From Thermotoga maritima MSB8 (GTDB taxonomy: Bacteria; Thermotogota; Thermotogae; Thermotogales; Thermotogaceae), in NCBI RefSeq assembly GCF_000008545.1, contig NC_000853.1, positions 448,465-512,464 on the forward strand: a DNA stretch of 64,000 nt. The letters are read 5' to 3'. Every line of letters starts with the position of its first letter. Within the stretch, counting starts at the first letter, position 1. Shown here in pieces: positions 1-64,000 of the stretch. The translations under genes and the position numbers were made by a program. Under the pieces are notes generated by a model, which was given only the letters and a program-made list of their open reading frames with translations, was not told the DNA's origin and did no database searches.

Positions 1-107
1 AGATCTCTGAAAACATCGAAATCACCCGACAGTGGAAGATCGATTCCCAACGTAATAGCTTCCCAGCGCATCTCTTCGAGTGTTCTGTATTTGAACCTTT
101 TTTTCAC
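1..107 (-). CDS. NADH:flavin oxidoreductase-like protein, N-terminus only (runs off the window)
   Basis: Only the first 35 codons lie in the window. Reading leftward from a GTG at 107, the protein begins VKKRFKYRTLEEM and continues through a GIDLPLS motif. That pattern (a short 'LEE...LG-D-PLS' lead-in before the TIM barrel) is typical of the N-terminus of bacterial old-yellow-enzyme-type NADH:flavin oxidoreductases. A GAGGTGA ribosome-binding site at 114-120 overlaps the stop codon of the upstream chemoreceptor gene, so the two are probably co-transcribed. The family call rests on this short stretch only and could be wrong. No catalytic residues are visible. Confidence 0.55.
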   Translation of the reverse strand, partial: MKKRFKYRTLEEMRWEAITLGIDLPLSGDFDVFRD

Positions 108-118
108 TCAGATTCACC

Positions 119-2089
119 TCACACCTTGAACTTCTGAACGAGCGTTGAGAGCTGTTCAGAAAGCTCAGACAGTCTTTCAGCAGCCTGAGAGACTTTTGCA
201 GCAGAAGTGGTCTGATCTTCTATGAGAGACTCCATTCTGTTTAGACTTTCCACAACTCCTTCGACTATCTTTGTGACGTTGTCCATCGCGCTCGCCATCT
301 CCTCCGCCGCCGCACCCTGTTCCTGCGCAGTGGCAGCTGTGTTCTCTATCATGCTGTTGATCTCTTCTATCCTTCCAAGGATCTCTCTGAATCTCTTTGT
401 GACTTCTTCTCCCATCACCGCTATCTCGTCCACTCCTTCGAACATCTCTTTCGAGCCGTTTTCTACGTGTTCTATCGTTGTTCTCAGGCTGCTCAGCATC
501 TTCGCTATGTCTTCTGTCGCCCTCTGGCTCTCTTCTGCGAGTTTCCTTATCTCGTCTGCCACCACCGCAAAGCCTCTTCCCGCTTCTCCAGCTCGAGCTG
601 CTTCTATCGCTGCGTTCAACGCGAGCAGGTTCGTCTGCTCTGCTATCGAGCTGATCGTGTCCACTATCTCTCCTATCGTCTTGGCCGAGTCAACTAGTTC
701 TCTCAGGTAGTCCCTCTGTCTTTCTGCTGACCCTTTGAGTTTGTTTATGACTCCTCCCACCGCTTCTACTCTCTCTGTCCCTTCTCTTGCCGCTTTCGTC
801 ACCGCTTCTGACCTTTCTGTCAGATCCTGGGTGATCTTTGAGATGTTCTGAGCACTCGCTGCTACTTCTTCTACGCCGCTCGTCACTTCTGTCAGCGCAC
901 TGCTCATGTTGTTCGCCTCGTCCAGTATCTTTTTGGCTTCTTCGTGCAGGTTCTCTGACATCTTGTGGCTCTCTTCTGAGAGAACTTTTATCTCTTCTGA
1001 TGCTCCGCTAAGCTCTTTCGCAGCTTCTATGATGCTCACTATCATCTCTTTGAGTGAGAGTGCCGCTTCTTTCAGGCTCTCTTCTATCTGGGTCAGCTCG
1101 TCTCTTCCTTTCGCTTCGAACTCTACTGTCAGATCCCCTTCTCCGAATCTCTTCACTTTCTCTACCTGCTGCCTCATTCTCTTCACTACCGGCATCATCG
1201 AGACAAACAGCACCGCAAAGATCACTCCGCCAAACACTACATACGTCACTATCGTCCCAAGGGTCGCTTTCCTTCCTTCTGCAAGAAGTTCTTCCAGGTA
1301 CCCTGTTGAGAAGATGTAGAAGTCGTACCCGGGCACTTTCTCCCATACGGTGTATTTCTTCTCCCCGTTGTATTCGTATTCTACGTATTTCTCTCCACCG
1401 CTCTTTGCTTCCTCGAATGCTTTCTCAAAGCCGCCTAACTCCTTCACGTCTTTCATGAAGTTTCCCATGTCTTTGTGGATCAGTACCTTTCCGTCGCTTG
1501 TGACAAGAAGCCCGTAGCCGCTCTTGCTCGCTTTCCCTTCTTCTACAACTGCCTTCCAGAGATCGGAGTTTTCGGAAAGATTTATTCCAAAACCCACAAT
1601 CCCGGTACGGGTATTCATAGTTTCTATGGGAACCACTACGGTCAGGACGGGCGTTCCCTGAAAGGTTTCGGGCATAAAGAAAATGTCTTTTCCCTCCACA
1701 GCTTTTATGTATTTCTCGTAATCAGCGAAATCTACACGGTCAACGCGATTACCATCAGTTAAGGCTGCACTTTTGTTAAAAGAAAGCGCAGAAAAAGCAA
1801 AGGCAAATGTTGATTTCTCTTTCTCCACAGTTGTTTTCAACTGGTTCGTAATCATATATGCCTCAAAAAATTGGGAACCAAGGTACGTTGCCGCAGATCT
1901 TGCAACATTAGTAACATTGTTCAGTTTCTCAACGACAAATTTCGACAAAGCTTTTGCTTGATTTTCCGTGTTCGATCTAACAGAATTAATTATTGAATTG
2001 GACACGCTTCTATAAATGAGAAAGAAGCTGAGTAGCAATCCTGCCACAACTACTATCATCAAAAGAAATACTTTTTTCCTCAAAGACAT
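119..2089 (-). CDS. Methyl-accepting chemotaxis protein
   Basis: This 656-residue membrane chemoreceptor signals ligand binding to CheA/CheW and flagellar rotation. Residues 7-29 form the first membrane helix. A periplasmic Cache-like sensor follows (about 30-270), then a second helix (about 276-302), a HAMP linker, and a long coiled-coil signalling domain whose conserved hairpin tip ([18 protein letters not shown]) is intact. No C-terminal NWETF-type CheR tether is present. ATG 2089 has a GGAGGAG site. The gene lies just downstream of the sugar ABC transporter genes on the same strand, so the receptor may sense the transported uronide or its binding protein; that is inference. The first third (about 1560-2089) reads more AT-rich than the rest, as expected if sensor modules are swapped onto a conserved signalling domain. 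Confidence 0.95.
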
Positions 2090-2117
2090 GCTTTCTCCTC
2101 CTCTTCCATAGTTAGAG

Positions 2118-2933
2118 TTAGTATTTCAATCCACCTGCCATTATACCCTTCATGAAGAGTCTTTGGAAGAGGAGGAATATGATCAAGGTAGGAATGATTG
2201 TCAGTGTAGAAAATGCGAGTATGGTATTCCACTCTGCACCGCCGTACTCTTCCTGTATTGTTGCGAGTGCCAGCTGCAGTGTATAGAGGTTTCTTCTATT
2301 TACAACAAGGAGCGGTAAGACAAAGTCATTCCATCTCCATGTGAAAGAAAAGATAGCAAGAGCGGCTACCAGAGGTTTTGATAGAGGGAAAACTATTCTC
2401 CAGAAAATCTGCCATTCATTTGCTCCATCGATTTTCGCACTCTCTAAGAGTTCGTCGGGAATGTCTTTCATGTATTGCACTGCCATGAACATACCTGTTG
2501 GAGTATAGACAGCAGGAATGATCAATCCCCAGAGGCTATTTATCAATCCCAGACTTCTGATTACAACAAACAGAGGAACCATTATCACCTGTGCACTGAC
2601 AAACATAGTCATGGTGAACATGCTGTTTACTGGCCTGATACCCCAGAATTTTCCCTTTGCCAAGCCATATCCAGTCATGACGCTTACCAGAACCGTGATA
2701 ACGGTTGCCACTGTGGCCACAAAAAGGGTATTTCTCAAATAAGTTAAAAGATCATACTCTTTTATAACATTTATATATCCTTCAAGAGAAGGTTTTTTCG
2801 GAAAAATGGTAGGTGGATAGCTGTATATCTCACTCATGGGTTTAAATGATGAAACTACTGCATAGAATACAGGAAGCATGAATACTACCAGCATAAAGAC
2901 GATGAAAATCCACTTTATTGTTTTTGTCAGCAT
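2118..2933 (-). CDS. Sugar ABC transporter permease, MalG type
   Basis: This 271-residue integral membrane protein is the second permease of a CUT1-type carbohydrate importer. About six hydrophobic helices are visible, and the cytoplasmic EAA loop ([20 protein letters not shown], near residue 190) that docks on the ATPase is intact. I place the start at ATG 2933, preceded by GGGAGGGA. An in-frame TTG at 2948 would overlap that ribosome-binding site and is unlikely. The gene follows the MalF-type permease with a 15-base gap. No ATPase gene is nearby; Thermotoga sugar operons commonly share an ATPase encoded elsewhere. The substrate is probably an oligogalacturonide, given the shared operator with the pectin genes. 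Confidence 0.93.
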
Positions 2934-2948
2934 TTCTGTCCCTCCCAA

Positions 2949-3809
2949 CTAGGATCTCGATTCTCTAAGTTTGAGAGTGATCATAGCAATCGCAAACGCA
3001 ATAAGGAAATATATGACAGAAGCAGCGTAGGAATAACCTATTCTGAACTGAGTGAACGCTGTTTGATAGATGTAGAGAGGAATTATCGTTGTAGCGTAAC
3101 CTGGTCCTCCTGTAGTGAGCACGTATACCCCTGCAAAGCTTCTTAATGTGTGAGCGATCGCTGTCATCAACACTAAGAGATTTGTATTGCTCATAGCAGG
3201 AAATACCACGTACCAGAATCTCTGCCATCTATTTGCACCATCGATCATCGCGGCTTCTATATAATCTTGCGGAACATTTTGGAGTCCTGTGATGAACATA
3301 ACCATCAAAAGTCCTGTCATCCCCCAGGTCCTCAGTAATGCAATCGAAAACAAAGCGGGAAATGGTTTTATCAACCAGGGAACGGGTGGCAAACCCAATG
3401 TCCTCAAAATATGGTTCAAGAGTCCTATATCATAAGACAAAAGCCACTTCCACATTGTTGTTCCAGCGACGGCTGGCATCATGTACGGCCAGTAGAAGAA
3501 AGCACGAAGTATTTTCGAAGCAGTGGTTTCTTCATACAGACAAAGAGCCAGTCCCAGCGATACGAAGAACTGCATCGGAACTGCCAAAAGAAGGAGCTTG
3601 ATGGAAACCCACACAGAATTCCAAAACCATTTATCTTTTAGAAGCATCTTAAAGTTTTCTAATCCAACGAATCGGGGAGGACTCAGGAGATTCCATTTGA
3701 AGAATCCCATGATGAAAACACTGATAACTGGTACTGCAACAAACAGTACAAGGAATACAAGACCAGGAAGAACGAAGATGAATCTGGATCTAACTAGGCT
3801 TCGGATCAT
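2949..3809 (-). CDS. Sugar ABC transporter permease, MalF type
   Basis: This 286-residue protein is the first permease of the CUT1 importer. The N-terminal helix (residues about 8-35) is followed by five more hydrophobic segments. The EAA motif (EAAMIDGANRWQRFWYVVFP) sits near residue 190. ATG 3809 has a GGGAGGAG site eight bases upstream. It lies between the binding-protein gene and the MalG-type permease and is part of one transcription unit starting at the divergent promoter near 5240. There is no truncation and no unusual feature. Confidence 0.93.
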   Translation of the reverse strand: MIRSLVRSRFIFVLPGLVFLVLFVAVPVISVFIMGFFKWNLLSPPRFVGLENFKMLLKDKWFWNSVWVSIKLLLLAVPMQFFVSLGLALCLYEETTASKILRAFFYWPYMMPAVAGTTMWKWLLSYDIGLLNHILRTLGLPPVPWLIKPFPALFSIALLRTWGMTGLLMVMFITGLQNVPQDYIEAAMIDGANRWQRFWYVVFPAMSNTNLLVLMTAIAHTLRSFAGVYVLTTGGPGYATTIIPLYIYQTAFTQFRIGYSYAASVIYFLIAFAIAMITLKLRESRS

Positions 3810-3889
3810 CCACTCTCCTCCCTGTTTTGTTTTCGTGGCAAATAAATATGGGGAGGGAGGATACCCTCCCCGAAGGCAATCATCATTGA

Positions 3890-5161
3890 TTATTTAATAC
3901 CAAGTTCTTCAACTATTCTTTCATACTCCGCTCTGATATTCTTCAAAGCTGTCTGCAAATCCTGTTGACCAGCTATAACGAGTGAGATTTGCTTTCTCAG
4001 AGGATCATATAGTCTACTCCAGACAGGATTTGCCCTGACCGTCACAATCCATTCAGGAGCATTCGCAGCAAGGTATCCAAACACCTTCTGCACACTTTCC
4101 ATTATTGGTACTCCGTAGTCTACCTTGTGATCTTTGTAAGCGGAAAGGTGCAGGGTTGTCTTCAAGTAAATATCGTAACCCTTTCCTTTCCATCCAGCCC
4201 AGAGAGCGAATTTTGCGGCTTCTTCTTCTTTCTTTTTGTCACCCGTCTTGAACGCACCGAAGAACCTTCCGCCTTCTACACCAAAACAGTATTCATCCTT
4301 TGGTAAGTATGCCGGGAGAAATCTCTTGCCTTCTACAGAGAGAGCATCGAGGGTTTCCCAACTACCGGCCCAGTAAACCGCTGTGACACCACCATAGAAA
4401 TCATTGTCCGCAGACTGCCCGCTTACCCACTCGGCGGGAACACAAAGGTTTTCTTTGAATAGATTAACAAAATCCTCAAGAGCTTTGATTGCTTTTGGAT
4501 CCTTATCGAGAACAAGATTCAGATTCTCATCCAGCACTTTGGCTCCTCTGATTGCAAGATAGTTCGCTATTCTTTCAGCAGAATACTGCATGGACATAGC
4601 GTATGGCAGGTTATTTGCCTCTTTCACCTTTCTCAAAACTTCCACGAACTCTTCCCATGTCCAGGGCTCTTCTCTTCCACCAAGTGGTGGGAAAGGTATA
4701 CCAGCTTTTTCGAAGTAATCCACATTGACCCATAGACCCTGGACTGTGAAGTGAAGTGGAACGTACTTGATCTTCCCATTCTCGTCCTTGATATAAGGCT
4801 TCACAACATTGTAGAAAGCATCTTCGTATTCTTTTGGCGTGATTCCCAAGTATTTTTCTATGTATGGATCCAAATCGATGAGGTACTTTCTAAGTTCCGG
4901 TGCAAATGGATACGTTATGGTCATGAGATCTGGAACGTCACCGCTCATGACTGCAAGGGAGATCTTCTGCATATAGGATGAATAAGAAATGTCGATAATT
5001 TCGAAGTCGACATCAGGATTCAGTTTCTTGTACTCGGCTACGAGAGCCTCCAGTCCTTTTCTTTCTGTTCCTCCACCACAGTAGATAGTGAGTTTCACTG
5101 CACTAGCTAGTACCGGTAGAAGTATCAAAGAGATCAAAAGAACAACTGCGAGTTTCCGCAT
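3890..5161 (-). CDS. Sugar ABC transporter substrate-binding protein (pectin/uronide locus)
   Basis: This 423-residue extracytoplasmic solute-binding protein belongs to the MalE/UgpB (family 1) type. A signal peptide is clear: RK, then a hydrophobic run, then ASA near residue 21, with no lipobox cysteine, so the protein is probably soluble or anchored otherwise. The mature protein opens with the strand VKLTIYCGGG, typical of the fold, and carries the SGDVPDLMTI stretch seen in this family. ATG 5161 is preceded by AGGAGGGGAG. Its promoter carries an operator shared with pelA and the adh-pelB operon, so the ligand is most likely a pectin-derived galacturonide. The specificity is inferred from context only. 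Confidence 0.92.
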   Translation of the reverse strand: MRKLAVVLLISLILLPVLASAVKLTIYCGGGTERKGLEALVAEYKKLNPDVDFEIIDISYSSYMQKISLAVMSGDVPDLMTITYPFAPELRKYLIDLDPYIEKYLGITPKEYEDAFYNVVKPYIKDENGKIKYVPLHFTVQGLWVNVDYFEKAGIPFPPLGGREEPWTWEEFVEVLRKVKEANNLPYAMSMQYSAERIANYLAIRGAKVLDENLNLVLDKDPKAIKALEDFVNLFKENLCVPAEWVSGQSADNDFYGGVTAVYWAGSWETLDALSVEGKRFLPAYLPKDEYCFGVEGGRFFGAFKTGDKKKEEEAAKFALWAGWKGKGYDIYLKTTLHLSAYKDHKVDYGVPIMESVQKVFGYLAANAPEWIVTVRANPVWSRLYDPLRKQISLVIAGQQDLQTALKNIRAEYERIVEELGIK

Positions 5162-5192
5162 AACTCTCCCCTCCTAACATAAGATTTTCGAT

Positions 5193-5211
5193 TTTGATGT
5201 CTGATACTTCA
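5193..5211 (-). promoter_or_regulatory. Candidate UxaR operator of the transporter operon
   Basis: Read on the minus strand this is TGAAGTATCAGACATCAAA. It matches the sites at 5379-5397 and 8525-8543 at 14 or more of 19 positions (shared core TGAA--ATCA-A-ATC) and sits five bases downstream of a -10 box, as expected for a repressor site. The likely binder is the GntR-family regulator encoded at 12424-13068; this is inference. Confidence 0.7.
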
Positions 5212-5216
5212 AAGGG

Positions 5217-5246
5217 ATTTTATCACCGAATTTTCATCCGTGTCAA
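5217..5246 (-). promoter_or_regulatory. Promoter of the sugar ABC transporter operon
   Basis: On the minus strand a consensus TTGACA (5241-5246) is separated by 18 bases from TAAAAT (5217-5222). The operator-like 19-mer follows immediately, and the binding-protein ATG lies about 55 bases downstream. Confidence 0.75.
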
Positions 5247-5261
5247 GTTTGATTAACTTGA
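5243..5261. promoter_or_regulatory. Inverted repeat overlapping the -35 box (second operator candidate)
   Basis: TCAAGTT-tgatt-AACTTGA is a perfect 7-bp inverted repeat with a 5-base spacer. It covers the -35 box of the transporter promoter and lies in the divergent pelA/transporter region. It differs from the 19-mer attributed to UxaR, so it may bind another regulator. Confidence 0.45.
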
Positions 5262-5332
5262 AGAACAATCGATTACGAGTGATTAGAAACAATTATATCC
5301 AATTATTGTGTGTGTTCTTATGAAACCAAATA

Positions 5333-5362
5333 TTGACTTGAATCGAAAAGATGTGGTAACAT
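5333..5362 (+). promoter_or_regulatory. Promoter of pelA
   Basis: TTGACT (5333-5338) and TAACAT (5357-5362) are separated by 18 bases. The candidate operator at 5379-5397 follows the -10 box by 16 bases. Confidence 0.6.
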
Positions 5363-5378
5363 CACTGACGTGAAAATT

Positions 5379-5397
5379 TGAAACATCAGATATCTCA
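5379..5397 (+). promoter_or_regulatory. Candidate UxaR operator of pelA
   Basis: TGAAACATCAGATATCTCA lies between the pelA promoter and its GGGAGGG ribosome-binding site. It matches the sites in front of the transporter operon and the adh-pelB operon. Confidence 0.7.
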
Positions 5398-5413
5398 GTA
5401 GGGAGGGATGCTC

Positions 5414-6511
5414 ATGAGGTTTTCTCGTGTGGTTTCTTTAGTACTGCTTCTTGTTTTCACAGCTGTTCTAACTGGTGCTGTAAAAGCTTCTCTCAATGAC
5501 AAACCTGTGGGATTTGCATCCGTACCGACGGCGGATTTACCGGAGGGCACAGTTGGTGGATTGGGTGGTGAGATCGTTTTCGTCAGAACAGCGGAAGAAC
5601 TGGAGAAATACACAACAGCAGAAGGAAAGTACGTAATAGTCGTTGATGGAACGATCGTTTTTGAACCAAAGAGAGAAATTAAAGTTCTTTCAGACAAAAC
5701 GATCGTGGGAATAAACGATGCAAAGATAGTCGGTGGAGGTCTTGTGATAAAGGATGCCCAGAATGTGATCATAAGAAATATTCATTTTGAGGGCTTTTAC
5801 ATGGAGGACGATCCTCGGGGTAAGAAGTATGATTTCGACTATATCAACGTGGAAAATTCTCATCATATCTGGATCGACCACTGTACCTTCGTCAACGGCA
5901 ACGATGGTGCAGTGGATATTAAAAAATACTCAAACTACATCACTGTTTCCTGGTGTAAATTTGTGGATCACGACAAGGTCTCCCTCGTTGGTTCCTCCGA
6001 CAAAGAAGATCCGGAACAGGCAGGGCAGGCTTACAAGGTCACGTACCACCATAACTACTTCAAGAACTGTATTCAGAGAATGCCCAGAATTAGATTTGGA
6101 ATGGCACACGTGTTCAATAACTTCTACAGCATGGGCCTGAGAACAGGTGTCTCTGGAAACGTCTTCCCCATTTACGGTGTTGCTTCAGCGATGGGAGCGA
6201 AAGTCCACGTTGAAGGAAACTACTTCATGGGATACGGTGCTGTGATGGCAGAGGCGGGAATTGCGTTCCTTCCCACCAGAATCATGGGTCCCGTGGAAGG
6301 TTATCTGACGCTCGGTGAAGGAGATGCAAAGAATGAATTTTACTACTGTAAAGAACCTGAAGTGCGTCCTGTTGAGGAAGGAAAACCCGCTCTCGATCCA
6401 CGCGAGTACTACGATTACACGCTTGATCCAGTTCAAGATGTTCCAAAAATCGTTGTAGATGGAGCAGGAGCAGGGAAACTGGTGTTTGAAGAACTAAATA
6501 CGGCTCAGTAA
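5414..6511 (+). CDS. pelA: Pectate lyase (polysaccharide lyase family 1), exported
   Basis: This 365-residue enzyme cleaves polygalacturonate by beta-elimination. A signal peptide is present (residues 2-22, MRF then a hydrophobic run ending near GAVKA), so the enzyme acts outside the cytoplasm. PL1 hallmarks are visible: the right-handed beta-helix with the HHIWIDHCTF segment (Ca-binding region), VDIKKYSNYITVSW, and the QRMPRIRFG segment that holds the catalytic arginine. I chose the second ATG (5414) because GGGAGGG at 5401-5407 directly abuts the first (5408). The gene is followed by a hairpin before the GH4 gene. It matches the known T. maritima PelA by recall. Confidence 0.95.
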   Translation: MRFSRVVSLVLLLVFTAVLTGAVKASLNDKPVGFASVPTADLPEGTVGGLGGEIVFVRTAEELEKYTTAEGKYVIVVDGTIVFEPKREIKVLSDKTIVGINDAKIVGGGLVIKDAQNVIIRNIHFEGFYMEDDPRGKKYDFDYINVENSHHIWIDHCTFVNGNDGAVDIKKYSNYITVSWCKFVDHDKVSLVGSSDKEDPEQAGQAYKVTYHHNYFKNCIQRMPRIRFGMAHVFNNFYSMGLRTGVSGNVFPIYGVASAMGAKVHVEGNYFMGYGAVMAEAGIAFLPTRIMGPVEGYLTLGEGDAKNEFYYCKEPEVRPVEEGKPALDPREYYDYTLDPVQDVPKIVVDGAGAGKLVFEELNTAQ

Positions 6512-6536
6512 TTATCATCAACCAATCCGTTAACAT

Positions 6537-6562
6537 TTGGAGGGGGGAGACCCCCTCTTTGT
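6537..6562 (+). terminator. Hairpin after pelA (weak terminator)
   Basis: A GGGGG-gaga-CCCCC stem (about 6542-6555) followed by TCTTTGTATTT lies between pelA and the GH4 gene. The U-run is short, so read-through into the GH4 gene is likely. Confidence 0.5.
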
Positions 6563-6600
6563 ATTTGAACCATTACCCGGAATTTAGAGGAGGTGCACAC

Positions 6601-8013
6601 ATGCCTACCATAGTATTTGTAGGAGCGGGGAGTGTGAGGTACACGATCAAGCTGGTAGGGGACCTGGCGAAGACACCGGATTTGTATGGGTCAAGACTGG
6701 TACTGATGGACATCGACGAAGAAAGGTTGAAAGCAACGTACATTCTCGTCACAAAGTACCTCAGAGAACTGAATGCAGAGTACACAGTGGAACAGACGAC
6801 AAGCCTTGAGGAGGCACTTGAAGGGGCAGATTTTGTCATCAACACAGCCCTCTACAGGGCACCAGGGCACGAAGACGGATACGTACACTACGAGATCATG
6901 AGGGAAGTAGGGGAGAGACATGGCTACTACAGAGGGATAGACAGCCAGGAGCTGAACATGGTCTCGGACTACTACACACTCAGCAACTACAACCACCTGA
7001 AGATGAGCCTTGATATAGCAAAGGCAGTGGAGAAGATAGCACCGAATGCGTGGATACTGCAGACGGCCAATCCTGTTTTTGAGATCACACAACTTGTGAA
7101 GAGGCTTACGAAGGCAAAGATAGTGGGTTTCTGCCACGGGTATGCGCACGTGTTCCACCTTGCGAAAGTACTCGGTGTGGAGCCAGAGGAATTAGACTGG
7201 CAGGTAGCAGGGGTGAACCATGCGATATGGATGAACAGGTTTAGATGCAGAGGGGAAGATCTCTATCCGAAGCTGGACGAATGGATAGAGGAGAACGCAT
7301 CGCGATGGGAACCGAAGAATCCCTGGGATGTGGACTTTTCACCTGCAGCGATAGACATGTACAGGTTCTACGGGATGTACCCGATAGGGGATACGGTGAG
7401 GAGTGGGACATGGAAATACCACTACGATCTTGAGACGAAGAAGAGATGGTACGGGAAGTTTGGAGGGATAGACAACGAAGTGGAAAGGCCGAAGTTCTAC
7501 GAGAGTTTGAGGGAGCAGAGGAAGAGGCTGATGGAACTTGCGAAAGAAGTGGAGAAAGATCCGACGATAGAGCTGACGAAGGTGTGGCCTGAGGTGTTCA
7601 CAACAGGCAGTGAGAGTGTAGAACAGCACATACCTTTCATCAACGCGCTTGTGAACGACAAGAAGGCGAGGCTTGTATTGAACGTAGAGAACAGAGGGGT
7701 GATAAAGGGGATACCGGACGATGTAATGGTGGAGGTGCCGGTGGTAGTTGATAAAGAGGGGATACATCCGGAGAAGATAGAGCCTGATCTTACAGACAGG
7801 ATCAAGAAGTTCTACTTACTTCCGAGGATACTCAGGATGGAGTGGACACTTGAGGCGTTCATATCTGGTGACAGGAGGGTTCTTGAGGAGATCCTCGTCA
7901 GGGATCCAAGAACCAGATCCTACGAACAGGCCGTCGCTGTTATTGATGATATCCTTAACCTCCCCTTCAACGAGGAAATGAAGAAGCATTACTCAAAAGT
8001 AGGAAAGAATTGA
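6601..8013 (+). CDS. GH4 glycosidase, alpha-glucuronidase/uronidase type
   Basis: This 470-residue family 4 glycoside hydrolase uses NAD+ and a divalent metal in a redox-elimination mechanism. The N-terminal Rossmann loop [10 protein letters not shown] (residues 5-14) binds NAD. The metal-binding cysteine motif is C178-H179-G180-Y, and H207 in the VNHAIW stretch completes the site. The CHG form is that of alpha-glucuronidase-type members rather than the CHS alpha-glucosidases, so older 'alpha-glucosidase' labels are probably wrong. Within a pectin locus a galacturonide substrate is also possible. There is no signal peptide, so it is cytoplasmic. The start is ATG 6601 with GAGGAGGTG; an upstream in-frame TTG (6559) lies in the preceding hairpin. 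Codon use is unusual: GGG glycine and G-ending codons are frequent up to about 7860. Confidence 0.9.
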
Positions 8014-8014
8014 T

Positions 8015-8494
8015 ATGGCGCTGTTTGACATGCCTCTGGAGAAATTAAGGTCTTACCTTCCTGAAAGATACGAAGAGGGGGATTTTGACCAGTTCTGGAG
8101 AAAAACTCTTGAGGAATCAAAGGGGTTTCCTCTGGATCCTGTTTTTGAAAGAGTAGATTATTTACTTGAGAACGTGGAAGTGTACGATGTCACCTTCTCT
8201 GGTTACAAGGGACAAAGGATAAAGGCGTGGTTAATTTTACCGGTTGTCAGGAAAGAGGAGAAACTCCCGTGTGTTGTTCAGTTCATTGGGTACAGAGGAG
8301 GAAGGGGATTCCCGTTCGACTGGCTCTTCTGGAGTAGTGCGGGATATGCCAATTTTGTTATGGATACACGAGGCCAGGGAACGAGTAGAACAAAAGGTGA
8401 CACACCAGATTATTGCGAAGAACCATTGAATCCCCAATTCCCAGGTTTTATGACTCGTGGTATACTGGATCCTAAAACGTATTATTATATATAG
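8015..8494 (+). pseudogene. Truncated acetyl-xylan esterase (N-terminal half only)
   Basis: The 159-residue product matches the N-terminal half of family CE7 acetyl-xylan/cephalosporin-C esterases (full length about 325). It shows the [13 protein letters not shown] start, the [17 protein letters not shown] strand pair, the RGQG segment of the oxyanion region, and [16 protein letters not shown]. It then stops within one residue, before the GxSxGG nucleophile motif, so the catalytic Ser, Asp and His are all absent and hydrolase activity is not expected. It begins one base after the GH4 stop codon with a usable AGGA site and may still be translated. The lost 3' half is replaced by the promoter region of the next operon, which points to a deletion. 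By recall, T. maritima MSB8 carries a similarly shortened gene. Confidence 0.85.
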
Positions 8495-8519
8495 ACATAA
8501 ATATGAATTATGGTAAACT
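8492..8519 (+). promoter_or_regulatory. Promoter of the adh-pelB-gnd-uxaR operon
   Basis: TAGACA (8492-8497) and TAAACT (8514-8519) are 16 bases apart. The operator-like 19-mer starts five bases downstream. The -35 box lies inside the last codons of the truncated esterase. Confidence 0.55.
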
Positions 8520-8524
8520 ATATC

Positions 8525-8543
8525 TGAAACATCAAACATCTTA
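8525..8543 (+). promoter_or_regulatory. Candidate UxaR operator of the catabolic operon
   Basis: TGAAACATCAAACATCTTA lies just downstream of the -10 box and just before the AGGGAG ribosome-binding site. It is the third copy of the motif also found at 5193-5211 and 5379-5397, and implies autoregulation of the regulator gene in this operon. Confidence 0.75.
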
Positions 8544-8552
8544 AAGGGAGTG

Positions 8553-9656
8553 ATGGGGTTGAAAGCTCACGCCATGGTGCTCGAAAAGTTCAATCAACCT
8601 CTTGTATATAAAGAATTCGAGATCTCAGACATTCCACGAGGATCTATTCTGGTTGAAATTCTCTCTGCAGGTGTTTGTGGTTCCGATGTTCACATGTTTC
8701 GCGGAGAAGATCCCAGAGTACCTCTTCCCATCATCCTGGGGCACGAGGGTGCAGGAAGAGTTGTCGAAGTGAACGGAGAAAAGAGAGATCTCAATGGAGA
8801 ACTCCTTAAACCCGGTGATTTGATAGTCTGGAATAGGGGTATCACCTGTGGTGAATGTTACTGGTGTAAGGTGTCAAAAGAACCTTATCTCTGTCCAAAC
8901 AGAAAGGTCTATGGAATAAACAGGGGATGTTCTGAGTATCCTCACCTCAGGGGATGCTACAGTTCTCACATTGTGCTGGACCCAGAAACAGACGTTTTAA
9001 AGGTATCGGAAAAAGACGATCTCGATGTTCTTGCCATGGCGATGTGTTCAGGAGCAACTGCATACCACGCGTTTGATGAGTATCCTGAATCCTTTGCTGG
9101 GAAGACCGTTGTTATACAGGGAGCAGGACCTTTGGGATTGTTTGGAGTTGTTATAGCAAGGAGTCTTGGTGCGGAGAATGTGATTGTAATAGCGGGTTCT
9201 CCGAACAGGCTGAAACTTGCCGAAGAAATAGGAGCAGATCTCACATTGAACAGAAGAGAAACGAGTGTTGAGGAGAGAAGAAAAGCAATAATGGACATCA
9301 CACACGGTAGAGGAGCAGATTTTATCCTGGAAGCGACGGGGGACAGCAGAGCACTTCTCGAAGGATCTGAGTTACTGAGAAGAGGAGGATTTTACTCTGT
9401 TGCGGGGGTAGCTGTGCCACAGGATCCTGTACCTTTTAAAGTTTACGAATGGCTTGTTTTGAAGAACGCGACTTTCAAGGGAATCTGGGTCAGTGATACT
9501 TCACACTTTGTGAAGACGGTTTCAATCACGTCCAGGAATTATCAACTTCTTTCCAAGCTCATCACGCACAGACTTCCTTTGAAAGAGGCAAACAAAGCCC
9601 TGGAACTCATGGAATCGAGAGAGGCTTTGAAAGTAATCCTTTATCCGGAGGGATGA
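8553..9656 (+). CDS. Zinc-containing alcohol dehydrogenase family protein
   Basis: This 367-residue medium-chain dehydrogenase probably oxidises or reduces a sugar-derived polyol or aldehyde. The catalytic zinc ligands are visible (Cys in SAGVCGSDVH, His-Glu in LGHEGAG). Four cysteines of the structural zinc lobe lie in ITCGECYWCKVSKEPYLCPN, and the NAD-binding loop is IQGAGPLGLFG. The start is uncertain: ATG 8553 is only two bases from the AGGGAG site, while TTG 8559 has better spacing. It is the first gene of the hexuronate operon and overlaps pelB by four bases. No member of this pathway clearly needs it, so its substrate is unknown; a 5-keto sugar acid or an alcohol released from pectin are possibilities. 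Confidence 0.88.
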   Translation: MGLKAHAMVLEKFNQPLVYKEFEISDIPRGSILVEILSAGVCGSDVHMFRGEDPRVPLPIILGHEGAGRVVEVNGEKRDLNGELLKPGDLIVWNRGITCGECYWCKVSKEPYLCPNRKVYGINRGCSEYPHLRGCYSSHIVLDPETDVLKVSEKDDLDVLAMAMCSGATAYHAFDEYPESFAGKTVVIQGAGPLGLFGVVIARSLGAENVIVIAGSPNRLKLAEEIGADLTLNRRETSVEERRKAIMDITHGRGADFILEATGDSRALLEGSELLRRGGFYSVAGVAVPQDPVPFKVYEWLVLKNATFKGIWVSDTSHFVKTVSITSRNYQLLSKLITHRLPLKEANKALELMESREALKVILYPEG

Positions 9657-9658
9657 TC

Positions 9659-10999
9659 ATGGAAGAACTGGCAAAAAAGATTGAAGAAGAGATTTTGAAT
9701 CACGTGAGAGAGCCTCAGATACCCGATCGGGAGGTTAACCTCCTTGATTTTGGAGCGAGAGGGGATGGAAGAACAGACTGTTCTGAGAGCTTCAAAAGGG
9801 CCATAGAAGAACTTTCAAAACAGGGCGGAGGAAGACTGATTGTTCCCGAAGGTGTGTTTCTAACGGGACCAATTCATTTGAAGAGCAACATCGAACTCCA
9901 CGTGAAGGGAACCATAAAATTCATTCCTGATCCTGAGAGATACCTTCCCGTCGTTCTCACCAGGTTCGAGGGAATCGAACTGTACAATTATTCTCCCCTG
10001 GTTTACGCCTTAGATTGTGAGAACGTGGCTATCACCGGAAGTGGGGTTTTGGACGGTTCAGCAGACAACGAACACTGGTGGCCCTGGAAGGGAAAGAAAG
10101 ATTTCGGATGGAAGGAAGGACTTCCCAACCAGCAGGAGGATGTAAAAAAACTGAAAGAAATGGCCGAGAGAGGAACACCAGTTGAAGAAAGGGTGTTCGG
10201 AAAAGGACATTATCTGAGACCGAGTTTTGTTCAGTTTTACAGATGCAGAAATGTTTTGGTAGAGGGTGTGAAGATCATCAACTCTCCTATGTGGTGTGTA
10301 CATCCGGTTCTCTCTGAAAATGTGATCATAAGAAACATTGAAATTTCAAGCACGGGCCCAAACAATGATGGTATCGATCCTGAATCCTGCAAGTATATGC
10401 TCATTGAGAAATGCAGATTCGACACAGGTGATGATTCTGTGGTCATCAAATCGGGGAGAGACGCGGACGGAAGACGAATCGGAGTACCTTCTGAATACAT
10501 TCTTGTGAGGGATAACCTGGTGATCAGTCAGGCGAGTCATGGTGGACTTGTGATTGGGAGTGAGATGTCCGGTGGTGTGAGAAACGTCGTTGCAAGGAAC
10601 AACGTCTACATGAATGTGGAAAGGGCTCTCAGGTTGAAAACGAATTCCAGGCGTGGAGGATACATGGAGAACATCTTCTTTATAGACAACGTGGCTGTGA
10701 ACGTTTCAGAAGAGGTGATCAGAATAAATCTCAGATACGATAACGAAGAGGGAGAATATCTTCCTGTAGTCAGAAGCGTTTTTGTTAAGAACCTGAAGGC
10801 GACAGGTGGAAAATACGCTGTACGGATTGAGGGTCTGGAGAATGATTATGTAAAAGATATTCTGATATCTGATACTATAATTGAAGGAGCGAAGATCTCT
10901 GTTCTTCTTGAGTTCGGTCAGTTGGGGATGGAGAATGTTATCATGAATGGATCAAGATTCGAAAAGCTTTACATCGAAGGTAAAGCTCTGCTGAAATAA
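9659..10999 (+). CDS. pelB: Exo-polygalacturonase (glycoside hydrolase family 28)
   Basis: This 446-residue enzyme releases galacturonate from the non-reducing end of (oligo)galacturonides. GH28 signatures are present: NNDGID with D237, the GDDSVVIKSG pair D258/D259, and the conserved histidine in ASHGG near residue 294. There is no signal peptide, so it is cytoplasmic and completes the work of exported PelA after import of oligomers. ATG 9659 has GGAGGG at proper spacing, whereas ATG 9653, which overlaps the adh stop, is too close. The gene is followed by gnd after 18 bases. It matches the known T. maritima PelB by recall. Confidence 0.94.
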   Translation: MEELAKKIEEEILNHVREPQIPDREVNLLDFGARGDGRTDCSESFKRAIEELSKQGGGRLIVPEGVFLTGPIHLKSNIELHVKGTIKFIPDPERYLPVVLTRFEGIELYNYSPLVYALDCENVAITGSGVLDGSADNEHWWPWKGKKDFGWKEGLPNQQEDVKKLKEMAERGTPVEERVFGKGHYLRPSFVQFYRCRNVLVEGVKIINSPMWCVHPVLSENVIIRNIEISSTGPNNDGIDPESCKYMLIEKCRFDTGDDSVVIKSGRDADGRRIGVPSEYILVRDNLVISQASHGGLVIGSEMSGGVRNVVARNNVYMNVERALRLKTNSRRGGYMENIFFIDNVAVNVSEEVIRINLRYDNEEGEYLPVVRSVFVKNLKATGGKYAVRIEGLENDYVKDILISDTIIEGAKISVLLEFGQLGMENVIMNGSRFEKLYIEGKALLK

Positions 11000-11017
11000 A
11001 ATAGGGAGGTGACGCCG

Positions 11018-12427
11018 GTGAAATCTCATATTGGTCTCATCGGTCTTGCTGTGATGGGTCAGAATCTTGCACTGAACATTGCGAGGAAAGGCTACAAAGT
11101 TTCGGTTTACAACAGAACAGCACAGAGAACGGAGGAATTTGTGAAAAATCGTGTAACGAATGAAGAGATAGAACCTCATTACGATATCGAAAGCTTCGTG
11201 AAGTCTCTCGAAAGACCAAGAAAGATAATCTTAATGGTAAAGGCAGGAAAACCCGTGGATGATACGATTTCTCAGCTTCTTCCTCACCTCGAACCAGGTG
11301 ATTTGATAATAGACGGTGGTAATTCCCATTACATGGATACCGAAAGACGCTTCAAGGAACTCTCTGAAAAGGGAATACTTTTCCTCGGTATGGGAGTTTC
11401 TGGTGGTGAGTACGGGGCTCTTCACGGGCCTTCTCTCATGCCTGGGGGAAGTAGAGAAGCGTACAACCTGGTTGAGGAGATTCTTTTGGAAATAGCAGCG
11501 AAAACAGAGGATGGACCATGCTGTACATACGTTGGTGAAAGATCAGCGGGCCACTTTGTGAAGATGGTTCACAACGGCATAGAATACGCCATCATGCAGG
11601 CGATAGCGGAAGTTTATCACATTATGAGAGATGTTTTGAGCCTATCATCTGAAGAAATGTCCAGTATCTTTGAAGAGTGGAACAGAGGAGAACTCAGCTC
11701 GTTCCTGGTGGAGATCACCTACAAGATTTTGAGAAAGAAAGATGAAGAAACAGGAAAACCGATGGTCGATGTGATTCTGGACAAGGCGGAACAAAAGGGA
11801 ACTGGAAAGTGGACATCCCAAGCAGCCCTTGACCTCGGAATACCTACCCCTTCCATAAACCTGGCGGTGGTTGAAAGGGTGATTTCCCATTTCAAAGACA
11901 TAAGAACAAGGCTTTCGAAACTGTATAATAAGAGAAGAAGCGCTACTCAGGGTAGCGAGGAATTTTTGAGAGATCTCCGAAACTCTCTCTTCTTTGCCAT
12001 GTTCATGGCCTTTTCTCAGGGCATGTGGTTGATCGCAGAAGCATCGAAAGAGTTCGGCTATGGGGTGAGCCTCTCGGAGGTGCTCAGAATATGGAAGGGT
12101 GGATGTATCATAAGGGCGAAGTTGATAGACACACTCAGAAGGTACATATCTAACGAGAACGCGTATTTGCTGGAGAACGAAGAAGTGATGAATCTATTGA
12201 AAGGCAAAATCGATTCTCTAAAGAACATATTGAAGGCGTCCATAGAGAACGAAATCCCCGTTCCTGTTTTGAGTTCCTCTTACAACTACTTCATGAGTCT
12301 TACCGAAGAGAGACTGCCGGCGAATCTCATACAGGCTCAAAGAGACTTCTTCGGAGCACACACTTTTGAGAGAGTAGACAGAGAAGGTGTGTTCCACATC
12401 AACTGGGAGGAAGGAGAGATAGGATGA
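11018..12427 (+). CDS. gnd: 6-phosphogluconate dehydrogenase (decarboxylating)
   Basis: This 469-residue enzyme converts 6-phosphogluconate to ribulose-5-phosphate and CO2 with NAD(P)+. The N-terminal GLAVMGQNLALNIARKG cofactor loop (residues 7-23), the NRT stretch after the second strand, the GVSGGEYGA substrate segment and KMVHNGIEY with the catalytic lysine are all intact, and the length is normal. The start is GTG 11018 eight bases after GGGAGG; a GTG at 11009 lies inside that site. Its position between the polygalacturonase and the hexuronate regulator, with a gluconate-type kinase downstream, suggests it serves uronate breakdown through the pentose phosphate pathway rather than only housekeeping. 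Confidence 0.96.
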   Translation: MKSHIGLIGLAVMGQNLALNIARKGYKVSVYNRTAQRTEEFVKNRVTNEEIEPHYDIESFVKSLERPRKIILMVKAGKPVDDTISQLLPHLEPGDLIIDGGNSHYMDTERRFKELSEKGILFLGMGVSGGEYGALHGPSLMPGGSREAYNLVEEILLEIAAKTEDGPCCTYVGERSAGHFVKMVHNGIEYAIMQAIAEVYHIMRDVLSLSSEEMSSIFEEWNRGELSSFLVEITYKILRKKDEETGKPMVDVILDKAEQKGTGKWTSQAALDLGIPTPSINLAVVERVISHFKDIRTRLSKLYNKRRSATQGSEEFLRDLRNSLFFAMFMAFSQGMWLIAEASKEFGYGVSLSEVLRIWKGGCIIRAKLIDTLRRYISNENAYLLENEEVMNLLKGKIDSLKNILKASIENEIPVPVLSSSYNYFMSLTEERLPANLIQAQRDFFGAHTFERVDREGVFHINWEEGEIG

Positions 12428-13068
12428 AAAAAATCGAAGTGGACCTCGTGAGAACGAAGGTCTACAATCTTCTCAAAGAAATGATACTGAACCACGAATT
12501 GAAGCTTGGAGAGAAACTAAACGTGAGAGAACTCTCCGAAAAACTTGGTATCAGCTTTACTCCTGTGCGGGATGCCCTTCTCCAGCTTGCAACTGAGGGT
12601 CTTGTGAAGGTGGTTCCAAGGGTTGGTTTTTTTGTAACCGACGTCGATGAGAAATTCATAAGAGAAACCATAGAAACGAGAATCATGATGGAAGTCTTCT
12701 GTCTTGAAAATTACTTCGATAAAATTGCTGGTTCCGAAGAACTTTTAGAGATAAAGGGAGAAATCGATGATGTGGAGAAAAGCGCCAAGAGAGAGATTTT
12801 TGACGATTCCGATGAAAGGCTACACAAACTCTTCATCAGAGCCTCGGGAAATGAACTCATCATATCTTTGTATGAAAAAATATGGGATCGTATAGACCTC
12901 GTAAGGCATCTGAACGAAAGATACGTCGTTTCGAACAGGGAACACAAAGAACTCATAGAGAGAATCATCAGCGGCGATAAAGAAGGCGCTATTGAAAAGT
13001 TAAAAGAACACTTGAAAAATGTGGAGGCGGAGACCATAAAGAACCTGTACACATATGAAAGGAGTTGA
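12424..13068 (+). CDS. uxaR: GntR-family transcriptional regulator (FadR/FCD type)
   Basis: This 214-residue regulator has an N-terminal winged helix (about 1-75, with the recognition-helix region LSEKLGISFTPVRDALLQL) and a C-terminal FCD ligand domain. Metal ligands of FCD domains are visible as the Asp/His of DERLHKLF, the His of REHKELI and the His of LKEHLKN. It overlaps gnd by ATGA. Its neighbours and three matching operator-like sites (5193, 5379, 8525) make it the likely repressor of pectin and hexuronate genes, with a hexuronate or sugar acid as inducer. The name follows recall of the Thermotoga regulator; DNA binding is inferred. Confidence 0.9.
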   Translation: MKKIEVDLVRTKVYNLLKEMILNHELKLGEKLNVRELSEKLGISFTPVRDALLQLATEGLVKVVPRVGFFVTDVDEKFIRETIETRIMMEVFCLENYFDKIAGSEELLEIKGEIDDVEKSAKREIFDDSDERLHKLFIRASGNELIISLYEKIWDRIDLVRHLNERYVVSNREHKELIERIISGDKEGAIEKLKEHLKNVEAETIKNLYTYERS

Positions 13069-13074
13069 GAAGTT

Positions 13075-14520
13075 ATGGTCTTGAAAGTGTTCAAAGACCA
13101 CTTTGGAAGGGGATACGAAGTTTACGAAAAGTCTTATAGAGAAAAGGATTCTCTTTCTTTCTTCTTGACAAAGGAAGAGGAAGGAAAAATTCTGGTGGTG
13201 GCTGGAGAAAAGGCACCTGAAGGTCTGTCGTTTTTCAAAAAACAGCGGGCGGAGGGTGTTTCGTTCTTTTTCTGTGAGAGAAATCATGAGAACTTGGAAG
13301 TTCTCAGAAAATACTTTCCAGATCTCAAACCAGTTCGAGCGGGATTGAGAGCGTCTTTTGGAACAGGTGACAGACTCGGTATCACCACACCGGCTCACGT
13401 GAGGGCGTTGAAGGATTCAGGGCTTTTTCCCATCTTTGCGCAGCAGTCGGTGAGGGAGAACGAGAGAACGGGAAGGACCTGGAGAGATGTGCTGGACGAT
13501 GCCACATGGGGAGTTTTCCAGGAGGGATACAGTGAGGGATTCGGAGCGGATGCAGACCATGTGAAGCGGCCGGAGGATCTTGTTTCGGCTGCAAGGGAAG
13601 GTTTCACCATGTTCACAATCGATCCTTCGGATCATGTGAGGAATCTTTCAAAACTTACAGAAAAGGAAAGAAATGAGAAATTCGAAGAGATTCTGAGAAA
13701 GGAAAGGATCGACAGGATCTATCTCGGTAAGAAATACTCTGTTCTCGGTGAGAAGATCGAATTCGATGAGAAGAATCTCAGAGATGCGGCGCTCGTGTAT
13801 TACGATGCGATTGCCCACGTGGATATGATGTATCAAATTTTGAAAGACGAAACCCCGGATTTCGACTTCGAAGTGTCAGTTGACGAAACAGAAACTCCTA
13901 CGAGTCCTCTCTTCCACATTTTCGTTGTGGAAGAACTCAGACGAAGAGGTGTGGAGTTCACCAATCTTGCCCTGAGATTCATCGGCGAATGGGAAAAGGG
14001 AATAGATTACAAGGGGGATCTTGCACAGTTCGAGAGAGAAATCAAAATGCACGCAGAAATCGCAAGGATGTTCGAAGGATACAAAATATCACTCCACTCT
14101 GGAAGCGACAAATTTTCCGTGTATCCTGCTTTTGCTTCCGCGACAGGAGGCCTTTTCCACGTGAAGACAGCCGGAACGAGTTATCTTGAGGCGGTGAAGG
14201 TCATATCCATGGTCAACCCGGAGCTCTTCCGGGAGATCTACAGGTGTACTCTCGATCACTTTGAGGAAGACAGAAAGTCCTATCACATATCTGCGGATCT
14301 GTCGAAAGTTCCGGAAGTAGAGAAAGTGAAAGATGAAGATCTTCCAGGTCTTTTTGAAGACATCAACGTGAGACAGTTGATCCACGTCACCTACGGCTCT
14401 GTTCTGAAAGATGCATCTTTGAAAGAACGGCTATTTAAGACGCTTGAACAAAACGAGGAACTCTTTTACGAAACTGTGGCAAAACATATAAAAAGGCACG
14501 TGGATCTGCTGGAGGGGTGA
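13075..14520 (+). CDS. uxaE: Tagaturonate-fructuronate epimerase
   Basis: This 481-residue cytoplasmic enzyme matches what I recall of T. maritima UxaE, which interconverts D-tagaturonate and D-fructuronate at C4 and so joins the galacturonate and glucuronate branches. The sequence has no signal peptide. It shows a TIM-barrel-like alternation and histidine/acid clusters likely to bind metal (DADHVKRPEDL, IAHVDMMY, SLHSGSDKF). ATG 13075 is preceded by AAGGAG, which overlaps the end of uxaR. The stop overlaps the start of the SDR gene. The family is small, so the assignment depends on recall and context. Confidence 0.88.
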   Translation: MVLKVFKDHFGRGYEVYEKSYREKDSLSFFLTKEEEGKILVVAGEKAPEGLSFFKKQRAEGVSFFFCERNHENLEVLRKYFPDLKPVRAGLRASFGTGDRLGITTPAHVRALKDSGLFPIFAQQSVRENERTGRTWRDVLDDATWGVFQEGYSEGFGADADHVKRPEDLVSAAREGFTMFTIDPSDHVRNLSKLTEKERNEKFEEILRKERIDRIYLGKKYSVLGEKIEFDEKNLRDAALVYYDAIAHVDMMYQILKDETPDFDFEVSVDETETPTSPLFHIFVVEELRRRGVEFTNLALRFIGEWEKGIDYKGDLAQFEREIKMHAEIARMFEGYKISLHSGSDKFSVYPAFASATGGLFHVKTAGTSYLEAVKVISMVNPELFREIYRCTLDHFEEDRKSYHISADLSKVPEVEKVKDEDLPGLFEDINVRQLIHVTYGSVLKDASLKERLFKTLEQNEELFYETVAKHIKRHVDLLEG

Positions 14521-15284
14521 AAGAGGTGTTCGATCTCAGGGGGAGGGTTGCCCTCGTAACCGGTGGCTCTCGTGGGCTGGGTTTTGGAATCGCTCAGGGG
14601 CTGGCAGAGGCCGGATGTTCAGTGGTCGTTGCAAGCAGAAATCTGGAGGAAGCATCAGAAGCGGCTCAAAAGTTGACAGAAAAATACGGTGTTGAAACGA
14701 TGGCTTTCCGATGCGATGTTTCAAACTATGAGGAAGTGAAAAAACTTTTGGAAGCAGTGAAAGAGAAATTTGGAAAGCTCGATACGGTGGTCAACGCTGC
14801 GGGGATAAACAGAAGACATCCAGCGGAAGAATTTCCTCTCGATGAGTTCAGACAGGTGATAGAGGTGAACCTTTTTGGAACTTACTACGTGTGTAGGGAG
14901 GCCTTTTCACTCCTGAGAGAATCCGATAACCCCTCTATCATAAACATAGGATCTCTCACCGTTGAAGAAGTCACCATGCCCAACATATCCGCGTACGCTG
15001 CTTCGAAAGGGGGCGTAGCTTCTCTCACAAAAGCTCTGGCGAAGGAATGGGGAAGGTACGGCATAAGGGTGAATGTGATAGCGCCGGGCTGGTACAGAAC
15101 CAAGATGACAGAGGCTGTGTTCAGCGATCCAGAAAAACTGGACTACATGCTCAAGAGGATACCCCTTGGCAGAACGGGTGTACCAGAGGATTTGAAGGGT
15201 GTGGCAGTCTTCCTTGCTTCCGAAGAGGCGAAGTACGTGACTGGACAGATCATATTTGTAGACGGTGGTTGGACTGCGAATTGA
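14517..15284 (+). CDS. SDR-family oxidoreductase, gluconate 5-dehydrogenase-like (probable 5-keto-hexonate reductase)
   Basis: This 255-residue short-chain dehydrogenase has the cofactor loop TGGSRGLG (residues about 15-22), NAAG, the catalytic Ser of IGSLT and the YAASK pair (Y-x-x-x-K), and is full length. Relatives such as IdnO reduce 5-ketogluconate. Fructuronate is itself 5-keto-mannonate, so in this operon the enzyme most likely reduces fructuronate to mannonate or 5-ketogluconate to gluconate; that is inference. The start is GTG 14517, overlapping the uxaE stop, or GTG 14526, which has better spacing from GGAGGGG. Confidence 0.88.
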   Translation: MKEVFDLRGRVALVTGGSRGLGFGIAQGLAEAGCSVVVASRNLEEASEAAQKLTEKYGVETMAFRCDVSNYEEVKKLLEAVKEKFGKLDTVVNAAGINRRHPAEEFPLDEFRQVIEVNLFGTYYVCREAFSLLRESDNPSIINIGSLTVEEVTMPNISAYAASKGGVASLTKALAKEWGRYGIRVNVIAPGWYRTKMTEAVFSDPEKLDYMLKRIPLGRTGVPEDLKGVAVFLASEEAKYVTGQIIFVDGGWTAN

Positions 15285-15297
15285 AGGGGTGAGGCCA

Positions 15298-16581
15298 GTG
15301 ACGGTGTATCTGGAAGGAGATCCTTTGACCGAAGAGAAGATAAAAGAAGGTCTTTCAAAATTGGTTGAAGATCTTGGAAAAGTGAAAAAAGTGCTGGTGG
15401 TGCACACAGATTACACCCGTGTGGATTTCACCCACTTAGTAGCAAAGAACCTCTACAGATTTCTCCTTGAAAGAGGTCTGAAAGAGTTTCATACGCTCAA
15501 CGCAAGTGGTACACATAGGACTATGAAAATTGAAGAGTTCGAAAAGAAACTCGGTATCTCAAGAAACGAAAGAAGAGTGTTTTTCCATAACCATGAGTTT
15601 TTCAATCCTGAAGCACTGGCGTTTGTTGGCACGCTACCGGCTGGTTTCGTTTCAGAGATGACCGAGGGAGATCTGGAAGAGGAGATACCGATAAAGGTGA
15701 ACAGACTTCTCTTTGAAGATTTCGACGCGATCTTTTTCATAAACGGTACAGTTCCTCACGAATCAACAGGTTTTTCCGGTGGCTTGAAGATCGTTATTCC
15801 GGGAATTGCCAGCACGGAAGTTGTAGATACTTTCCACTGGGCAGCAGTTCTCATGGGCATTCCAAAACTCATAGGCACAGTGGACAATCCCGCGCGTAAG
15901 ATCATAAACAGGGCATCGGAGATGATCTTTGAGAAGATAAAAGCAAGATCCTTCACACTCAACATGGTGTACGAAGAGGAAGAAGAAGTGATTCCAAGAG
16001 CTCTCTACATAGATGAAGGATACGAAGGCTTTTTAAGGGCATACGAAAAAGCTTGCGAGCTCAGCTCTCAACTTCACGTGAAATACATAGACCGACCTCT
16101 CAGAAGGGCTGTCCAGGTGATAGGAGAGGAATACGATGAAGTCTGGACGGCGGGGAAGGGTTCCTACAAGCTTCAAAGACCAGGTGTGATGGCAAAGGGC
16201 GGTCAGATCATCATCTACGCACCGCACATAAAGAGGTTCCACTCCAACCCGCAGATGGACAAGTGGATCAGGGAAATAGGATACCACTGTAAAGACTACG
16301 TGAAGTGGTATCTGAAGAAACATCCCGATTTCAACAAGAACGTTGCAGCACATGTGATCAACGTAAGAGGAGCTGGAACGTTCGATCCAGAAACGGGTAA
16401 AGAGGAGTTCGAATTCGATGTGATTCTCGCTACCTCCATTCCTGAAGACGAATGCAGGGCAGTGAACCTTGGATACATGGATCCGTCGAAGATCAAAAAA
16501 GAAGATTTCATGGATGAGGATAGTCTCTGGATAGTCCCGGGTGGAAAGTACCTCTACGATCTGAAGGAGAGGAGAGGATGA
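15298..16581 (+). CDS. LarA-family nickel-dependent epimerase homologue (probable gluconate/mannonate 2-epimerase)
   Basis: This 427-residue protein belongs to the LarA (DUF2088) superfamily of hydroxyacid racemases and epimerases that use the nickel-pincer nucleotide. LarA key residues can be matched: D38 and R41 in HTDYTR (LarA Asp72/Arg75, same spacing), H73 in GTHR (His108), and H154/K164 in PHESTGFSGGLK (His174/Lys184, same ten-residue spacing). In this operon, between a 5-keto-hexonate reductase and a gluconate-type kinase, the natural reaction is C2 epimerisation of mannonate to gluconate. The start is GTG 15298 with AGGGGTGAG upstream. No larB/larC/larE cofactor genes are in the window. 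The gene overlaps the kinase by ATGA. Gluconate 2-epimerases of this family have been reported, by recall. Confidence 0.85.
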   Translation: MTVYLEGDPLTEEKIKEGLSKLVEDLGKVKKVLVVHTDYTRVDFTHLVAKNLYRFLLERGLKEFHTLNASGTHRTMKIEEFEKKLGISRNERRVFFHNHEFFNPEALAFVGTLPAGFVSEMTEGDLEEEIPIKVNRLLFEDFDAIFFINGTVPHESTGFSGGLKIVIPGIASTEVVDTFHWAAVLMGIPKLIGTVDNPARKIINRASEMIFEKIKARSFTLNMVYEEEEEVIPRALYIDEGYEGFLRAYEKACELSSQLHVKYIDRPLRRAVQVIGEEYDEVWTAGKGSYKLQRPGVMAKGGQIIIYAPHIKRFHSNPQMDKWIREIGYHCKDYVKWYLKKHPDFNKNVAAHVINVRGAGTFDPETGKEEFEFDVILATSIPEDECRAVNLGYMDPSKIKKEDFMDEDSLWIVPGGKYLYDLKERRG

Positions 16582-18008
16582 TAGCGGCCATAGACATTGG
16601 AACAGAGAGCGCTCGTCTTATGTTCAAAAGTAACGGTGAGTGGAAAGTTCTGAAAAAGTCATATAGAATCTTCTTTCCATCACCCGAGGCGGCAGAACAG
16701 GACCCGAATGAGATCTTTTCCGCTGTTTTCGATCTTTTAAAGCAAGTACCCAACGAGGACGAGGTTCTCTACGTTGGTATGAGCTCTGTGTTCCACAGCA
16801 TCATCGGTCTTGATGAAAATCTCAATCCGGTTACTCCCCTCCTCAACTGGGCAGATAGAAGATCCTTTCGGGAAAAGGAAGAACTGGAGAAGAAGTACGG
16901 TGTCAGGTTCTTTTACGAAAAAACTGCGTGCCCGCTCCATCCGATGTACTGGCCTTCGAAGATCCTGTGGATGAAGAAAAACTCGAATGCGAAAAAGTTC
17001 TGTTCGATAAAAGCTTACATCGTCAACAAGATGACTAGAGAATTTGTGGAAGAGCTTTCTCTCGCATCTGGAACCGGTATGATGAACATACATTCCCTCG
17101 AATGGGACGGGGAAATCCTGGAGATCACGGGAGTGAGGAAAGAAGATCTTCCTGAGATCAAATCACCTTACACACAGTTGAGGGTGAAGGATGAAATAGC
17201 GAAAGAGCTCGGCTTCAAGAAAGTCTACCTGGTCCTCGGCGGTGGAGACGGAGTGATGACGAACGTAGGAGTGAACGTGATGGATCCTGATTCAGCCACC
17301 GTGACGATCGGAACGAGCGGCGCGTTTCGTGTTGTCATGGACAGACCGGTGATCGATCGGGAGGGGATTTCCACCTGGTGCTATCTGATCGATGAGGAGA
17401 ACTACGTTCTCGGCGGGGCGATAAACAACGGTGGTATCGTTCTCATGTGGCTGAGGGACATCATGAAATTCAAAGACTACAACGATATCATAGAAGAAGC
17501 AAAGGAGTCTCCAGCTGGTGCGAACGGACTGGTATTCCTGCCGTTTCTCAACGGGGAAAGGGCACCGCACTGGAGAGAAAGATACAGGGGCGTTCTGGTA
17601 GGGCTCACTTCCTCTCACAGAAGGAGTGACATTGCAAGAGCGGCACTCGAGGGAATCTGCTTCAGGATAAAGGACATACACAACGCGGTTAAAAGAGTGG
17701 GAAGTGTTGATCCCAATCGAATCGTTGCGACGGGAGGTTTCACCAGCTCTCCGTACTGGGTCCAGCTCTTATCGGACGTTCTTGGAAAGGATATAATCGT
17801 CACAAACGTGGAGAATCCTTCCGCTTTTGGAGCCTACGTAATGGCTTTGAAATCGCTGGGAGAAGATGTGGAAGGCTTTATCGAAAAAGAGGTTCGGGTA
17901 GAGCGGGTGTTTCACCCTGATTCTGAAAGAAACGCGGTGTACGAGAGACTGTACAATGATTATAAGTTCCTGTACGAAAAACTCGTGGACTATTATTACA
18001 AGGAGTAG
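16578..18008 (+). CDS. FGGY-family carbohydrate kinase (probable gluconate kinase)
   Basis: This 476-residue two-domain kinase of the actin-like ATPase fold has the first phosphate loop AAIDIGTESARLMF (residues 3-16), the NWADRRS substrate segment, and the second-domain motifs IGTSGAFR and ATGGFTSSPYWVQLLSDVL. FGGY kinases act on pentuloses, glycerol or gluconate. The presence of gnd in the same operon points to gluconate, giving 6-phosphogluconate; I recall gluconate kinase activity for the T. maritima protein. It starts by ATGA overlap with the LarA-like gene and is the last gene of the operon. Its 3' end overlaps the convergent aspA gene by 13 bases. Confidence 0.88.
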   Translation: MIAAIDIGTESARLMFKSNGEWKVLKKSYRIFFPSPEAAEQDPNEIFSAVFDLLKQVPNEDEVLYVGMSSVFHSIIGLDENLNPVTPLLNWADRRSFREKEELEKKYGVRFFYEKTACPLHPMYWPSKILWMKKNSNAKKFCSIKAYIVNKMTREFVEELSLASGTGMMNIHSLEWDGEILEITGVRKEDLPEIKSPYTQLRVKDEIAKELGFKKVYLVLGGGDGVMTNVGVNVMDPDSATVTIGTSGAFRVVMDRPVIDREGISTWCYLIDEENYVLGGAINNGGIVLMWLRDIMKFKDYNDIIEEAKESPAGANGLVFLPFLNGERAPHWRERYRGVLVGLTSSHRRSDIARAALEGICFRIKDIHNAVKRVGSVDPNRIVATGGFTSSPYWVQLLSDVLGKDIIVTNVENPSAFGAYVMALKSLGEDVEGFIEKEVRVERVFHPDSERNAVYERLYNDYKFLYEKLVDYYYKE

Positions 18009-19372
18009 CCAAGCCCCGTCATCTTTTTGAGGTTGAGAACCTTCAGTATCTCTTCGACAGGAATGTTTTTCTCCTGGGATAGAATTTCAACGGCTTTCTT
18101 TATGTCCCAATTCGCTTTTTTTATTGCTTCAGAGACCGCTTCGTATCCAAACAACTTTATCAAAGGTGTGAGGTTCGAAACAGACCTTCGAAGGTGTTCC
18201 TCACACCGCTCGTTGTTCGCTTTTATTTTTGAGATGTAGCTGGCGAGTGATCTACAGGCGTTTGTGAGGAGTGTGAGAGATTTCAGTGTGAGGTGAACTA
18301 TCAGAGGAGCGAACTGGTTGAGTTCTAAATTCCCAAGCGCGCAGGCATGGTTCAGGATCATGTCGTGACCGAAAACCATATGACAGATTTGCATTACGTA
18401 CTCGGAAACAACCGGGTTTATTTTTCCTGGCATGATGGAGCTTCCCGCCTGCACAGCTGGAAGAATCAGTTCCCCGATCACGGTGTTTGGTCCGCTTCCC
18501 AGCAGTCTGATGTCGTTTGAAATCTTGTAGAGGTTCACAGCAAGGGATTTCAAAAGACCATGAACCTCGGCAAAAACGTCCCAGTTCTGCGTGGCGTCTA
18601 TGAGGTTTTCTGCTTTAGCAATCTTCACTTTCGTCACTTCTCTCACCTTTTCCACGATCTTGAGGATGTAGTCTTTCGGCGCCCCAACTCCCGTTCCGAT
18701 GGCCGTTCCCCCGATGTTTACACTTCTTATTCTTTCTTCGACTTTGTAGAGCCTCCATCTGTCTCTCGCGAGGGCATCCGCGAAGGCACCGAATTCCTGC
18801 CCTAACATGATGGGCGGTCCATCCATGAGCTGTGTTCTTCCCGGTTTTCTGATGGAGTAGAACTCCTTCTCTTTCTCCTGAATCTTCTCCTGAAGGTTTA
18901 TCACTTCATCTATGAGTCTTCTGAGTTTCACGATGGTGGCGATTTTCGCACTCGTTGGGAAGGTATCGTTTGTGGACTGGTGCAGGTTCACGTGGTCTAT
19001 GGGATCGACCAGGTATTCTCCTTTCTTTCCACCGAGTATTTCCGTAGCCCTGTTTGCGATCACTTCGTTTACGTTCATGTTTATGGAAGTTCCAGCCCCA
19101 CCAGAGAGTGGATCCACAACCACGTGTTTTTTCAGGTCTTCCCATTCGTCACAGGCTTTCACAATGGCGTTTCCTGTTCGTTCGTCCAGATAACCAAGCT
19201 CTGTGTTCAAAAGGGCGCAGGCTTTTTTCACCATGAAATAGGCCCAGATGAAAGTTTCGTCGAGCTTTTCACCCGTGGATGGGAAGTTCATGAGGGCTCT
19301 CTTTGTGTGTATTCCATAGTAGACTTCGCCTTCTATCTCCAGTTTCCCGAGGTAATCGCGTTCCTTTCTCAC
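17996..19372 (-). CDS. aspA: Aspartate ammonia-lyase (fumarase/aspartase superfamily)
   Basis: This 458-residue enzyme converts aspartate to fumarate and ammonia. It has the three conserved regions of the superfamily: [35 protein letters not shown], and the signature loop [12 protein letters not shown] with the catalytic serine. The aspartase call over fumarase rests on overall pattern and on the hydF neighbourhood. The start is GTG 19372, which overlaps the hydF stop (GTGA) and gives the expected N-terminus [14 protein letters not shown]; longer in-frame extensions run through hydF and are not real. Co-expression with hydF suggests a supporting role in [FeFe]-hydrogenase cofactor assembly, for example as a nitrogen source. 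Such pairing recurs in other hydrogen producers, by recall. The 3' end overlaps the kinase gene. Confidence 0.9.
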
Positions 19373-20583
19373 ACCTTCACTTCCTCTCTGAAGGGACGTA
19401 TCGCCCGGTCGAGTACTCCATGGAGGTAAGAGATCGTCACACCGTAGTTCGTCATGGGAATACCGAGTCTCTTTGCCATTCTCACCCTTCTCATCATAGC
19501 TGCCCTGTTCAGAACACATCCTCCGCAGTGAATGATGAGTTTGGCACCCTCGATCTCTTCGAGATCCGGGAAATCCTTTCCCGCTATGACTTTGAAGTTC
19601 AACTGGGCTCCCGTGTGGTTCACAAGCCACCTTGGAATCTTTACCCTTCCGATGTCTTCGGTGAGAGGTCTGTGGGTGCAGCCTTCCATGATGACAACAG
19701 TGTCTCCGTCTTCCAGCTCTTCTATCTTTCTCACGCTTTCCACAAAGTAAGCCAGATCTCCTCGATATCGTGACTCCACAATGGAAAAGGTGGTGAGCTC
19801 CACGTCTTCCGGGACATCAGACGCTACTTTCATTACCACCTGAGAGTCTGTGATGACGAGTTTTGGTTTCATCCCTATGTTTTCCATCACGTACCTGAGC
19901 TCTCTTTCCTTCACCACGAGGGCGATGGCTTCTCTGTCGAGGGCTTCCCTGATCGCATGGACCTGAGGCATGATGAGCCTTCCCTTTGGAGCACCGAGAT
20001 CTATGGGAACCACGAGGATCACAAGATCGCCGCCATCTATCAGATCACCGAGGTAAGGAATCTCTTCATCACCCGGAAGAATTTCGGAGATGGTTTTTCC
20101 GATATCGTCGAATCCCTTTTTCTGCAAAGCCGAAACAAGGAGTACTTTCGCTTCGTAACGGCTTTCGTAGAGTCCCTTCAGCTCTTCGGCCTTTTCTCCA
20201 AGAACGTCGATTTTGTTTACGACAACTACGAAGGGAATTTCCATCTCTTTGAAAAGATTGACAACGTCGTCTTCGTACGGTGTCGGTTCGCTGTCTGTTA
20301 CGAGTATTCCACAGTCCGCTCTGTAGAATACTCTCCTTGCTTTCTCCACTCTGAGTCTTCCAAGTTCTCCCACATCATCGAGCCCAGGAGTGTCGACCAG
20401 CGTTACAGGGCCTACGGGGTAAAGCTCCATGGATTTGTAAACGGGATCTGTCGTGGTGCCTGCGTATTCACTCACGATGGACACGTTTTGTCCAACGAGT
20501 GCGTTCATGAAGGATGATTTTCCAACGTTTCTCCTTCCAGCGACAACGATGTATCTCCTGAAACCAGCGTCCGGCAATCTCAC
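19369..20583 (-). CDS. hydF: [FeFe]-hydrogenase maturation GTPase HydF
   Basis: This 404-residue protein is the scaffold on which the [2Fe] subcluster is assembled with HydE and HydG products before transfer to HydA. The GTPase domain shows G1 GRRNVGKS (16-23), G3 DTPGLDD and G4 NKID. A dimerisation domain follows, then the FeS domain with C302-T-H304 and H352-C353-G-G-C356, which are the cluster ligands known in the Thermotoga protein. The start is GTG 20583 with AGGGTGAT five bases upstream; longer reading frames cross the leader terminator. It overlaps aspA and is preceded by a structured leader (20584-20696). hydE and hydG are not in the window. Confidence 0.95.
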
Positions 20584-20696
20584 GATATCACCCTCTATAA
20601 AGAAAAATCCCCTTCGCACGACCGAAGGGGTGAGTTCCCCCTCGGTGTCGGGTGCCCTCCACCTCAGGTGGAACGGTCTTTTTCATGTTAATTTTA
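20584..20696 (-). ncRNA. Structured hydF leader, candidate riboswitch or transcription attenuator
   Basis: After the purE stop codon and a TAAAAT box (20691-20696, minus) comes a GC-rich leader. In order along the RNA: a GACCG strand (20678-20674); a hairpin UCCACC-UGA-GGUGGA (20672-20658); a hairpin ACCGA/GGGG pairing with CCCC/UCGGU (20646-20621); and an intrinsic terminator (20630-20609). The last two share bases 20621-20630 and cannot form together, which is the layout of an on/off transcription switch. A GUUCC/GGAAC pairing (about 20676-20672 with 20637-20633) could close an aptamer. I could not match it to a known riboswitch class. The ligand is unknown; iron-sulfur, SAM, purine or glycine-related signals would all fit the neighbours. 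Confidence 0.65.
20602..20630 (-). terminator. Leader terminator before hydF
   Basis: CCCCTTCG-gtcgtg-CGAAGGGG forms an 8-bp perfect stem on the minus strand (20630-20609), followed by ATTTTTC. It lies about 20 bases before the hydF start codon and after no completed gene other than purE, so it can act both to end purE transcripts and to gate hydF. Confidence 0.85.
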
Positions 20697-20703
20697 TCAC
20701 AAT

Positions 20704-21219
20704 TTACTCTTTCTGGTTCAGATATTCTTTGTAACCAATTTGTTCTAATCTTTGGGCTTTTTCCAGAACTTCCCGTTTCATTCTTTCTTTATACTCTTTT
20801 ACCTTCCTTGCGATCTCCGGATATTTGATTCCCAGAATAGACGCAGCAAGGATTCCCGCGTTCTTCGCGTTGTTTATGGCAACGGTGGCAACGGGCACAC
20901 CCCCTGGCATCTGAACTATGGAGAAAAGAGAATCCAGACCGTTCAGTGTGGATGTTTTCACGGGAACACCTATCACAGGAAGGTGGGTGATGCTTGCCAC
21001 CATTCCTGGAAGGTGAGCCGCTCCCCCCGCTCCCGCAATGATCACTTCTATTCCCCGTTCTTCGGCGTTCTTTGCGTACTCGAACATGCGATCCGGTGTC
21101 CTGTGAGCGGAAACGATCGTAATCTCGTAATCTATTCCGAATTCTTCCAAAATTTCAGCTGCCTGCTTCATTACAGGAAGATCGGAGTCACTTCCCATGA
21201 TGATTCCTACCCTTGGCAC
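20704..21219 (-). CDS. purE: N5-carboxyaminoimidazole ribonucleotide mutase
   Basis: This 171-residue enzyme of purine synthesis rearranges N5-CAIR to CAIR. The class I signature [16 protein letters not shown] (5-20) and SAHRTPDRM with the catalytic His (about 40-48) are present, along with [11 protein letters not shown] and the later [18 protein letters not shown]. The start is GTG 21219, preceded by GGAGGGAG inside the end of purK, with a 13-base overlap. The length is normal. It is co-transcribed with purK, and the hydF leader follows. Confidence 0.97.
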
Positions 21220-22349
21220 ATCGCTCCCTCCTCCGAGACGACTTTCAGTATTTTCTTCGCTCTGAGCGCTTTTTCGAGCGCTCTTTCAACGTCTCTATCC
21301 ACCACCGTGAAATGTCCCATTTTTCTGTACGGCCTGGTTTCTTTTTTTCCATAGAAATGAAGCGAAAGACCTTCTATGGCCAGAGCTTCTTCCAATCCAA
21401 TGAGGGCGGGTTTTCCATAATATCCTTCCTCACCGAGGAGATTCACCATCACCGCGGGGATGAGAAGCTCCGTTGATCCGAGAGGCAGGTTCATGATCGC
21501 TCTAATGTGCTGTTCGAACTGGCTCGTCACACACGCTTCGATGGTGTAATGGCCGGAGTTGTGTGGCCGTGGAGCGATCTCGTTGACGAGTATCTCACCC
21601 TGTTTTGTGAGAAACATCTCTATTCCAAAGATACCGACACCTTCTAACGCTTCTACAACACTCGTTGCAATTTCTCTGGCGATCTTCGAGTATTTTTCTT
21701 CTATCCTGGCAGGGGCTATCACTGTATCGCAGATGTTCGCATCTTCGTCGAAGTACATCTCCACCACGGGATAACATGCTATTTCTCCTTTTTCGTTTCT
21801 CGCCACCATGACAGCGAGTTCTTTCTCTATCTCAACGAACTCCTCAAGGTAGGTCTCGCCTTTTATAGCGTTTTCAAGATCTTTTTCGTTTTTTATGATG
21901 AACACCCCTCTGCCGTCGTATCCTCCCTTTCTCGCCTTTTGAACAACAGGGAAACCGAACTCCCTGACGTCGCTTTCCAGATCCTTCACAAGTTTGTATT
22001 CAGGAACTGGGATGCCGTTTTTCTTCAAAAATTCTTTTTGAACGAACTTATCCTGTATGATTTCCAGGGTGTACGGAGAGGGATGTATTTTGTAACCCTC
22101 GTTGTAGAGTTTCTTCAACGTCTGAACGTCGATGTGTTCAAGATCGTAAGTGGTGACATCTGAACCTTTCACCAGATCTTCAATTCTTTCTGAGTCAAAA
22201 AAGCCCGCGACTATCTGTTCGTCCGCCACCTGTCCAGCGGGGCTTCTGGGAGTTGGATCGAGCACTATCACGTAAAAACCCATCTTCTTCGCTTCGAGGG
22301 TCATCATCTTGCCAAGCTGGCCACCGCCGATGATACCGATCTTTTTCAA
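21207..22349 (-). CDS. purK: N5-carboxyaminoimidazole ribonucleotide synthase
   Basis: This 380-residue ATP-grasp enzyme makes N5-CAIR from AIR, bicarbonate and ATP. The N-terminal [15 protein letters not shown] loop (2-16), the ATP-grasp segments ([15 protein letters not shown] and [19 protein letters not shown]) and the length fit PurK. The start is TTG 22349 after GGAGGGAGGAG; an in-frame extension upstream overlaps the end of the omp85 gene and is not supported. The next gene, purE, overlaps its end. Confidence 0.96.
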
Positions 22350-22362
22350 ATCTCCTCCCTCC

Positions 22363-24498
22363 TCACCAGCTTCCCATGAAGAAGTAGAACTGCCAGTCTT
22401 TTTCGTTGAATCTGTAGGCACCGCCAACTTCCACGCTTCCAAGAAGGGGAACGACGAGATCGAGTTTCACTCCTGCTGAGGAGAGAGTGTTCATATTTCC
22501 GTTCTCTTCTATTCCGCCGTAGTCGACGAACAGTCCAGTGACGACGGGTACGTTTTCTTTCTGGAGAATCCAGTTCAGATCGGCTGAGAGTTTGAACATC
22601 TTTTCAGTCTCGAAGTAGTTGTAACCACGTACCGCGTAAGGTCCGGAAACTTCCAAAAGTTCCGTTCCAATTTCGTTGCGGACCATTCCGCCTGTGCCTT
22701 TGAAGCTCCAGAAGAGACTTTCAAAGATCGGATAGTACGCCTCACTGGTCAGAATCCCTTTCCAGTATTTCTGGTCATTCAGTCCGAAGAGACCTGCCCG
22801 CGTCAGATCGAAAGAAAGATAATACCCTTCCGTTGGAAGAATGGCCGAGTTTTTCGTGTTGTACCTGTATTTGAAGAGTGCTGCCAGTGTTCCTTTGCTG
22901 TCTTCAACCAGTTCCTTTTCGTAGAGCGCACCGACTCCAAAGGAGTGTCCCTTGTACGGAAGGGTGGAAACAATCCCTTTCAGGCTGACCGTGTCTGTTC
23001 CGCTAGAGGTAGCATAATTTGTGTATCCTGCTCCAAGTTCGAGATTCATAGGAACATCGAGTTTGATGGGAAGTTTGACCGTTCCCTCAACGCTTCTTTC
23101 GATGAATCCAAGGTTTAAGTCAATCGAGAACGACTCTCCGTATCCGAAGGAGTTCACAGCAGAGAGTTGAACGGTTCCGGAGAATCCCTGCCACCACTCA
23201 CCCTCTTTTGGCATGGTCCAGCCGAGCCCACCGATGAAGTTTCTCGTCTTTTCCGCTTCCTTCAGATCTACAACAACGTCGACTTGAGTTGCGTTCTGAG
23301 AGAGTTGTGGATAGATGTTCACCGAGTCAAAGTACCTGCTGTTCTGAAGGTAGGAATACGTGAGCATGATCTCCTCTTTGTTGAGAGGTTCTCCTTCCTT
23401 TATGGTGATCAGGTTTTCCACCACGTACGGTCTGGTTCTCTTCAGCCCTTCTATTTTGACCGATCGGACGTACTTCTCATAGACATTGAACACGAGCCTG
23501 TCATCTTCCACCCTGGCTTCTACCCAGACGTACGGATAGTTGTTTCTTTCATAGAAATCCACCAGCCTGTTCATGGCAAGAAGAATCTGAGAATTCGTGT
23601 AGGTCTCATCCGTAGAGAGACCGGACGCGCGGAGCAGTTCCTGATCTGTGAAGATCGTGTTTCCATGGAAGAGGATCTCTTTGAATTTTTTCTCTCCTTC
23701 GAATATTCTTCTCTGCACCACGTTGATGACCATGATGACGACGTTTTTCTCTTCGATATCCTTCACCGTCGTCTTCTTGAAGTCCACGGATGTTTCCCGG
23801 GAGAAGAAGGGATAGGAGTTCAAAACGGAGATGAGTTTGTTCACCTCTGAAAGGGTAGGATAGAAGTCCTTTTTACTCATCGTGAAGAATCTGACAAGAG
23901 GAGAGGAAGCGTAGTAATCTCTCAGGGTCTTTATCTTTGCTTTCGACAGGATGGACACGATGTCCAGCCCATCCGTTTCACCGTTGAACACGATGTCCCA
24001 GAGAGCGTACTCTTTTACAACTATTCTGTAAGTCCCGTTCTCGAAACTTCCGTTTATCTCCACAAGGAAGTACCCTGCTTCCTGGTACCTGTTTCTGATC
24101 GCTTCGAACGTTTCTTTCAAAAGGTTCACGTTCAACGGCATGCCTTTCTCGATTTTAACGAGCTCTTCGAGTTCTTTTTTGTCCACCAGACCAGGGCCCT
24201 CTATTTCCAGTTTCCAATCTTTGACAACTGGATTTTCCTCCAGTGAGACGACAAGTCTGTAGCCCACATCAGCTGGTTCCAGAGAGGGTGTTAGAGAGGA
24301 GAAATATCCAAGGTTGAAGACTTTTTTCAGATACTCCTGAATTTCATCGGATGATACCTCTCCGAAGAGTTTTCCGACTTTTTGAACTATGAATTCGGAA
24401 TTGAGTGTGTTCAATCCCTTGAAATCGACTTCTGAGATGTAAATTGCCATCGCGGAAACAGCCAGCAGAACCATCAGAAGAACCAGTTCTTTCTTCAT
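22363..24498 (-). CDS. bamA: Outer membrane assembly factor BamA/Omp85 (POTRA plus barrel)
   Basis: This 711-residue protein inserts beta-barrel proteins into the outer membrane (the toga). A signal peptide spans residues 1-18 (ending AVSAMA). Several POTRA repeats fill about residues 20-400 (for example [19 protein letters not shown] and [21 protein letters not shown]). The C-terminal 16-strand barrel includes the conserved VRGY segment of loop L6 ([11 protein letters not shown]). It ends FFMGSW. ATG 24498 overlaps the thyX stop (ATGA) with GGAGGTA upstream. Its companion toga proteins are encoded at 54350-56840. Confidence 0.93.
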
Positions 24499-25157
24499 AC
24501 CTGTACCTCCTTCAGGATATCTCCTTTATAAGCATACTTAAGAAATGCCTCAAAAGTCCAGGGACACTTCTCTTTGAAAATTCTCGCGATTGCCAGAGCG
24601 TACTGTTGAATTTCCCACTGAGCGTGAGAATCTGCCCTCAGGTTCAAAAAGTTCATGAGACTTCTTGCGTTCACAGTCCAGAAAAACCTCGTGTACAGAT
24701 TCAAAGGGAGCACTATCCTTGCCACTTCTCGAGGAACACCGCTTTCTATCAACTCCAGATACGTTCGATACGCTTTATCGACTATTTCTGAGATCTTCTC
24801 CGTCACCCGTTCGGGAGGGATGGTCGTTTTGTACCCTTCCAGGCGTTCGGGAGAGGGAATGTAGAATTCGTAGGAGAGCTTCGAGTATCTGCCGCTCAGT
24901 TCGTTGTAAGAAGCGATCCTGTGTCTGAACCACTGCCTCGCCACGAATATAGGGGCTTTCACGTGGAAAGTGAAGACAATATGTTCGAAAGGTGTCTCGT
25001 GACCGTGTTTCATGAGATATTCGATGAGATGTCTATCCCTTTCTTCGTCTTTCAAACCCATATCGAAAGAAACGCGGGCAGCCCGTACAGCGGAGAGGTC
25101 GTTTCCCATCACATCCACAAGTTCAACGAATCCTTTGTCCAAGATATCGATCTTCAT
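24495..25157 (-). CDS. thyX: Flavin-dependent thymidylate synthase
   Basis: This 220-residue tetrameric FAD enzyme methylates dUMP using methylene-THF and NAD(P)H. The ThyX motif [15 protein letters not shown] (R78-H79-R80, S88) is intact, as are [15 protein letters not shown] and the C-terminal [15 protein letters not shown] segment. ATG 25157 is preceded by GGGAGGATATCG. The length matches the structurally known T. maritima protein, by recall. It heads a minus-strand unit thyX-bamA-purK-purE. Confidence 0.98.
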
Positions 25158-25247
25158 CGATATCCTCCCTTCCGGAGAGTGCTCGTTGTTGGAGGGTGCC
25201 GGTCTTTTATAACAATACTAACATATAAGCTTAGAGGGCTGAAGTTT

Positions 25248-25400
25248 TCAGCCCTCCTTTTTGGTCATGATCTTGACAATCGTTTTTTCGATCCGTTCTC
25301 GGTCTATCTTATTTCCGTCCTTTAAAATCTTCAGAGCGGCTTTTATCACGAGAATTCTCGGATATTTTACGAGCATTTCCTTGATGGGATCTTTCTTCAT
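25248..25400 (-). CDS. Small hypothetical protein (50 residues)
   Basis: A short, lysine-rich, probably helical protein (MKKDPIKEMLVKYPRILVI..., ending KTIVKIMTKKEG). It has no recognisable domain, cysteines or signal peptide. ATG 25400 has a distant AAGGAG site (12 bases); GTG 25409 is an alternative. Longer reading frames to the right cross a tRNA gene and are not real. It sits between the divergent tRNA promoter and thyX, and its stop codon lies in a hairpin (GAGGGCTGA...TCAGCCCTC, 25248-25270) that may end its transcript. Expression is likely but its function is unknown. Confidence 0.55.
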   Translation of the reverse strand: MKKDPIKEMLVKYPRILVIKAALKILKDGNKIDRERIEKTIVKIMTKKEG

Positions 25401-25414
25401 GCTGATCACACTCC

Positions 25415-25443
25415 TTGACAACGGGGTTTTGTTAGAATATAAT
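25415..25443 (+). promoter_or_regulatory. Consensus promoter of the first CAU tRNA
   Basis: TTGACA (25415-25420), a 17-base spacer and TATAAT (25438-25443) form a perfect sigma-70-type promoter 13 bases before the tRNA. Confidence 0.95.
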
Positions 25444-25456
25444 CTGATAGCGGTGT

Positions 25457-25532
25457 GGGCTCGTAGCTCAGTTGGCAGAGCGCCCGGCTCATAACCGGGT
25501 GGTCGGGGGTTCGAATCCTCCCGAGCCCACCA
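25457..25532 (+). tRNA. tRNA with CAT anticodon (probable tRNA-Ile2, else tRNA-Met)
   Basis: A complete 76-base cloverleaf with acceptor GGGCTCG/CGAGCCC, anticodon loop CTCATAA, T-loop TTCGAAT and encoded CCA. G1-C72 rules out the initiator. The CTCATAA loop and GGCTCATAACC stem resemble lysidine-modified tRNA-Ile2 of Firmicutes more than elongator Met. The identity is inferred and not certain. Confidence 0.9.
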
Positions 25533-25539
25533 GTTCCTG

Positions 25540-25568
25540 AAGGAGAGCACGGCTCTCCTTATTATTTT
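25540..25568 (+). terminator. Terminator after the first CAU tRNA
   Basis: AAGGAGAGC-acg-GCTCTCCTT is a perfect 9-bp hairpin followed by ATTATTTT. It separates this tRNA from the next promoter. Confidence 0.85.
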
Positions 25569-25594
25569 AACACATCGTTCAAAGATGTTCGAGG

Positions 25595-25623
25595 TTGACA
25601 AAGAAAAGCTCTGATAGTAAAAT
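25595..25623 (+). promoter_or_regulatory. Promoter of the tRNA-rpmG-secE-nusG-rplKA operon
   Basis: TTGACA (25595-25600), a 17-base spacer and TAAAAT (25618-25623), 15 bases before the next tRNA. Confidence 0.9.
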
Positions 25624-25638
25624 TAATGAACGGTCTTG

Positions 25639-25711
25639 GGCGGCGTAGCTCAGCGGCGAGAGCGGGTGATTCATAATCACCGTGTCGTGGGTTCGAGTCC
25701 CACCGCCGCCA
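25639..25711 (+). tRNA. tRNA-Met (CAT), elongator type
   Basis: The acceptor GGCGGCG/CGCCGCC, loop TTCATAA and T-loop TTCGAGT make a full cloverleaf with discriminator A73. The 3' CCA is not encoded (ATAG follows), unlike the other tRNAs here, so CCA must be added enzymatically. The body resembles Firmicutes elongator tRNA-Met. Confidence 0.9.
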
Positions 25712-25734
25712 TAGGTCATCGGAAAGGAAATAGG

Positions 25735-25810
25735 GCCAGCGTAGCTCAACCGGTAGAGCGACTGATTTGTAATCAGTAGGTTGTGGGTTCGAGTCCCACC
25801 GCTGGCTCCA
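25735..25810 (+). tRNA. tRNA-Thr (TGT)
   Basis: Acceptor GCCAGCG/CGCTGGC, anticodon loop TTTGTAA with TGT, T-loop TTCGAGT, encoded CCA. It lies 23 bases after the preceding tRNA in the same operon. Confidence 0.96.
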
Positions 25811-25819
25811 AAAGTATGT

Positions 25820-25906
25820 GGTGGGGTGCCCGAGTGGCCAAAGGGGGCGGACTGTAAATCCGCTGGCAGAATGCCTTCGGAGGTTCAAATCCTCCCCCCA
25901 CCACCA
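25820..25906 (+). tRNA. tRNA-Tyr (GTA)
   Basis: A class II tRNA with a long variable arm (about 25866-25878), acceptor GGTGGGG/CCCCACC, anticodon loop CTGTAAA with GTA, and encoded CCA. Confidence 0.96.
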
Positions 25907-25931
25907 GATTTTTTGAGAAAGGGTGGAAGAT

Positions 25932-26081
25932 ATGCGAGTGAAAGTGGCTCTGAAATGTTCTCAGTGCGGTAACAAGAACTACTACACCACAAGGAACAAG
26001 GACAAAAGAGCAAAGCTCGAACTGAGAAAGTACTGCCCAAAGTGCAACGCCCACACGATTCATACCGAAACGAAAGCGTAA
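25932..26081 (+). CDS. rpmG: 50S ribosomal protein L33
   Basis: A 49-residue protein starting at ATG 25932. The zinc-ribbon form of L33 is shown by CSQCG (residues 9-13) and CPKC (residues 36-39), with the YYTTRNKDKRAKLELRKYC core. It lies between tRNA-Tyr and tRNA-Trp, the standard bacterial order before secE-nusG. Confidence 0.97.
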   Translation: MRVKVALKCSQCGNKNYYTTRNKDKRAKLELRKYCPKCNAHTIHTETKA

Positions 26082-26085
26082 TCGC

Positions 26086-26161
26086 AGGGCCGTAGCTCAA
26101 CTGGTAGAGCGCCGGTCTCCAAAACCGGTGGTTGCGGGTTCGAGTCCTGCCGGCCCTGCCA
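26086..26161 (+). tRNA. tRNA-Trp (CCA)
   Basis: Acceptor AGGGCCG/CGGCCCT, anticodon loop CTCCAAA with CCA, T-loop TTCGAGT, discriminator G and encoded CCA. It begins four bases after the rpmG stop codon. Confidence 0.96.
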
Positions 26162-26187
26162 TTTTTTGATCTGAGGGGGCATCGAGA

Positions 26188-26385
26188 ATGGAGAAACTCC
26201 GAAAGTTCTTCAGGGAAGTCATCGCCGAAGCAAAGAAAATTTCCTGGCCCTCCCGAAAGGAGTTGCTCACTTCTTTTGGTGTTGTTCTCGTGATACTCGC
26301 TGTTACAAGTGTTTATTTTTTTGTGCTTGATTTCATCTTCTCGGGAGTTGTGAGTGCGATTTTCAAAGCGCTGGGAATAGGATAA
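26188..26385 (+). CDS. secE: Preprotein translocase subunit SecE
   Basis: This 65-residue single-span subunit clamps the SecY channel. The amphipathic helix motif AEAKKISWPSRKEL (residues 13-26) is followed by one membrane helix (about 28-52). This is the short form usual outside enterobacteria. ATG 26188 has GAGGGGGC upstream. nusG follows after 11 bases. Confidence 0.96.
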   Translation: MEKLRKFFREVIAEAKKISWPSRKELLTSFGVVLVILAVTSVYFFVLDFIFSGVVSAIFKALGIG

Positions 26386-26396
26386 GGTGATAGGTG

Positions 26397-27458
26397 ATGA
26401 AGAAAAAGTGGTACATAGTCCTTACTATGTCCGGTTACGAGGAAAAGGTTAAAGAAAATATCGAAAAGAAAGTCGAAGCCACCGGGATAAAAAATCTGGT
26501 GGGCCGTATTGTTATTCCTGAAGAGGTAGTTTTGGACGCCACCAGCCCTTCCGAGAGGCTCATACTTTCTCCGAAGGCCAAATTACACGTGAACAATGGA
26601 AAAGATGTTAACAAAGGGGATTTGATAGCTGAAGAACCTCCTATTTATGCTCGAAGAAGCGGTGTGATCGTTGACGTGAAGAACGTCAGAAAGATTGTTG
26701 TGGAAACCATCGATAGGAAGTATACGAAGACGTATTACATTCCCGAGTCTGCGGGAATCGAGCCGGGTTTGAGGGTTGGAACGAAAGTGAAGCAGGGACT
26801 GCCGCTTTCGAAAAACGAAGAGTACATCTGTGAACTGGATGGAAAGATCGTTGAGATAGAACGAATGAAAAAAGTGGTCGTTCAGACACCCGATGGTGAG
26901 CAGGACGTTTATTACATTCCTTTGGATGTTTTCGACAGGGATAGGATAAAAAAAGGAAAAGAAGTGAAACAGGGGGAAATGCTTGCGGAAGCCAGGAAGT
27001 TCTTCGCCAAGGTTTCGGGAAGAGTCGAAGTGGTGGATTATTCAACAAGAAAAGAGATCAGAATCTACAAGACGAAAAGAAGAAAACTCTTCCCGGGTTA
27101 TGTGTTCGTGGAAATGATCATGAACGATGAGGCCTACAATTTCGTTCGTTCCGTGCCATACGTTATGGGGTTTGTCAGTTCGGGAGGACAACCCGTTCCC
27201 GTAAAAGACAGAGAAATGAGACCTATTTTGAGACTCGCGGGCCTCGAAGAGTACGAAGAGAAGAAGAAACCTGTGAAGGTCGAACTCGGTTTCAAGGTTG
27301 GAGACATGGTGAAGATAATAAGCGGTCCCTTCGAAGATTTTGCGGGTGTTATAAAGGAAATCGATCCAGAGAGACAGGAATTGAAAGTAAACGTAACTAT
27401 ATTCGGACGTGAAACTCCTGTTGTTCTTCATGTTTCTGAAGTGGAGAAAATCGAGTGA
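26397..27458 (+). CDS. nusG: Transcription elongation factor NusG with large internal insertion
   Basis: This 353-residue protein is about twice the usual NusG length (near 180). The NGN domain is split: residues 1-45 (WYIVLTMSGYEEKV) and about 230-290 (LFPGYVFVEM...) belong to NGN. The roughly 180 residues between contain repeats of the kind KVKQG/KGKEVKQGEMLAEA resembling barrel-sandwich/lipoyl-like folds. The C-terminal KOW domain (GDMVKIISGPFEDFAGVIKEI) is intact. The factor binds RNA polymerase and couples it to Rho or ribosomes. The insertion is known in Thermotoga NusG. ATG 26397 follows AAGGTGATAGGTG. Confidence 0.96.
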   Translation: MKKKWYIVLTMSGYEEKVKENIEKKVEATGIKNLVGRIVIPEEVVLDATSPSERLILSPKAKLHVNNGKDVNKGDLIAEEPPIYARRSGVIVDVKNVRKIVVETIDRKYTKTYYIPESAGIEPGLRVGTKVKQGLPLSKNEEYICELDGKIVEIERMKKVVVQTPDGEQDVYYIPLDVFDRDRIKKGKEVKQGEMLAEARKFFAKVSGRVEVVDYSTRKEIRIYKTKRRKLFPGYVFVEMIMNDEAYNFVRSVPYVMGFVSSGGQPVPVKDREMRPILRLAGLEEYEEKKKPVKVELGFKVGDMVKIISGPFEDFAGVIKEIDPERQELKVNVTIFGRETPVVLHVSEVEKIE

Positions 27459-27505
27459 GAAAACGTGGGAGGAGGAATCCGCACCACGCATAGGGAGGTT
27501 CGAAC

Positions 27506-27931
27506 ATGGCGAAGAAAGTAGCGGCTCAGATTAAATTACAACTGCCTGCCGGAAAAGCCACGCCGGCTCCACCCGTTGGACCCGCCTTGGGTCAGCACGG
27601 TGTTAACATCATGGAGTTTTGTAAAAGGTTCAATGCCGAAACAGCGGATAAAGCAGGCATGATACTTCCTGTTGTTATCACAGTGTACGAAGACAAGTCG
27701 TTCACTTTCATCATCAAAACACCACCTGCTTCCTTCCTTCTCAAGAAAGCAGCGGGTATAGAGAAGGGTTCTTCCGAGCCAAAAAGAAAGATAGTTGGAA
27801 AAGTTACCAGAAAACAGATTGAAGAAATAGCGAAAACAAAGATGCCAGATTTGAACGCAAACAGCTTGGAAGCAGCCATGAAGATCATTGAAGGAACCGC
27901 TAAGAGTATGGGAATAGAAGTAGTGGACTGA
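27506..27931 (+). CDS. rplK: 50S ribosomal protein L11
   Basis: This 141-residue protein binds the GTPase-associated region of 23S rRNA. It has the proline-rich N-terminal loop ([20 protein letters not shown]) and the C-terminal RNA-binding domain with [13 protein letters not shown] 27506 is preceded by GGGAGG. It is the first of the rplKA pair. Confidence 0.98.
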
Positions 27932-27954
27932 TGTAACGGAAAGGAGGAGGCGCA

Positions 27955-28656
27955 ATGCCGAAGCACTCCAAGAGGTATCTTGAAGCAAGGAAACTGGTGG
28001 ACAGAACAAAGTACTACGATCTTGACGAAGCCATAGAACTCGTTAAAAAAACTGCCACGGCGAAATTCGATGAAACGATAGAACTCCACATTCAAACTGG
28101 AATAGACTACAGGAAACCTGAACAGCACATCAGAGGAACGATCGTGCTTCCACACGGGACAGGTAAGGAAGTCAAGGTTCTGGTGTTTGCCAAAGGTGAA
28201 AAGGCAAAAGAGGCTTTGGAAGCGGGCGCGGATTACGTAGGAGCTGAGGATCTTGTAGAAAAAATAGAAAAAGAAGGTTTTCTCGATTTCGATGTGGCAA
28301 TAGCCACACCTGATATGATGAGAATAATCGGAAGGCTCGGAAAGATTCTGGGACCAAGAGGTTTGATGCCATCGCCCAAATCTGGAACGGTGACTCAGGA
28401 AGTAGCAGAAGCGGTTAAAGAGTTTAAAAAAGGAAGAATCGAGGTCAGAACGGACAAAACTGGGAACATCCACATACCCGTTGGTAAGAGGAGCTTCGAT
28501 AACGAGAAACTGAAGGAAAACATAATCGCGGCAATAAAACAGATTATGCAGATGAAACCCGCAGGTGTGAAAGGACAGTTCATAAAAAAAGTGGTTTTGG
28601 CTTCTACAATGGGACCCGGTATAAAATTGAATCTTCAGAGTCTGTTGAAAGAGTAA
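27955..28656 (+). CDS. rplA: 50S ribosomal protein L1
   Basis: This 233-residue protein forms the L1 stalk at the ribosomal E site and is usually an autogenous repressor of its operon. The signature [17 protein letters not shown] and the N-terminal [11 protein letters not shown] are intact. ATG 27955 follows GGAGGAGG. The L10 leader and its terminator begin 20 bases after its stop codon. Confidence 0.98.
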
Positions 28657-28676
28657 AGCAATCGAAAACTCAATAA

Positions 28677-28727
28677 GACGCCGTAGATGGCAGGGCCCGT
28701 GGGGTTAAAGATCCTGCCGGAGGCGTC
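28677..28727 (+). promoter_or_regulatory. Ribosomal protein L10 leader (L10-binding RNA)
   Basis: GACGCC (28677-28682) pairs with GGCGTC (28722-28727), and GGCAGG (28689-28694) pairs with CCTGCC (28713-28718), leaving the GTAGAT and GTTAAAGAT internal loops typical of the L10/L12 autoregulatory leader with its kink-turn. It lies directly upstream of rplJ-rplL. Confidence 0.88.
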
Positions 28728-28731
28728 CCAG

Positions 28732-28782
28732 AAAGGTTCTATGACCTTTTTGTGGACCCTCCGGGGTCCACAAAATTTTTTT
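28732..28782 (+). terminator. Attenuator before rplJ
   Basis: Two hairpins in tandem: AAAGGT-tctatg-ACCTTT (about 28733-28750), then TGTGGACCC-tccg-GGGTCCACA (28751-28772) followed by AAA and seven T (28776-28782). The second is a strong intrinsic terminator 14 bases before the rplJ start, placed to be controlled by the L10 leader. Confidence 0.85.
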
Positions 28783-28796
28783 GGGAGGTGAATCCT

Positions 28797-29336
28797 TTGC
28801 TGACCAGGCAACAGAAAGAACTCATAGTTAAAGAAATGAGTGAAATATTCAAAAAGACATCGCTGATACTCTTTGCCGATTTCCTGGGTTTCACGGTAGC
28901 TGATCTCACCGAGCTTCGTTCTAGATTGAGAGAAAAGTACGGAGATGGAGCAAGGTTCAGGGTTGTGAAGAACACTCTCTTGAATCTCGCTCTCAAGAAC
29001 GCTGAGTACGAAGGTTACGAAGAATTTCTCAAGGGACCCACAGCTGTACTCTACGTCACTGAAGGAGACCCTGTAGAAGCTGTCAAGATAATTTACAACT
29101 TTTACAAGGATAAGAAAGCGGATCTTTCGAGGCTCAAGGGTGGTTTCCTCGAAGGAAAGAAATTCACGGCAGAAGAAGTGGAAAACATTGCGAAACTCCC
29201 ATCCAAAGAAGAGCTCTACGCTATGCTCGTTGGTCGTGTGAAAGCTCCGATTACCGGTCTTGTGTTTGCATTGAGTGGTATTTTGAGGAATCTCGTGTAT
29301 GTGCTCAATGCTATTAAAGAGAAAAAATCTGAATGA
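28797..29336 (+). CDS. rplJ: 50S ribosomal protein L10
   Basis: This 179-residue stalk base carries L7/L12 dimers on its C-terminal helix (LVFALSGILRNLVYVLNAIKE) and binds rRNA through the N-terminal domain (RFRVVKNTLLNLAL). The start is TTG 28797 after GGGAGGTG; an in-frame TTG at 28752 lies in the attenuator hairpin and is rejected. The length agrees with the structurally known Thermotoga L10, by recall. Confidence 0.97.
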   Translation: MLTRQQKELIVKEMSEIFKKTSLILFADFLGFTVADLTELRSRLREKYGDGARFRVVKNTLLNLALKNAEYEGYEEFLKGPTAVLYVTEGDPVEAVKIIYNFYKDKKADLSRLKGGFLEGKKFTAEEVENIAKLPSKEELYAMLVGRVKAPITGLVFALSGILRNLVYVLNAIKEKKSE

Positions 29337-29351
29337 TGGAGGTGTTTGAAG

Positions 29352-29738
29352 ATGACGATTGATGAAATCATCGAAGCGATTGAGAAACTCACAGTTTCAG
29401 AGCTTGCAGAACTCGTGAAGAAGCTCGAAGACAAATTTGGAGTGACTGCTGCTGCACCTGTGGCTGTCGCTGCTGCCCCAGTTGCTGGAGCAGCTGCCGG
29501 TGCCGCTCAGGAAGAAAAGACAGAGTTTGACGTCGTTTTGAAGAGCTTCGGCCAGAACAAGATTCAGGTCATCAAAGTTGTCAGGGAAATCACCGGACTC
29601 GGTCTCAAGGAAGCCAAAGACCTCGTCGAAAAAGCCGGTTCACCCGATGCAGTCATTAAGAGCGGTGTTTCCAAAGAAGAGGCAGAAGAGATCAAGAAGA
29701 AACTCGAAGAAGCTGGTGCTGAAGTGGAACTGAAGTAA
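29352..29738 (+). CDS. rplL: 50S ribosomal protein L7/L12
   Basis: This 128-residue protein has an N-terminal dimerisation helix, an alanine-rich hinge (about residues 35-55) and the C-terminal factor-binding domain with [23 protein letters not shown] 29352 follows GGAGGTG; the TTG at 29346 is too close to that site. An intrinsic terminator follows. Confidence 0.98.
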
Positions 29739-29767
29739 ATTTTCGTTTGTGAAAAAAGAATGTTGCA

Positions 29768-29808
29768 ACCCTGTACCGCCTCTTGCCGGTACAGGGTTTT
29801 TGTGTTTT
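29768..29808 (+). terminator. Terminator between rplL and rpoB
   Basis: ACCCTGTACCG-cctcttgc-CGGTACAGGGT forms an 11-bp perfect stem followed by TTTTGTGTTTT. As in other bacteria it probably reduces, rather than blocks, transcription from the ribosomal protein genes into rpoBC. Confidence 0.9.
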
Positions 29809-29877
29809 AATAAATAGAGTGTGGTACAAACGTTCTTCCTCACCATGTTGTTTCCTTTCCGTTCGATCCAAGCAAAA

Positions 29878-29897
29878 CCCGGGAGAGAAATCCTGGG
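29878..29897 (+). other. Hairpin in the rpoB leader
   Basis: CCCGGGA-gagaaa-TCCTGGG is a 7-bp hairpin with one G-T pair, 31 bases before the rpoB start codon. No U-run follows, so it is not a terminator. It may be an mRNA processing or stability element. The 190-base rplL-rpoB gap otherwise holds only the terminator. Confidence 0.4.
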
Positions 29898-29928
29898 AGT
29901 TTCTTATTCCACATTGAGAGGTGAGAAA

Positions 29929-32900
29929 ATGAAAGAGATCTCTTGCGGTAGGAGGACGAGGGTTTCTTTCGGCAAGAGCCGAGAGCCCCTGCCAATTCCA
30001 GACCTCGTGGAGATCCAGAAGAGTTCCTACCGAAGATTCCTCGAAGAAGGTTTGCTTGAAGTCCTCAAGAAATTTTCTCCCATTTATTCGCAGGCGACCC
30101 GCTCAGATTTGAGAAAATCAGACAGAGGATTTGCTCTCGAGTTTGTTTCAACCAGAACTGGAGAACCTGCCATCGATCCCCTTGAATGTAAAGCGAAGGG
30201 TCTAACCTACAGTGTTCCGATATATGCGACGGCTCGCCTTACCGACATGAAAAGCGGTGAGATGAAGGAAGAAGAAGTGTTCCTTGGCTACATTCCCTAC
30301 ATGACGGATCGTGGAACGTTCATAATAAACGGAGCAGAAAGGGTTGTAGTCAATCAGATAGTGGTTTCCCCAGGGCTTTACTTCTCGTCTGAGTACATAG
30401 ACAGAGAAGAATACGGCGGGTACTTTCTCCCTTCTCGAGGTGCATGGCTCGAAGTCATCCTCGATCCCTACGATGGAGTTCTTTACGCGGGCCTTGACGG
30501 AAAGAAGGTCAACCTTTTCCTCTTTCTGAAAACGATCGGTTACGAAAAAGATGAGGATATCCTCTCCCTTTATCCCACCTATCTGGATGCCGACGATGAA
30601 GACAGTCTCCTGCTCCACGTGGGCTCCATTCTGCTCGAAGACATCTACGATGGTGGCAGGAAGATCGCTGAAAAATGGGATATCCTGACCAAAGATCTCG
30701 CGGAAAGGATTCTGATGATAGATGACATAAATCAGATAAAAATAGTTCATCCAATAGCTCAAAATACATTTGAAAAGATGCTGGAAGTGGTGTCTTCCTC
30801 GAGCGAAGAGGGAGAGGAAGAAGAGGAAAAGACAAAGATTTACGGTTTAAACGAAGTCACCGTTGTGGACGCATATCTGGAAATTTTCAGGAGATTGCGA
30901 CCCGAAGAACTTCCAAGAATAAACGCGGCAAAAAGGTATCTGCACGACCTCTTCTTCAATCCGGAAAGGTACGATCTTTCCGAGGTGGGAAGATACAAAG
31001 TCAACGAAAGACTCAGAAACGCTTACATCAGGTACCTCATAGAGGTTGAAGGGGAAGATCCCGAAGAGGCGAGGAAGAAGGTTTACAACGAAACTTCTCT
31101 CGTTCTGAAACCACTTGATATAGTCCTCGCTTCCAGAATTCTCTTCGACTACTTTGAGAGAAGATATGTCAACGATTTTGAAATAGATTCCTACGAGTTG
31201 AAGAATCTGATCAGAATCTTCAAGGAAGAATACTTGGAAAAGAGAAAAACGGCTCCCTACGATCTCAGAAAACTTGTATCTGTGTTCCGGAGAAATTACG
31301 GAGTAACATCTGATCTCGGTGTGTTTGCTGCTATCAGGTATGTTTCCAACATAAACAAAGAGCTTCCTTCGATACCTTTCGATACGAAGGATCACCTCGG
31401 GAACAAACGTGTTAGAACCGTTGGAGAACTCGTTCAGAGAGAGTTCGAGAGATTGTTCGCAAGGGCGCAGAAGGCCATTCAGGAAAGACTCACACTCATA
31501 AACTCTTTGAGTAAGGTTTCCATTCAGAGCCTTATAAACATAAAATCCATCATATCAACGGTCAACCAGTTCTTCGCGATGAACCAGCTTTCTCAGTTCA
31601 TGGATCAGGTGAATCCTCTGTCGGAACTCACTCACAAAAGAAGGGTTTCTGCTGTCGGACCCGGTGGATTGAGAAGAGAATCCAAAGTCTTCGAAGCAAG
31701 AAACGTGCACTACTCTCAGTACGGAAGGCTGTGTCCCATTGAAACACCCGAAGGCGCGAACATAGGATTCATAACATCTCTGGCTATATACGCTAAAATC
31801 GATGAATACGGATTTCTCATGACTCCTTATAGAAAGGTAGTCAATGGAAAAGTAACGGATGAAGTGGTCTATCTGAGGGCCAACGAAGAAGAAGAGTACA
31901 AAATCATACCTGCCACCACACCCGTGGATGAAGAGGGCAACATAATACCAGAGAGAGTAGTGGCTCGAATGGGTGAAGATATCAGGCTTGTTCCCAAAGA
32001 AGAAGTAGATTTCATGGATGTATCGACGAAGCAACCCTTCAGTGTCTCGGCTTCACTCATTCCGTTCCTCGAACACGACGACGCCAGCCGAGCCCTCATG
32101 GGTTCGAACATGCAGAGGCAGGCCGTCCCACTTCTGAAAACAGAAGCACCCCTCGTTGGAACTGGAATGGAATGGGAAGCAGCGAAAAATTCTGGTTATG
32201 TTATTCTCGCAGAACACGATGGAATAGTGAAAGAGGTCGACGCTGCCAGAGTTGTTGTTCACAGAACGGACGAGAATGGAAATCTCATGTACGACGATAA
32301 AGGCAATCCAGTGGTTGATGAATACAGACTTCTAAAGTTTGTGAGATCCAACCAGGATACGATGATAAATCAAAAACCCATCGTGAACGAAGGCGATTTT
32401 GTGAAGAAGGGTGATCCCATAGCCGACGGTCCGGCAACCGACATGGGAGAACTGGCACTTGGAAGGAACATCCTCGTTGCCTTCATGCCATGGGAAGGTT
32501 ACAACTACGAGGACGCCATCCTTGTGAGTCAGGAGCTTCTCGAAGAAGACGTCTTCACATCGATCCACATAGAAGTTTATGAAACTCAAGCAAGAGAAAC
32601 GAGGCTCGGTCCTGAAGAGATCACCGCTGATATACCGAACGTGAGCAAAGAACTTCTGAAAAATCTCGATGAGAACGGAATCATCAGAGTTGGAGCGTAC
32701 GTTGTGAGTGACTATGGAGTGGGTTCTCAGGCGATACTGGTTGGAAAAGTGACGCCGAAAGGCGAAGGAGACACAACACCCGAAGAAAAGATCATCAGAT
32801 CCGTTTTTGGTGAACGCGGAAGAGACGTGAAGGATACATCTCTCAGGCTGCCTCACGGGGTTGAGGGAAGAGTTATAAGGGTCGATGTTTACGATCAAAA

Positions 32901-33720
32901 CGATATAGCAGAACTGGGAGCGGGAGTTTTGAAACTCGTCAGGGTGTACGTTGCCTCAAGAAAGACGCTCGACATCGGAGACAAACTCGCAGGACGCCAC
33001 GGAAACAAAGGAGTCGTTTCAAACATACTTCCAAAAGAAGACATGCCGTTCCTACCCGATGGAACACCGGTTCAGATGGTACTGAACCCGCTGGGAATAC
33101 CTTCACGTATGAACGTCGGTCAGATTCTGGAAACGCACCTTGGATGGCTCGCCAAACTAACTGGAAAATGGTTCGCAACTCCTGTGTTCGAAGGGGCGAA
33201 AGAAGACGAAATTCTCAGACCGCTCTACGAAGAAAGGAAGAAGAGAGGCCTTCACCTTGGAGACGACGAAAACAATCCGAATGGAAAAGTGGTTCTCAGA
33301 GATGGAAGAACGGGAGAACCCTTCGACAATCCTGTGGTGGTTGGTTACATGTACATGCTGAAACTCATCCATATAGCCAAAGAAAAGATTCACGCAAGGT
33401 CCACAGGACCGTACTCTCTCATTCACCAGCAGCCTCTCGGTGGAAAGTCTCACTTCGGTGGACAGAGGCTTGGAGAAATGGAGGTCTGGGCTCTGGAGGC
33501 CTATGGAGCTGCTCATACTCTTGCGGAGATGCTCACCATAAAATCCGACGACATAAAAGGAAGAAACGAAGCCTATAAAGCCATACTGAAGAACATGAAT
33601 ATACCTGAACCTGGTGTTCCCGAAAGCTTTAGGGTTCTCATCAAAGAACTCAGAGGTCTCGCGCTCGATGTGAGACTCTACGATGAGAACGGTAACGAGA
33701 TAGATATCGACAAGTACTGA
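29929..33720 (+). CDS. rpoB: RNA polymerase beta subunit
   Basis: This 1263-residue subunit shows the fork/rifampicin region [36 protein letters not shown], and the active-site-proximal [15 protein letters not shown], and has normal composition. The start is ATG 29929 after GAGAGGTGAG; the frame stays open upstream to 29821, but no ribosome-binding site supports that. The valine after FMDQ replaces the asparagine (N518 in E. coli numbering) of the rifampicin-resistance region. rpoC follows after 16 bases. Confidence 0.98.
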
Positions 33721-33736
33721 TTGGGAGGTTGGTAGA

Positions 33737-36700
33737 ATGCCAATGTCCTCTTTCAAGAGGAAGATAAAGGCAATTCAGATAAAGATAGCCTCTCCGGAAG
33801 TGATAAGAAGCTGGTCTGGAGGAGAGGTCAAGAAACCAGAAACGATCAACTACAGGACATTCAAGCCCGAGAGAGACGGCCTTTTCTGTGAGAGGATTTT
33901 TGGTCCTGTGAAGGACTACGAATGTGCCTGTGGTAAGTACAAGGGGAAGAAATACGAAGGTACCGTCTGTGAAAGGTGTGGAGTCAGGGTCGAATCCAGA
34001 GAAGCCAGAAGAAAAAGAATGGGACACATAGAACTGGCAGCACCCGCTGTGCACATCTGGTATCTCGAGAGCATACCGAGTGTTCTCGGAACACTCTTGA
34101 ACATGAGCACTTCAGACCTGGAAAACATCATCTACTACGGCAGTCGCCGTGTCATAGAAAGAGCTTTTATTGTGACTGATCCCAAAGATACTCCGTTCTC
34201 CCAGGGGGATGTGATCTACGAGACCGAGTACAGGATATACAGAAAAAAGTGGGATTTCGATGTTGAACAGGCGTTTGTGGTGAAGAATCCAAAATCTCCT
34301 GTTCTTTCCGATATCGATGGAGAAGTGACTTTGAAGACAGAAAAGTCCATCACAGGAAGGGAAATCACCTGGATCATTGTGAAGAACATCACCAGAGCCA
34401 CACACACGGTGCTCCCTGGAATGATTCTCGTTGTGAAAGATGGCCAAGAAGTGGAAAAAGGACAGGATCTGACAAAAGAAATGACAATCGACCCTGTTTA
34501 CGCTCCGTTTGACGGTCACGTGGAAATAGATGAACTTTCGAATACTATTACGTTGAAACCTCTCACAACCAGTAAGGATCAGCCGGTTGTTTTCACGATT
34601 CCTTATGGAGCGAAGATTCTTGTTTCGAACGGCCAGAAGGTGAAAAAAGGTGATCAGATCACGACTTCTACCAGCCTCCCAGCCGTCAAAGCGAGCATAT
34701 CTGGTACAGTGAGATTTGGTTCCAACCTCAACATAAGAGCACTTGAAGACGGAAACTTCGAAGTCCTTTCCACCGGTGAAGTCTATGTAGAACAGGTTAT
34801 AGAGGAGAGAAAATATCCTGTCTTTGAAGGAGCGCTTGTCTACGTTAACAACGGCGACCAGGTGAAGAAAGGAGATCACCTGGCTGACAGATTCCTCTTC
34901 GAGGAAGAATACCTCTCTGCCACCGAGTACAAAATCTTCGAGTCGCACTATCCAACCATGTTCGATGTTGAAGAGAGAACGGAAAACGACAGACCGATTG
35001 TGGTCATAACGGATATAGATCCCGAGGTTTCCAAAGAAACGGGTTTGAAGGTTGGCGATATAGTCACAGAAAACGAGTACGAAGCATACCTTCAGATCTA
35101 TCCAGAAAAGATAGTGGCTGATGCCGGGGCACAGGCGATAAAGAAACTGCTTCAGAATCTGGATCTGGAAGCGCTTCAGGCAGAAATTGAAGCGGAACTC
35201 AAAAAGTTACCTTCTTCCAGCTCGAAGGCGATAAAGCTCAGAAGAAGGTTGAAGATGGTAAAGGATTTCCTGAAATCTGGTAACAAACCCGAATGGATGG
35301 TTCTTGAGGTTGTTCCTGTGATTCCACCCGACCTCAGGCCGATGATACAGATCGAGGGAGGAAGGTTCGCCACAACAGACCTCAACGAACTTTACAGAAG
35401 ACTCATAAACAGAAACAACAGACTCAAAAAGCTTCTGGAGCTCGGGGCACCTGAGATCATTCTGAGAAACGAGAAAAGAATGCTTCAAGAAGCGGTTGAC
35501 GCTCTCATTCACAACGGTTCTGATTCGGAAGGAAAGAGAAGCAGAAGAGCCGTTTTGAAAGATAGAAACGGTAGGCCTCTGAAATCGCTCACCGATCTAC
35601 TGAAAGGAAAGAAAGGAAGATTCAGAAGGAACCTGCTTGGAAAGCGTGTGGATTACTCTGGAAGAGCGGTTATTGTCGTGGGCCCAAATCTGAAGATACA
35701 CCAGTGCGGTATTCCAAAGAAAATGGCAATGGAGCTCTTCAAACCGTTTGTTCTGGCGAAACTCCTTGGAGAGGGTTCTTCCAGCAAAACCATGAGAAAG
35801 GTCAAGAAAGCGATCATAGAAAAAGAGATGCCGGAAGCCTGGGAAGTGCTTGAAGAAGTGATAAAGGGAAGCGTCGTTCTTTTGAACAGAGCTCCCACAC
35901 TCCACAGGATGTCAATTCAGGCGTTTGAACCAAAACTCGTTGAAGGAAACGCCATACAGCTCCATCCTGTCGTGTGTCCACCATTCAACGCGGATTTTGA
36001 CGGTGACCAGATGGCGGTTCATGTACCGCTTTCGGCCGCGGCGCAGGCAGAGGCAAGATTTCTCATGCTTTCGAGATACAACATCATCTCCCCAGCACAC
36101 GGGAAGCCGATTTCGCTGCCGACGCAGGATATCATCATAGGTTCTTACTACCTCACAACAGTTGGTAAAGAATTCGACTCACTGAAAGAAGAAGATGTGA
36201 AATGGAAGTTCTCTTCGCCCGAAGAGGCGATGCTGGCTTACCACCTTGGATTCATAAAACTTCACACTCCGATTCTGATAAAGGTTGCTGTCAACGGCGA
36301 GGAAAAACGAATAAAGACGACTCTGGGAAGAGTGATCTTCAACGGCATTCTCCCGGAAGATTTGAGGGATTACAATAGAATTTTCGACAAAAAACAGATA
36401 AACGCTCTCGTCTATGAAACGTTCAAGAGACACGGTATAGACAGAGCTGCGGATCTCTTGGATGACATAAAAGACATCGGTTTCCACTACGCAACCGTTT
36501 CCGGTCTGACTCTCTCGTTGAAAGATCTGAAGATACCACCAGAGAGAGATGAGATTCTCAGGAAGACCTGGGAGAAGGTCAGAATAATCGAAGAGAATTA
36601 CGAAAAGGGCTTCCTGACGGAGGAACAGAGAAAGAGTGAAATCATACGACTCTGGATGAGTGTGACGGAGGAGATCACAAAACTCACATCCAAAACGCTC

Positions 36701-38809
36701 GCAGAGGATCCGTTCAACCCCATATACATGATGGTGAACTCTGGTGCTAGAGGTAACATAGATCAGGTGAAACAGCTCGCCGGTATCAGAGGTTTGATGA
36801 TCAAGGCGTACGACCCAAGATCCAGGGAAATAAAGTCCAAGATCTTCAAGGGTCAGGCGATCCACGAAGCACTCACATTCGATTACCCGGTCGATAAGAA
36901 CCTCAGAGAAGGTGTTGACATCCTGCAGTTCTTCATTTCCACCTACGGTGCCAGAAAAGGACAGGTTGACACAGCAATGAACACATCCTTTGCGGGATAT
37001 CTGACGAGGCGTCTTGTGGATGTAGCCCAGAGCGTTACAGTGGCGGAACCCGACTGTGGAACACATGAGGGAATCAGAGCCATGGATCTGATAAAAGAAG
37101 GAACAGTCGTGGAAAAGATGAACGAGTTCCTCTTCGGTAGAGTGCTCGCAAGGGACGTGCTTGATCCAGAAACAAAAGAAGTTTTAAAGAATCCAGAAAC
37201 GGGCAAGGAATACACGAGAAACACCATGCTCACAGACGACGATGCGAACTTCCTGGCTTCTTACAAGAAAATGGTTGACGTTGTGAGGTACGAAGAGATA
37301 GACATAACAGAACTCTCACTCCCCAACATGTACGCCGAGATAGCAGAACCCGTTGGAGAGTACGAAGAAGGAACGGAACTCACCTGGGATGTGATAAAAG
37401 CTGCTAAGAACGAAGGGAAATACCGCATAAAGGTGAAGGTCTATCCTGTCGTTGGAACTGTTTACGCGGAAGAGGAACCTTTGTACGATAAAAAAGGTGA
37501 AAGACAGCTTCTCGTGTACCAGGAAGTGATAAACGAGATCGTGGCGAAGATGCTCGAAGAAAATGGAATAGAAAAAGTTTCCGTGAGACCCGATATCATT
37601 GTGAGATCGCCTCTCACCTGTGAGTCCGAGTACGGCGTCTGCGCTGCCTGTTACGGTATGGATCTTTCCAACCACAAGATAGTGAACGTCGGAGAAGCGG
37701 TGGGAGTTGTGGCCGCTCAGTCCATAGGAGAGCCCGGCACACAGCTCACGATGAGAACATTCCACGTTGGAGGAGTCATGGGTGCGAGCGACATCGTCAG
37801 CGGTCTCACAACTGTGGAGAAGACGTTCGAACCGTACGCGTTCTTGAGAGAAGAAAAGAGCGGTGGAAAGAAAGAAATCAGAAAATACTATGGATCCGAA
37901 GCCATTCTGTGTGAGGTCGATGGTTTCGTTAAAGACATAGCAACCGATGAAAGTGGTAGAACGGTGATTTACATCGAGGATTACGCCGGTAACATCCACG
38001 CTTACAAAGTACCGAAGAGAGCGAAAGTAAGGGTAGAAAAAGGCCAGAAAGTCCTGAGAGGAGAAACCCTCACCAGCGGCGCCATTGTGTGGTGGAAACT
38101 CCTGGAGCTCGAATCAGAAAAAGGTGTAATGACGGCGATGAATCTGCTGAAGATCATAAAGAACGCCTACGTCCAGCAGGGTGTGAGTATACACGACAAG
38201 CACTTCGAGATCATATTCAAACAGATGCTAAGCATGGCAACGATCGTCGATCCTGGAGACAGCGATTACTTGCCGGATCAACTTGTGCCGCTTGTGGATA
38301 TAAAGAGATTCAACAGGGAAATCCTCGAAGGAAATGCGAAAGTGGAAGAGAACAGGAAGTGGGTCATAGGAAAGACGCTCGCGAAGAGGATCATCACGGA
38401 AACAGAAGAGGGAGAACTCGTGGAACTCGCGCAAAAAGGCGATGAAGTGACCGAGGAACTTTTGAAGAAGATCATAGAAGCGGGAATAAAAGAGATCGAC
38501 GTCTTCGAAAAAGATAAAGTTGTGACGTACCAGATTCTCCCGAAGGAACCTATCAAGTACAAGAGAAGACTCCTGTCGCTCAAGAAAGCGGCTCTTAACT
38601 ACCCCGGCTGGCTCAGCGCGGCTGCGTTCGAAGAAACTGCGTGGGTGTTGACCGCAGCGGCGATCGAAGGAAAGGTCGATCCGCTCATTGGATTGAAGGA
38701 AAACGTGATCGTTGGTCAGCTGATACCCGCAGGAACCGGTCTCGATGTCTTCGCGGGAATCCAGGTGGAAGAAACCCCAAGGGCTGCAGTGGAAGAAGAA
38801 CTCGCGTGA
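33737..38809 (+). CDS. rpoC: RNA polymerase beta-prime subunit with large N-terminal-region insertion
   Basis: This 1690-residue subunit has the N-terminal zinc finger ([20 protein letters not shown]), the catalytic [12 protein letters not shown] loop with three aspartates, the bridge-helix region and the second zinc site ([13 protein letters not shown]). Compared with a typical 1200-1400 residue RpoC, about 300 extra residues follow the zinc finger. They contain repeats of the type VKKGDQI/VEKGQDL and look like stacked sandwich-barrel hybrid motifs, as known for Thermotoga and Aquifex. ATG 33737 follows GGGAGG. A strong hairpin follows the stop codon. Confidence 0.98.
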
Positions 38810-38821
38810 GAAACAAAAAGA

Positions 38822-38862
38822 AAAAAAGAAGGGGCTCCTTTCGGAGCCCCTTTTATTTTTTA
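38822..38862. terminator. Bidirectional terminator between rpoC and the binding-protein gene
   Basis: GGGGCTCC-ttt-cGGAGCCCC (38831-38850) is preceded by an A-run (38822-38828) and followed by TTTTATTTTTT, so it can end transcripts of rpoC on the plus strand and of the convergent gene at 38860-40704 on the minus strand. Confidence 0.92.
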
Positions 38863-40704
38863 CTCTTCTGCTTTCCAGAGCACGTAGTAGTCGTCGCCAG
38901 GTCTCATTGGATTGTGGTACCATCCTTTGACCCAGCTTCTCTGGACTCTCACACCGAGCGGCTGATAGAGAGGCATACCGAGGGCGTGCTTCATTGCGAA
39001 CCTCTGGATCTCTTCGTAGAGTGCCTGTCTTTCTGCAGGATCGGTCTTCGCGATCGCTTCTTCTATGAGTTCGTCGAGACTTCTGCCACCAAGGTCGGGA
39101 TGTGGTGTGGAAACAAACTTTCTGAAGTTTTCACCCTGTCTTCCAGAGTAAACTCCTGCACTGTGGTAGTATGTGAAGATGAAGTTGTGAGGATCCGGAT
39201 AATCTGCGAGCCATCCTATGATGAAGGCAGGCACTTCTCCTCTCTTGGTTGCGTCGAGATACGTAGGCCACTGAACGCCTCTCACTTCAACTTTAAACTT
39301 CGGATTGATCATCTCGATGTATGCCTTCAGCATTTCTGCGGCTTGTCTTCTCACTTCATTTCCGGTGTTGTAAAGCAACGTGATCTTGAATCCTTTCTTC
39401 CAGACTTCACCGTTCCATGCCTTCTTGAAGTACTCCGTTGCTTTCACAATATCGAAGTGTGGAGCGTCGGGATCGTTCAGCAGCTCTTCGTTGAATCCGA
39501 GGAGTCCTTCTGGAAGGTCTGTTGGTATCTTTCTACCAAGACCTTTGAGCACTTCGTTTATGAATGTGTCGTAGTCGAACGCGTAGATGAAGGCTTTTCT
39601 CACATTCTCATCGCTGAAGAAATCGGGTGGTATTCCGTTTCCGTCGAGTTTTCCAGAGCCTATGTACTTGCTGTCTTCGGGAACGTTCCACGCGAAGTGA
39701 AGGGATGTTACCGCAAGTTCAGGAAGTCCCTTTACAACGGTGACACCGGGTTTTCCTTCCACCTGCTCGAGGTACTGGGTTGGGACAGCACAGATATCGG
39801 CGTCTCCCTGAAGGAACATCGCCCTTCTTGTGCTCCACTCGTCGATTCCCCAGATAATGACTCTTTTGATCTTCGCGGGTTCTCTCCAGTAGTTGTCGTT
39901 TCGCTCGAGGATGACTTTCTGCTGAGCTCTGTCCCATTCGACGAATTTGAAGGGTCCAGTTCCGTTCATTCTCGCGTAGAGAGGAGAATCTTCTTTTCTG
40001 ATATCGTGGTACTTCCACCAGGTATCGGCTCTTCCGTCCCAGCATCCTATCTCTATACACCACTCTTTGTCGAGGACAGCACTCCAGCTGGCGCTCTGGG
40101 CGAGTATGTACATGAACGGTGCGAAGGGTCTCACAAGGTGGAACACAACGGCGTCACCTTCAACTTCGATGGCGGGATCGATGTAATCCGTGTAGATCTT
40201 TATGAGAGCGTCTCTGTACTCTGGAAGCGGCTCACCGTTTTCGTCGAAGAGTTCGCTATAAGGCTTGCCGATCTTTTCCTCGACGAAAGTTTCCAGTGAA
40301 TCCACACCGAACAGGGCTTCCCAGAGCATCCACATGGGACCCGCTGTTGGATCGAAGATGAGACCTCTTTCAAAGCTGTATTCCACGTCTTCTGGTGTGA
40401 GATCTCCTCCTTCGTGGAACTTCACGCCTTTCCTGATGTAGAACTTGTAAGTTTTCCCGTCGTCCAGAATTTCCCATCTTTCCGCAAGGCGTGGTTCGAA
40501 TTCTGTGAGGCTCTCTCCTTTGTAAGCGATCAGGTTCTCGTACACGTTGTAGATAACTTCACCACTCGCCGTGTCATAAGCGAAGTGTGGGTCGAGAGTG
40601 TCGGGTTCTCCAATGGTGGCGTCGATTATGGTGTCAGGGTTCTTCACTTCGGCCAGTACCAGAACTGATAGGACTGCCAGGAACAGCACAAACAGTTTCT
40701 TCAT
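38860..40704 (-). CDS. ABC transporter substrate-binding protein, peptide/oligosaccharide (family 5)
   Basis: This 614-residue OppA/DppA-type binding protein has a signal peptide at 1-18 (ending LVLA), then IGEPDTLDPHFAYDTASGEVI and ERGLIFDP, and the FVEWDRAQQKVILERNDNYW stretch characteristic of the fold. Many Thermotoga members bind oligosaccharides instead of peptides, so the ligand cannot be called. No permease or ATPase genes lie next to it, so it is an orphan component. ATG 40704 has AAAGGGGG upstream. Confidence 0.92.
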   Translation of the reverse strand: MKKLFVLFLAVLSVLVLAEVKNPDTIIDATIGEPDTLDPHFAYDTASGEVIYNVYENLIAYKGESLTEFEPRLAERWEILDDGKTYKFYIRKGVKFHEGGDLTPEDVEYSFERGLIFDPTAGPMWMLWEALFGVDSLETFVEEKIGKPYSELFDENGEPLPEYRDALIKIYTDYIDPAIEVEGDAVVFHLVRPFAPFMYILAQSASWSAVLDKEWCIEIGCWDGRADTWWKYHDIRKEDSPLYARMNGTGPFKFVEWDRAQQKVILERNDNYWREPAKIKRVIIWGIDEWSTRRAMFLQGDADICAVPTQYLEQVEGKPGVTVVKGLPELAVTSLHFAWNVPEDSKYIGSGKLDGNGIPPDFFSDENVRKAFIYAFDYDTFINEVLKGLGRKIPTDLPEGLLGFNEELLNDPDAPHFDIVKATEYFKKAWNGEVWKKGFKITLLYNTGNEVRRQAAEMLKAYIEMINPKFKVEVRGVQWPTYLDATKRGEVPAFIIGWLADYPDPHNFIFTYYHSAGVYSGRQGENFRKFVSTPHPDLGGRSLDELIEEAIAKTDPAERQALYEEIQRFAMKHALGMPLYQPLGVRVQRSWVKGWYHNPMRPGDDYYVLWKAEE

Positions 40705-40751
40705 AGCGAAACCCCCTTTCCAAAAATGTGATGACTCCTTACTATATTTGA

Positions 40752-40757
40752 ATTATA
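40752..40757 (-). promoter_or_regulatory. Minus 10 box of the orphan binding-protein gene
   Basis: TATAAT on the minus strand lies 48 bases before the start codon. No good -35 box is seen at 17 bases (GTTCCC). The region also contains the end of dnaE. Confidence 0.45.
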
Positions 40758-40768
40758 GCATACTGTGC

Positions 40769-43297
40769 CTATCGGGGAACGACTCTGTAGCGATATTCAT
40801 CCGTTAGAGGTCTGTATCCTTCATACCTTACGACAGCCCCGTTTTTAAGGACTTCCGTTATCTCGTTTTGACCAGCCTTTTCCAGTGTCGCGGTAAAATC
40901 CACTCTGTACACGAACCTGGTGTTTTCGTTGAAGGGCCAGATTTTTATGATCTTCTGGAGGGGAGAAAGGAGTACAAGGTGAACACCATCGGGAACGTCT
41001 GTTCTCACACGGCAAACGGAAAGACCATCCGTCACGATGTTTCTCGAAACTCTTTTGACAAGCACAGGAAGGATCCTACCATACGTGAAGACATCGTCTA
41101 TACGGGCAAAGAGTCCTGTGGGAACTTCATGAACGGGTGTCAACGGGAATCCCATGCTCTTTTCCTCGAGCTCGGTGATGTCTCCTATTTTGATGTTTGA
41201 ACTTTCCTGCTCTACCTTTTCTCCGAAGAGGCTTCGAATCTCCAGAATATCTTTTTCCACCCTTTTGTTCAGTTCCTCTAGTGCTAGTTTTCTGTTTTCA
41301 TAAAGTTTGTCGAAGGCGCCTGCTGTGATCAAGCTTTCCACAACGTTTCTCGGAACTCCGGTTACCCTCTCCTGAAGTTCCCTCACACTGCTGACCGGCC
41401 TGATTTTTTCGATCTGTTCAACCAGGGTCACGCCCACTCCTTTCACAACCGTCAGGGGAAGGTAAACGTCTTTACCGTGAAAGACCAGATCTTTCCCAGA
41501 GATGTTGATATCTGGAGGATGCACCCTGTATCCTTCATTTCTCAGTTCCTGAACGGCAAGGAAGATCTTTCCAGCGTCGGAAGAATTGTACGCAAAGTAG
41601 AGTTTGAAAAATTCTTCAAGATGATGGGCTTTCAAATATGCCGTCTGGTATGTGATGTGGGCGTACGCGACGCTGTGGGATTTGTTGAAGGCATAAGAGG
41701 AAAAGTTCAGGAGGATCTCGAGAATCTGTTCTGCGTTTTCCATGCCTTTTTCAAGAAGGCCTTTTTTCATCTTTTCAAGGAGAGGTTCCATTTTTTCTCT
41801 TTCTTTCTTTGCAATGGCCCTTCTCAAAATATCCGCTTCGGTGCCTGAGAGGCCCGCGAACATGGCGAGTCGCATGATCTGTTCCTGATAGATCAGAACC
41901 CCTCTTGTCTCTGGAAACATCTTCCTGAAAAACGCGGGAACGTTCTTCGAATTCGAAAACATAACGTCCAAGCCAGACCTCAATGGACCAGGTCTGTTGA
42001 GGGCAAGGAGAATGGAGAGTTCGTCCATGTTTCTGGGAGAGATTCTTCTGCATAGTTTTCTTGCCTGGAGACCTTCGAGCTGAAACACACCGAGAGTTTT
42101 TCCCTTGGAGATGAGATGATACGTTTTTTCATCCGAGTAATCGAAAATTTCTTTTTTGAAATCCTTTATGAACGAGAGTGTTTTAAGACCCAGTATATCG
42201 ATCTTCACAACACCTATTTCTTGAAGATCGTACATGTCGTAGTCCGTTATCGGGATATCTTCTTCTGTTCTTGTAGGTAGTGGCAGAGGGTTTTCTGAGA
42301 TCACGACTCCCGCGGCGTGAACACTGGGGTGGTGCGGCAGTCCGTAAACGGTTTTGTAGATTTCGTTTTTCTCTTCAAGAGACGCATCTGGAAGAACGGA
42401 GTTTATGAGGTTTTTCAGAGATTTCTCTGTGAGGTTTCCGAAGGTTGAAACTTGATAGACTTGAAAAGACTTTGATAATTCCTTTATCAGGTCTTTTCTT
42501 CTCCTGTCTTCCACATCCACATCTATATCGGGTGGTTCCTGCCTTTCTTCGTTCAAGAAGCGTTCGAAGAGAAGGTCGTATTTTATTGGATCTACCTCTG
42601 TTATTCCGCACAGGTATGCAACGAGAGAACCAACCGCACTTCCTCTTCCAGGACCGACTTTTATGCCCATTTTCTTTGCGATCTCTACCACTTTTTCCAC
42701 CGTGTAGATGTACGGGGTGAAACCCTTTCTTTTTATCACCTCGAGTTCTCTTTTCAGACGGCTAATGTACTCTTCACCCAATGGTTCTGCCTTTTTTATT
42801 AGTAATTCGTTCCAATTTTTAGGAGGAGTGGGAAATCTGTGATTCACTCTGAGATCGTAGGCTTCTGCGTTCAGAATGTCGGCCACATCTTCACATTTTT
42901 CTGGAAAACCCTGAACGTCTTCGTCGAGTCCGAAGATCTTTCTCATGAAGATGCTGGCCTTTTTTTCAGAGGCATCGAGATATCTCACAGGTGTTAGTTC
43001 GCTTTCTTGGAAAACAGGTATGTCTTCGATTTCATGTGTTTCTCCGTTGTAGTACCTGACCAGGCTGTCGAATTCCTCTCTGTTTCTCGCGACGAAGATT
43101 CTGCCGTCTTTCCAGAGACCGTGAACCGGTATCAGGCCGTGTTTCCTCATGATCGTGTTGAACTTCACGGCGGCGTGGAAGTTTCTGTCGGCGAGGATGA
43201 CTGATTTCAGTCCCTTTCTTTTCAAGAGAAGGGCCAGTTTTTCGAATCGAACGACTGAGCCATCGAAAGAATAGGGAGATATCACCCATGGAATCAT
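40769..43297 (-). CDS. dnaE: DNA polymerase III alpha subunit, short DnaE-type
   Basis: This 842-residue replicase-family polymerase has catalytic aspartates visible in PDIDVDVEDRRR and VVKIDILGLKTLSF, with GRGSAVGSLVAYLCGIT and the HPSVHAAGVV palm segments. The N-terminal PHP region (about 1-90) lacks the HxH and DH metal motifs (it reads SPYSFDG and ADRNFH), so it has no PHP exonuclease. The C-terminal region is short compared with 1160-residue DnaE. Thermotoga also has a PolC, so this protein may act in primer extension or translesion synthesis; that is inference. It starts by four-base overlap with rluD and is the last gene of a 15-gene run. Confidence 0.93.
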   Translation of the reverse strand: MIPWVISPYSFDGSVVRFEKLALLLKRKGLKSVILADRNFHAAVKFNTIMRKHGLIPVHGLWKDGRIFVARNREEFDSLVRYYNGETHEIEDIPVFQESELTPVRYLDASEKKASIFMRKIFGLDEDVQGFPEKCEDVADILNAEAYDLRVNHRFPTPPKNWNELLIKKAEPLGEEYISRLKRELEVIKRKGFTPYIYTVEKVVEIAKKMGIKVGPGRGSAVGSLVAYLCGITEVDPIKYDLLFERFLNEERQEPPDIDVDVEDRRRKDLIKELSKSFQVYQVSTFGNLTEKSLKNLINSVLPDASLEEKNEIYKTVYGLPHHPSVHAAGVVISENPLPLPTRTEEDIPITDYDMYDLQEIGVVKIDILGLKTLSFIKDFKKEIFDYSDEKTYHLISKGKTLGVFQLEGLQARKLCRRISPRNMDELSILLALNRPGPLRSGLDVMFSNSKNVPAFFRKMFPETRGVLIYQEQIMRLAMFAGLSGTEADILRRAIAKKEREKMEPLLEKMKKGLLEKGMENAEQILEILLNFSSYAFNKSHSVAYAHITYQTAYLKAHHLEEFFKLYFAYNSSDAGKIFLAVQELRNEGYRVHPPDINISGKDLVFHGKDVYLPLTVVKGVGVTLVEQIEKIRPVSSVRELQERVTGVPRNVVESLITAGAFDKLYENRKLALEELNKRVEKDILEIRSLFGEKVEQESSNIKIGDITELEEKSMGFPLTPVHEVPTGLFARIDDVFTYGRILPVLVKRVSRNIVTDGLSVCRVRTDVPDGVHLVLLSPLQKIIKIWPFNENTRFVYRVDFTATLEKAGQNEITEVLKNGAVVRYEGYRPLTDEYRYRVVPR

Positions 43298-44229
43298 GAT
43301 CTTTCCCTCACGTATTCATGGATCCTTCTGATGGCTTCTTTGAAGTCCTCCGGCAGAGGTGAGACGAACTCCATCCATTCGCCCGTTCGAGGGTGGAAGA
43401 AACCGAGTTTCAGGGCGTGAAGCATCTGCCTTTTTATTCCGAAGATCTCATCCTCTTTCGGCTTCCCGTAGATTTTGTCTCCCATAATCGGATGACCGAG
43501 GCTTTTCATGTGCACCCTGATCTGGTGTGTTCTACCTGTTTTGGGAAAGGCGAGAACGAGTGTAGCGACATCATCGAACCTTTTCAGAACTCTGTACTCT
43601 GTGATCGCTTCTTTCCCTGTTTCAACGACAGCCATTTTTATCCTCAGAACAGGGTGCCTTGCGAGAGGAAGGTCGATAACTCCTTCATCATTTTTCATTT
43701 TGCCCTTCACCAGGAGTATGTAAGTCTTCTTCACCTTTCGATCTTTGAACTGCTTCGAGAGGCTCTGATGGGCGAAGTCGTTCTTGGCTACCACTATAAC
43801 ACCGGAGGTTTCTTTGTCGAGTCTGTGAACTATTCCCGGACGGAGCTTTCCCCCAACTCCCTGAAGATCTTTGCAGTGATGAAGAAGGGCGTTCACAAGA
43901 GTTCCGCTGAGTTTGGAGGGAACAGGATGAACGATCATGTCTCCGGGTTTGTCGATAACTATGATGTCTCTATCTTCATAAAGAACTTTCAATTCTATCT
44001 CTTCGGGTTGAACGGTCGCTTCCTGCGGCTTTTCAGGGAGGTCAACCTCTACTATTTCACCCTCTTTCAACTTGTAACTTGGTTTTTTAATCTGACCGTT
44101 GACCTTCACTTTGCCCTCTTTTATCGCTTTTTGAATCATTGATCTCGAGATCCATGATGGTGTCTTCTCCTTCAAAAACTGATCCAGTCTCCAGCCCTCT
44201 TCTCTTTTTTCGACTCTCCAAACTTTCAT
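43294..44229 (-). CDS. rluD: 23S rRNA pseudouridine synthase, RluD family
   Basis: This 311-residue protein has an N-terminal S4 RNA-binding domain (WRLDQFLKEKTPSWISRSMIQKAI) and the catalytic domain with the motif GIVHRLDKETSGVIVVAKN, whose Asp is catalytic. KTGRTHQIRVHMKSLGHPIMGDKIYG completes the RluA/C/D signature. The start is ATG 44229 with GAGGTGGAG upstream; GTG 44238 overlaps that site. The first 143 bases overlap the end of lspA in another frame. Confidence 0.95.
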   Translation of the reverse strand: MKVWRVEKREEGWRLDQFLKEKTPSWISRSMIQKAIKEGKVKVNGQIKKPSYKLKEGEIVEVDLPEKPQEATVQPEEIELKVLYEDRDIIVIDKPGDMIVHPVPSKLSGTLVNALLHHCKDLQGVGGKLRPGIVHRLDKETSGVIVVAKNDFAHQSLSKQFKDRKVKKTYILLVKGKMKNDEGVIDLPLARHPVLRIKMAVVETGKEAITEYRVLKRFDDVATLVLAFPKTGRTHQIRVHMKSLGHPIMGDKIYGKPKEDEIFGIKRQMLHALKLGFFHPRTGEWMEFVSPLPEDFKEAIRRIHEYVRERS

Positions 44230-44647
44230 TGTCTCCACCTCTGAAAACTCCCAGTATCATAAGCGCTCCTCCGACTATGATGAACACATCCGCTAGGTTG
44301 AATATCGTTGGGAGAAAGGTCAAGTTCAGAAAATCAAGAACGTATCCGAATCTGATTCTGTCGAGAAGGTTGCCGAGAGCTCCCCCAAGAATGAAGCCCA
44401 TGGCTATTCTTTCCAGCCTGCTGAACTTGAAAATATAAGGAAGCAGGGAGAGAAAAACAACAACGAACATCACGGTCCAGAGAAGCTGTTCGGAAAGATT
44501 TTTAAACAACCCGAGTGCGATTCCTCGGTTGGTTGCCTTCACGAATCTCAAAAAACCCGGAACTATGAAAAAAGTTCCGTGTATCTCGCTTGCTATCCGC
44601 TTTGTAAGCTGATCCAGAACAATTGTGAGAACCATCACAAACGCCAT
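44087..44647 (-). CDS. lspA: Prolipoprotein signal peptidase with extended C-terminal tail
   Basis: This 186-residue membrane aspartyl protease cleaves lipoprotein signal peptides. Four hydrophobic helices are seen. The catalytic pair is visible as the Asp of LGNLLDRIRFGYVLDFLN and the Asp of FNLADVFIIVGG. The normal protein should end near residue 140. Here the frame continues for about 45 hydrophilic residues (GGDNESLESRKKRR...) inside the rluD coding region. ATG 44647 directly abuts the cheR stop. Confidence 0.92.
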   Translation of the reverse strand: MAFVMVLTIVLDQLTKRIASEIHGTFFIVPGFLRFVKATNRGIALGLFKNLSEQLLWTVMFVVVFLSLLPYIFKFSRLERIAMGFILGGALGNLLDRIRFGYVLDFLNLTFLPTIFNLADVFIIVGGALMILGVFRGGDNESLESRKKRRGLETGSVFEGEDTIMDLEINDSKSDKRGQSEGQRSD

Positions 44648-45496
44648 CTATTTCACCTTTCTGTAGATGAACGGTTTGTATATCTCGAATCCCAGTTCTT
44701 TGTAGTTGAAAATTCTTTCGGTGTTTCCGACGAAGAGGAACCCTCCCGGTTTCAGAGATTCAGCGAACTTTCGGTAAAGCTCATTTTTCGCTTCTGGTTC
44801 GAAGTAAATAACCACGTTTCGACACACTATCAGGTCGAAGTTCTTTTCGAACGGATCCTTCAAAAGATCGTGCCTTTTGAATTCCACGATTTTCTTCACA
44901 GAATCTTTTATCCTGTACCTTCCATCCGGTAGTTTCTCGAAATATTTTTCCAGGTATTCCTTTGGAGTACTGACGAAGGCCCTTTCTTCGTAAATCCCTT
45001 CCTGGGCCCTTCTTAGCACGCCGATGTCGATGTCCGTTGCCAGAATACGAGTTTTATAGGAAAGATTGAGTTCGTGAACCAGGATGGCCAGAGAATACGG
45101 TTCTTCTCCAGAGGAGCAGCCCGCACTCCAGAACTTCATTCTCAGAGAATTTTTTGCAATCAAAGGAATGATCTCATCTCTCAGTTCCCACCACTTTTCC
45201 GGATTTCTGAAGAACTCTGTCACGTTTATCGTCATCTTATCCATGAATTCATCGAGGTACTTCTTGTCCTTTATGAGCATGTTCAAATACTCTCTGTATC
45301 CCACGTTGTACTTTCTGAGAAGAAGTTCTGTTCTGCGCTTTACCCTCTGTGGTTTGTAAGAAGAGAGGTTCAGTCCGAACCTCTTTTCAACCTCTTTCAC
45401 GAACCATTCGAATTCTTCCTGAGGGAATTCCTTCCACTCAAAATTCGACTGAAATTTGAAAGGCCCAATTTTCTTTTCCGATCTTTCCTCCTGCAT
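44648..45496 (-). CDS. cheR: Chemotaxis protein methyltransferase CheR
   Basis: This 282-residue SAM-dependent enzyme methylates glutamates of chemoreceptors. The N-terminal helical domain is followed by the Rossmann domain with [17 protein letters not shown] (SAM loop) and the late [13 protein letters not shown] motif. ATG 45496 lies inside the end of the upstream gene (59-base overlap). It is in an operon with other signalling genes and could act on the chemoreceptor at 119-2089. Confidence 0.95.
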
Positions 45497-46154
45497 GAAA
45501 TCTACCCACCTTCCAGCTTCCTTCTACGTAGTCACTGTTGATGAAGATCCAGCCGTTTTCCTCCAGCAATGCCAAACCGGGTTTGAATTCTCCATCGTAA
45601 AGAAAACGAACCACCGTTTTTTTGTGTTCAAAGATCAAACCAATCCAGTTCGAAACACCAACTTTTAAACTTCCAAGTTCTAACCAGACACCGGGCTTTT
45701 CGTTTTCAACGAAGAGTTCAAGACCTGTATCGAACACTTTGAAGTTCAGCCCAATGTGGTAGTTATCATCGTTCGACAAAACGAGAAACACGGGTTTCTC
45801 CGTGAAAAAGAAAACATTTTCTCCGTTCCAGATTCCACCCATGAAACCAAGTCTCACATTCCAGCTCTTTTTGAACGGCACAAAGGTCGCTTTCAAAACT
45901 GCCGGTGCGTGATATTCGAACGAAAAATCATCGATTCCGAATCGGAAATAAACAGGATTGTCATAAATGAAAGGAAGGAGAGAGGGCTCCCCTTCCGAAA
46001 AACTTGCAAAGAAATCGAATCTGAACTTTCCTTCTATGAAATCTGTTTTGAGTTCAGGAGACAGTACAAAACCCACTATGGGAGTTTCATCATAAACTCC
46101 TGCTCCCACTTCGATGAAACCAGCGTATGCAGGAACAGTTGCCAGAATAAACAA
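45438..46154 (-). CDS. Hypothetical exported beta-rich protein
   Basis: This 238-residue protein is not one I recognise. A signal peptide is likely ([11 protein letters not shown], cleavage near residue 10-11). The rest alternates hydrophobic and polar residues with many aromatics ([32 protein letters not shown]) and ends in ISVEF with a C-terminal Phe, as in outer-membrane beta-barrels of 8-10 strands. The start is uncertain: TTG 46154 is the first usable codon, nine bases after the yebC stop, with GGAAGGAT upstream in yebC. Its neighbours give no clear role; a small toga barrel is my best guess. Confidence 0.7.
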
Positions 46155-46162
46155 AATCAGGA

Positions 46163-46923
46163 TTATCCTTCCAGTCTGGAAAGTATCTCCTCCATCTCTT
46201 TGTCGTCCATTTCAAAGTTCGAATACACTTCCTGCACGTCGTCCATATCTTCCAGTGCGTTGAGGAATTCGAGGACTTTTTCGGCATCTTTACCCGTGAC
46301 TTTCACCGTGTTTTTCGGAATGAATGTTACCTTCGCTTCCACTTCGTAACCGGCTTCTTCCAGCTTGCTCTTCACTTCTGAAAGATTCTCAGGTGCTGTG
46401 ATTATCTGTATCGGATCTTCTGCGTCTTTTATGTCTTCCGCTCCCGCGTCTATAGCAATCATCATGAGCTCTTCCAGGTCTTTCACCTTGTCTCTCGAGA
46501 TTTCGATAACTCCTTTTCTCTCGAATATCCAGCTCACCGAACCGCTTTCTGCAAGACTGCCACCGTATTTGTTGAACAGATGCCTGAGTTCCTGAGCAGT
46601 TCTGTTCTTGTTGTCTGTGAGCGCTCTGATGTACACAGCGACTCCTCCGGGTGCGTACCCTTCGTAGATCACTTCCTGGTAGTCTACACCTTCGAGTTCT
46701 CCCGTTCCTCTTTTTATGGCTCTTTCAATGTTTTCTTTGGGCATGTTTTCCGCCCTTGCTCTTTCAACTGCTGCTCTCAATCGCGGGTTTGTTTCTATGT
46801 TTCCTCCTCCTTCCCTTGCTGCAACGATGATTTCTCTGATCAGTTTTGTGAAGATCTTGGATTTCTTCGCATCCTGGGCCATCTTCCTGTGTTTAATATT
46901 GGCCCACTTGTTGTGACCTGACA

Positions 46924-46924
<1 letters not shown>
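46163..46924 (-). CDS. yebC: YebC/PmpR-family protein
   Basis: A 253-residue member of the conserved YebC family, described as a transcriptional regulator and, in recent work, as a ribosome-associated factor for proline stretches. It opens with [18 protein letters not shown] and contains the [21 protein letters not shown] and VYSNFEM signatures. I chose ATG 46924 over 46927 because of the usual N-terminus and better spacing from GGAGGTGG. It overlaps the upstream phosphatase stop codon. Confidence 0.95.
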
Positions 46925-49204
<2,280 letters not shown>

Positions 49205-49208
<4 letters not shown>

Positions 49209-50230
49209 TTTGTCACTTCCTTCGGATAGCGGTAAATCAAGAGGAATGCTATACCAATGAATATCGGAAGGTAATAGGTGGAAATCCTCCAGATGAGAAT
49301 GGAGGCGAGTGTTTTTTCGGAAGAATTCAAAATCTTGGAAAAAACGATCTGATAAACCGCTTCCACTCCTCCACTCGCTCCAGGAGTGGGTATGTAAAAC
49401 ACGACCAAACTCAAGAAATAGAAGAGGCCTGTGACATCAAGGAAACCTATTTTTCCGGATGTGAGCCAGATGGCAAGGTAGAGAACAAAAGATTGAACAA
49501 GCAGGGAAATGAAAGTGAGAGGAAAATCAAAAAACATAAAGCCGCTTTTCCAGAGTACTTGAACACTTTCCTTCAATTTTTCTGTCCATTCGAGAAATCT
49601 GGTATCCCAGTCTTCTGCTTTGGTGATCTTTTTGATGAGTCGATCTATCCATCTTATTCTTTTGAAAGCGTTAAAAAGACGTGCGATGAGGGGAGGATTT
49701 ATCAGCGCAGACATCAAAACAGCAATGAACAATACGCTGATGAGGTACGCGAGAAGTATCAACTTTGAAGTCAAAAGTGCGTTCGAGAAGAGAAAGTTTC
49801 TGTATCTCACAAGGCCCAGAATCGAAAGAACAGTAACGGAGATCAGGTATTCTACAAATCTGGAAAGAATCACGTTCACATTGTGTTCAGATTTGAAACC
49901 CATTTTTGAGAGGTGATACGTCTGGAAAAACTGTCCTCCAAAATAGAAAGGGGTGAGCATGCTGAAGACAAAACTCATGTAATTGTTGAAGAAGGCATCG
50001 TACAGTGGAAACTTCTCTTTCCACACAAATGAGTAGAGCCATTTCATCCTGAGAGAGTCTATGACGATAGAAAAAACAAATGTTCCGCAGAGAAGGAACA
50101 TGTAAAGGAGAGATTTCAAATGAAAATATCTGGAAAATTCAGCGGGATCCACTTCCCTGAAAATAAAAACAACGGCGAGAAATCCAAAAGCCAGTGCCAG
50201 AATTATGTTGATCCACTCTTTTTTACTCAG
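49205..50230 (-). CDS. YbhN/UPF0104-family membrane protein (lysyl-phosphatidylglycerol synthase TM region-like)
   Basis: This approximately 341-residue polytopic protein is related to the flippase part of MprF. It contains YIPTPGASGGVEAVYQIVF, the conserved glycine-rich segment of the family. The frame stays open from GTG 50152 upstream to CTG 50230 and encodes a further hydrophobic helix (KEWINIILALAFGFLAVVFIF), so the true start is upstream of 50152. CTG 50230 lies ten bases from AGGAGG, and no ATG/GTG/TTG is available in between. Its role may be lipid or glycolipid transfer, by family. Confidence 0.8.
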
Positions 50231-50234
50231 ATTT

Positions 50235-50864
50235 TTACAACCTCCTCAGAGAGGATTCAAGAGATGCAAGCAGATCTTCAACGGTTTCCATCCAGTCTTC
50301 GACCTGGGCGACTCCGTACTCGAGCATCGGCTGTTTTGTCCAGTCCAATCTCAGGAACTTTCTCTTCAACCTTTTGAGGAGTCTTTCCGCGCCTTCTTTC
50401 GATGTTCCGGGAAGAACGATCATTATTTCGTTTCTCTTCAGGAAATCGAATCTATCAGAAGACCTCAAAAGTTCTCGAAGGAGTTCATAGACACGTCTTG
50501 CCGTACCGTCATCTTCGAAGAAGAGATAGATAACAGAAAGTGGAAATCCGTATCGCTTTGATTTTTCGAATTCGTCTTCGAGATAGCTGAGGATACCAAA
50601 TGGGAATATCAGGTACGCTTTCATCATTTCGAATTTTCTTCTCAGCAGAAAATCCGGAAGGCGTGGATCGATCACGTCCAGCACACCTTCCGGAACCTTC
50701 TCAGGTACGTTCTTTGAAACCAGAATCACCCACCGACCCTGTTTTTTCAAATCGTCGGTGATGATCACATCCGCCGATTCATTTATGAAAAAACCTGCCT
50801 CTTGAACGATACTGGCTATTCGTTCACGGAGTTTTTCATCTTCCAGATCAATCTTCACTTTCAT
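50235..50864 (-). CDS. Degenerate GGDEF-like protein
   Basis: This 209-residue soluble protein has an N-terminal part (1-85) with a receiver-like or other alpha/beta fold. The C-terminal part follows the diguanylate cyclase pattern (KRYGFPLSVIYLFFED... ELLRSSDRFDFLKRNEIMIVLPGTSKEGAERLLKRL), but the GGDEF active-site loop is replaced by KRNEI, so no cyclase activity is expected. It may bind a nucleotide or act as a scaffold. The start is ATG 50864 by ATGA overlap with pdxT; longer frames into pdxT are rejected. Confidence 0.7.
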   Translation of the reverse strand: MKVKIDLEDEKLRERIASIVQEAGFFINESADVIITDDLKKQGRWVILVSKNVPEKVPEGVLDVIDPRLPDFLLRRKFEMMKAYLIFPFGILSYLEDEFEKSKRYGFPLSVIYLFFEDDGTARRVYELLRELLRSSDRFDFLKRNEIMIVLPGTSKEGAERLLKRLKRKFLRLDWTKQPMLEYGVAQVEDWMETVEDLLASLESSLRRL

Positions 50865-51427
50865 TTCACCATCTCCAGGAAGTATCTGTGCAGTCTCAAA
50901 TCGTCGGTGAGTTCTGGGTGAAACGTGCACGCGAGTATATTTCCTTCTTTCACTAGAACAGGATCATAGTCGTAAGTTGCCAGAATTTCCACATTCTTTC
51001 CTGTTTCAACGATCCTCGGAGCCCTTATGAAAATGGCTCTGAACGGATCTTTTCCTACAGCGGGTATCTCTACAAACGTCTCAAAACTTTCGACCTGTCT
51101 TCCGTAGGCATTTCTTTCAACGGTTATGTCCAAAACTCCTAGTTTTTCCTGAGAGTAGTTTTTGATGCGCTTTGCGAGAAGGATCACACCGGCACACGTT
51201 GCAAAGACGGGAAGGCCGTTGTTTATTCTTTCCACCAACTTTTCATCCATATCCATCTCTTTGAGAATTCTTATCATGGTGGTCGATTCTCCACCGGGCA
51301 GAATGAGGCCATCCACCATGTCCAGCTGCTCTGGAAGTTTCACTATCAGGGTCTCAACTCCGAGTTTATGGAGAGCTTCCACGTGTTCTCTGACGTCTCC
51401 CTGAACACCCAGAACGCCTATCTTCAT
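50861..51427 (-). CDS. pdxT: Pyridoxal 5'-phosphate synthase glutaminase subunit
   Basis: This 188-residue class I glutaminase supplies ammonia to PdxS. It has GVLGVQGDVREH at the start, the nucleophile Cys in FATCAGVILLA (near 78) and the His-Glu pair in CTFHPELTDD. It follows pdxS by three bases. The length is normal. Confidence 0.97.
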   Translation of the reverse strand: MKIGVLGVQGDVREHVEALHKLGVETLIVKLPEQLDMVDGLILPGGESTTMIRILKEMDMDEKLVERINNGLPVFATCAGVILLAKRIKNYSQEKLGVLDITVERNAYGRQVESFETFVEIPAVGKDPFRAIFIRAPRIVETGKNVEILATYDYDPVLVKEGNILACTFHPELTDDLRLHRYFLEMVK

Positions 51428-51430
51428 TCT

Positions 51431-52312
51431 TTACCACCCTCTCTCCTGCATTCTCACTTCGAGTTCTTCGACATCGAGCCCTCTCATCGGCTCTCCTATG
51501 TCTTCGGAGATCTTGAGGAGTATCCTTGGATTGTCCCAGTAGGTAACGGCCAGCACCATGGCTTTCGCCATCTTTCTCGGATCCTTGGACTTGAAGATAC
51601 CGGATCCCACGAACACTCCATCTGCTCCGAGCATCATCATGAGAGCCGCATCCGCAGGAGTTGCCACACCACCCGCTGCGAAGTTCACAACGGGAAGTCT
51701 TCCAAGTCTCTTGACCTCTCTGAGAAGCTCGACGGGAGCTCCTATTTCTTTTCCGTAAGCGACGAGTTCTTCGTCTTCCATCTTCGTCACCTGTTTTATC
51801 TGTTCCATCACCCTTCTCATGTGCTTCACTGCTTCTACAACGTTTCCCGTTCCGGCTTCTCCCTTCGTTCTGATCATGGCTGCACCTTCCGCTATTCTTC
51901 TGAGAGCTTCCCCGAGATCCCTTGCACCGCAGACAAAGGGCACTTTGAATTCGTGTTTGTTGATGTGGAACCTGTCGTCAGCTGGTGTGAGGACTTCGGA
52001 TTCGTCGATGAAGTCAACTCCGAGTTCCTCCAGTATCTTTGCTTCGGCTATGTGACCGATTCTCACCTTCGCCATCACAGGGATGGATACTGCTTCCATG
52101 ATTTCCCTGATCTTTGCGATGCTTGCCATTCTGGCGACTCCACCCTCTTTTCTGATATCGGCTGGAACTCTTTCGAGGGCCATTACCGCAACGGCTCCCG
52201 CTTCTTCTGCGATCTTGGCCTGTTCAGCAGAGGTGACGTCCATGATGACGCCGCCTTTGAACATCTCCGCAAAACCCTTCTTTATGATCCAGGTACCCTT
52301 TTTGATTTCCAT
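51431..52312 (-). CDS. pdxS: Pyridoxal 5'-phosphate synthase lyase subunit
   Basis: This 293-residue TIM-barrel enzyme makes PLP from ribose-5-phosphate, glyceraldehyde-3-phosphate and glutamine-derived ammonia. The catalytic lysines are in VMAKVRIGH (near 80) and [10 protein letters not shown] (near 148). ATG 52312 follows GAGGAGGTG; GTG 52321 is inside that site. It is paired with pdxT and lies after the NAD salvage genes. Confidence 0.98.
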
Positions 52313-52325
52313 CGCGTTCACCTCC

Positions 52326-53621
52326 TCACTCTTCCTCCCAGTAGCGTTTCCCCACTTTTTTCAATCTGGGATTTTCTATCTTGTATCTTCCCACCTTTGC
52401 ACAGTGTCTTCCATTGACTTCAACGATGTCTGCTGTGATGTCTACCTTCTCCCTCAGCAGGCGAGAACCGACACCATAAGCGTCTGCCGGCACTCCCAAT
52501 CTTTCGAATAGATCTATCTTCTTCTCGTCGAATCCTCCGGAGACGACTATCTTCAGATCCCTGAGTCCCACCTTGTCGAACTCCTGACGAGCTCTCCAGA
52601 CGAGTTCCGGACACACTCCAAAGGAGGATTCGTCTTTTGGGACCACAGATTTATCTCTCAGGTTCCCGGAGGTGTCGAACCTCACACCCCATATCTTGTT
52701 CTTTCCAGGACCTATGATCGGTGATGGATCCGTTACTCCCAGTTTGAACGGCTTTTTCATCACGTACTCGTAGAACTTTTCGATGACCCTGAAGGTTGTT
52801 CCTATCACATCGTTGTCCCAGTCCACAAGAACGATCCTGTTCACATCTTCTTCCATGTGTCTGTCAAAAGCGATGGCAGCGTCCTCGGTCTTCCCGTCGT
52901 AGCAGGCTATCAGAGCATGGGGCATCGTTCCCATGGATTTGACACCCCAGTAATCCGCGTTCGCGTCTGTAGAAACTCCAAAGGCCCCCGCTTTGAGAGC
53001 TGCGTAGCCGTCCGTTGCCTGGACCCAGTAGTGATCGAAACGGGCACTGAAAAAGAGCACGGGTTTTCCTCTCGCTGCCTTCACCACTTTCTTGACGGCC
53101 GTTGCCGTGCTGGTGGCTCTTGCGATCACACCAAGAAGAACCGTTTCGAGATACCCGAAATAGGTGGGATCTCCCTCTATTGTCATTATCGGCTCTCCTT
53201 CTTTCGCTTCCTCGCCGTCGTAAAGGGCGTGTACTTCTATTTCATCCCATTTGTCTACCCAAAGATCGTTCAGTTTCAATCTGAGGTCCCACTTTTTCTG
53301 TGTGAGCTCCAGAATCTTCTGAACGTCCATTTCAACCGAGGCAGCCTGCATTTCTTTGTCTAATTTCAAGATCTCTTCGAAGAGCTCTCTCGCTTTTTCC
53401 TCGTCTTTGTAGTATCCCGTGCAAAACTTCAGAATGGCGAGGGCCTCATCAATTCCGCAGATTACGGCGTCTTTTCTTGGAAAGAACTGATAGTACACCC
53501 GTGGGTGGCGGCTGTCTCTTTTCAGGACCTTCACGTAGTTTATGAAGTATATGTCCGAGTAGTAACCGTTTCTGATGCGGTCGATGGGAACCTTGAAGAC
53601 CTCGGGGCTGAGTCTTTTCAC
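52326..53621 (-). CDS. pncB: Nicotinate phosphoribosyltransferase
   Basis: This 431-residue enzyme converts nicotinate and PRPP to nicotinate mononucleotide. Family markers include YYSDIYF near the start, [26 protein letters not shown] with the catalytic His, and SGGFDEKKI. The start is GTG 53621, seven bases after GAGGTGAT; GTG 53630 is within that site. It directly follows the nicotinamidase gene, giving a two-step NAD salvage unit. Confidence 0.94.
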
Positions 53622-53631
53622 ATTGATCACC

Positions 53632-54156
53632 TCAAATGAATTCTGCTCCTAAAATTTCTTTCATTTCCCTCAGCGCAAAGCGGTGAAGCTCTTCATCGTA
53701 AGAAGCGACGCCTTCAGTGATTATTTTAACAGGGATATCCCTGTTTCTCAACTCTTCGACGGTGAAGAGCACACAGATGTGTGTTACAACTCCACAAACG
53801 TAAATTTCGTCTATTTCGTTGTCTCTGATTATCTTTTCAAGATTCGTGTTGTAGAAGGCACTGTATCGGTTTTTCTTCACAGAGAAATGATTTGGATAAT
53901 CTTTCAAAGCTTTCTCGAGTTTTTCAGTGAGTCTTGCACCATCAGTGTTTGCAACGCAGTGTTTTGGCCAGATGTTGAATTCTCTGTCTTCAGGATCGTG
54001 CCAGTCCTGTGTGGTGATGATGGGAAGGTTTTCCTTTTTGAACTCTTCAACCCACTTCAAAATGGGATTGATCACCTTTTCTGCTCCTTCGAAGTAAAGA
54101 GCACCGCCTTCGTCAACGAAATCCCTCTGGAGGTCCACTACAAGAAGGGCTCTCAC
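53632..54156 (-). CDS. pncA: Nicotinamidase (isochorismatase-like hydrolase)
   Basis: This 174-residue enzyme hydrolyses nicotinamide to nicotinate. The catalytic triad is visible: D8 in LLVVDLQRDF, the Lys of FSVKKNRYSAF and the Cys of VCGVVTHICV. The metal site is suggested by TQDWHD and WPKHC. The start is GTG 54156 after AGGGGGTGA; a longer frame runs through tRNA-Ser and is rejected. Its stop overlaps the pncB ribosome-binding site. Confidence 0.92.
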   Translation of the reverse strand: MRALLVVDLQRDFVDEGGALYFEGAEKVINPILKWVEEFKKENLPIITTQDWHDPEDREFNIWPKHCVANTDGARLTEKLEKALKDYPNHFSVKKNRYSAFYNTNLEKIIRDNEIDEIYVCGVVTHICVLFTVEELRNRDIPVKIITEGVASYDEELHRFALREMKEILGAEFI

Positions 54157-54170
54157 GTTTTCACCCCCTA

Positions 54171-54193
54171 AAAAGAAAAGCCCCGTACGGGGC
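54171..54193 (-). terminator. Terminator of tRNA-Ser
   Basis: GCCCC-gtac-GGGGC (54193-54180, minus) followed by TTTTCTTTTT. The U-run abuts the pncA ribosome-binding site, so pncA depends on read-through or on an undetected promoter. Confidence 0.85.
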
Positions 54194-54282
54194 TGGCGGA
54201 GGCGGTGGGACTCGAACCCACACGGGCCTTCCGGCCCACCGGTTTTCAAGACCGGCTCCTTAGCCAGTTCGGACACGCCTCC
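54194..54282 (-). tRNA. tRNA-Ser (TGA)
   Basis: A class II tRNA with a long variable arm, acceptor GGAGGCG/CGCCTCC, anticodon loop CTTGAAA with TGA, T-loop TTCGAGT, discriminator G and encoded CCA. Confidence 0.96.
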
Positions 54283-54290
54283 AGTTTTAA

Positions 54291-54319
54291 ATTATACAAC
54301 AAAACAAAACCCCCGGCAA
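54291..54319 (-). promoter_or_regulatory. Promoter of tRNA-Ser, overlapping the ompB terminator
   Basis: TATAAT (54296-54291, minus) lies 17 bases from TTGCCG (54319-54314), which falls inside the ompB terminator hairpin. The -10 box is nine bases before the tRNA. Confidence 0.65.
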
Positions 54320-54329
54320 GTGCCGGGGG
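54300..54329 (-). terminator. Terminator of ompB
   Basis: CCCCCGGCA-ct-TGCCGGGGG (54329-54310, minus) followed by TTTTGTTTTG. It lies 20 bases after the ompB stop codon. Confidence 0.93.
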
Positions 54330-54349
54330 TTGATTTGCGGTGGTGTGGA

Positions 54350-55603
54350 TTAGAATGCAACGGAAGCTTTCAAGTAGAGGTACCAGGTGAAGTAATCGTT
54401 GATATCAGCAGTACCATCACTATTGGAATCAAACAGAGTTCCGAAGAAGAATCCTGTTGTGAGAGGTCCGTAGACGTAGCTGGTGTCGACGTTGTAACCC
54501 AGTTCGTTGGTGGCAACTTTGTATTGTGCAGCTGCTTTGACTGTAAGATTTTCAACGGCTGTGACTGTCAGGTTGGCATCGATGGTGACATTAGTAGCAG
54601 AAGCGACAGCATCATCCCAGGAAGCGCTCACATTTGCCTCTGCCATATCGGAGTCGTAAGCAAGAGCAAGCGTCACAGGCAGGCTGAAAGAATTGGCATC
54701 AAGATCGTAAGTCGGTGTCAGTTCTGCACTGAAGGTCACTTCATCGGTGACACCAGCTTCCGCTTTGAGACCAACTTTCACGAGTTTGGATCCCCAGGGT
54801 GCTGTCCAGCCATCGCCATCAACAGAATCATCGTCGTAGTATGTGGGGGCTCCTTCAGAATAGACAAAGTATGGAGACACCGTCAGAGTAACAGGTTCCA
54901 TTTCAAAGGATTTGCTGTACTGTGCTTCTACCAGGTACATGCTGGTTGCTTCGTAGGCGTAGGCAAGATCGACCACGAGATTTTCAAGGATGTCTTTTCC
55001 AGTGAGATTCAAGTGGGCAGCATAGCCATAGGCGCTTGTGGCATTGTTCGTATCAGTATCATAGAACGCACCGAAGAGTGTCGCATCAAGGAGATCAAGG
55101 TTCGTCACACCGAGTTTCAGAGCAACAGCGTCGTCGAAGTAATTGTTGGTATCATTCGTGGCGTTGGTGAGATCTGTCTCAGACACAATGTCTGCAAAGT
55201 AGGCGGTCAGAGAAATTCCTTCAAGACCAAGTTTTGGCGTAAATTCAAGTGCTCTGTCTCCTACGTAGTAGAACACATAGCCATCCCCATAGATATCAGA
55301 GTTGTAGTAAGTGAGATCGAACAGATCCGTTGTGACAGCTATCTTGCTGAGAGAAGCGTCTGTTCCAAGGACGTCAATGGAAAATTCTGCTGTAATGGTA
55401 GCAGGTGCTGTTACACTGCCAGAGCTTGGAGAAATGGACACAGACAAATCACTAATACCACCTTCAAGATCGATGCCTTCTTCATCGAGGTACGCGTTGA
55501 AGTAGCCAGTTCCAGAGACATTGACTTTAACGACGTCTTCGTAGGCAAACGCTGCTGTGACTAAAAGACCCAGTACCAGGAAAAGAGCGAGCAACTTCTT
55601 CAT
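54350..55603 (-). CDS. ompB: Toga outer-membrane beta-barrel protein OmpB
   Basis: This 417-residue major toga protein has a signal peptide at residues 1-20 (ending AAFA), then a low-charge, Asp/Thr/Tyr-rich sequence of alternating hydrophobic residues (KLGLEGISLTAYFADI, LYLKASVAF), ending in Phe. That is typical of a porin-like barrel. Cysteine is absent. It follows ompA after 34 bases and shares its promoter, as known for Thermotoga, by recall. Confidence 0.9.
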   Translation of the reverse strand: MKKLLALFLVLGLLVTAAFAYEDVVKVNVSGTGYFNAYLDEEGIDLEGGISDLSVSISPSSGSVTAPATITAEFSIDVLGTDASLSKIAVTTDLFDLTYYNSDIYGDGYVFYYVGDRALEFTPKLGLEGISLTAYFADIVSETDLTNATNDTNNYFDDAVALKLGVTNLDLLDATLFGAFYDTDTNNATSAYGYAAHLNLTGKDILENLVVDLAYAYEATSMYLVEAQYSKSFEMEPVTLTVSPYFVYSEGAPTYYDDDSVDGDGWTAPWGSKLVKVGLKAEAGVTDEVTFSAELTPTYDLDANSFSLPVTLALAYDSDMAEANVSASWDDAVASATNVTIDANLTVTAVENLTVKAAAQYKVATNELGYNVDTSYVYGPLTTGFFFGTLFDSNSDGTADINDYFTWYLYLKASVAF

Positions 55604-55637
55604 AACATCTTACCTCCCCTCAGAATAAATTTTGGTT

Positions 55638-56840
55638 TTATTTACCACTGATTGCGATCAGAATGAGACCGAGAATTCCAAAGAACGCACCTGTGAGGAT
55701 GCTGAGATTCCTGTTGTAAGCCTTCACGCTTTCGATTTTGTCCTCGAGTTCCGCCTTCACCTGATCGATCTTTTCGTTAGTCTCGTTGTACTTCATGTTG
55801 AGGTCTTCTTCGAGAGACGACGTTTTTCCGTAGAGGTTGACGATATCCTGTTCATGAAGATCAACCGTCTTCTGTATCTCCGCGTCCTTTTCCTTGAGAG
55901 CGGAAATTTCATCGTTCAATTTGCTTTCTGTGTCGAGGAGTTTTGTGTAGACCATGTTCAACGTTTTCTCCTGTGACTCTATTTTAGCAGAAAGTTCGGC
56001 CTTCGTGTCAAGTATTTTTTTGTTGAGATCTTCGTTGAGTGCAGCGACTTTGTTGTAGAGGTTTATGATGTCTTTTTCGTGAAGTTCGACCATTGCGGAG
56101 ATTTCTTCATCTTTCCTGGAGAGTTTCTCTTCTGTCGCGGCGATTTTGTTGTTGAGTTCTTCGTTAACGGAACTGATCTTGTTGTAGATGTTTATGATGT
56201 CTTTCTCGTGAAGGTTGACTATTCCTTCGAGATCGGCGATCTTGTTTCCAAGGTCCTTTTCAAGGGCTGCGAGTTTTTCGTTCACTTCGGAGATCTTTGC
56301 GTCCACATTCTCCTTGTATCTTTCGTAGTCTCTGGAGAGATTTCCAAGTTTGAGCCCGATGTTGTTCACAACTTCTCTGTTGAGCGAGATCTCTTTGTCG
56401 AACTCCATCTCGATCTCTTCTTTCACAGCATCGATCTTCTCGAGCAGTTCTCTTTCGGTTTCTGTGAGATTGGCCTGAGTGGTACCTATCTGAGATGCAA
56501 GAGTGTCCAGTATGCCGGTGAGACCGTTAACCTTCTCCTCGAGGGCCATGTACTTGTCGGAGAGGTTTCCAACGACCTGTGCCAGATCACCTGAAGCACC
56601 CGCAAGCATCTTCTGTTCGATGAAATCGAGGAGCCTGCTCACCGCAGTCGCTGCTTCGTATCTGGTGATGTACCTGTCCCCTTTGAACTCGCCGTCCGGA
56701 TAACCTATGAAGATACCCCTCTGCCACAGCTTCCAGACGTACTCGTAAGCCCAGTGATCTTTTGGAACATCAGGGAAGAACGCGAACATCGCTGAGAAGA
56801 AAACGGACAGCATTGCAACGGTAAGAAGAACTCTCTTCAT
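55638..56840 (-). CDS. ompA: Toga protein OmpA (Omp-alpha): SLH domain, coiled-coil rod, membrane anchor
   Basis: This 400-residue protein spans the gap between cell body and toga. The signal peptide (1-21, ending AMFA) is followed by an SLH domain (about 22-80: FPDVPKDHWAYEYVWKLWQRG... RYITRYEAA). A long alpha-helical coiled coil (about 85-375) has repeats such as NLHEKDIINIYNKISS and ELHEKDIINLYNKVAA, and a C-terminal hydrophobic helix (LTGAFFGILGLILIAIS) ends the protein. The start is ATG 56840 after GGGAGG. It matches the known Omp-alpha rod protein. Confidence 0.95.
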   Translation of the reverse strand: MKRVLLTVAMLSVFFSAMFAFFPDVPKDHWAYEYVWKLWQRGIFIGYPDGEFKGDRYITRYEAATAVSRLLDFIEQKMLAGASGDLAQVVGNLSDKYMALEEKVNGLTGILDTLASQIGTTQANLTETERELLEKIDAVKEEIEMEFDKEISLNREVVNNIGLKLGNLSRDYERYKENVDAKISEVNEKLAALEKDLGNKIADLEGIVNLHEKDIINIYNKISSVNEELNNKIAATEEKLSRKDEEISAMVELHEKDIINLYNKVAALNEDLNKKILDTKAELSAKIESQEKTLNMVYTKLLDTESKLNDEISALKEKDAEIQKTVDLHEQDIVNLYGKTSSLEEDLNMKYNETNEKIDQVKAELEDKIESVKAYNRNLSILTGAFFGILGLILIAISGK

Positions 56841-56885
56841 GGGACAAACCTCCCTTCTCATTGATCACAGTTAAATCCTGTGGTG

Positions 56886-56915
56886 ATTATACCATCCCGT
56901 CCAAAGGAAATTCAA
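56886..56915 (-). promoter_or_regulatory. Promoter of ompA-ompB
   Basis: TTGAAT (56915-56910, minus) and TATAAT (56891-56886) are 18 bases apart. The leader then contains a small hairpin, CACAG-gattttaa-CTGTG-like, before the GGGAGG site. Confidence 0.85.
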
Positions 56916-56922
56916 GAGTTTT

Positions 56923-58128
56923 CTAAAGTTTTTTTGTCTCTCCACCTGATATTCTGTAGAACTTCCTCTTTCCAACTCTCAAAACTCGCTCTCCATCAGG
57001 TTCTACAGTGAATTTTATGTCCTCTATCCTCTCTCCGTCGATGTACACTCCACCTTGAGAAACGAGTCTTTTAGCCTCACTTTTGCTGGATGCAGCTCCT
57101 ATCTCCACGAGGAGATCCACGATGTTCTTCTCCTGAGAAATCTCAACGACCGGCATCTCGTCAGGAATTTCTTTCTTTTGAAAGACTTTCACGAAGTGTT
57201 CCTGGGCCTTCTTTGCGTTTTCTTCACCATGGAAGAAGCGCGTTATCTCGTACGCGAGAACCATCTTCACGTCTCGTGGATTGATCGTTTTTTCCTTCAT
57301 CTTTCTTTCGTACTCTTCGATCCGTTCTTCTGGGATGTCCGTGAGAAGGCGCATGTATTTTATGATGAGTTCATCAGGTATGGACATGAGTTTGCCGTAC
57401 ATCTCCTCGGGCGGATCGTTGAAAGCGATGTAGTTTCCGTAGCTTTTGCTCATCTTCAATTTTCCGTCTGTTCCCTCGATGATCGGCATCGTCATGACGA
57501 TCTGGGGCTCTTGACCGTATTCTTCCTGTATCTTCCTTCCCACAAGGAGGTTGAAAAGCTGATCCGTTCCGCCGAGTTCCACATCTGACTGGATGGCAAC
57601 GGAATCGTAGGCCTGTGCGAGCGGATACAGAAACTCTGATATGGCAATGGGAATGCCTTCTTTGAATCTCTTTGCGAAATCGTCTCTCTCGAGCATCCTC
57701 GCAACCGTGTACTTCGAAGCCAGAATGATCACATCTGCGAAGGTCATCCTGTCGAGCCACTCACCGTTGAAGCGAAGTTCCGTTCTTTTGGGATCCAGTA
57801 TTTTGAAGGCCTGCTCCTGATAGGTCTTTGCGTTCTCCAGAACCTCTTCTTTGGTCAGCATGGGGCGTGTTTCGTTTCTTCCGGAGGGATCACCAATACG
57901 TGCGGTGAAGTCTCCTATGATCAGAACGACCGTGTGACCGAGATCCTGAAATTCTCTCAACTTCCTCAGAACGACCGCGTGACCCAGATGCAAATCGGGC
58001 CTTGAGGGATCCACACCGAGTTTCACGCGGAGTTTTCCTTTTCTTTTTATTCTGTCGAGGAGTTCTTCTTCACTTATGAGGTCAACAACGTTTCTTTTGA
58101 GAATTTTCACCTGTTCCTCCGGCGTCAT
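56923..58128 (-). CDS. tyrS: Tyrosyl-tRNA synthetase
   Basis: This 401-residue class I synthetase has the HIGH-type motif DLHLGHAVVL, the KMSKS loop LKMSKSYGN, and a C-terminal S4 domain (ASSKSEAKRLVSQGGVYIDGERI). The Tyr-binding region YPLAQAYDS is typical of the TyrZ-like subfamily. ATG 58128 follows GAGGTGATGGG, which overlaps the end of the secG frame. The length is normal. Confidence 0.97.
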   Translation of the reverse strand: MTPEEQVKILKRNVVDLISEEELLDRIKRKGKLRVKLGVDPSRPDLHLGHAVVLRKLREFQDLGHTVVLIIGDFTARIGDPSGRNETRPMLTKEEVLENAKTYQEQAFKILDPKRTELRFNGEWLDRMTFADVIILASKYTVARMLERDDFAKRFKEGIPIAISEFLYPLAQAYDSVAIQSDVELGGTDQLFNLLVGRKIQEEYGQEPQIVMTMPIIEGTDGKLKMSKSYGNYIAFNDPPEEMYGKLMSIPDELIIKYMRLLTDIPEERIEEYERKMKEKTINPRDVKMVLAYEITRFFHGEENAKKAQEHFVKVFQKKEIPDEMPVVEISQEKNIVDLLVEIGAASSKSEAKRLVSQGGVYIDGERIEDIKFTVEPDGERVLRVGKRKFYRISGGETKKL

Positions 58129-58132
58129 CCCA

Positions 58133-58362
58133 TCACCTCGTTAGAACGAAAGCTGTTACTACGCAGGAAACGAAAAAGAGTACAGACAGGACAAGAGTGA
58201 TCTTTCCACCGGTGTCGAGGCCTTTTCTTCTTCCAAAAACGGTGTGAAGTCCTCCACTTCCGAAGCACCACCGAGCTCTGAGAATTTCGACATCTGCACC
58301 TGGACCATGTAGATGAGAGCCACGCTTATGATGGTGTGAACGATTAGGAAAAACGTCTTCAT
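58133..58362 (-). pseudogene. secG: Preprotein translocase subunit SecG, frameshifted
   Basis: From ATG 58362 the frame encodes the first SecG helix (MKTFFLIVHTIISVALIYMV) and KFSELGGA, then runs off-frame to a stop at 58159. In the -1 frame the expected remainder is intact: FGSGGLHTVFGRRKG, then a second membrane helix ending VVTAFVLTR, with a stop at 58133 overlapping the tyrS ribosome-binding site. One base is missing near 58263-58264 (minus GCTTCGGA where GCTTTCGGA would restore the frame). This is either a strain mutation or a sequencing error. No slippery heptamer supports programmed frameshifting. An intact gene would encode 76 residues. SD GGGAGGTG precedes the ATG. Confidence 0.88.
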
Positions 58363-58381
58363 CACTACACCTCCCTGGGCA

Positions 58382-61132
58382 TTATAACACGTTCTTCAAG
58401 AATCTTCCGGTGTAAGAGTGAGGATTCTTTGCTATTTCCTCTGGTGTTCCCGTTGCAACTATGTAACCACCTTCTTTTCCACCTTCAGGACCGAGATCTA
58501 TGATGTGATCCGCGTTCTTTATGACATCGAGATTGTGTTCTATCACGATTACGGTGTTTCCTCTATCTACCAGCCTGTGGAGCACTTCCACGAGTTTCCT
58601 CACGTCTTCAAAGTGAAGTCCAACAGTTGGCTCGTCGAGTATGTAGAGGGTTCTCCCTGTGTCCCTTTTTCTCAATTCAGACGCAAGCTTTATTCTCTGC
58701 GCCTCACCCCCGGAGAGGGTGGTGGCCGGTTGCCCGAGTTTCACGTATCCCAAGCCCACATCGTGCAAGACCTGAAGCGTTCTCTTTATAGAGGGTATGT
58801 TCTTGAAGAACTCCAGCGCTTCATCCACCGTCATATCGAGTATATCAGAAATGTTCTTTCCTTTGTAGGTTATCTCGAGTGTTTCTCTGTTGTATCTCTT
58901 TCCCTTACAAACATCGCACTCCACGTACACATCGGGAAGGAAGAGCATCTCTATCTTCACGTAACCCTGACCCTGACAGGCTTCGCACCTTCCTCCCTTC
59001 AGATTGAAGCTGAACCTGCTCTTGTTGTAACCACGTGCCTTAGCAGCGGGGGTCATGGCAAAGAGGCTTCTTATTTCGTCGAACACCTTGGTGTAGGTGG
59101 CTGGGTTGCTCCTCGGTGTTCTTCCAATGGGAGATTGGTCAATTGCAATCATCTTGTCGATGTTCTCGTGTCCCTCAATTGAGTCGAATTCTCCAGCGGG
59201 AAGTTTGGTTTTGTGAAGGAGGTTCATCAGCGCCGGGTAGAGCGTTTCCATGACGAGGGAGGATTTTCCGGATCCCGACACTCCCGTGACACAGACGAAG
59301 ACACCGAGGGGAATCTCAACGTCTATGTTTTTCAGATTGTTGTGACGAACGCCTTTGATCTTCAAAGACGCGTAAGGAAGCCGCCTCGTTTTGTTTACTG
59401 TGATCTTTCTTTTCCCCGAGAGGTATTCACCCGTCAGAGAGCTGTCTGGATTTTTCAAAAGTTCATCCACAGTGCCCTGGAAGACGACCCGACCGCCGTT
59501 CGTTCCTCCACCTGGTCCGATGTCTATAATGTGGTCAGCGTTCCTGATCACTTCTTCGTCATGTTCCACCACTATCACCGTGTTTCCAAGATCCCTGAGC
59601 TTTTTGAGGGTCTTTATCAGTCGCTCTGTGTCCCTCGGGTGGAGTCCAATAGTCGGTTCATCCAGCACGTAGATGACTCCTGTGAGACCCGAACCTATCT
59701 GCGTTGCGAGCCTTATTCTCTGAGATTCTCCTCCAGAGAGTGTGGTGGCGGATCTGGAGAGAGTGAGATATTCTAGTCCAACGTCCACGAGGAATTCGAG
59801 CCTTTTTTCTATTTCCTTCAGGAGTTCTCCCACGATTTCCCGCTCTCTTTCGGTGAGATTCAGATTCTTCAAAAATTCGAGTTCTTCTGAGATAGAAAGC
59901 TCGGTGAACTCGTGTATGTTCAAACCGTTTATCTTCACAGAGAGGGCTTCCCTGTTCAATCTTCTCCCACCGCAGACGGAACAGGTTCTCTGTACGATGA
60001 AGTTCTTTTCCAGCCACTCCTTCATTTCAGGAGATTCCGTTTCTCTGTGCCACCTCTGAACTTTTGGAACCACTCCTTCGAAACGATCATCTCCGTACAA
60101 GATGAACTCTTTCACATCTTCAGGCAGATCTTTGAAGGGAAGGTGAGGGGAAACGCCTCGCTTTTCTATCTCCCTTGCGACCCATCTCGAGAGCCTTCTG
60201 TCCCATCTGTACGGAATGATCGCACCCTCGAGAACGCTCTTCTCTTCGTCTATCACGAGGGATGGATCCACCTCAAATGTGAAGCCAAGGCCGTGACAGT
60301 TCGGACACGCACCATACGGACTGTTGAAAGAAAACAGCTTTGGTGTGATCTCTGGAAACCCAATACCACACACCGGGCACATGAGGTTTTCGCTGAAGAT
60401 CTTGCTTTCTCCGGTGTCGACGTTTCTGATCTCGACGAATCCTTTTCCTTCCCTCATTGCTAGCTCGAGACTGTCCAGTATCCTGTGTTCGTTTCTGGTT
60501 TCAAGGATCAACCTATCGACCACCAGCTTCACAGTGTGTCGTTTGTTCTTGTCGAGTTCCGGCACTTCCTCGAGTCTGTAAATCTCGCCGTCTATTTCTA
60601 TTCTCGCGAATCCTTTGGAAATGAACTCTTCGATCTCTTTTTTGAATGTTCCTTTCTTCTCCGTCGCAACTGGTGCGAGTATGTAGATTCGACTCCCTTC
60701 TTTGAAAGAATTGAACAAATCCTGAAGGATCTCATCGATGCTCTTTTTCTCGAGAGGCCTTCCGCACTCAGGGCAGTGGGCTTTTCCTATCCTCGCGTAG
60801 AGCACCCTCAGGTAATCGTAAATTTCCGTCACCGTTCCAACGGTTGATCTGGGATTGTGAGAGACGGTTTTCTGATCTATGGCTATGGCGGGGGAAAGCC
60901 CTTCTATTTCGTCAACATCAGGTTTTTTCAGGTTGCCGAGGAACTGTCTCGCATACGTAGAAAGTGACTCCAGATATCTTCTCTGTCCTTCGGCGTATAT
61001 CGTGTCCATGGCGAGTGAAGACTTTCCCGATCCCGAAACTCCCGTTATGACAACAAGCCTATTCTTTGGAATCCTCACGGTTATGTTTTTCAGATTGTGA
61101 ACTCTTGCTCCTTTCACCACGATTTCGTTCAC
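58382..61132 (-). CDS. uvrA: Excinuclease ABC subunit A
   Basis: This 916-residue damage-recognition ATPase of nucleotide excision repair has two ABC modules with Walker A loops [10 protein letters not shown] (near 32 and near 640) and signature segments [12 protein letters not shown] and [12 protein letters not shown]. Zinc modules include CPVCGIGFP...[14 protein letters not shown], and CEACQGQG...CDVCKGK. The start is GTG 61132, overlapping the upstream stop (GTGA), with GGGGGTGAT upstream; longer frames are rejected. secG follows after 19 bases. Confidence 0.97.
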
Positions 61133-62277
61133 AGGATCACCCCCAAAACGAGGGCGCCGAGGATCAGAGTCAGCACCAGTGGGAGGAACACCTTCTTTAG
61201 AATGTCGAACACCTCTACCTCGAAGAATTTCGCAGACAGCACTACACACAGATGAACCGGAGACAGTATGACACCACCCACAGCGAACATGTAGGTGTAC
61301 ACGGCGTACTTGCTGCTGAACACCTCCATCAAAACGGGAAGAGAAATACCAACGGCTGCCTGTGTGATACCCGTGGAGATTCCCGACACGAGAGGTAAAA
61401 ATATGAGAAGGATCCAGGGAGAAAGGTTCCATCTGACAAATTCAGCCGCGATGCCTTCACCCACGCCGGAGTGTTCAACTACGACTTTGTAGATGTAAAC
61501 AAAAAAGAGGACGAGAAAAACATCCCACTTATTGAAAACCTGCTTCAGAGTCTTTAGAAGGTATCTTCTCCTGAATACCGCATAACCCGATGTGCTCAAA
61601 AGAAGTGCGAACCATCCTGAAACTTTGAAAAGGAGTATGAGAACACCCGTTCCCAGAACAGGTATCAGTGGAAAAAGATTGAAAAACGATCTAGGTTTAG
61701 AGAGACAAGGAAGTTGCTTCCCATTGAAAAAAAACCATCCCAGAAAAAAGGCTATGGCGAACACAGGAAAGAGAGTCAGAGAAACCTTTCCCGGATGAAT
61801 TCCGGAGAGTTCAGAGACGAGCACCACAGCGGGATATATGGGCCAGAAGAATTCTATCGTGTGTCTGAACCAGTAGTTCTTGACGGCGAGTTTCAACGAG
61901 TTCTCTTCGGGAAGTGAGTTCTTCACTATGGGAGCTGTGAAGAGAGCTCCGCCGGGCATCGGCATGAGACCTATGAGAGCGGGGACGAACGAATCCACGT
62001 TCTTCGAAAAGATAGTTCGCATTTCCTCGGAAAAGCGGCTGTAATCACCCGATTTTTCCATCATCCCTGAAAGAAGGTATATCAGAAAAACCGTCACTAT
62101 GAGTGACCAGAAGGAATCTGAAGAGACTGTCCAGAAAAAGATTTCCAGAATGTTCCTCACCTTGAGAGAGAGAATCATCACGATGACACCGGAGAGCAGA
62201 GAAATGGAAAGTTTTTTAAAAACTCTCTGCACAACAATGACTGTGAAGAGGGATAACAACACCGACAGAGTGTTCAA
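61129..62277 (-). CDS. DUF401-family integral membrane protein
   Basis: This 382-residue polytopic protein has about ten hydrophobic segments and the family's conserved [21 protein letters not shown] segment (near 115). Such proteins resemble ion transporter/permease families, but the substrate is unknown. The start is probably TTG 62277, ten bases after GGAGG; longer frames cross the tRNA-Gly terminator and tRNA. It is co-transcribed with uvrA (4-base overlap) and lies after the tRNA operon. Confidence 0.82.
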
Positions 62278-62299
62278 GGCTCTTCTACCTCCACGACAT

Positions 62300-62334
62300 A
62301 AAGAAAAAGAAGAAGGGGAAATTTCCCCTTCTTT
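62300..62334 (-). terminator. Terminator of the tRNA-Lys/Leu/Gly operon
   Basis: AGAAGGGGAAA-TTTCCCCTTCT (62332-62311, minus) followed by TCTTTTTCTT. The plus strand also has a T-run after the stem. It lies between tRNA-Gly and the DUF401 gene. Confidence 0.85.
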
Positions 62335-62340
62335 TTTGTC

Positions 62341-62415
62341 TGGAGCGGGCGACGGGATTCGAACCCGCGACCCCCAGCTTGGCAAGCTGGTGCTCTACCA
62401 CTGAGCTACACCCGC
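62341..62415 (-). tRNA. tRNA-Gly (GCC)
   Basis: Acceptor GCGGGTG/CGCCCGC, anticodon loop TTGCCAA with GCC, T-loop TTCGAAT, discriminator T and encoded CCA. It is last in a three-tRNA operon. Confidence 0.96.
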
Positions 62416-62426
62416 CTGCTCTATCT

Positions 62427-62513
62427 TGGTGCGAGAGGTGGGACTTGAACCCACACGGGCTTCAGCCCACTGGATTCTAAGTCCAGCGCGTCTGCCAGTT
62501 CCGCCACTCTCGC
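62427..62513 (-). tRNA. tRNA-Leu (TAG)
   Basis: A class II tRNA with a long variable arm, acceptor GCGAGAG/CTCTCGC, anticodon loop CTTAGAA with TAG, T-loop TTCAAGT, and encoded CCA. Confidence 0.96.
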
Positions 62514-62518
62514 ACCGC

Positions 62519-62594
62519 TGGTGACCCGGGTGGGATTCGAACCCACGACCCCCTGATTAAAAGTCAGGTGCTCTGCCTGCTGAGCTACCGGGTC
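62519..62594 (-). tRNA. tRNA-Lys (TTT)
   Basis: Acceptor GACCCGG/CCGGGTC, anticodon loop CTTTTAA with TTT, T-loop TTCGAAT, and encoded CCA. It is first in the operon. Confidence 0.96.
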
Positions 62595-62604
62595 GCCGGT
62601 ACAA

Positions 62605-62633
62605 ATGATATCACAGACTGGAGAGGATTTCAA
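62605..62633 (-). promoter_or_regulatory. Promoter of the tRNA-Lys/Leu/Gly operon
   Basis: TTGAAA (62633-62628, minus), a 17-base spacer and TATCAT (62610-62605), about 11 bases before tRNA-Lys. Confidence 0.88.
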
Positions 62634-62641
62634 GAGGTGAG

Positions 62642-62670
62642 TTGAGACTGCGAACGGTAGGTGTTAAAAT
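62642..62670 (+). promoter_or_regulatory. Promoter of the activase gene
   Basis: TTGAGA (62642-62647), a 17-base spacer and TAAAAT (62665-62670), 24 bases before the start codon. It is back to back with the tRNA promoter. Confidence 0.8.
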
Positions 62671-62693
62671 ATTCAACAAAGAGGTGATGTGAA

Positions 62694-64000
62694 ATGACCG
62701 GCGTGTGCATCGGTTCCTCGAGTGTTTCATTCTACAGTGAAAAGGAGAAAGGAAATCTTCCTCACAACGGAGATCCCCTCGCCCTTCTTTCCATGATGAT
62801 CCCCACCTTTCTCGATGAAGGACCAGTGGTCATCACAGGTCGAAAGACAAGAAAAATAATAGATCTGCCTCAGATATCTGAAGCAGAGGCAACGGAAATC
62901 GCTTACAGGCATCTCATAAAAAAATACGGAAAGGTCGAAGCCGTTGTCAGTGCCGGCGGGGAGAACACCATTCTCTACAGAGTGAACGATAAGGGAATCA
63001 TAACCGGCATATACACGGGTAGCAAGTGCGCCTCGGGAACGGGGGAATTCTTCCTTCAGCAGCTTCAGAGGATGGGAATATCTCTTGAGGAGGCGAACAG
63101 TGTCGAGACGGAAGAGTACTATGAACTCTCCTCGAGGTGTACCGTTTTCTGCAAAAGCGATTGCACCCACGCGCTGAACAAAGGAGTTCCAAAAGAACTC
63201 GTTCTGAACGGCCTTGGAAAGGTGATGGCCGACAAGATAGTGGAACTGGCTCACAAGGCAGGAGTGAAGAAAGTCCTCCTTGTTGGTGGAACGACGAGAA
63301 ACAGGCTCATGTTGAAGCACCTGGAAAGAGTTCTGGAAGTGATCGTTCCGGAAGAAGCGCTGTTCTTCGAAGCCTATGGGGCTTACCTGTGGGGAAAGCT
63401 GAACGGAGTGGTATCAAAAAAGACCTTCACGATCAAAAAAGAAGAAATTACCAGTTTTCCCACTCACGAGCCTCTCAAAAAGTACCTGCACATGGTCGAG
63501 TTCAAGGAAATGCCGTTCCAGCAGGCAAGAGATGGAGATGTGTGTGTGCTGGGAATAGACGTTGGATCCACCACAACGAAAGCGGTGCTGATGAGATACG
63601 ATGATGAAGCCATCCTGGCGGGAGTGTACCTTCGAACTCTGGGAGATCCCATAAGAGCGGCACGACAGTGTTACTCTTCTATATTGGAGCAGCTCAACGG
63701 GACGAAAGTGAAGATAATCGGACTCGGTGTGACGGGCTCAGGGAGGAAGATCGTTGGGCTGTATTCTCAGACCGACGCCGTGTACAACGAGATAATGGCA
63801 CATGCAAAGGCGGCTGCTCATTTCGATCCGGAGGTGGACACGATTTTCGAGATAGGAGGTCAAGATGCCAAGTACACTTATCTGGTGAACGGGGTTCCGG
63901 CGGATTACGCGATGAACGAAGCCTGTTCAGCCGGGACGGGATCTTTCCTCGAAGAGGCAGCGGGAGAGTCCCTTGGAGTCCACTACACCGAGATCGGAGA
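62694..64000 (+). CDS. CoA-substrate-specific enzyme activase, fused double domain (5' part; runs off the window)
   Basis: 435 codons are visible and no stop is reached. Two actin/Hsp70-like BcrAD/BadFG ATPase domains lie in tandem. Domain 1 (1-280) has a degenerate phosphate loop (CIGSSSVSFY, no Asp), SAGGENT, C112 in SKCASGTG and a Cys cluster (CTVFCKSDCTH). Domain 2 (from about 285) has the full LGIDVGSTTTKAVLM loop (D289), the EIGGQDAKY motif and NEACSAGTGSF. Single-domain relatives are ATP-driven electron donors, with an interface [4Fe-4S] cluster, for 2-hydroxyacyl-CoA dehydratases and benzoyl-CoA reductases. Fused forms usually continue into a dehydratase-like region; whether this one does lies outside the window. 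ATG 62694 follows GAGGTGATG. Confidence 0.9.
   Translation, partial: MTGVCIGSSSVSFYSEKEKGNLPHNGDPLALLSMMIPTFLDEGPVVITGRKTRKIIDLPQISEAEATEIAYRHLIKKYGKVEAVVSAGGENTILYRVNDKGIITGIYTGSKCASGTGEFFLQQLQRMGISLEEANSVETEEYYELSSRCTVFCKSDCTHALNKGVPKELVLNGLGKVMADKIVELAHKAGVKKVLLVGGTTRNRLMLKHLERVLEVIVPEEALFFEAYGAYLWGKLNGVVSKKTFTIKKEEITSFPTHEPLKKYLHMVEFKEMPFQQARDGDVCVLGIDVGSTTTKAVLMRYDDEAILAGVYLRTLGDPIRAARQCYSSILEQLNGTKVKIIGLGVTGSGRKIVGLYSQTDAVYNEIMAHAKAAAHFDPEVDTIFEIGGQDAKYTYLVNGVPADYAMNEACSAGTGSFLEEAAGESLGVHYTEIG

What the first reader, a model, noticed from the sequence alone, without database searches (positions are those of the whole stretch)
20584..20696. Candidate unclassified riboswitch/attenuator controlling the hydrogenase maturase hydF
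The 113-base leader between purE and hydF folds into a small perfect hairpin, a G/C hairpin and a canonical intrinsic terminator. The antiterminator hairpin (20621-20646) and the terminator (20609-20630) share ten bases, so only one can form, which is the hallmark of a transcriptional switch. A GUUCC/GGAAC pairing could close an aptamer containing GGUGGAGGGCACCCGACACC. Control of [FeFe]-hydrogenase maturation by such an RNA is not something I know to be described. The ligand could relate to radical SAM chemistry, glycine/serine, iron or purines.
Basis: partly seen in the sequence, partly recalled or inferred. Interest (0 to 1): 0.78.

Follow-up and report, generated by a model that had tools for sequence, protein, structure and literature searches.

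The report
RNA off-switch for hydrogenase assembly genes
A short conserved RNA hairpin with two purine-rich internal loops sits at the start of the messages for hydrogen-enzyme assembly genes in many bacteria, where it appears to switch them off, most likely by binding a small companion protein (TM1266) whose own gene it usually precedes.

Summary
On the minus strand, the hydF leader (20584-20703) holds a stem-loop (20634-20674), an antiterminator (20621-20646) and an intrinsic terminator (20609-20630); the antiterminator excludes the other two. The same stem-loop recurs across Thermotogota. A covariance model finds it in 64 of 103 genomes, once or twice each, upstream of TM1266 (TIGR03959), hydG, hydF, hydE or [FeFe]-hydrogenase hydA. 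8 of 13 pairs show compensatory change. The core is two R-A/R-A internal loops flanking a 4-bp helix, so each strand reads RA-N4-RA, a roughly two-fold symmetric site. Two output platforms occur, terminator and Shine-Dalgarno occlusion, and in both the folded hairpin should mean OFF. There is no Rfam match, and I found no paper describing it. Outside Thermotogota the element also precedes TM1266, with different helix sequences. It was absent from 40 hydG leaders of genomes lacking TM1266. TM1266 is a NikR_C/ACT-fold protein without a DNA-binding domain. I therefore favour a protein-bound, autoregulatory attenuator over a small-molecule riboswitch. The ligand is inferred, not shown.

The parts
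20691..20696 (-). promoter-like -10 hexamer TAAAAT, with TG upstream (TGTGATAAAAT, 20691-20701), just after purE
   Evidence: sequence; a -10-like hexamer lies within 45 nt upstream in 58 of 71 related leaders against 38 expected; the consensus scan, which also wants a -35, found no promoter
20634..20674 (-). conserved stem-loop (aptamer/binding site) GUUCCACCUGAGGUGGAGGGCACCCGACACCGAGGGGGAAC
   Evidence: covariation in 69 relatives; models R1/R2
20658..20665 (-). 5' half of symmetric core: GA-GGUG-GA (RA-N4-RA)
20642..20649 (-). 3' half of symmetric core: GA-CACC-GA (RA-N4-RA)
20621..20646 (-). antiterminator: 3' strand of the aptamer (20637-20646) paired with the 5' arm of the terminator (20621-20630)
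   Evidence: complementarity conserved in 53 of 64 leaders
20609..20630 (-). intrinsic terminator hairpin CCCCUUCGGUCGUGCGAAGGGG
20599..20608 (-). U-tract of the terminator
20584..20596 (-). hydF ribosome-binding region AGAGGGTGATATC
   Evidence: sequence
19369..20583 (-). hydF ([FeFe] hydrogenase maturation GTPase), GTG start
   Evidence: TIGR03918, 5.5e-161
17996..19372 (-). aspartate ammonia-lyase gene after hydF, probably co-transcribed
   Evidence: NF008909 over cut-off

Best explanation
A cis-acting attenuator RNA turns [FeFe]-hydrogenase maturation genes off when its 5' stem-loop is held folded, most likely by a dimer of the TM1266-family protein. Shown by sequence: the conserved stem-loop, the two R-A/R-A loops around a 4-bp helix, the competing antiterminator and the terminator. 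Inferred: RNA polymerase starts just upstream and makes the stem-loop first. If nothing stabilises it, its 3' strand (ACCGAGGGG) pairs with the terminator's 5' arm and hydF is read. If TM1266 (a NikR_C/ACT-fold sensor lacking a DNA-binding domain, perhaps itself ligand-controlled) clamps the symmetric RA-N4-RA site, the 3' strand is unavailable, the terminator forms and transcription stops before hydF. In one family the 3' strand carries the Shine-Dalgarno, so the same clamp blocks translation. The circuit would be negative feedback on H-cluster assembly.
For: RNA: compensatory change in 8 of 13 pairs, 111 cells against 37 in shuffles, 0/500 reaching it, and better than all slid controls. Competing pairing conserved in 53 of 64 leaders. 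SD platform in leaders of family f8. At 80 C the ligand-free full leader is predicted in the antiterminated form, at 37 and 60 C in the stem-loop plus terminator form. TM1266 link: the RNA heads the TM1266-hydG-hydE operon in the own genome and most Thermotogota. 64 of 65 HydG+TM1266+ Thermotogota have the RNA, 0 of 5 HydG+TM1266- do. Outside the phylum, whole-genome R2 hits lie directly upstream of TM1266 in 5 of 23 HydG+TM1266+ genomes; no credible hit in 48 HydG+TM1266- genomes. In another class 18 of 30 TM1266 leaders match at E <= 0.05, against 0 of 40 hydG leaders of TM1266-less genomes. A strict structural descriptor blind to helix sequence hits 4 of 34 TM1266 leaders and 0 of 580 background windows. 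TM1266 fold: NikR C-terminal domain, TM-score 0.8, no DNA-binding domain.
Against: No binding data. TM1266 usually lies next to the RNA, so joint loss (genus g34) could be one deletion. Most TM1266+ genomes outside Thermotogota give no R2 hit, and G044 lacks one inside the phylum. In the class of G379 the second internal loop is degenerate. In T. neapolitana RNA-seq under CO2, the TM1266, hydG and hydE transcripts rise 6- to 7.5-fold but hydF only 1.28-fold (PMC7039931), although Thermotoga relatives carry the RNA on both transcripts. The hydG leaders used as control may lie inside operons rather than at their starts.
Confidence: 0.57

Rival explanations
1. A true small-molecule riboswitch: the stem-loop is an aptamer for a metabolite of H-cluster assembly or hydrogen/redox metabolism, with terminator and SD platforms. 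TM1266 is just a common operon member.
For: Two platforms on one conserved domain and regulation of a whole pathway are riboswitch hallmarks; the RNA also stands alone on hydF, hydG, hydE and hydA.
Against: The core is a regular helix with two symmetric R-A loops, no multi-helix junction or pseudoknot seen; apical loop and helix sequences are free. No credible hit in HydG+ genomes without TM1266.
Confidence: 0.27
2. The stem-loop is bound by another protein (not TM1266), for example a general RNA-binding or ribosomal protein.
For: Symmetric tandem-purine loops suit a protein dimer in general; ligand identity is untested.
Against: Target genes are nearly all H-cluster genes plus TM1266, and the distribution follows TM1266.
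Confidence: 0.1
3. An ordinary terminator of the purK-purE operon with hydF transcribed from elsewhere; no regulation.
For: It lies just after purE in the window.
Against: The terminator is only 25 nt from the hydF start, leaving little room for a downstream promoter. The same leader without purE precedes hydF and TM1266 in other genera. Upstream stem-loop and alternative pairing are conserved.
Confidence: 0.02
4. Ribosome-mediated attenuation by a leader peptide (ATG at 20686, [11 protein letters not shown]...).
For: An open frame runs from ATG 20686 through the leader to a TGA just before hydF.
Against: The frame is not kept: in L005 it shifts, in L004 it runs on into hydF. Substitutions follow RNA pairing instead.
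Confidence: 0.02

Closest known systems
RAT hairpins of BglG/LicT/SacY antiterminators (own knowledge)
   Same: ~30-nt hairpin with two internal loops, read by a symmetric protein dimer, coupled to an intrinsic terminator
   Different: There protein binding prevents the terminator (ON); here the hairpin is compatible with the terminator and its 3' strand makes the antiterminator, so binding should be OFF. Loops are symmetric R-A/R-A. TM1266 is NikR_C-like; CAT-domain homology was not tested.
PyrR and TRAP leaders (autoregulatory RNA-binding attenuators; own knowledge)
   Same: Protein binding to an anti-antiterminator element leads to termination; the regulator controls its own pathway
   Different: Different RNA motif and protein fold
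Purine and other OFF riboswitches with terminator or SD platforms (own knowledge)
   Same: Aptamer 3' strand shared with the antiterminator; both transcription and translation platforms occur
   Different: No Rfam match; minimal regular stem-loop; likely protein ligand
TM1266 family (TIGR03959, PF21699, PDB 2nzc)
   Same: Known, structurally solved 'putative iron-only hydrogenase system regulator' encoded beside hydEFG
   Different: Its target and mode of action are, to my knowledge, undescribed; this RNA is a candidate target
Kink-turn (own knowledge)
   Same: Tandem G-A pairs beside a helix
   Different: No 3-nt bulge; two symmetric loops

Membership tests
Any Rfam 15 family | Score at or above a family's gathering cut-off | tested here: not met
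   Whole window (only tRNAs), hydF leader and 7 diverse members; best leader match 18.4 bits against a cut-off of 49.5
Transcription attenuator | Intrinsic terminator upstream of the gene | tested here: met
   terminator within 190 nt of the aptamer predicted in 64 of 71 leaders, several of them doubtful
Transcription attenuator | Conserved mutually exclusive antiterminator | tested here: met
   53 of 64 leaders with at most 1 of 100 shuffles as good
Transcription attenuator | Regulated readthrough in vitro or in vivo | not testable with these tools
   no experiment
Riboswitch (small molecule) | Conserved structured domain with covariation | tested here: met
Riboswitch (small molecule) | Direct binding of a metabolite or ion without protein | not testable with these tools
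   no binding assay possible
Riboswitch (small molecule) | Occurs on pathway genes independent of any one regulator protein | tested here: inconclusive
   stands alone on hydF, hydG, hydE and hydA, but found only in TM1266+ genomes
Protein-bound autoregulatory leader (PyrR/TRAP-like) | Element upstream of the regulator's own gene across clades | tested here: met
   Thermotogota and several other clades
Protein-bound autoregulatory leader (PyrR/TRAP-like) | Regulator binds the RNA | not testable with these tools
   needs EMSA or pull-down
RAT (BglG/LicT family) | RAT hairpin overlaps and excludes the terminator | tested here: not met
   stem-loop and terminator are compatible; both form in the predicted minimum-energy structure at 37 C
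Kink-turn | 3-nt bulge followed by tandem G-A pairs | tested here: not met
   2x2 symmetric loops without a bulge

The most novel reading that the evidence does not exclude
TM1266 proteins are a new class of RNA-binding regulator: a NikR_C/ACT-fold sensor that lost or never had a DNA-binding domain and instead reads a two-fold symmetric RA-N4-RA RNA hairpin, giving negative feedback on [FeFe]-hydrogenase cofactor assembly across several bacterial clades.
Probability: 0.48. Interest if true: 0.87.

Novelty: new variant of a known kind. Interest (0 to 1): 0.76.

Why it matters
I found no description of how bacteria regulate H-cluster assembly (HydE, HydF, HydG). TM1266 has been a solved but unexplained 'putative regulator' since 2006. 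A conserved RNA that marks its regulon makes its function directly testable. If it binds RNA it would add an ACT/NikR_C-type RNA-binding regulator. The element could also serve as a control part for hydrogen production in thermophiles.

Tried and rejected
Rfam at gathering and relaxed thresholds: nothing. Exact pattern in genome contigs: 11 stretches, 9 Thermotogota plus 2 chance matches, of which L150 lies inside an open reading frame and L144 lacks the outer stem. R2 hits in G291, G308 and G189 lie inside large open frames and were discarded; that reading is by inspection. Leader-peptide attenuation rejected (frame not kept). Simple purE terminator rejected. Literature: no paper on a hydF or hydG riboswitch or on TM1266 function in the open library; the 26- and 50-genome ncRNA surveys showed no hydrogenase motif for the terms I searched. 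In the strict structural descriptor the outside members were chosen for pairing, so one search's pairing percentage leans towards the structure. The terminator finder picked a wrong or doubtful hairpin in L010, L102, L188 and L200, judged by eye. My first TM1266 protein alignment (A5) held rows not copied exactly from the loci and was replaced by A6 before folding.

Full report
What is there. The leader lies on the minus strand between purE (stop at 20704) and hydF (GTG at 20583; TIGR03918). Its predicted fold is far more stable than shuffles on this strand (z = -3.3) but not on the other. The parts are a -10-like hexamer (20696-20691), a stem-loop (20674-20634), a spacer, a terminator (20630-20609) and a U-tract, then the ribosome-binding site. 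The stem-loop's 3' strand ACCGAGGGGG (20646-20637) is complementary to the terminator's 5' arm CCCCTTCGGT (20630-20621), so an antiterminator excludes both the stem-loop and the terminator.

It is conserved. hydF orthologs were sought in 41 genomes. The same leader is present in all Thermotoga species sampled and in L008, L009, L010 and L023 from other genera and families. A pattern for the core found it about once per genome in 32 of 103 Thermotogota, with almost no matches to a reversed control. A covariance model R1, built from 30 sequences, and R2, from 69 sequences, found it in 64 Thermotogota genomes. Thermotoga genomes have two copies, one before hydF and one before TM1266-hydG-hydE.

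Structure. The element is P2, R-A/R-A loop, P3 (4 bp), R-A/R-A loop, P4 and a free apical loop. In alignment A4, 8 of 13 pairs carry changes on both sides. 111 cells are compensatory against 37 in shuffles (0/500), and the true register beats all slid registers. P3 appears as GGUG/CACC, GAUG/CAUC, GGUC/GACC and GGCU/GGCC. The loop positions are nearly always GA or AA on all four sides. Each strand therefore reads RA-N4-RA, a roughly two-fold symmetric site. No Rfam family matches.

Expression platforms. In 53 of 64 leaders where a terminator was predicted, the aptamer's 3' strand pairs with the terminator's 5' arm much better than with shuffled arms (at most 1 of 100 as good). In family f8 the 3' strand ends in AGGAGG a few bases before the start codon of hydF or TM1266, a Shine-Dalgarno platform. 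In both designs a locked stem-loop should mean OFF. ViennaRNA energies put the full leader in the stem-loop plus terminator form at 37 and 60 C, but in the antiterminated form at 80 C, near the growth temperature of Thermotoga (that temperature is my own knowledge and the energy extrapolation is a caveat). On that model a ligand would be needed to shift it to OFF.

Regulon. Downstream genes are TM1266 (most), hydF, hydG, hydE or [FeFe]-hydrogenase group A. One copy follows a hydA and precedes an NMT1-type ABC transporter, and one lies by a contig end with no clear gene. The rest are H-cluster genes or the TM1266 gene that heads them, so the RNA belongs to [FeFe]-hydrogenase maturation and not to purines.

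Who reads it. TM1266 is present in 67 of 103 Thermotogota over the family cut-off. Among HydG+ Thermotogota, the RNA is present in 64 of 65 TM1266+ genomes and 0 of 5 TM1266- genomes. Those five are one genus (g34), whose member G092 keeps both. This is suggestive only, because the RNA and the gene are usually neighbours and may be lost together. In G059, G060, G061 and G101 the RNA precedes hydG while TM1266 lies elsewhere without it, which would need action in trans.

Outside the phylum. Whole-genome R2 hits sit immediately upstream of TM1266 in G138, G147, G220, G227 and G379. Three weaker hits (G189, G291, G308) overlap open reading frames and are treated as chance. The resulting table is 5 of 23 TM1266+ against 0 of 48 TM1266- HydG+ genomes. 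A descriptor that specifies only loops and pairing, not helix sequence, finds perfect copies upstream of TM1266 in G360, G264, G117 and G227, for example CCC-GA-CCGC-AA-GG...CC-AA-GCGG-AA-GGG, and none in 580 background windows. In the class of G379, 18 of 30 TM1266 leaders match R2 at E <= 0.05. As a control, 40 hydG leaders from TM1266-less genomes gave no R2 match even at E <= 5. Pooling inside and outside members, every P3 pair shows at least three standard pair types, with the caveat that outside members were selected for pairing.

TM1266 itself. Alone it has the fold of the NikR C-terminal regulatory domain (Pfam NikR_C weak match; AlphaFold2 model pLDDT 96.5; Foldseek best to 2nzc, then NikR at TM-score 0.8). 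It has no DNA-binding domain. A regulator with that shape needs another target, and a symmetric RNA site is a reasonable one. This step is inference.

Expression data. In T. neapolitana under CO2, TM1266, hydE and hydG rise 6.0-, 7.5- and 6.4-fold, hydF 1.28-fold (PMC7039931). So the TM1266 operon is regulated, but hydF does not follow it under that condition. This weakens a simple single-signal model.

Verdict. The RNA family is real and I found no earlier description in the open literature library; subscription papers were not searched. The attenuator mechanism is well supported by sequence. TM1266 as ligand is the best-supported choice (about 0.57), with a small-molecule riboswitch the main rival.

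Noticed in passing
L168:535-567 (G057:C78:31927-31973): An RNA copy on a non-maturation gene: between a hydA 3' end and an NMT1_2-type ABC transporter operon; possibly a transporter linked to hydrogenase cofactor supply.
   Followed up: partly
L154, L160, L164, L166 (family f8, before hydG): Aptamer with SD drives a short upstream ORF that is followed by a terminator-like hairpin and then hydG: a possible combined translation/termination design.
   Followed up: no
G000:C1:194028-194246 (L220) and homologs in most Thermotogota: A second, weaker TIGR03959-like protein (about 30 bits, below cut-off); in the own genome its locus L220 gave no RNA match. A possible paralog of the TM1266 regulator.
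   Followed up: partly
L217 (G051:C38): An RNA copy (R2 E 1.5e-6 in the genome search) followed by an HNH-like open reading frame near the contig end; an inserted mobile element may separate it from its gene.
   Followed up: no
G026:C1:605925-607127 and 913069-914027: This genome has an 84%-identical hydF with the Thermotoga-type leader plus a second, split hydF-like gene elsewhere: looks like acquisition of hydF with its leader by transfer and decay of the original.
   Followed up: no
window 17996-19372 (-): An aspartate ammonia-lyase gene overlaps the end of hydF; a lyase-like gene also follows hydF in several relatives. PMC11736057 links ammonia-lyases to the dithiomethylamine ligand of the H-cluster (only title and start of abstract seen).
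   Followed up: no
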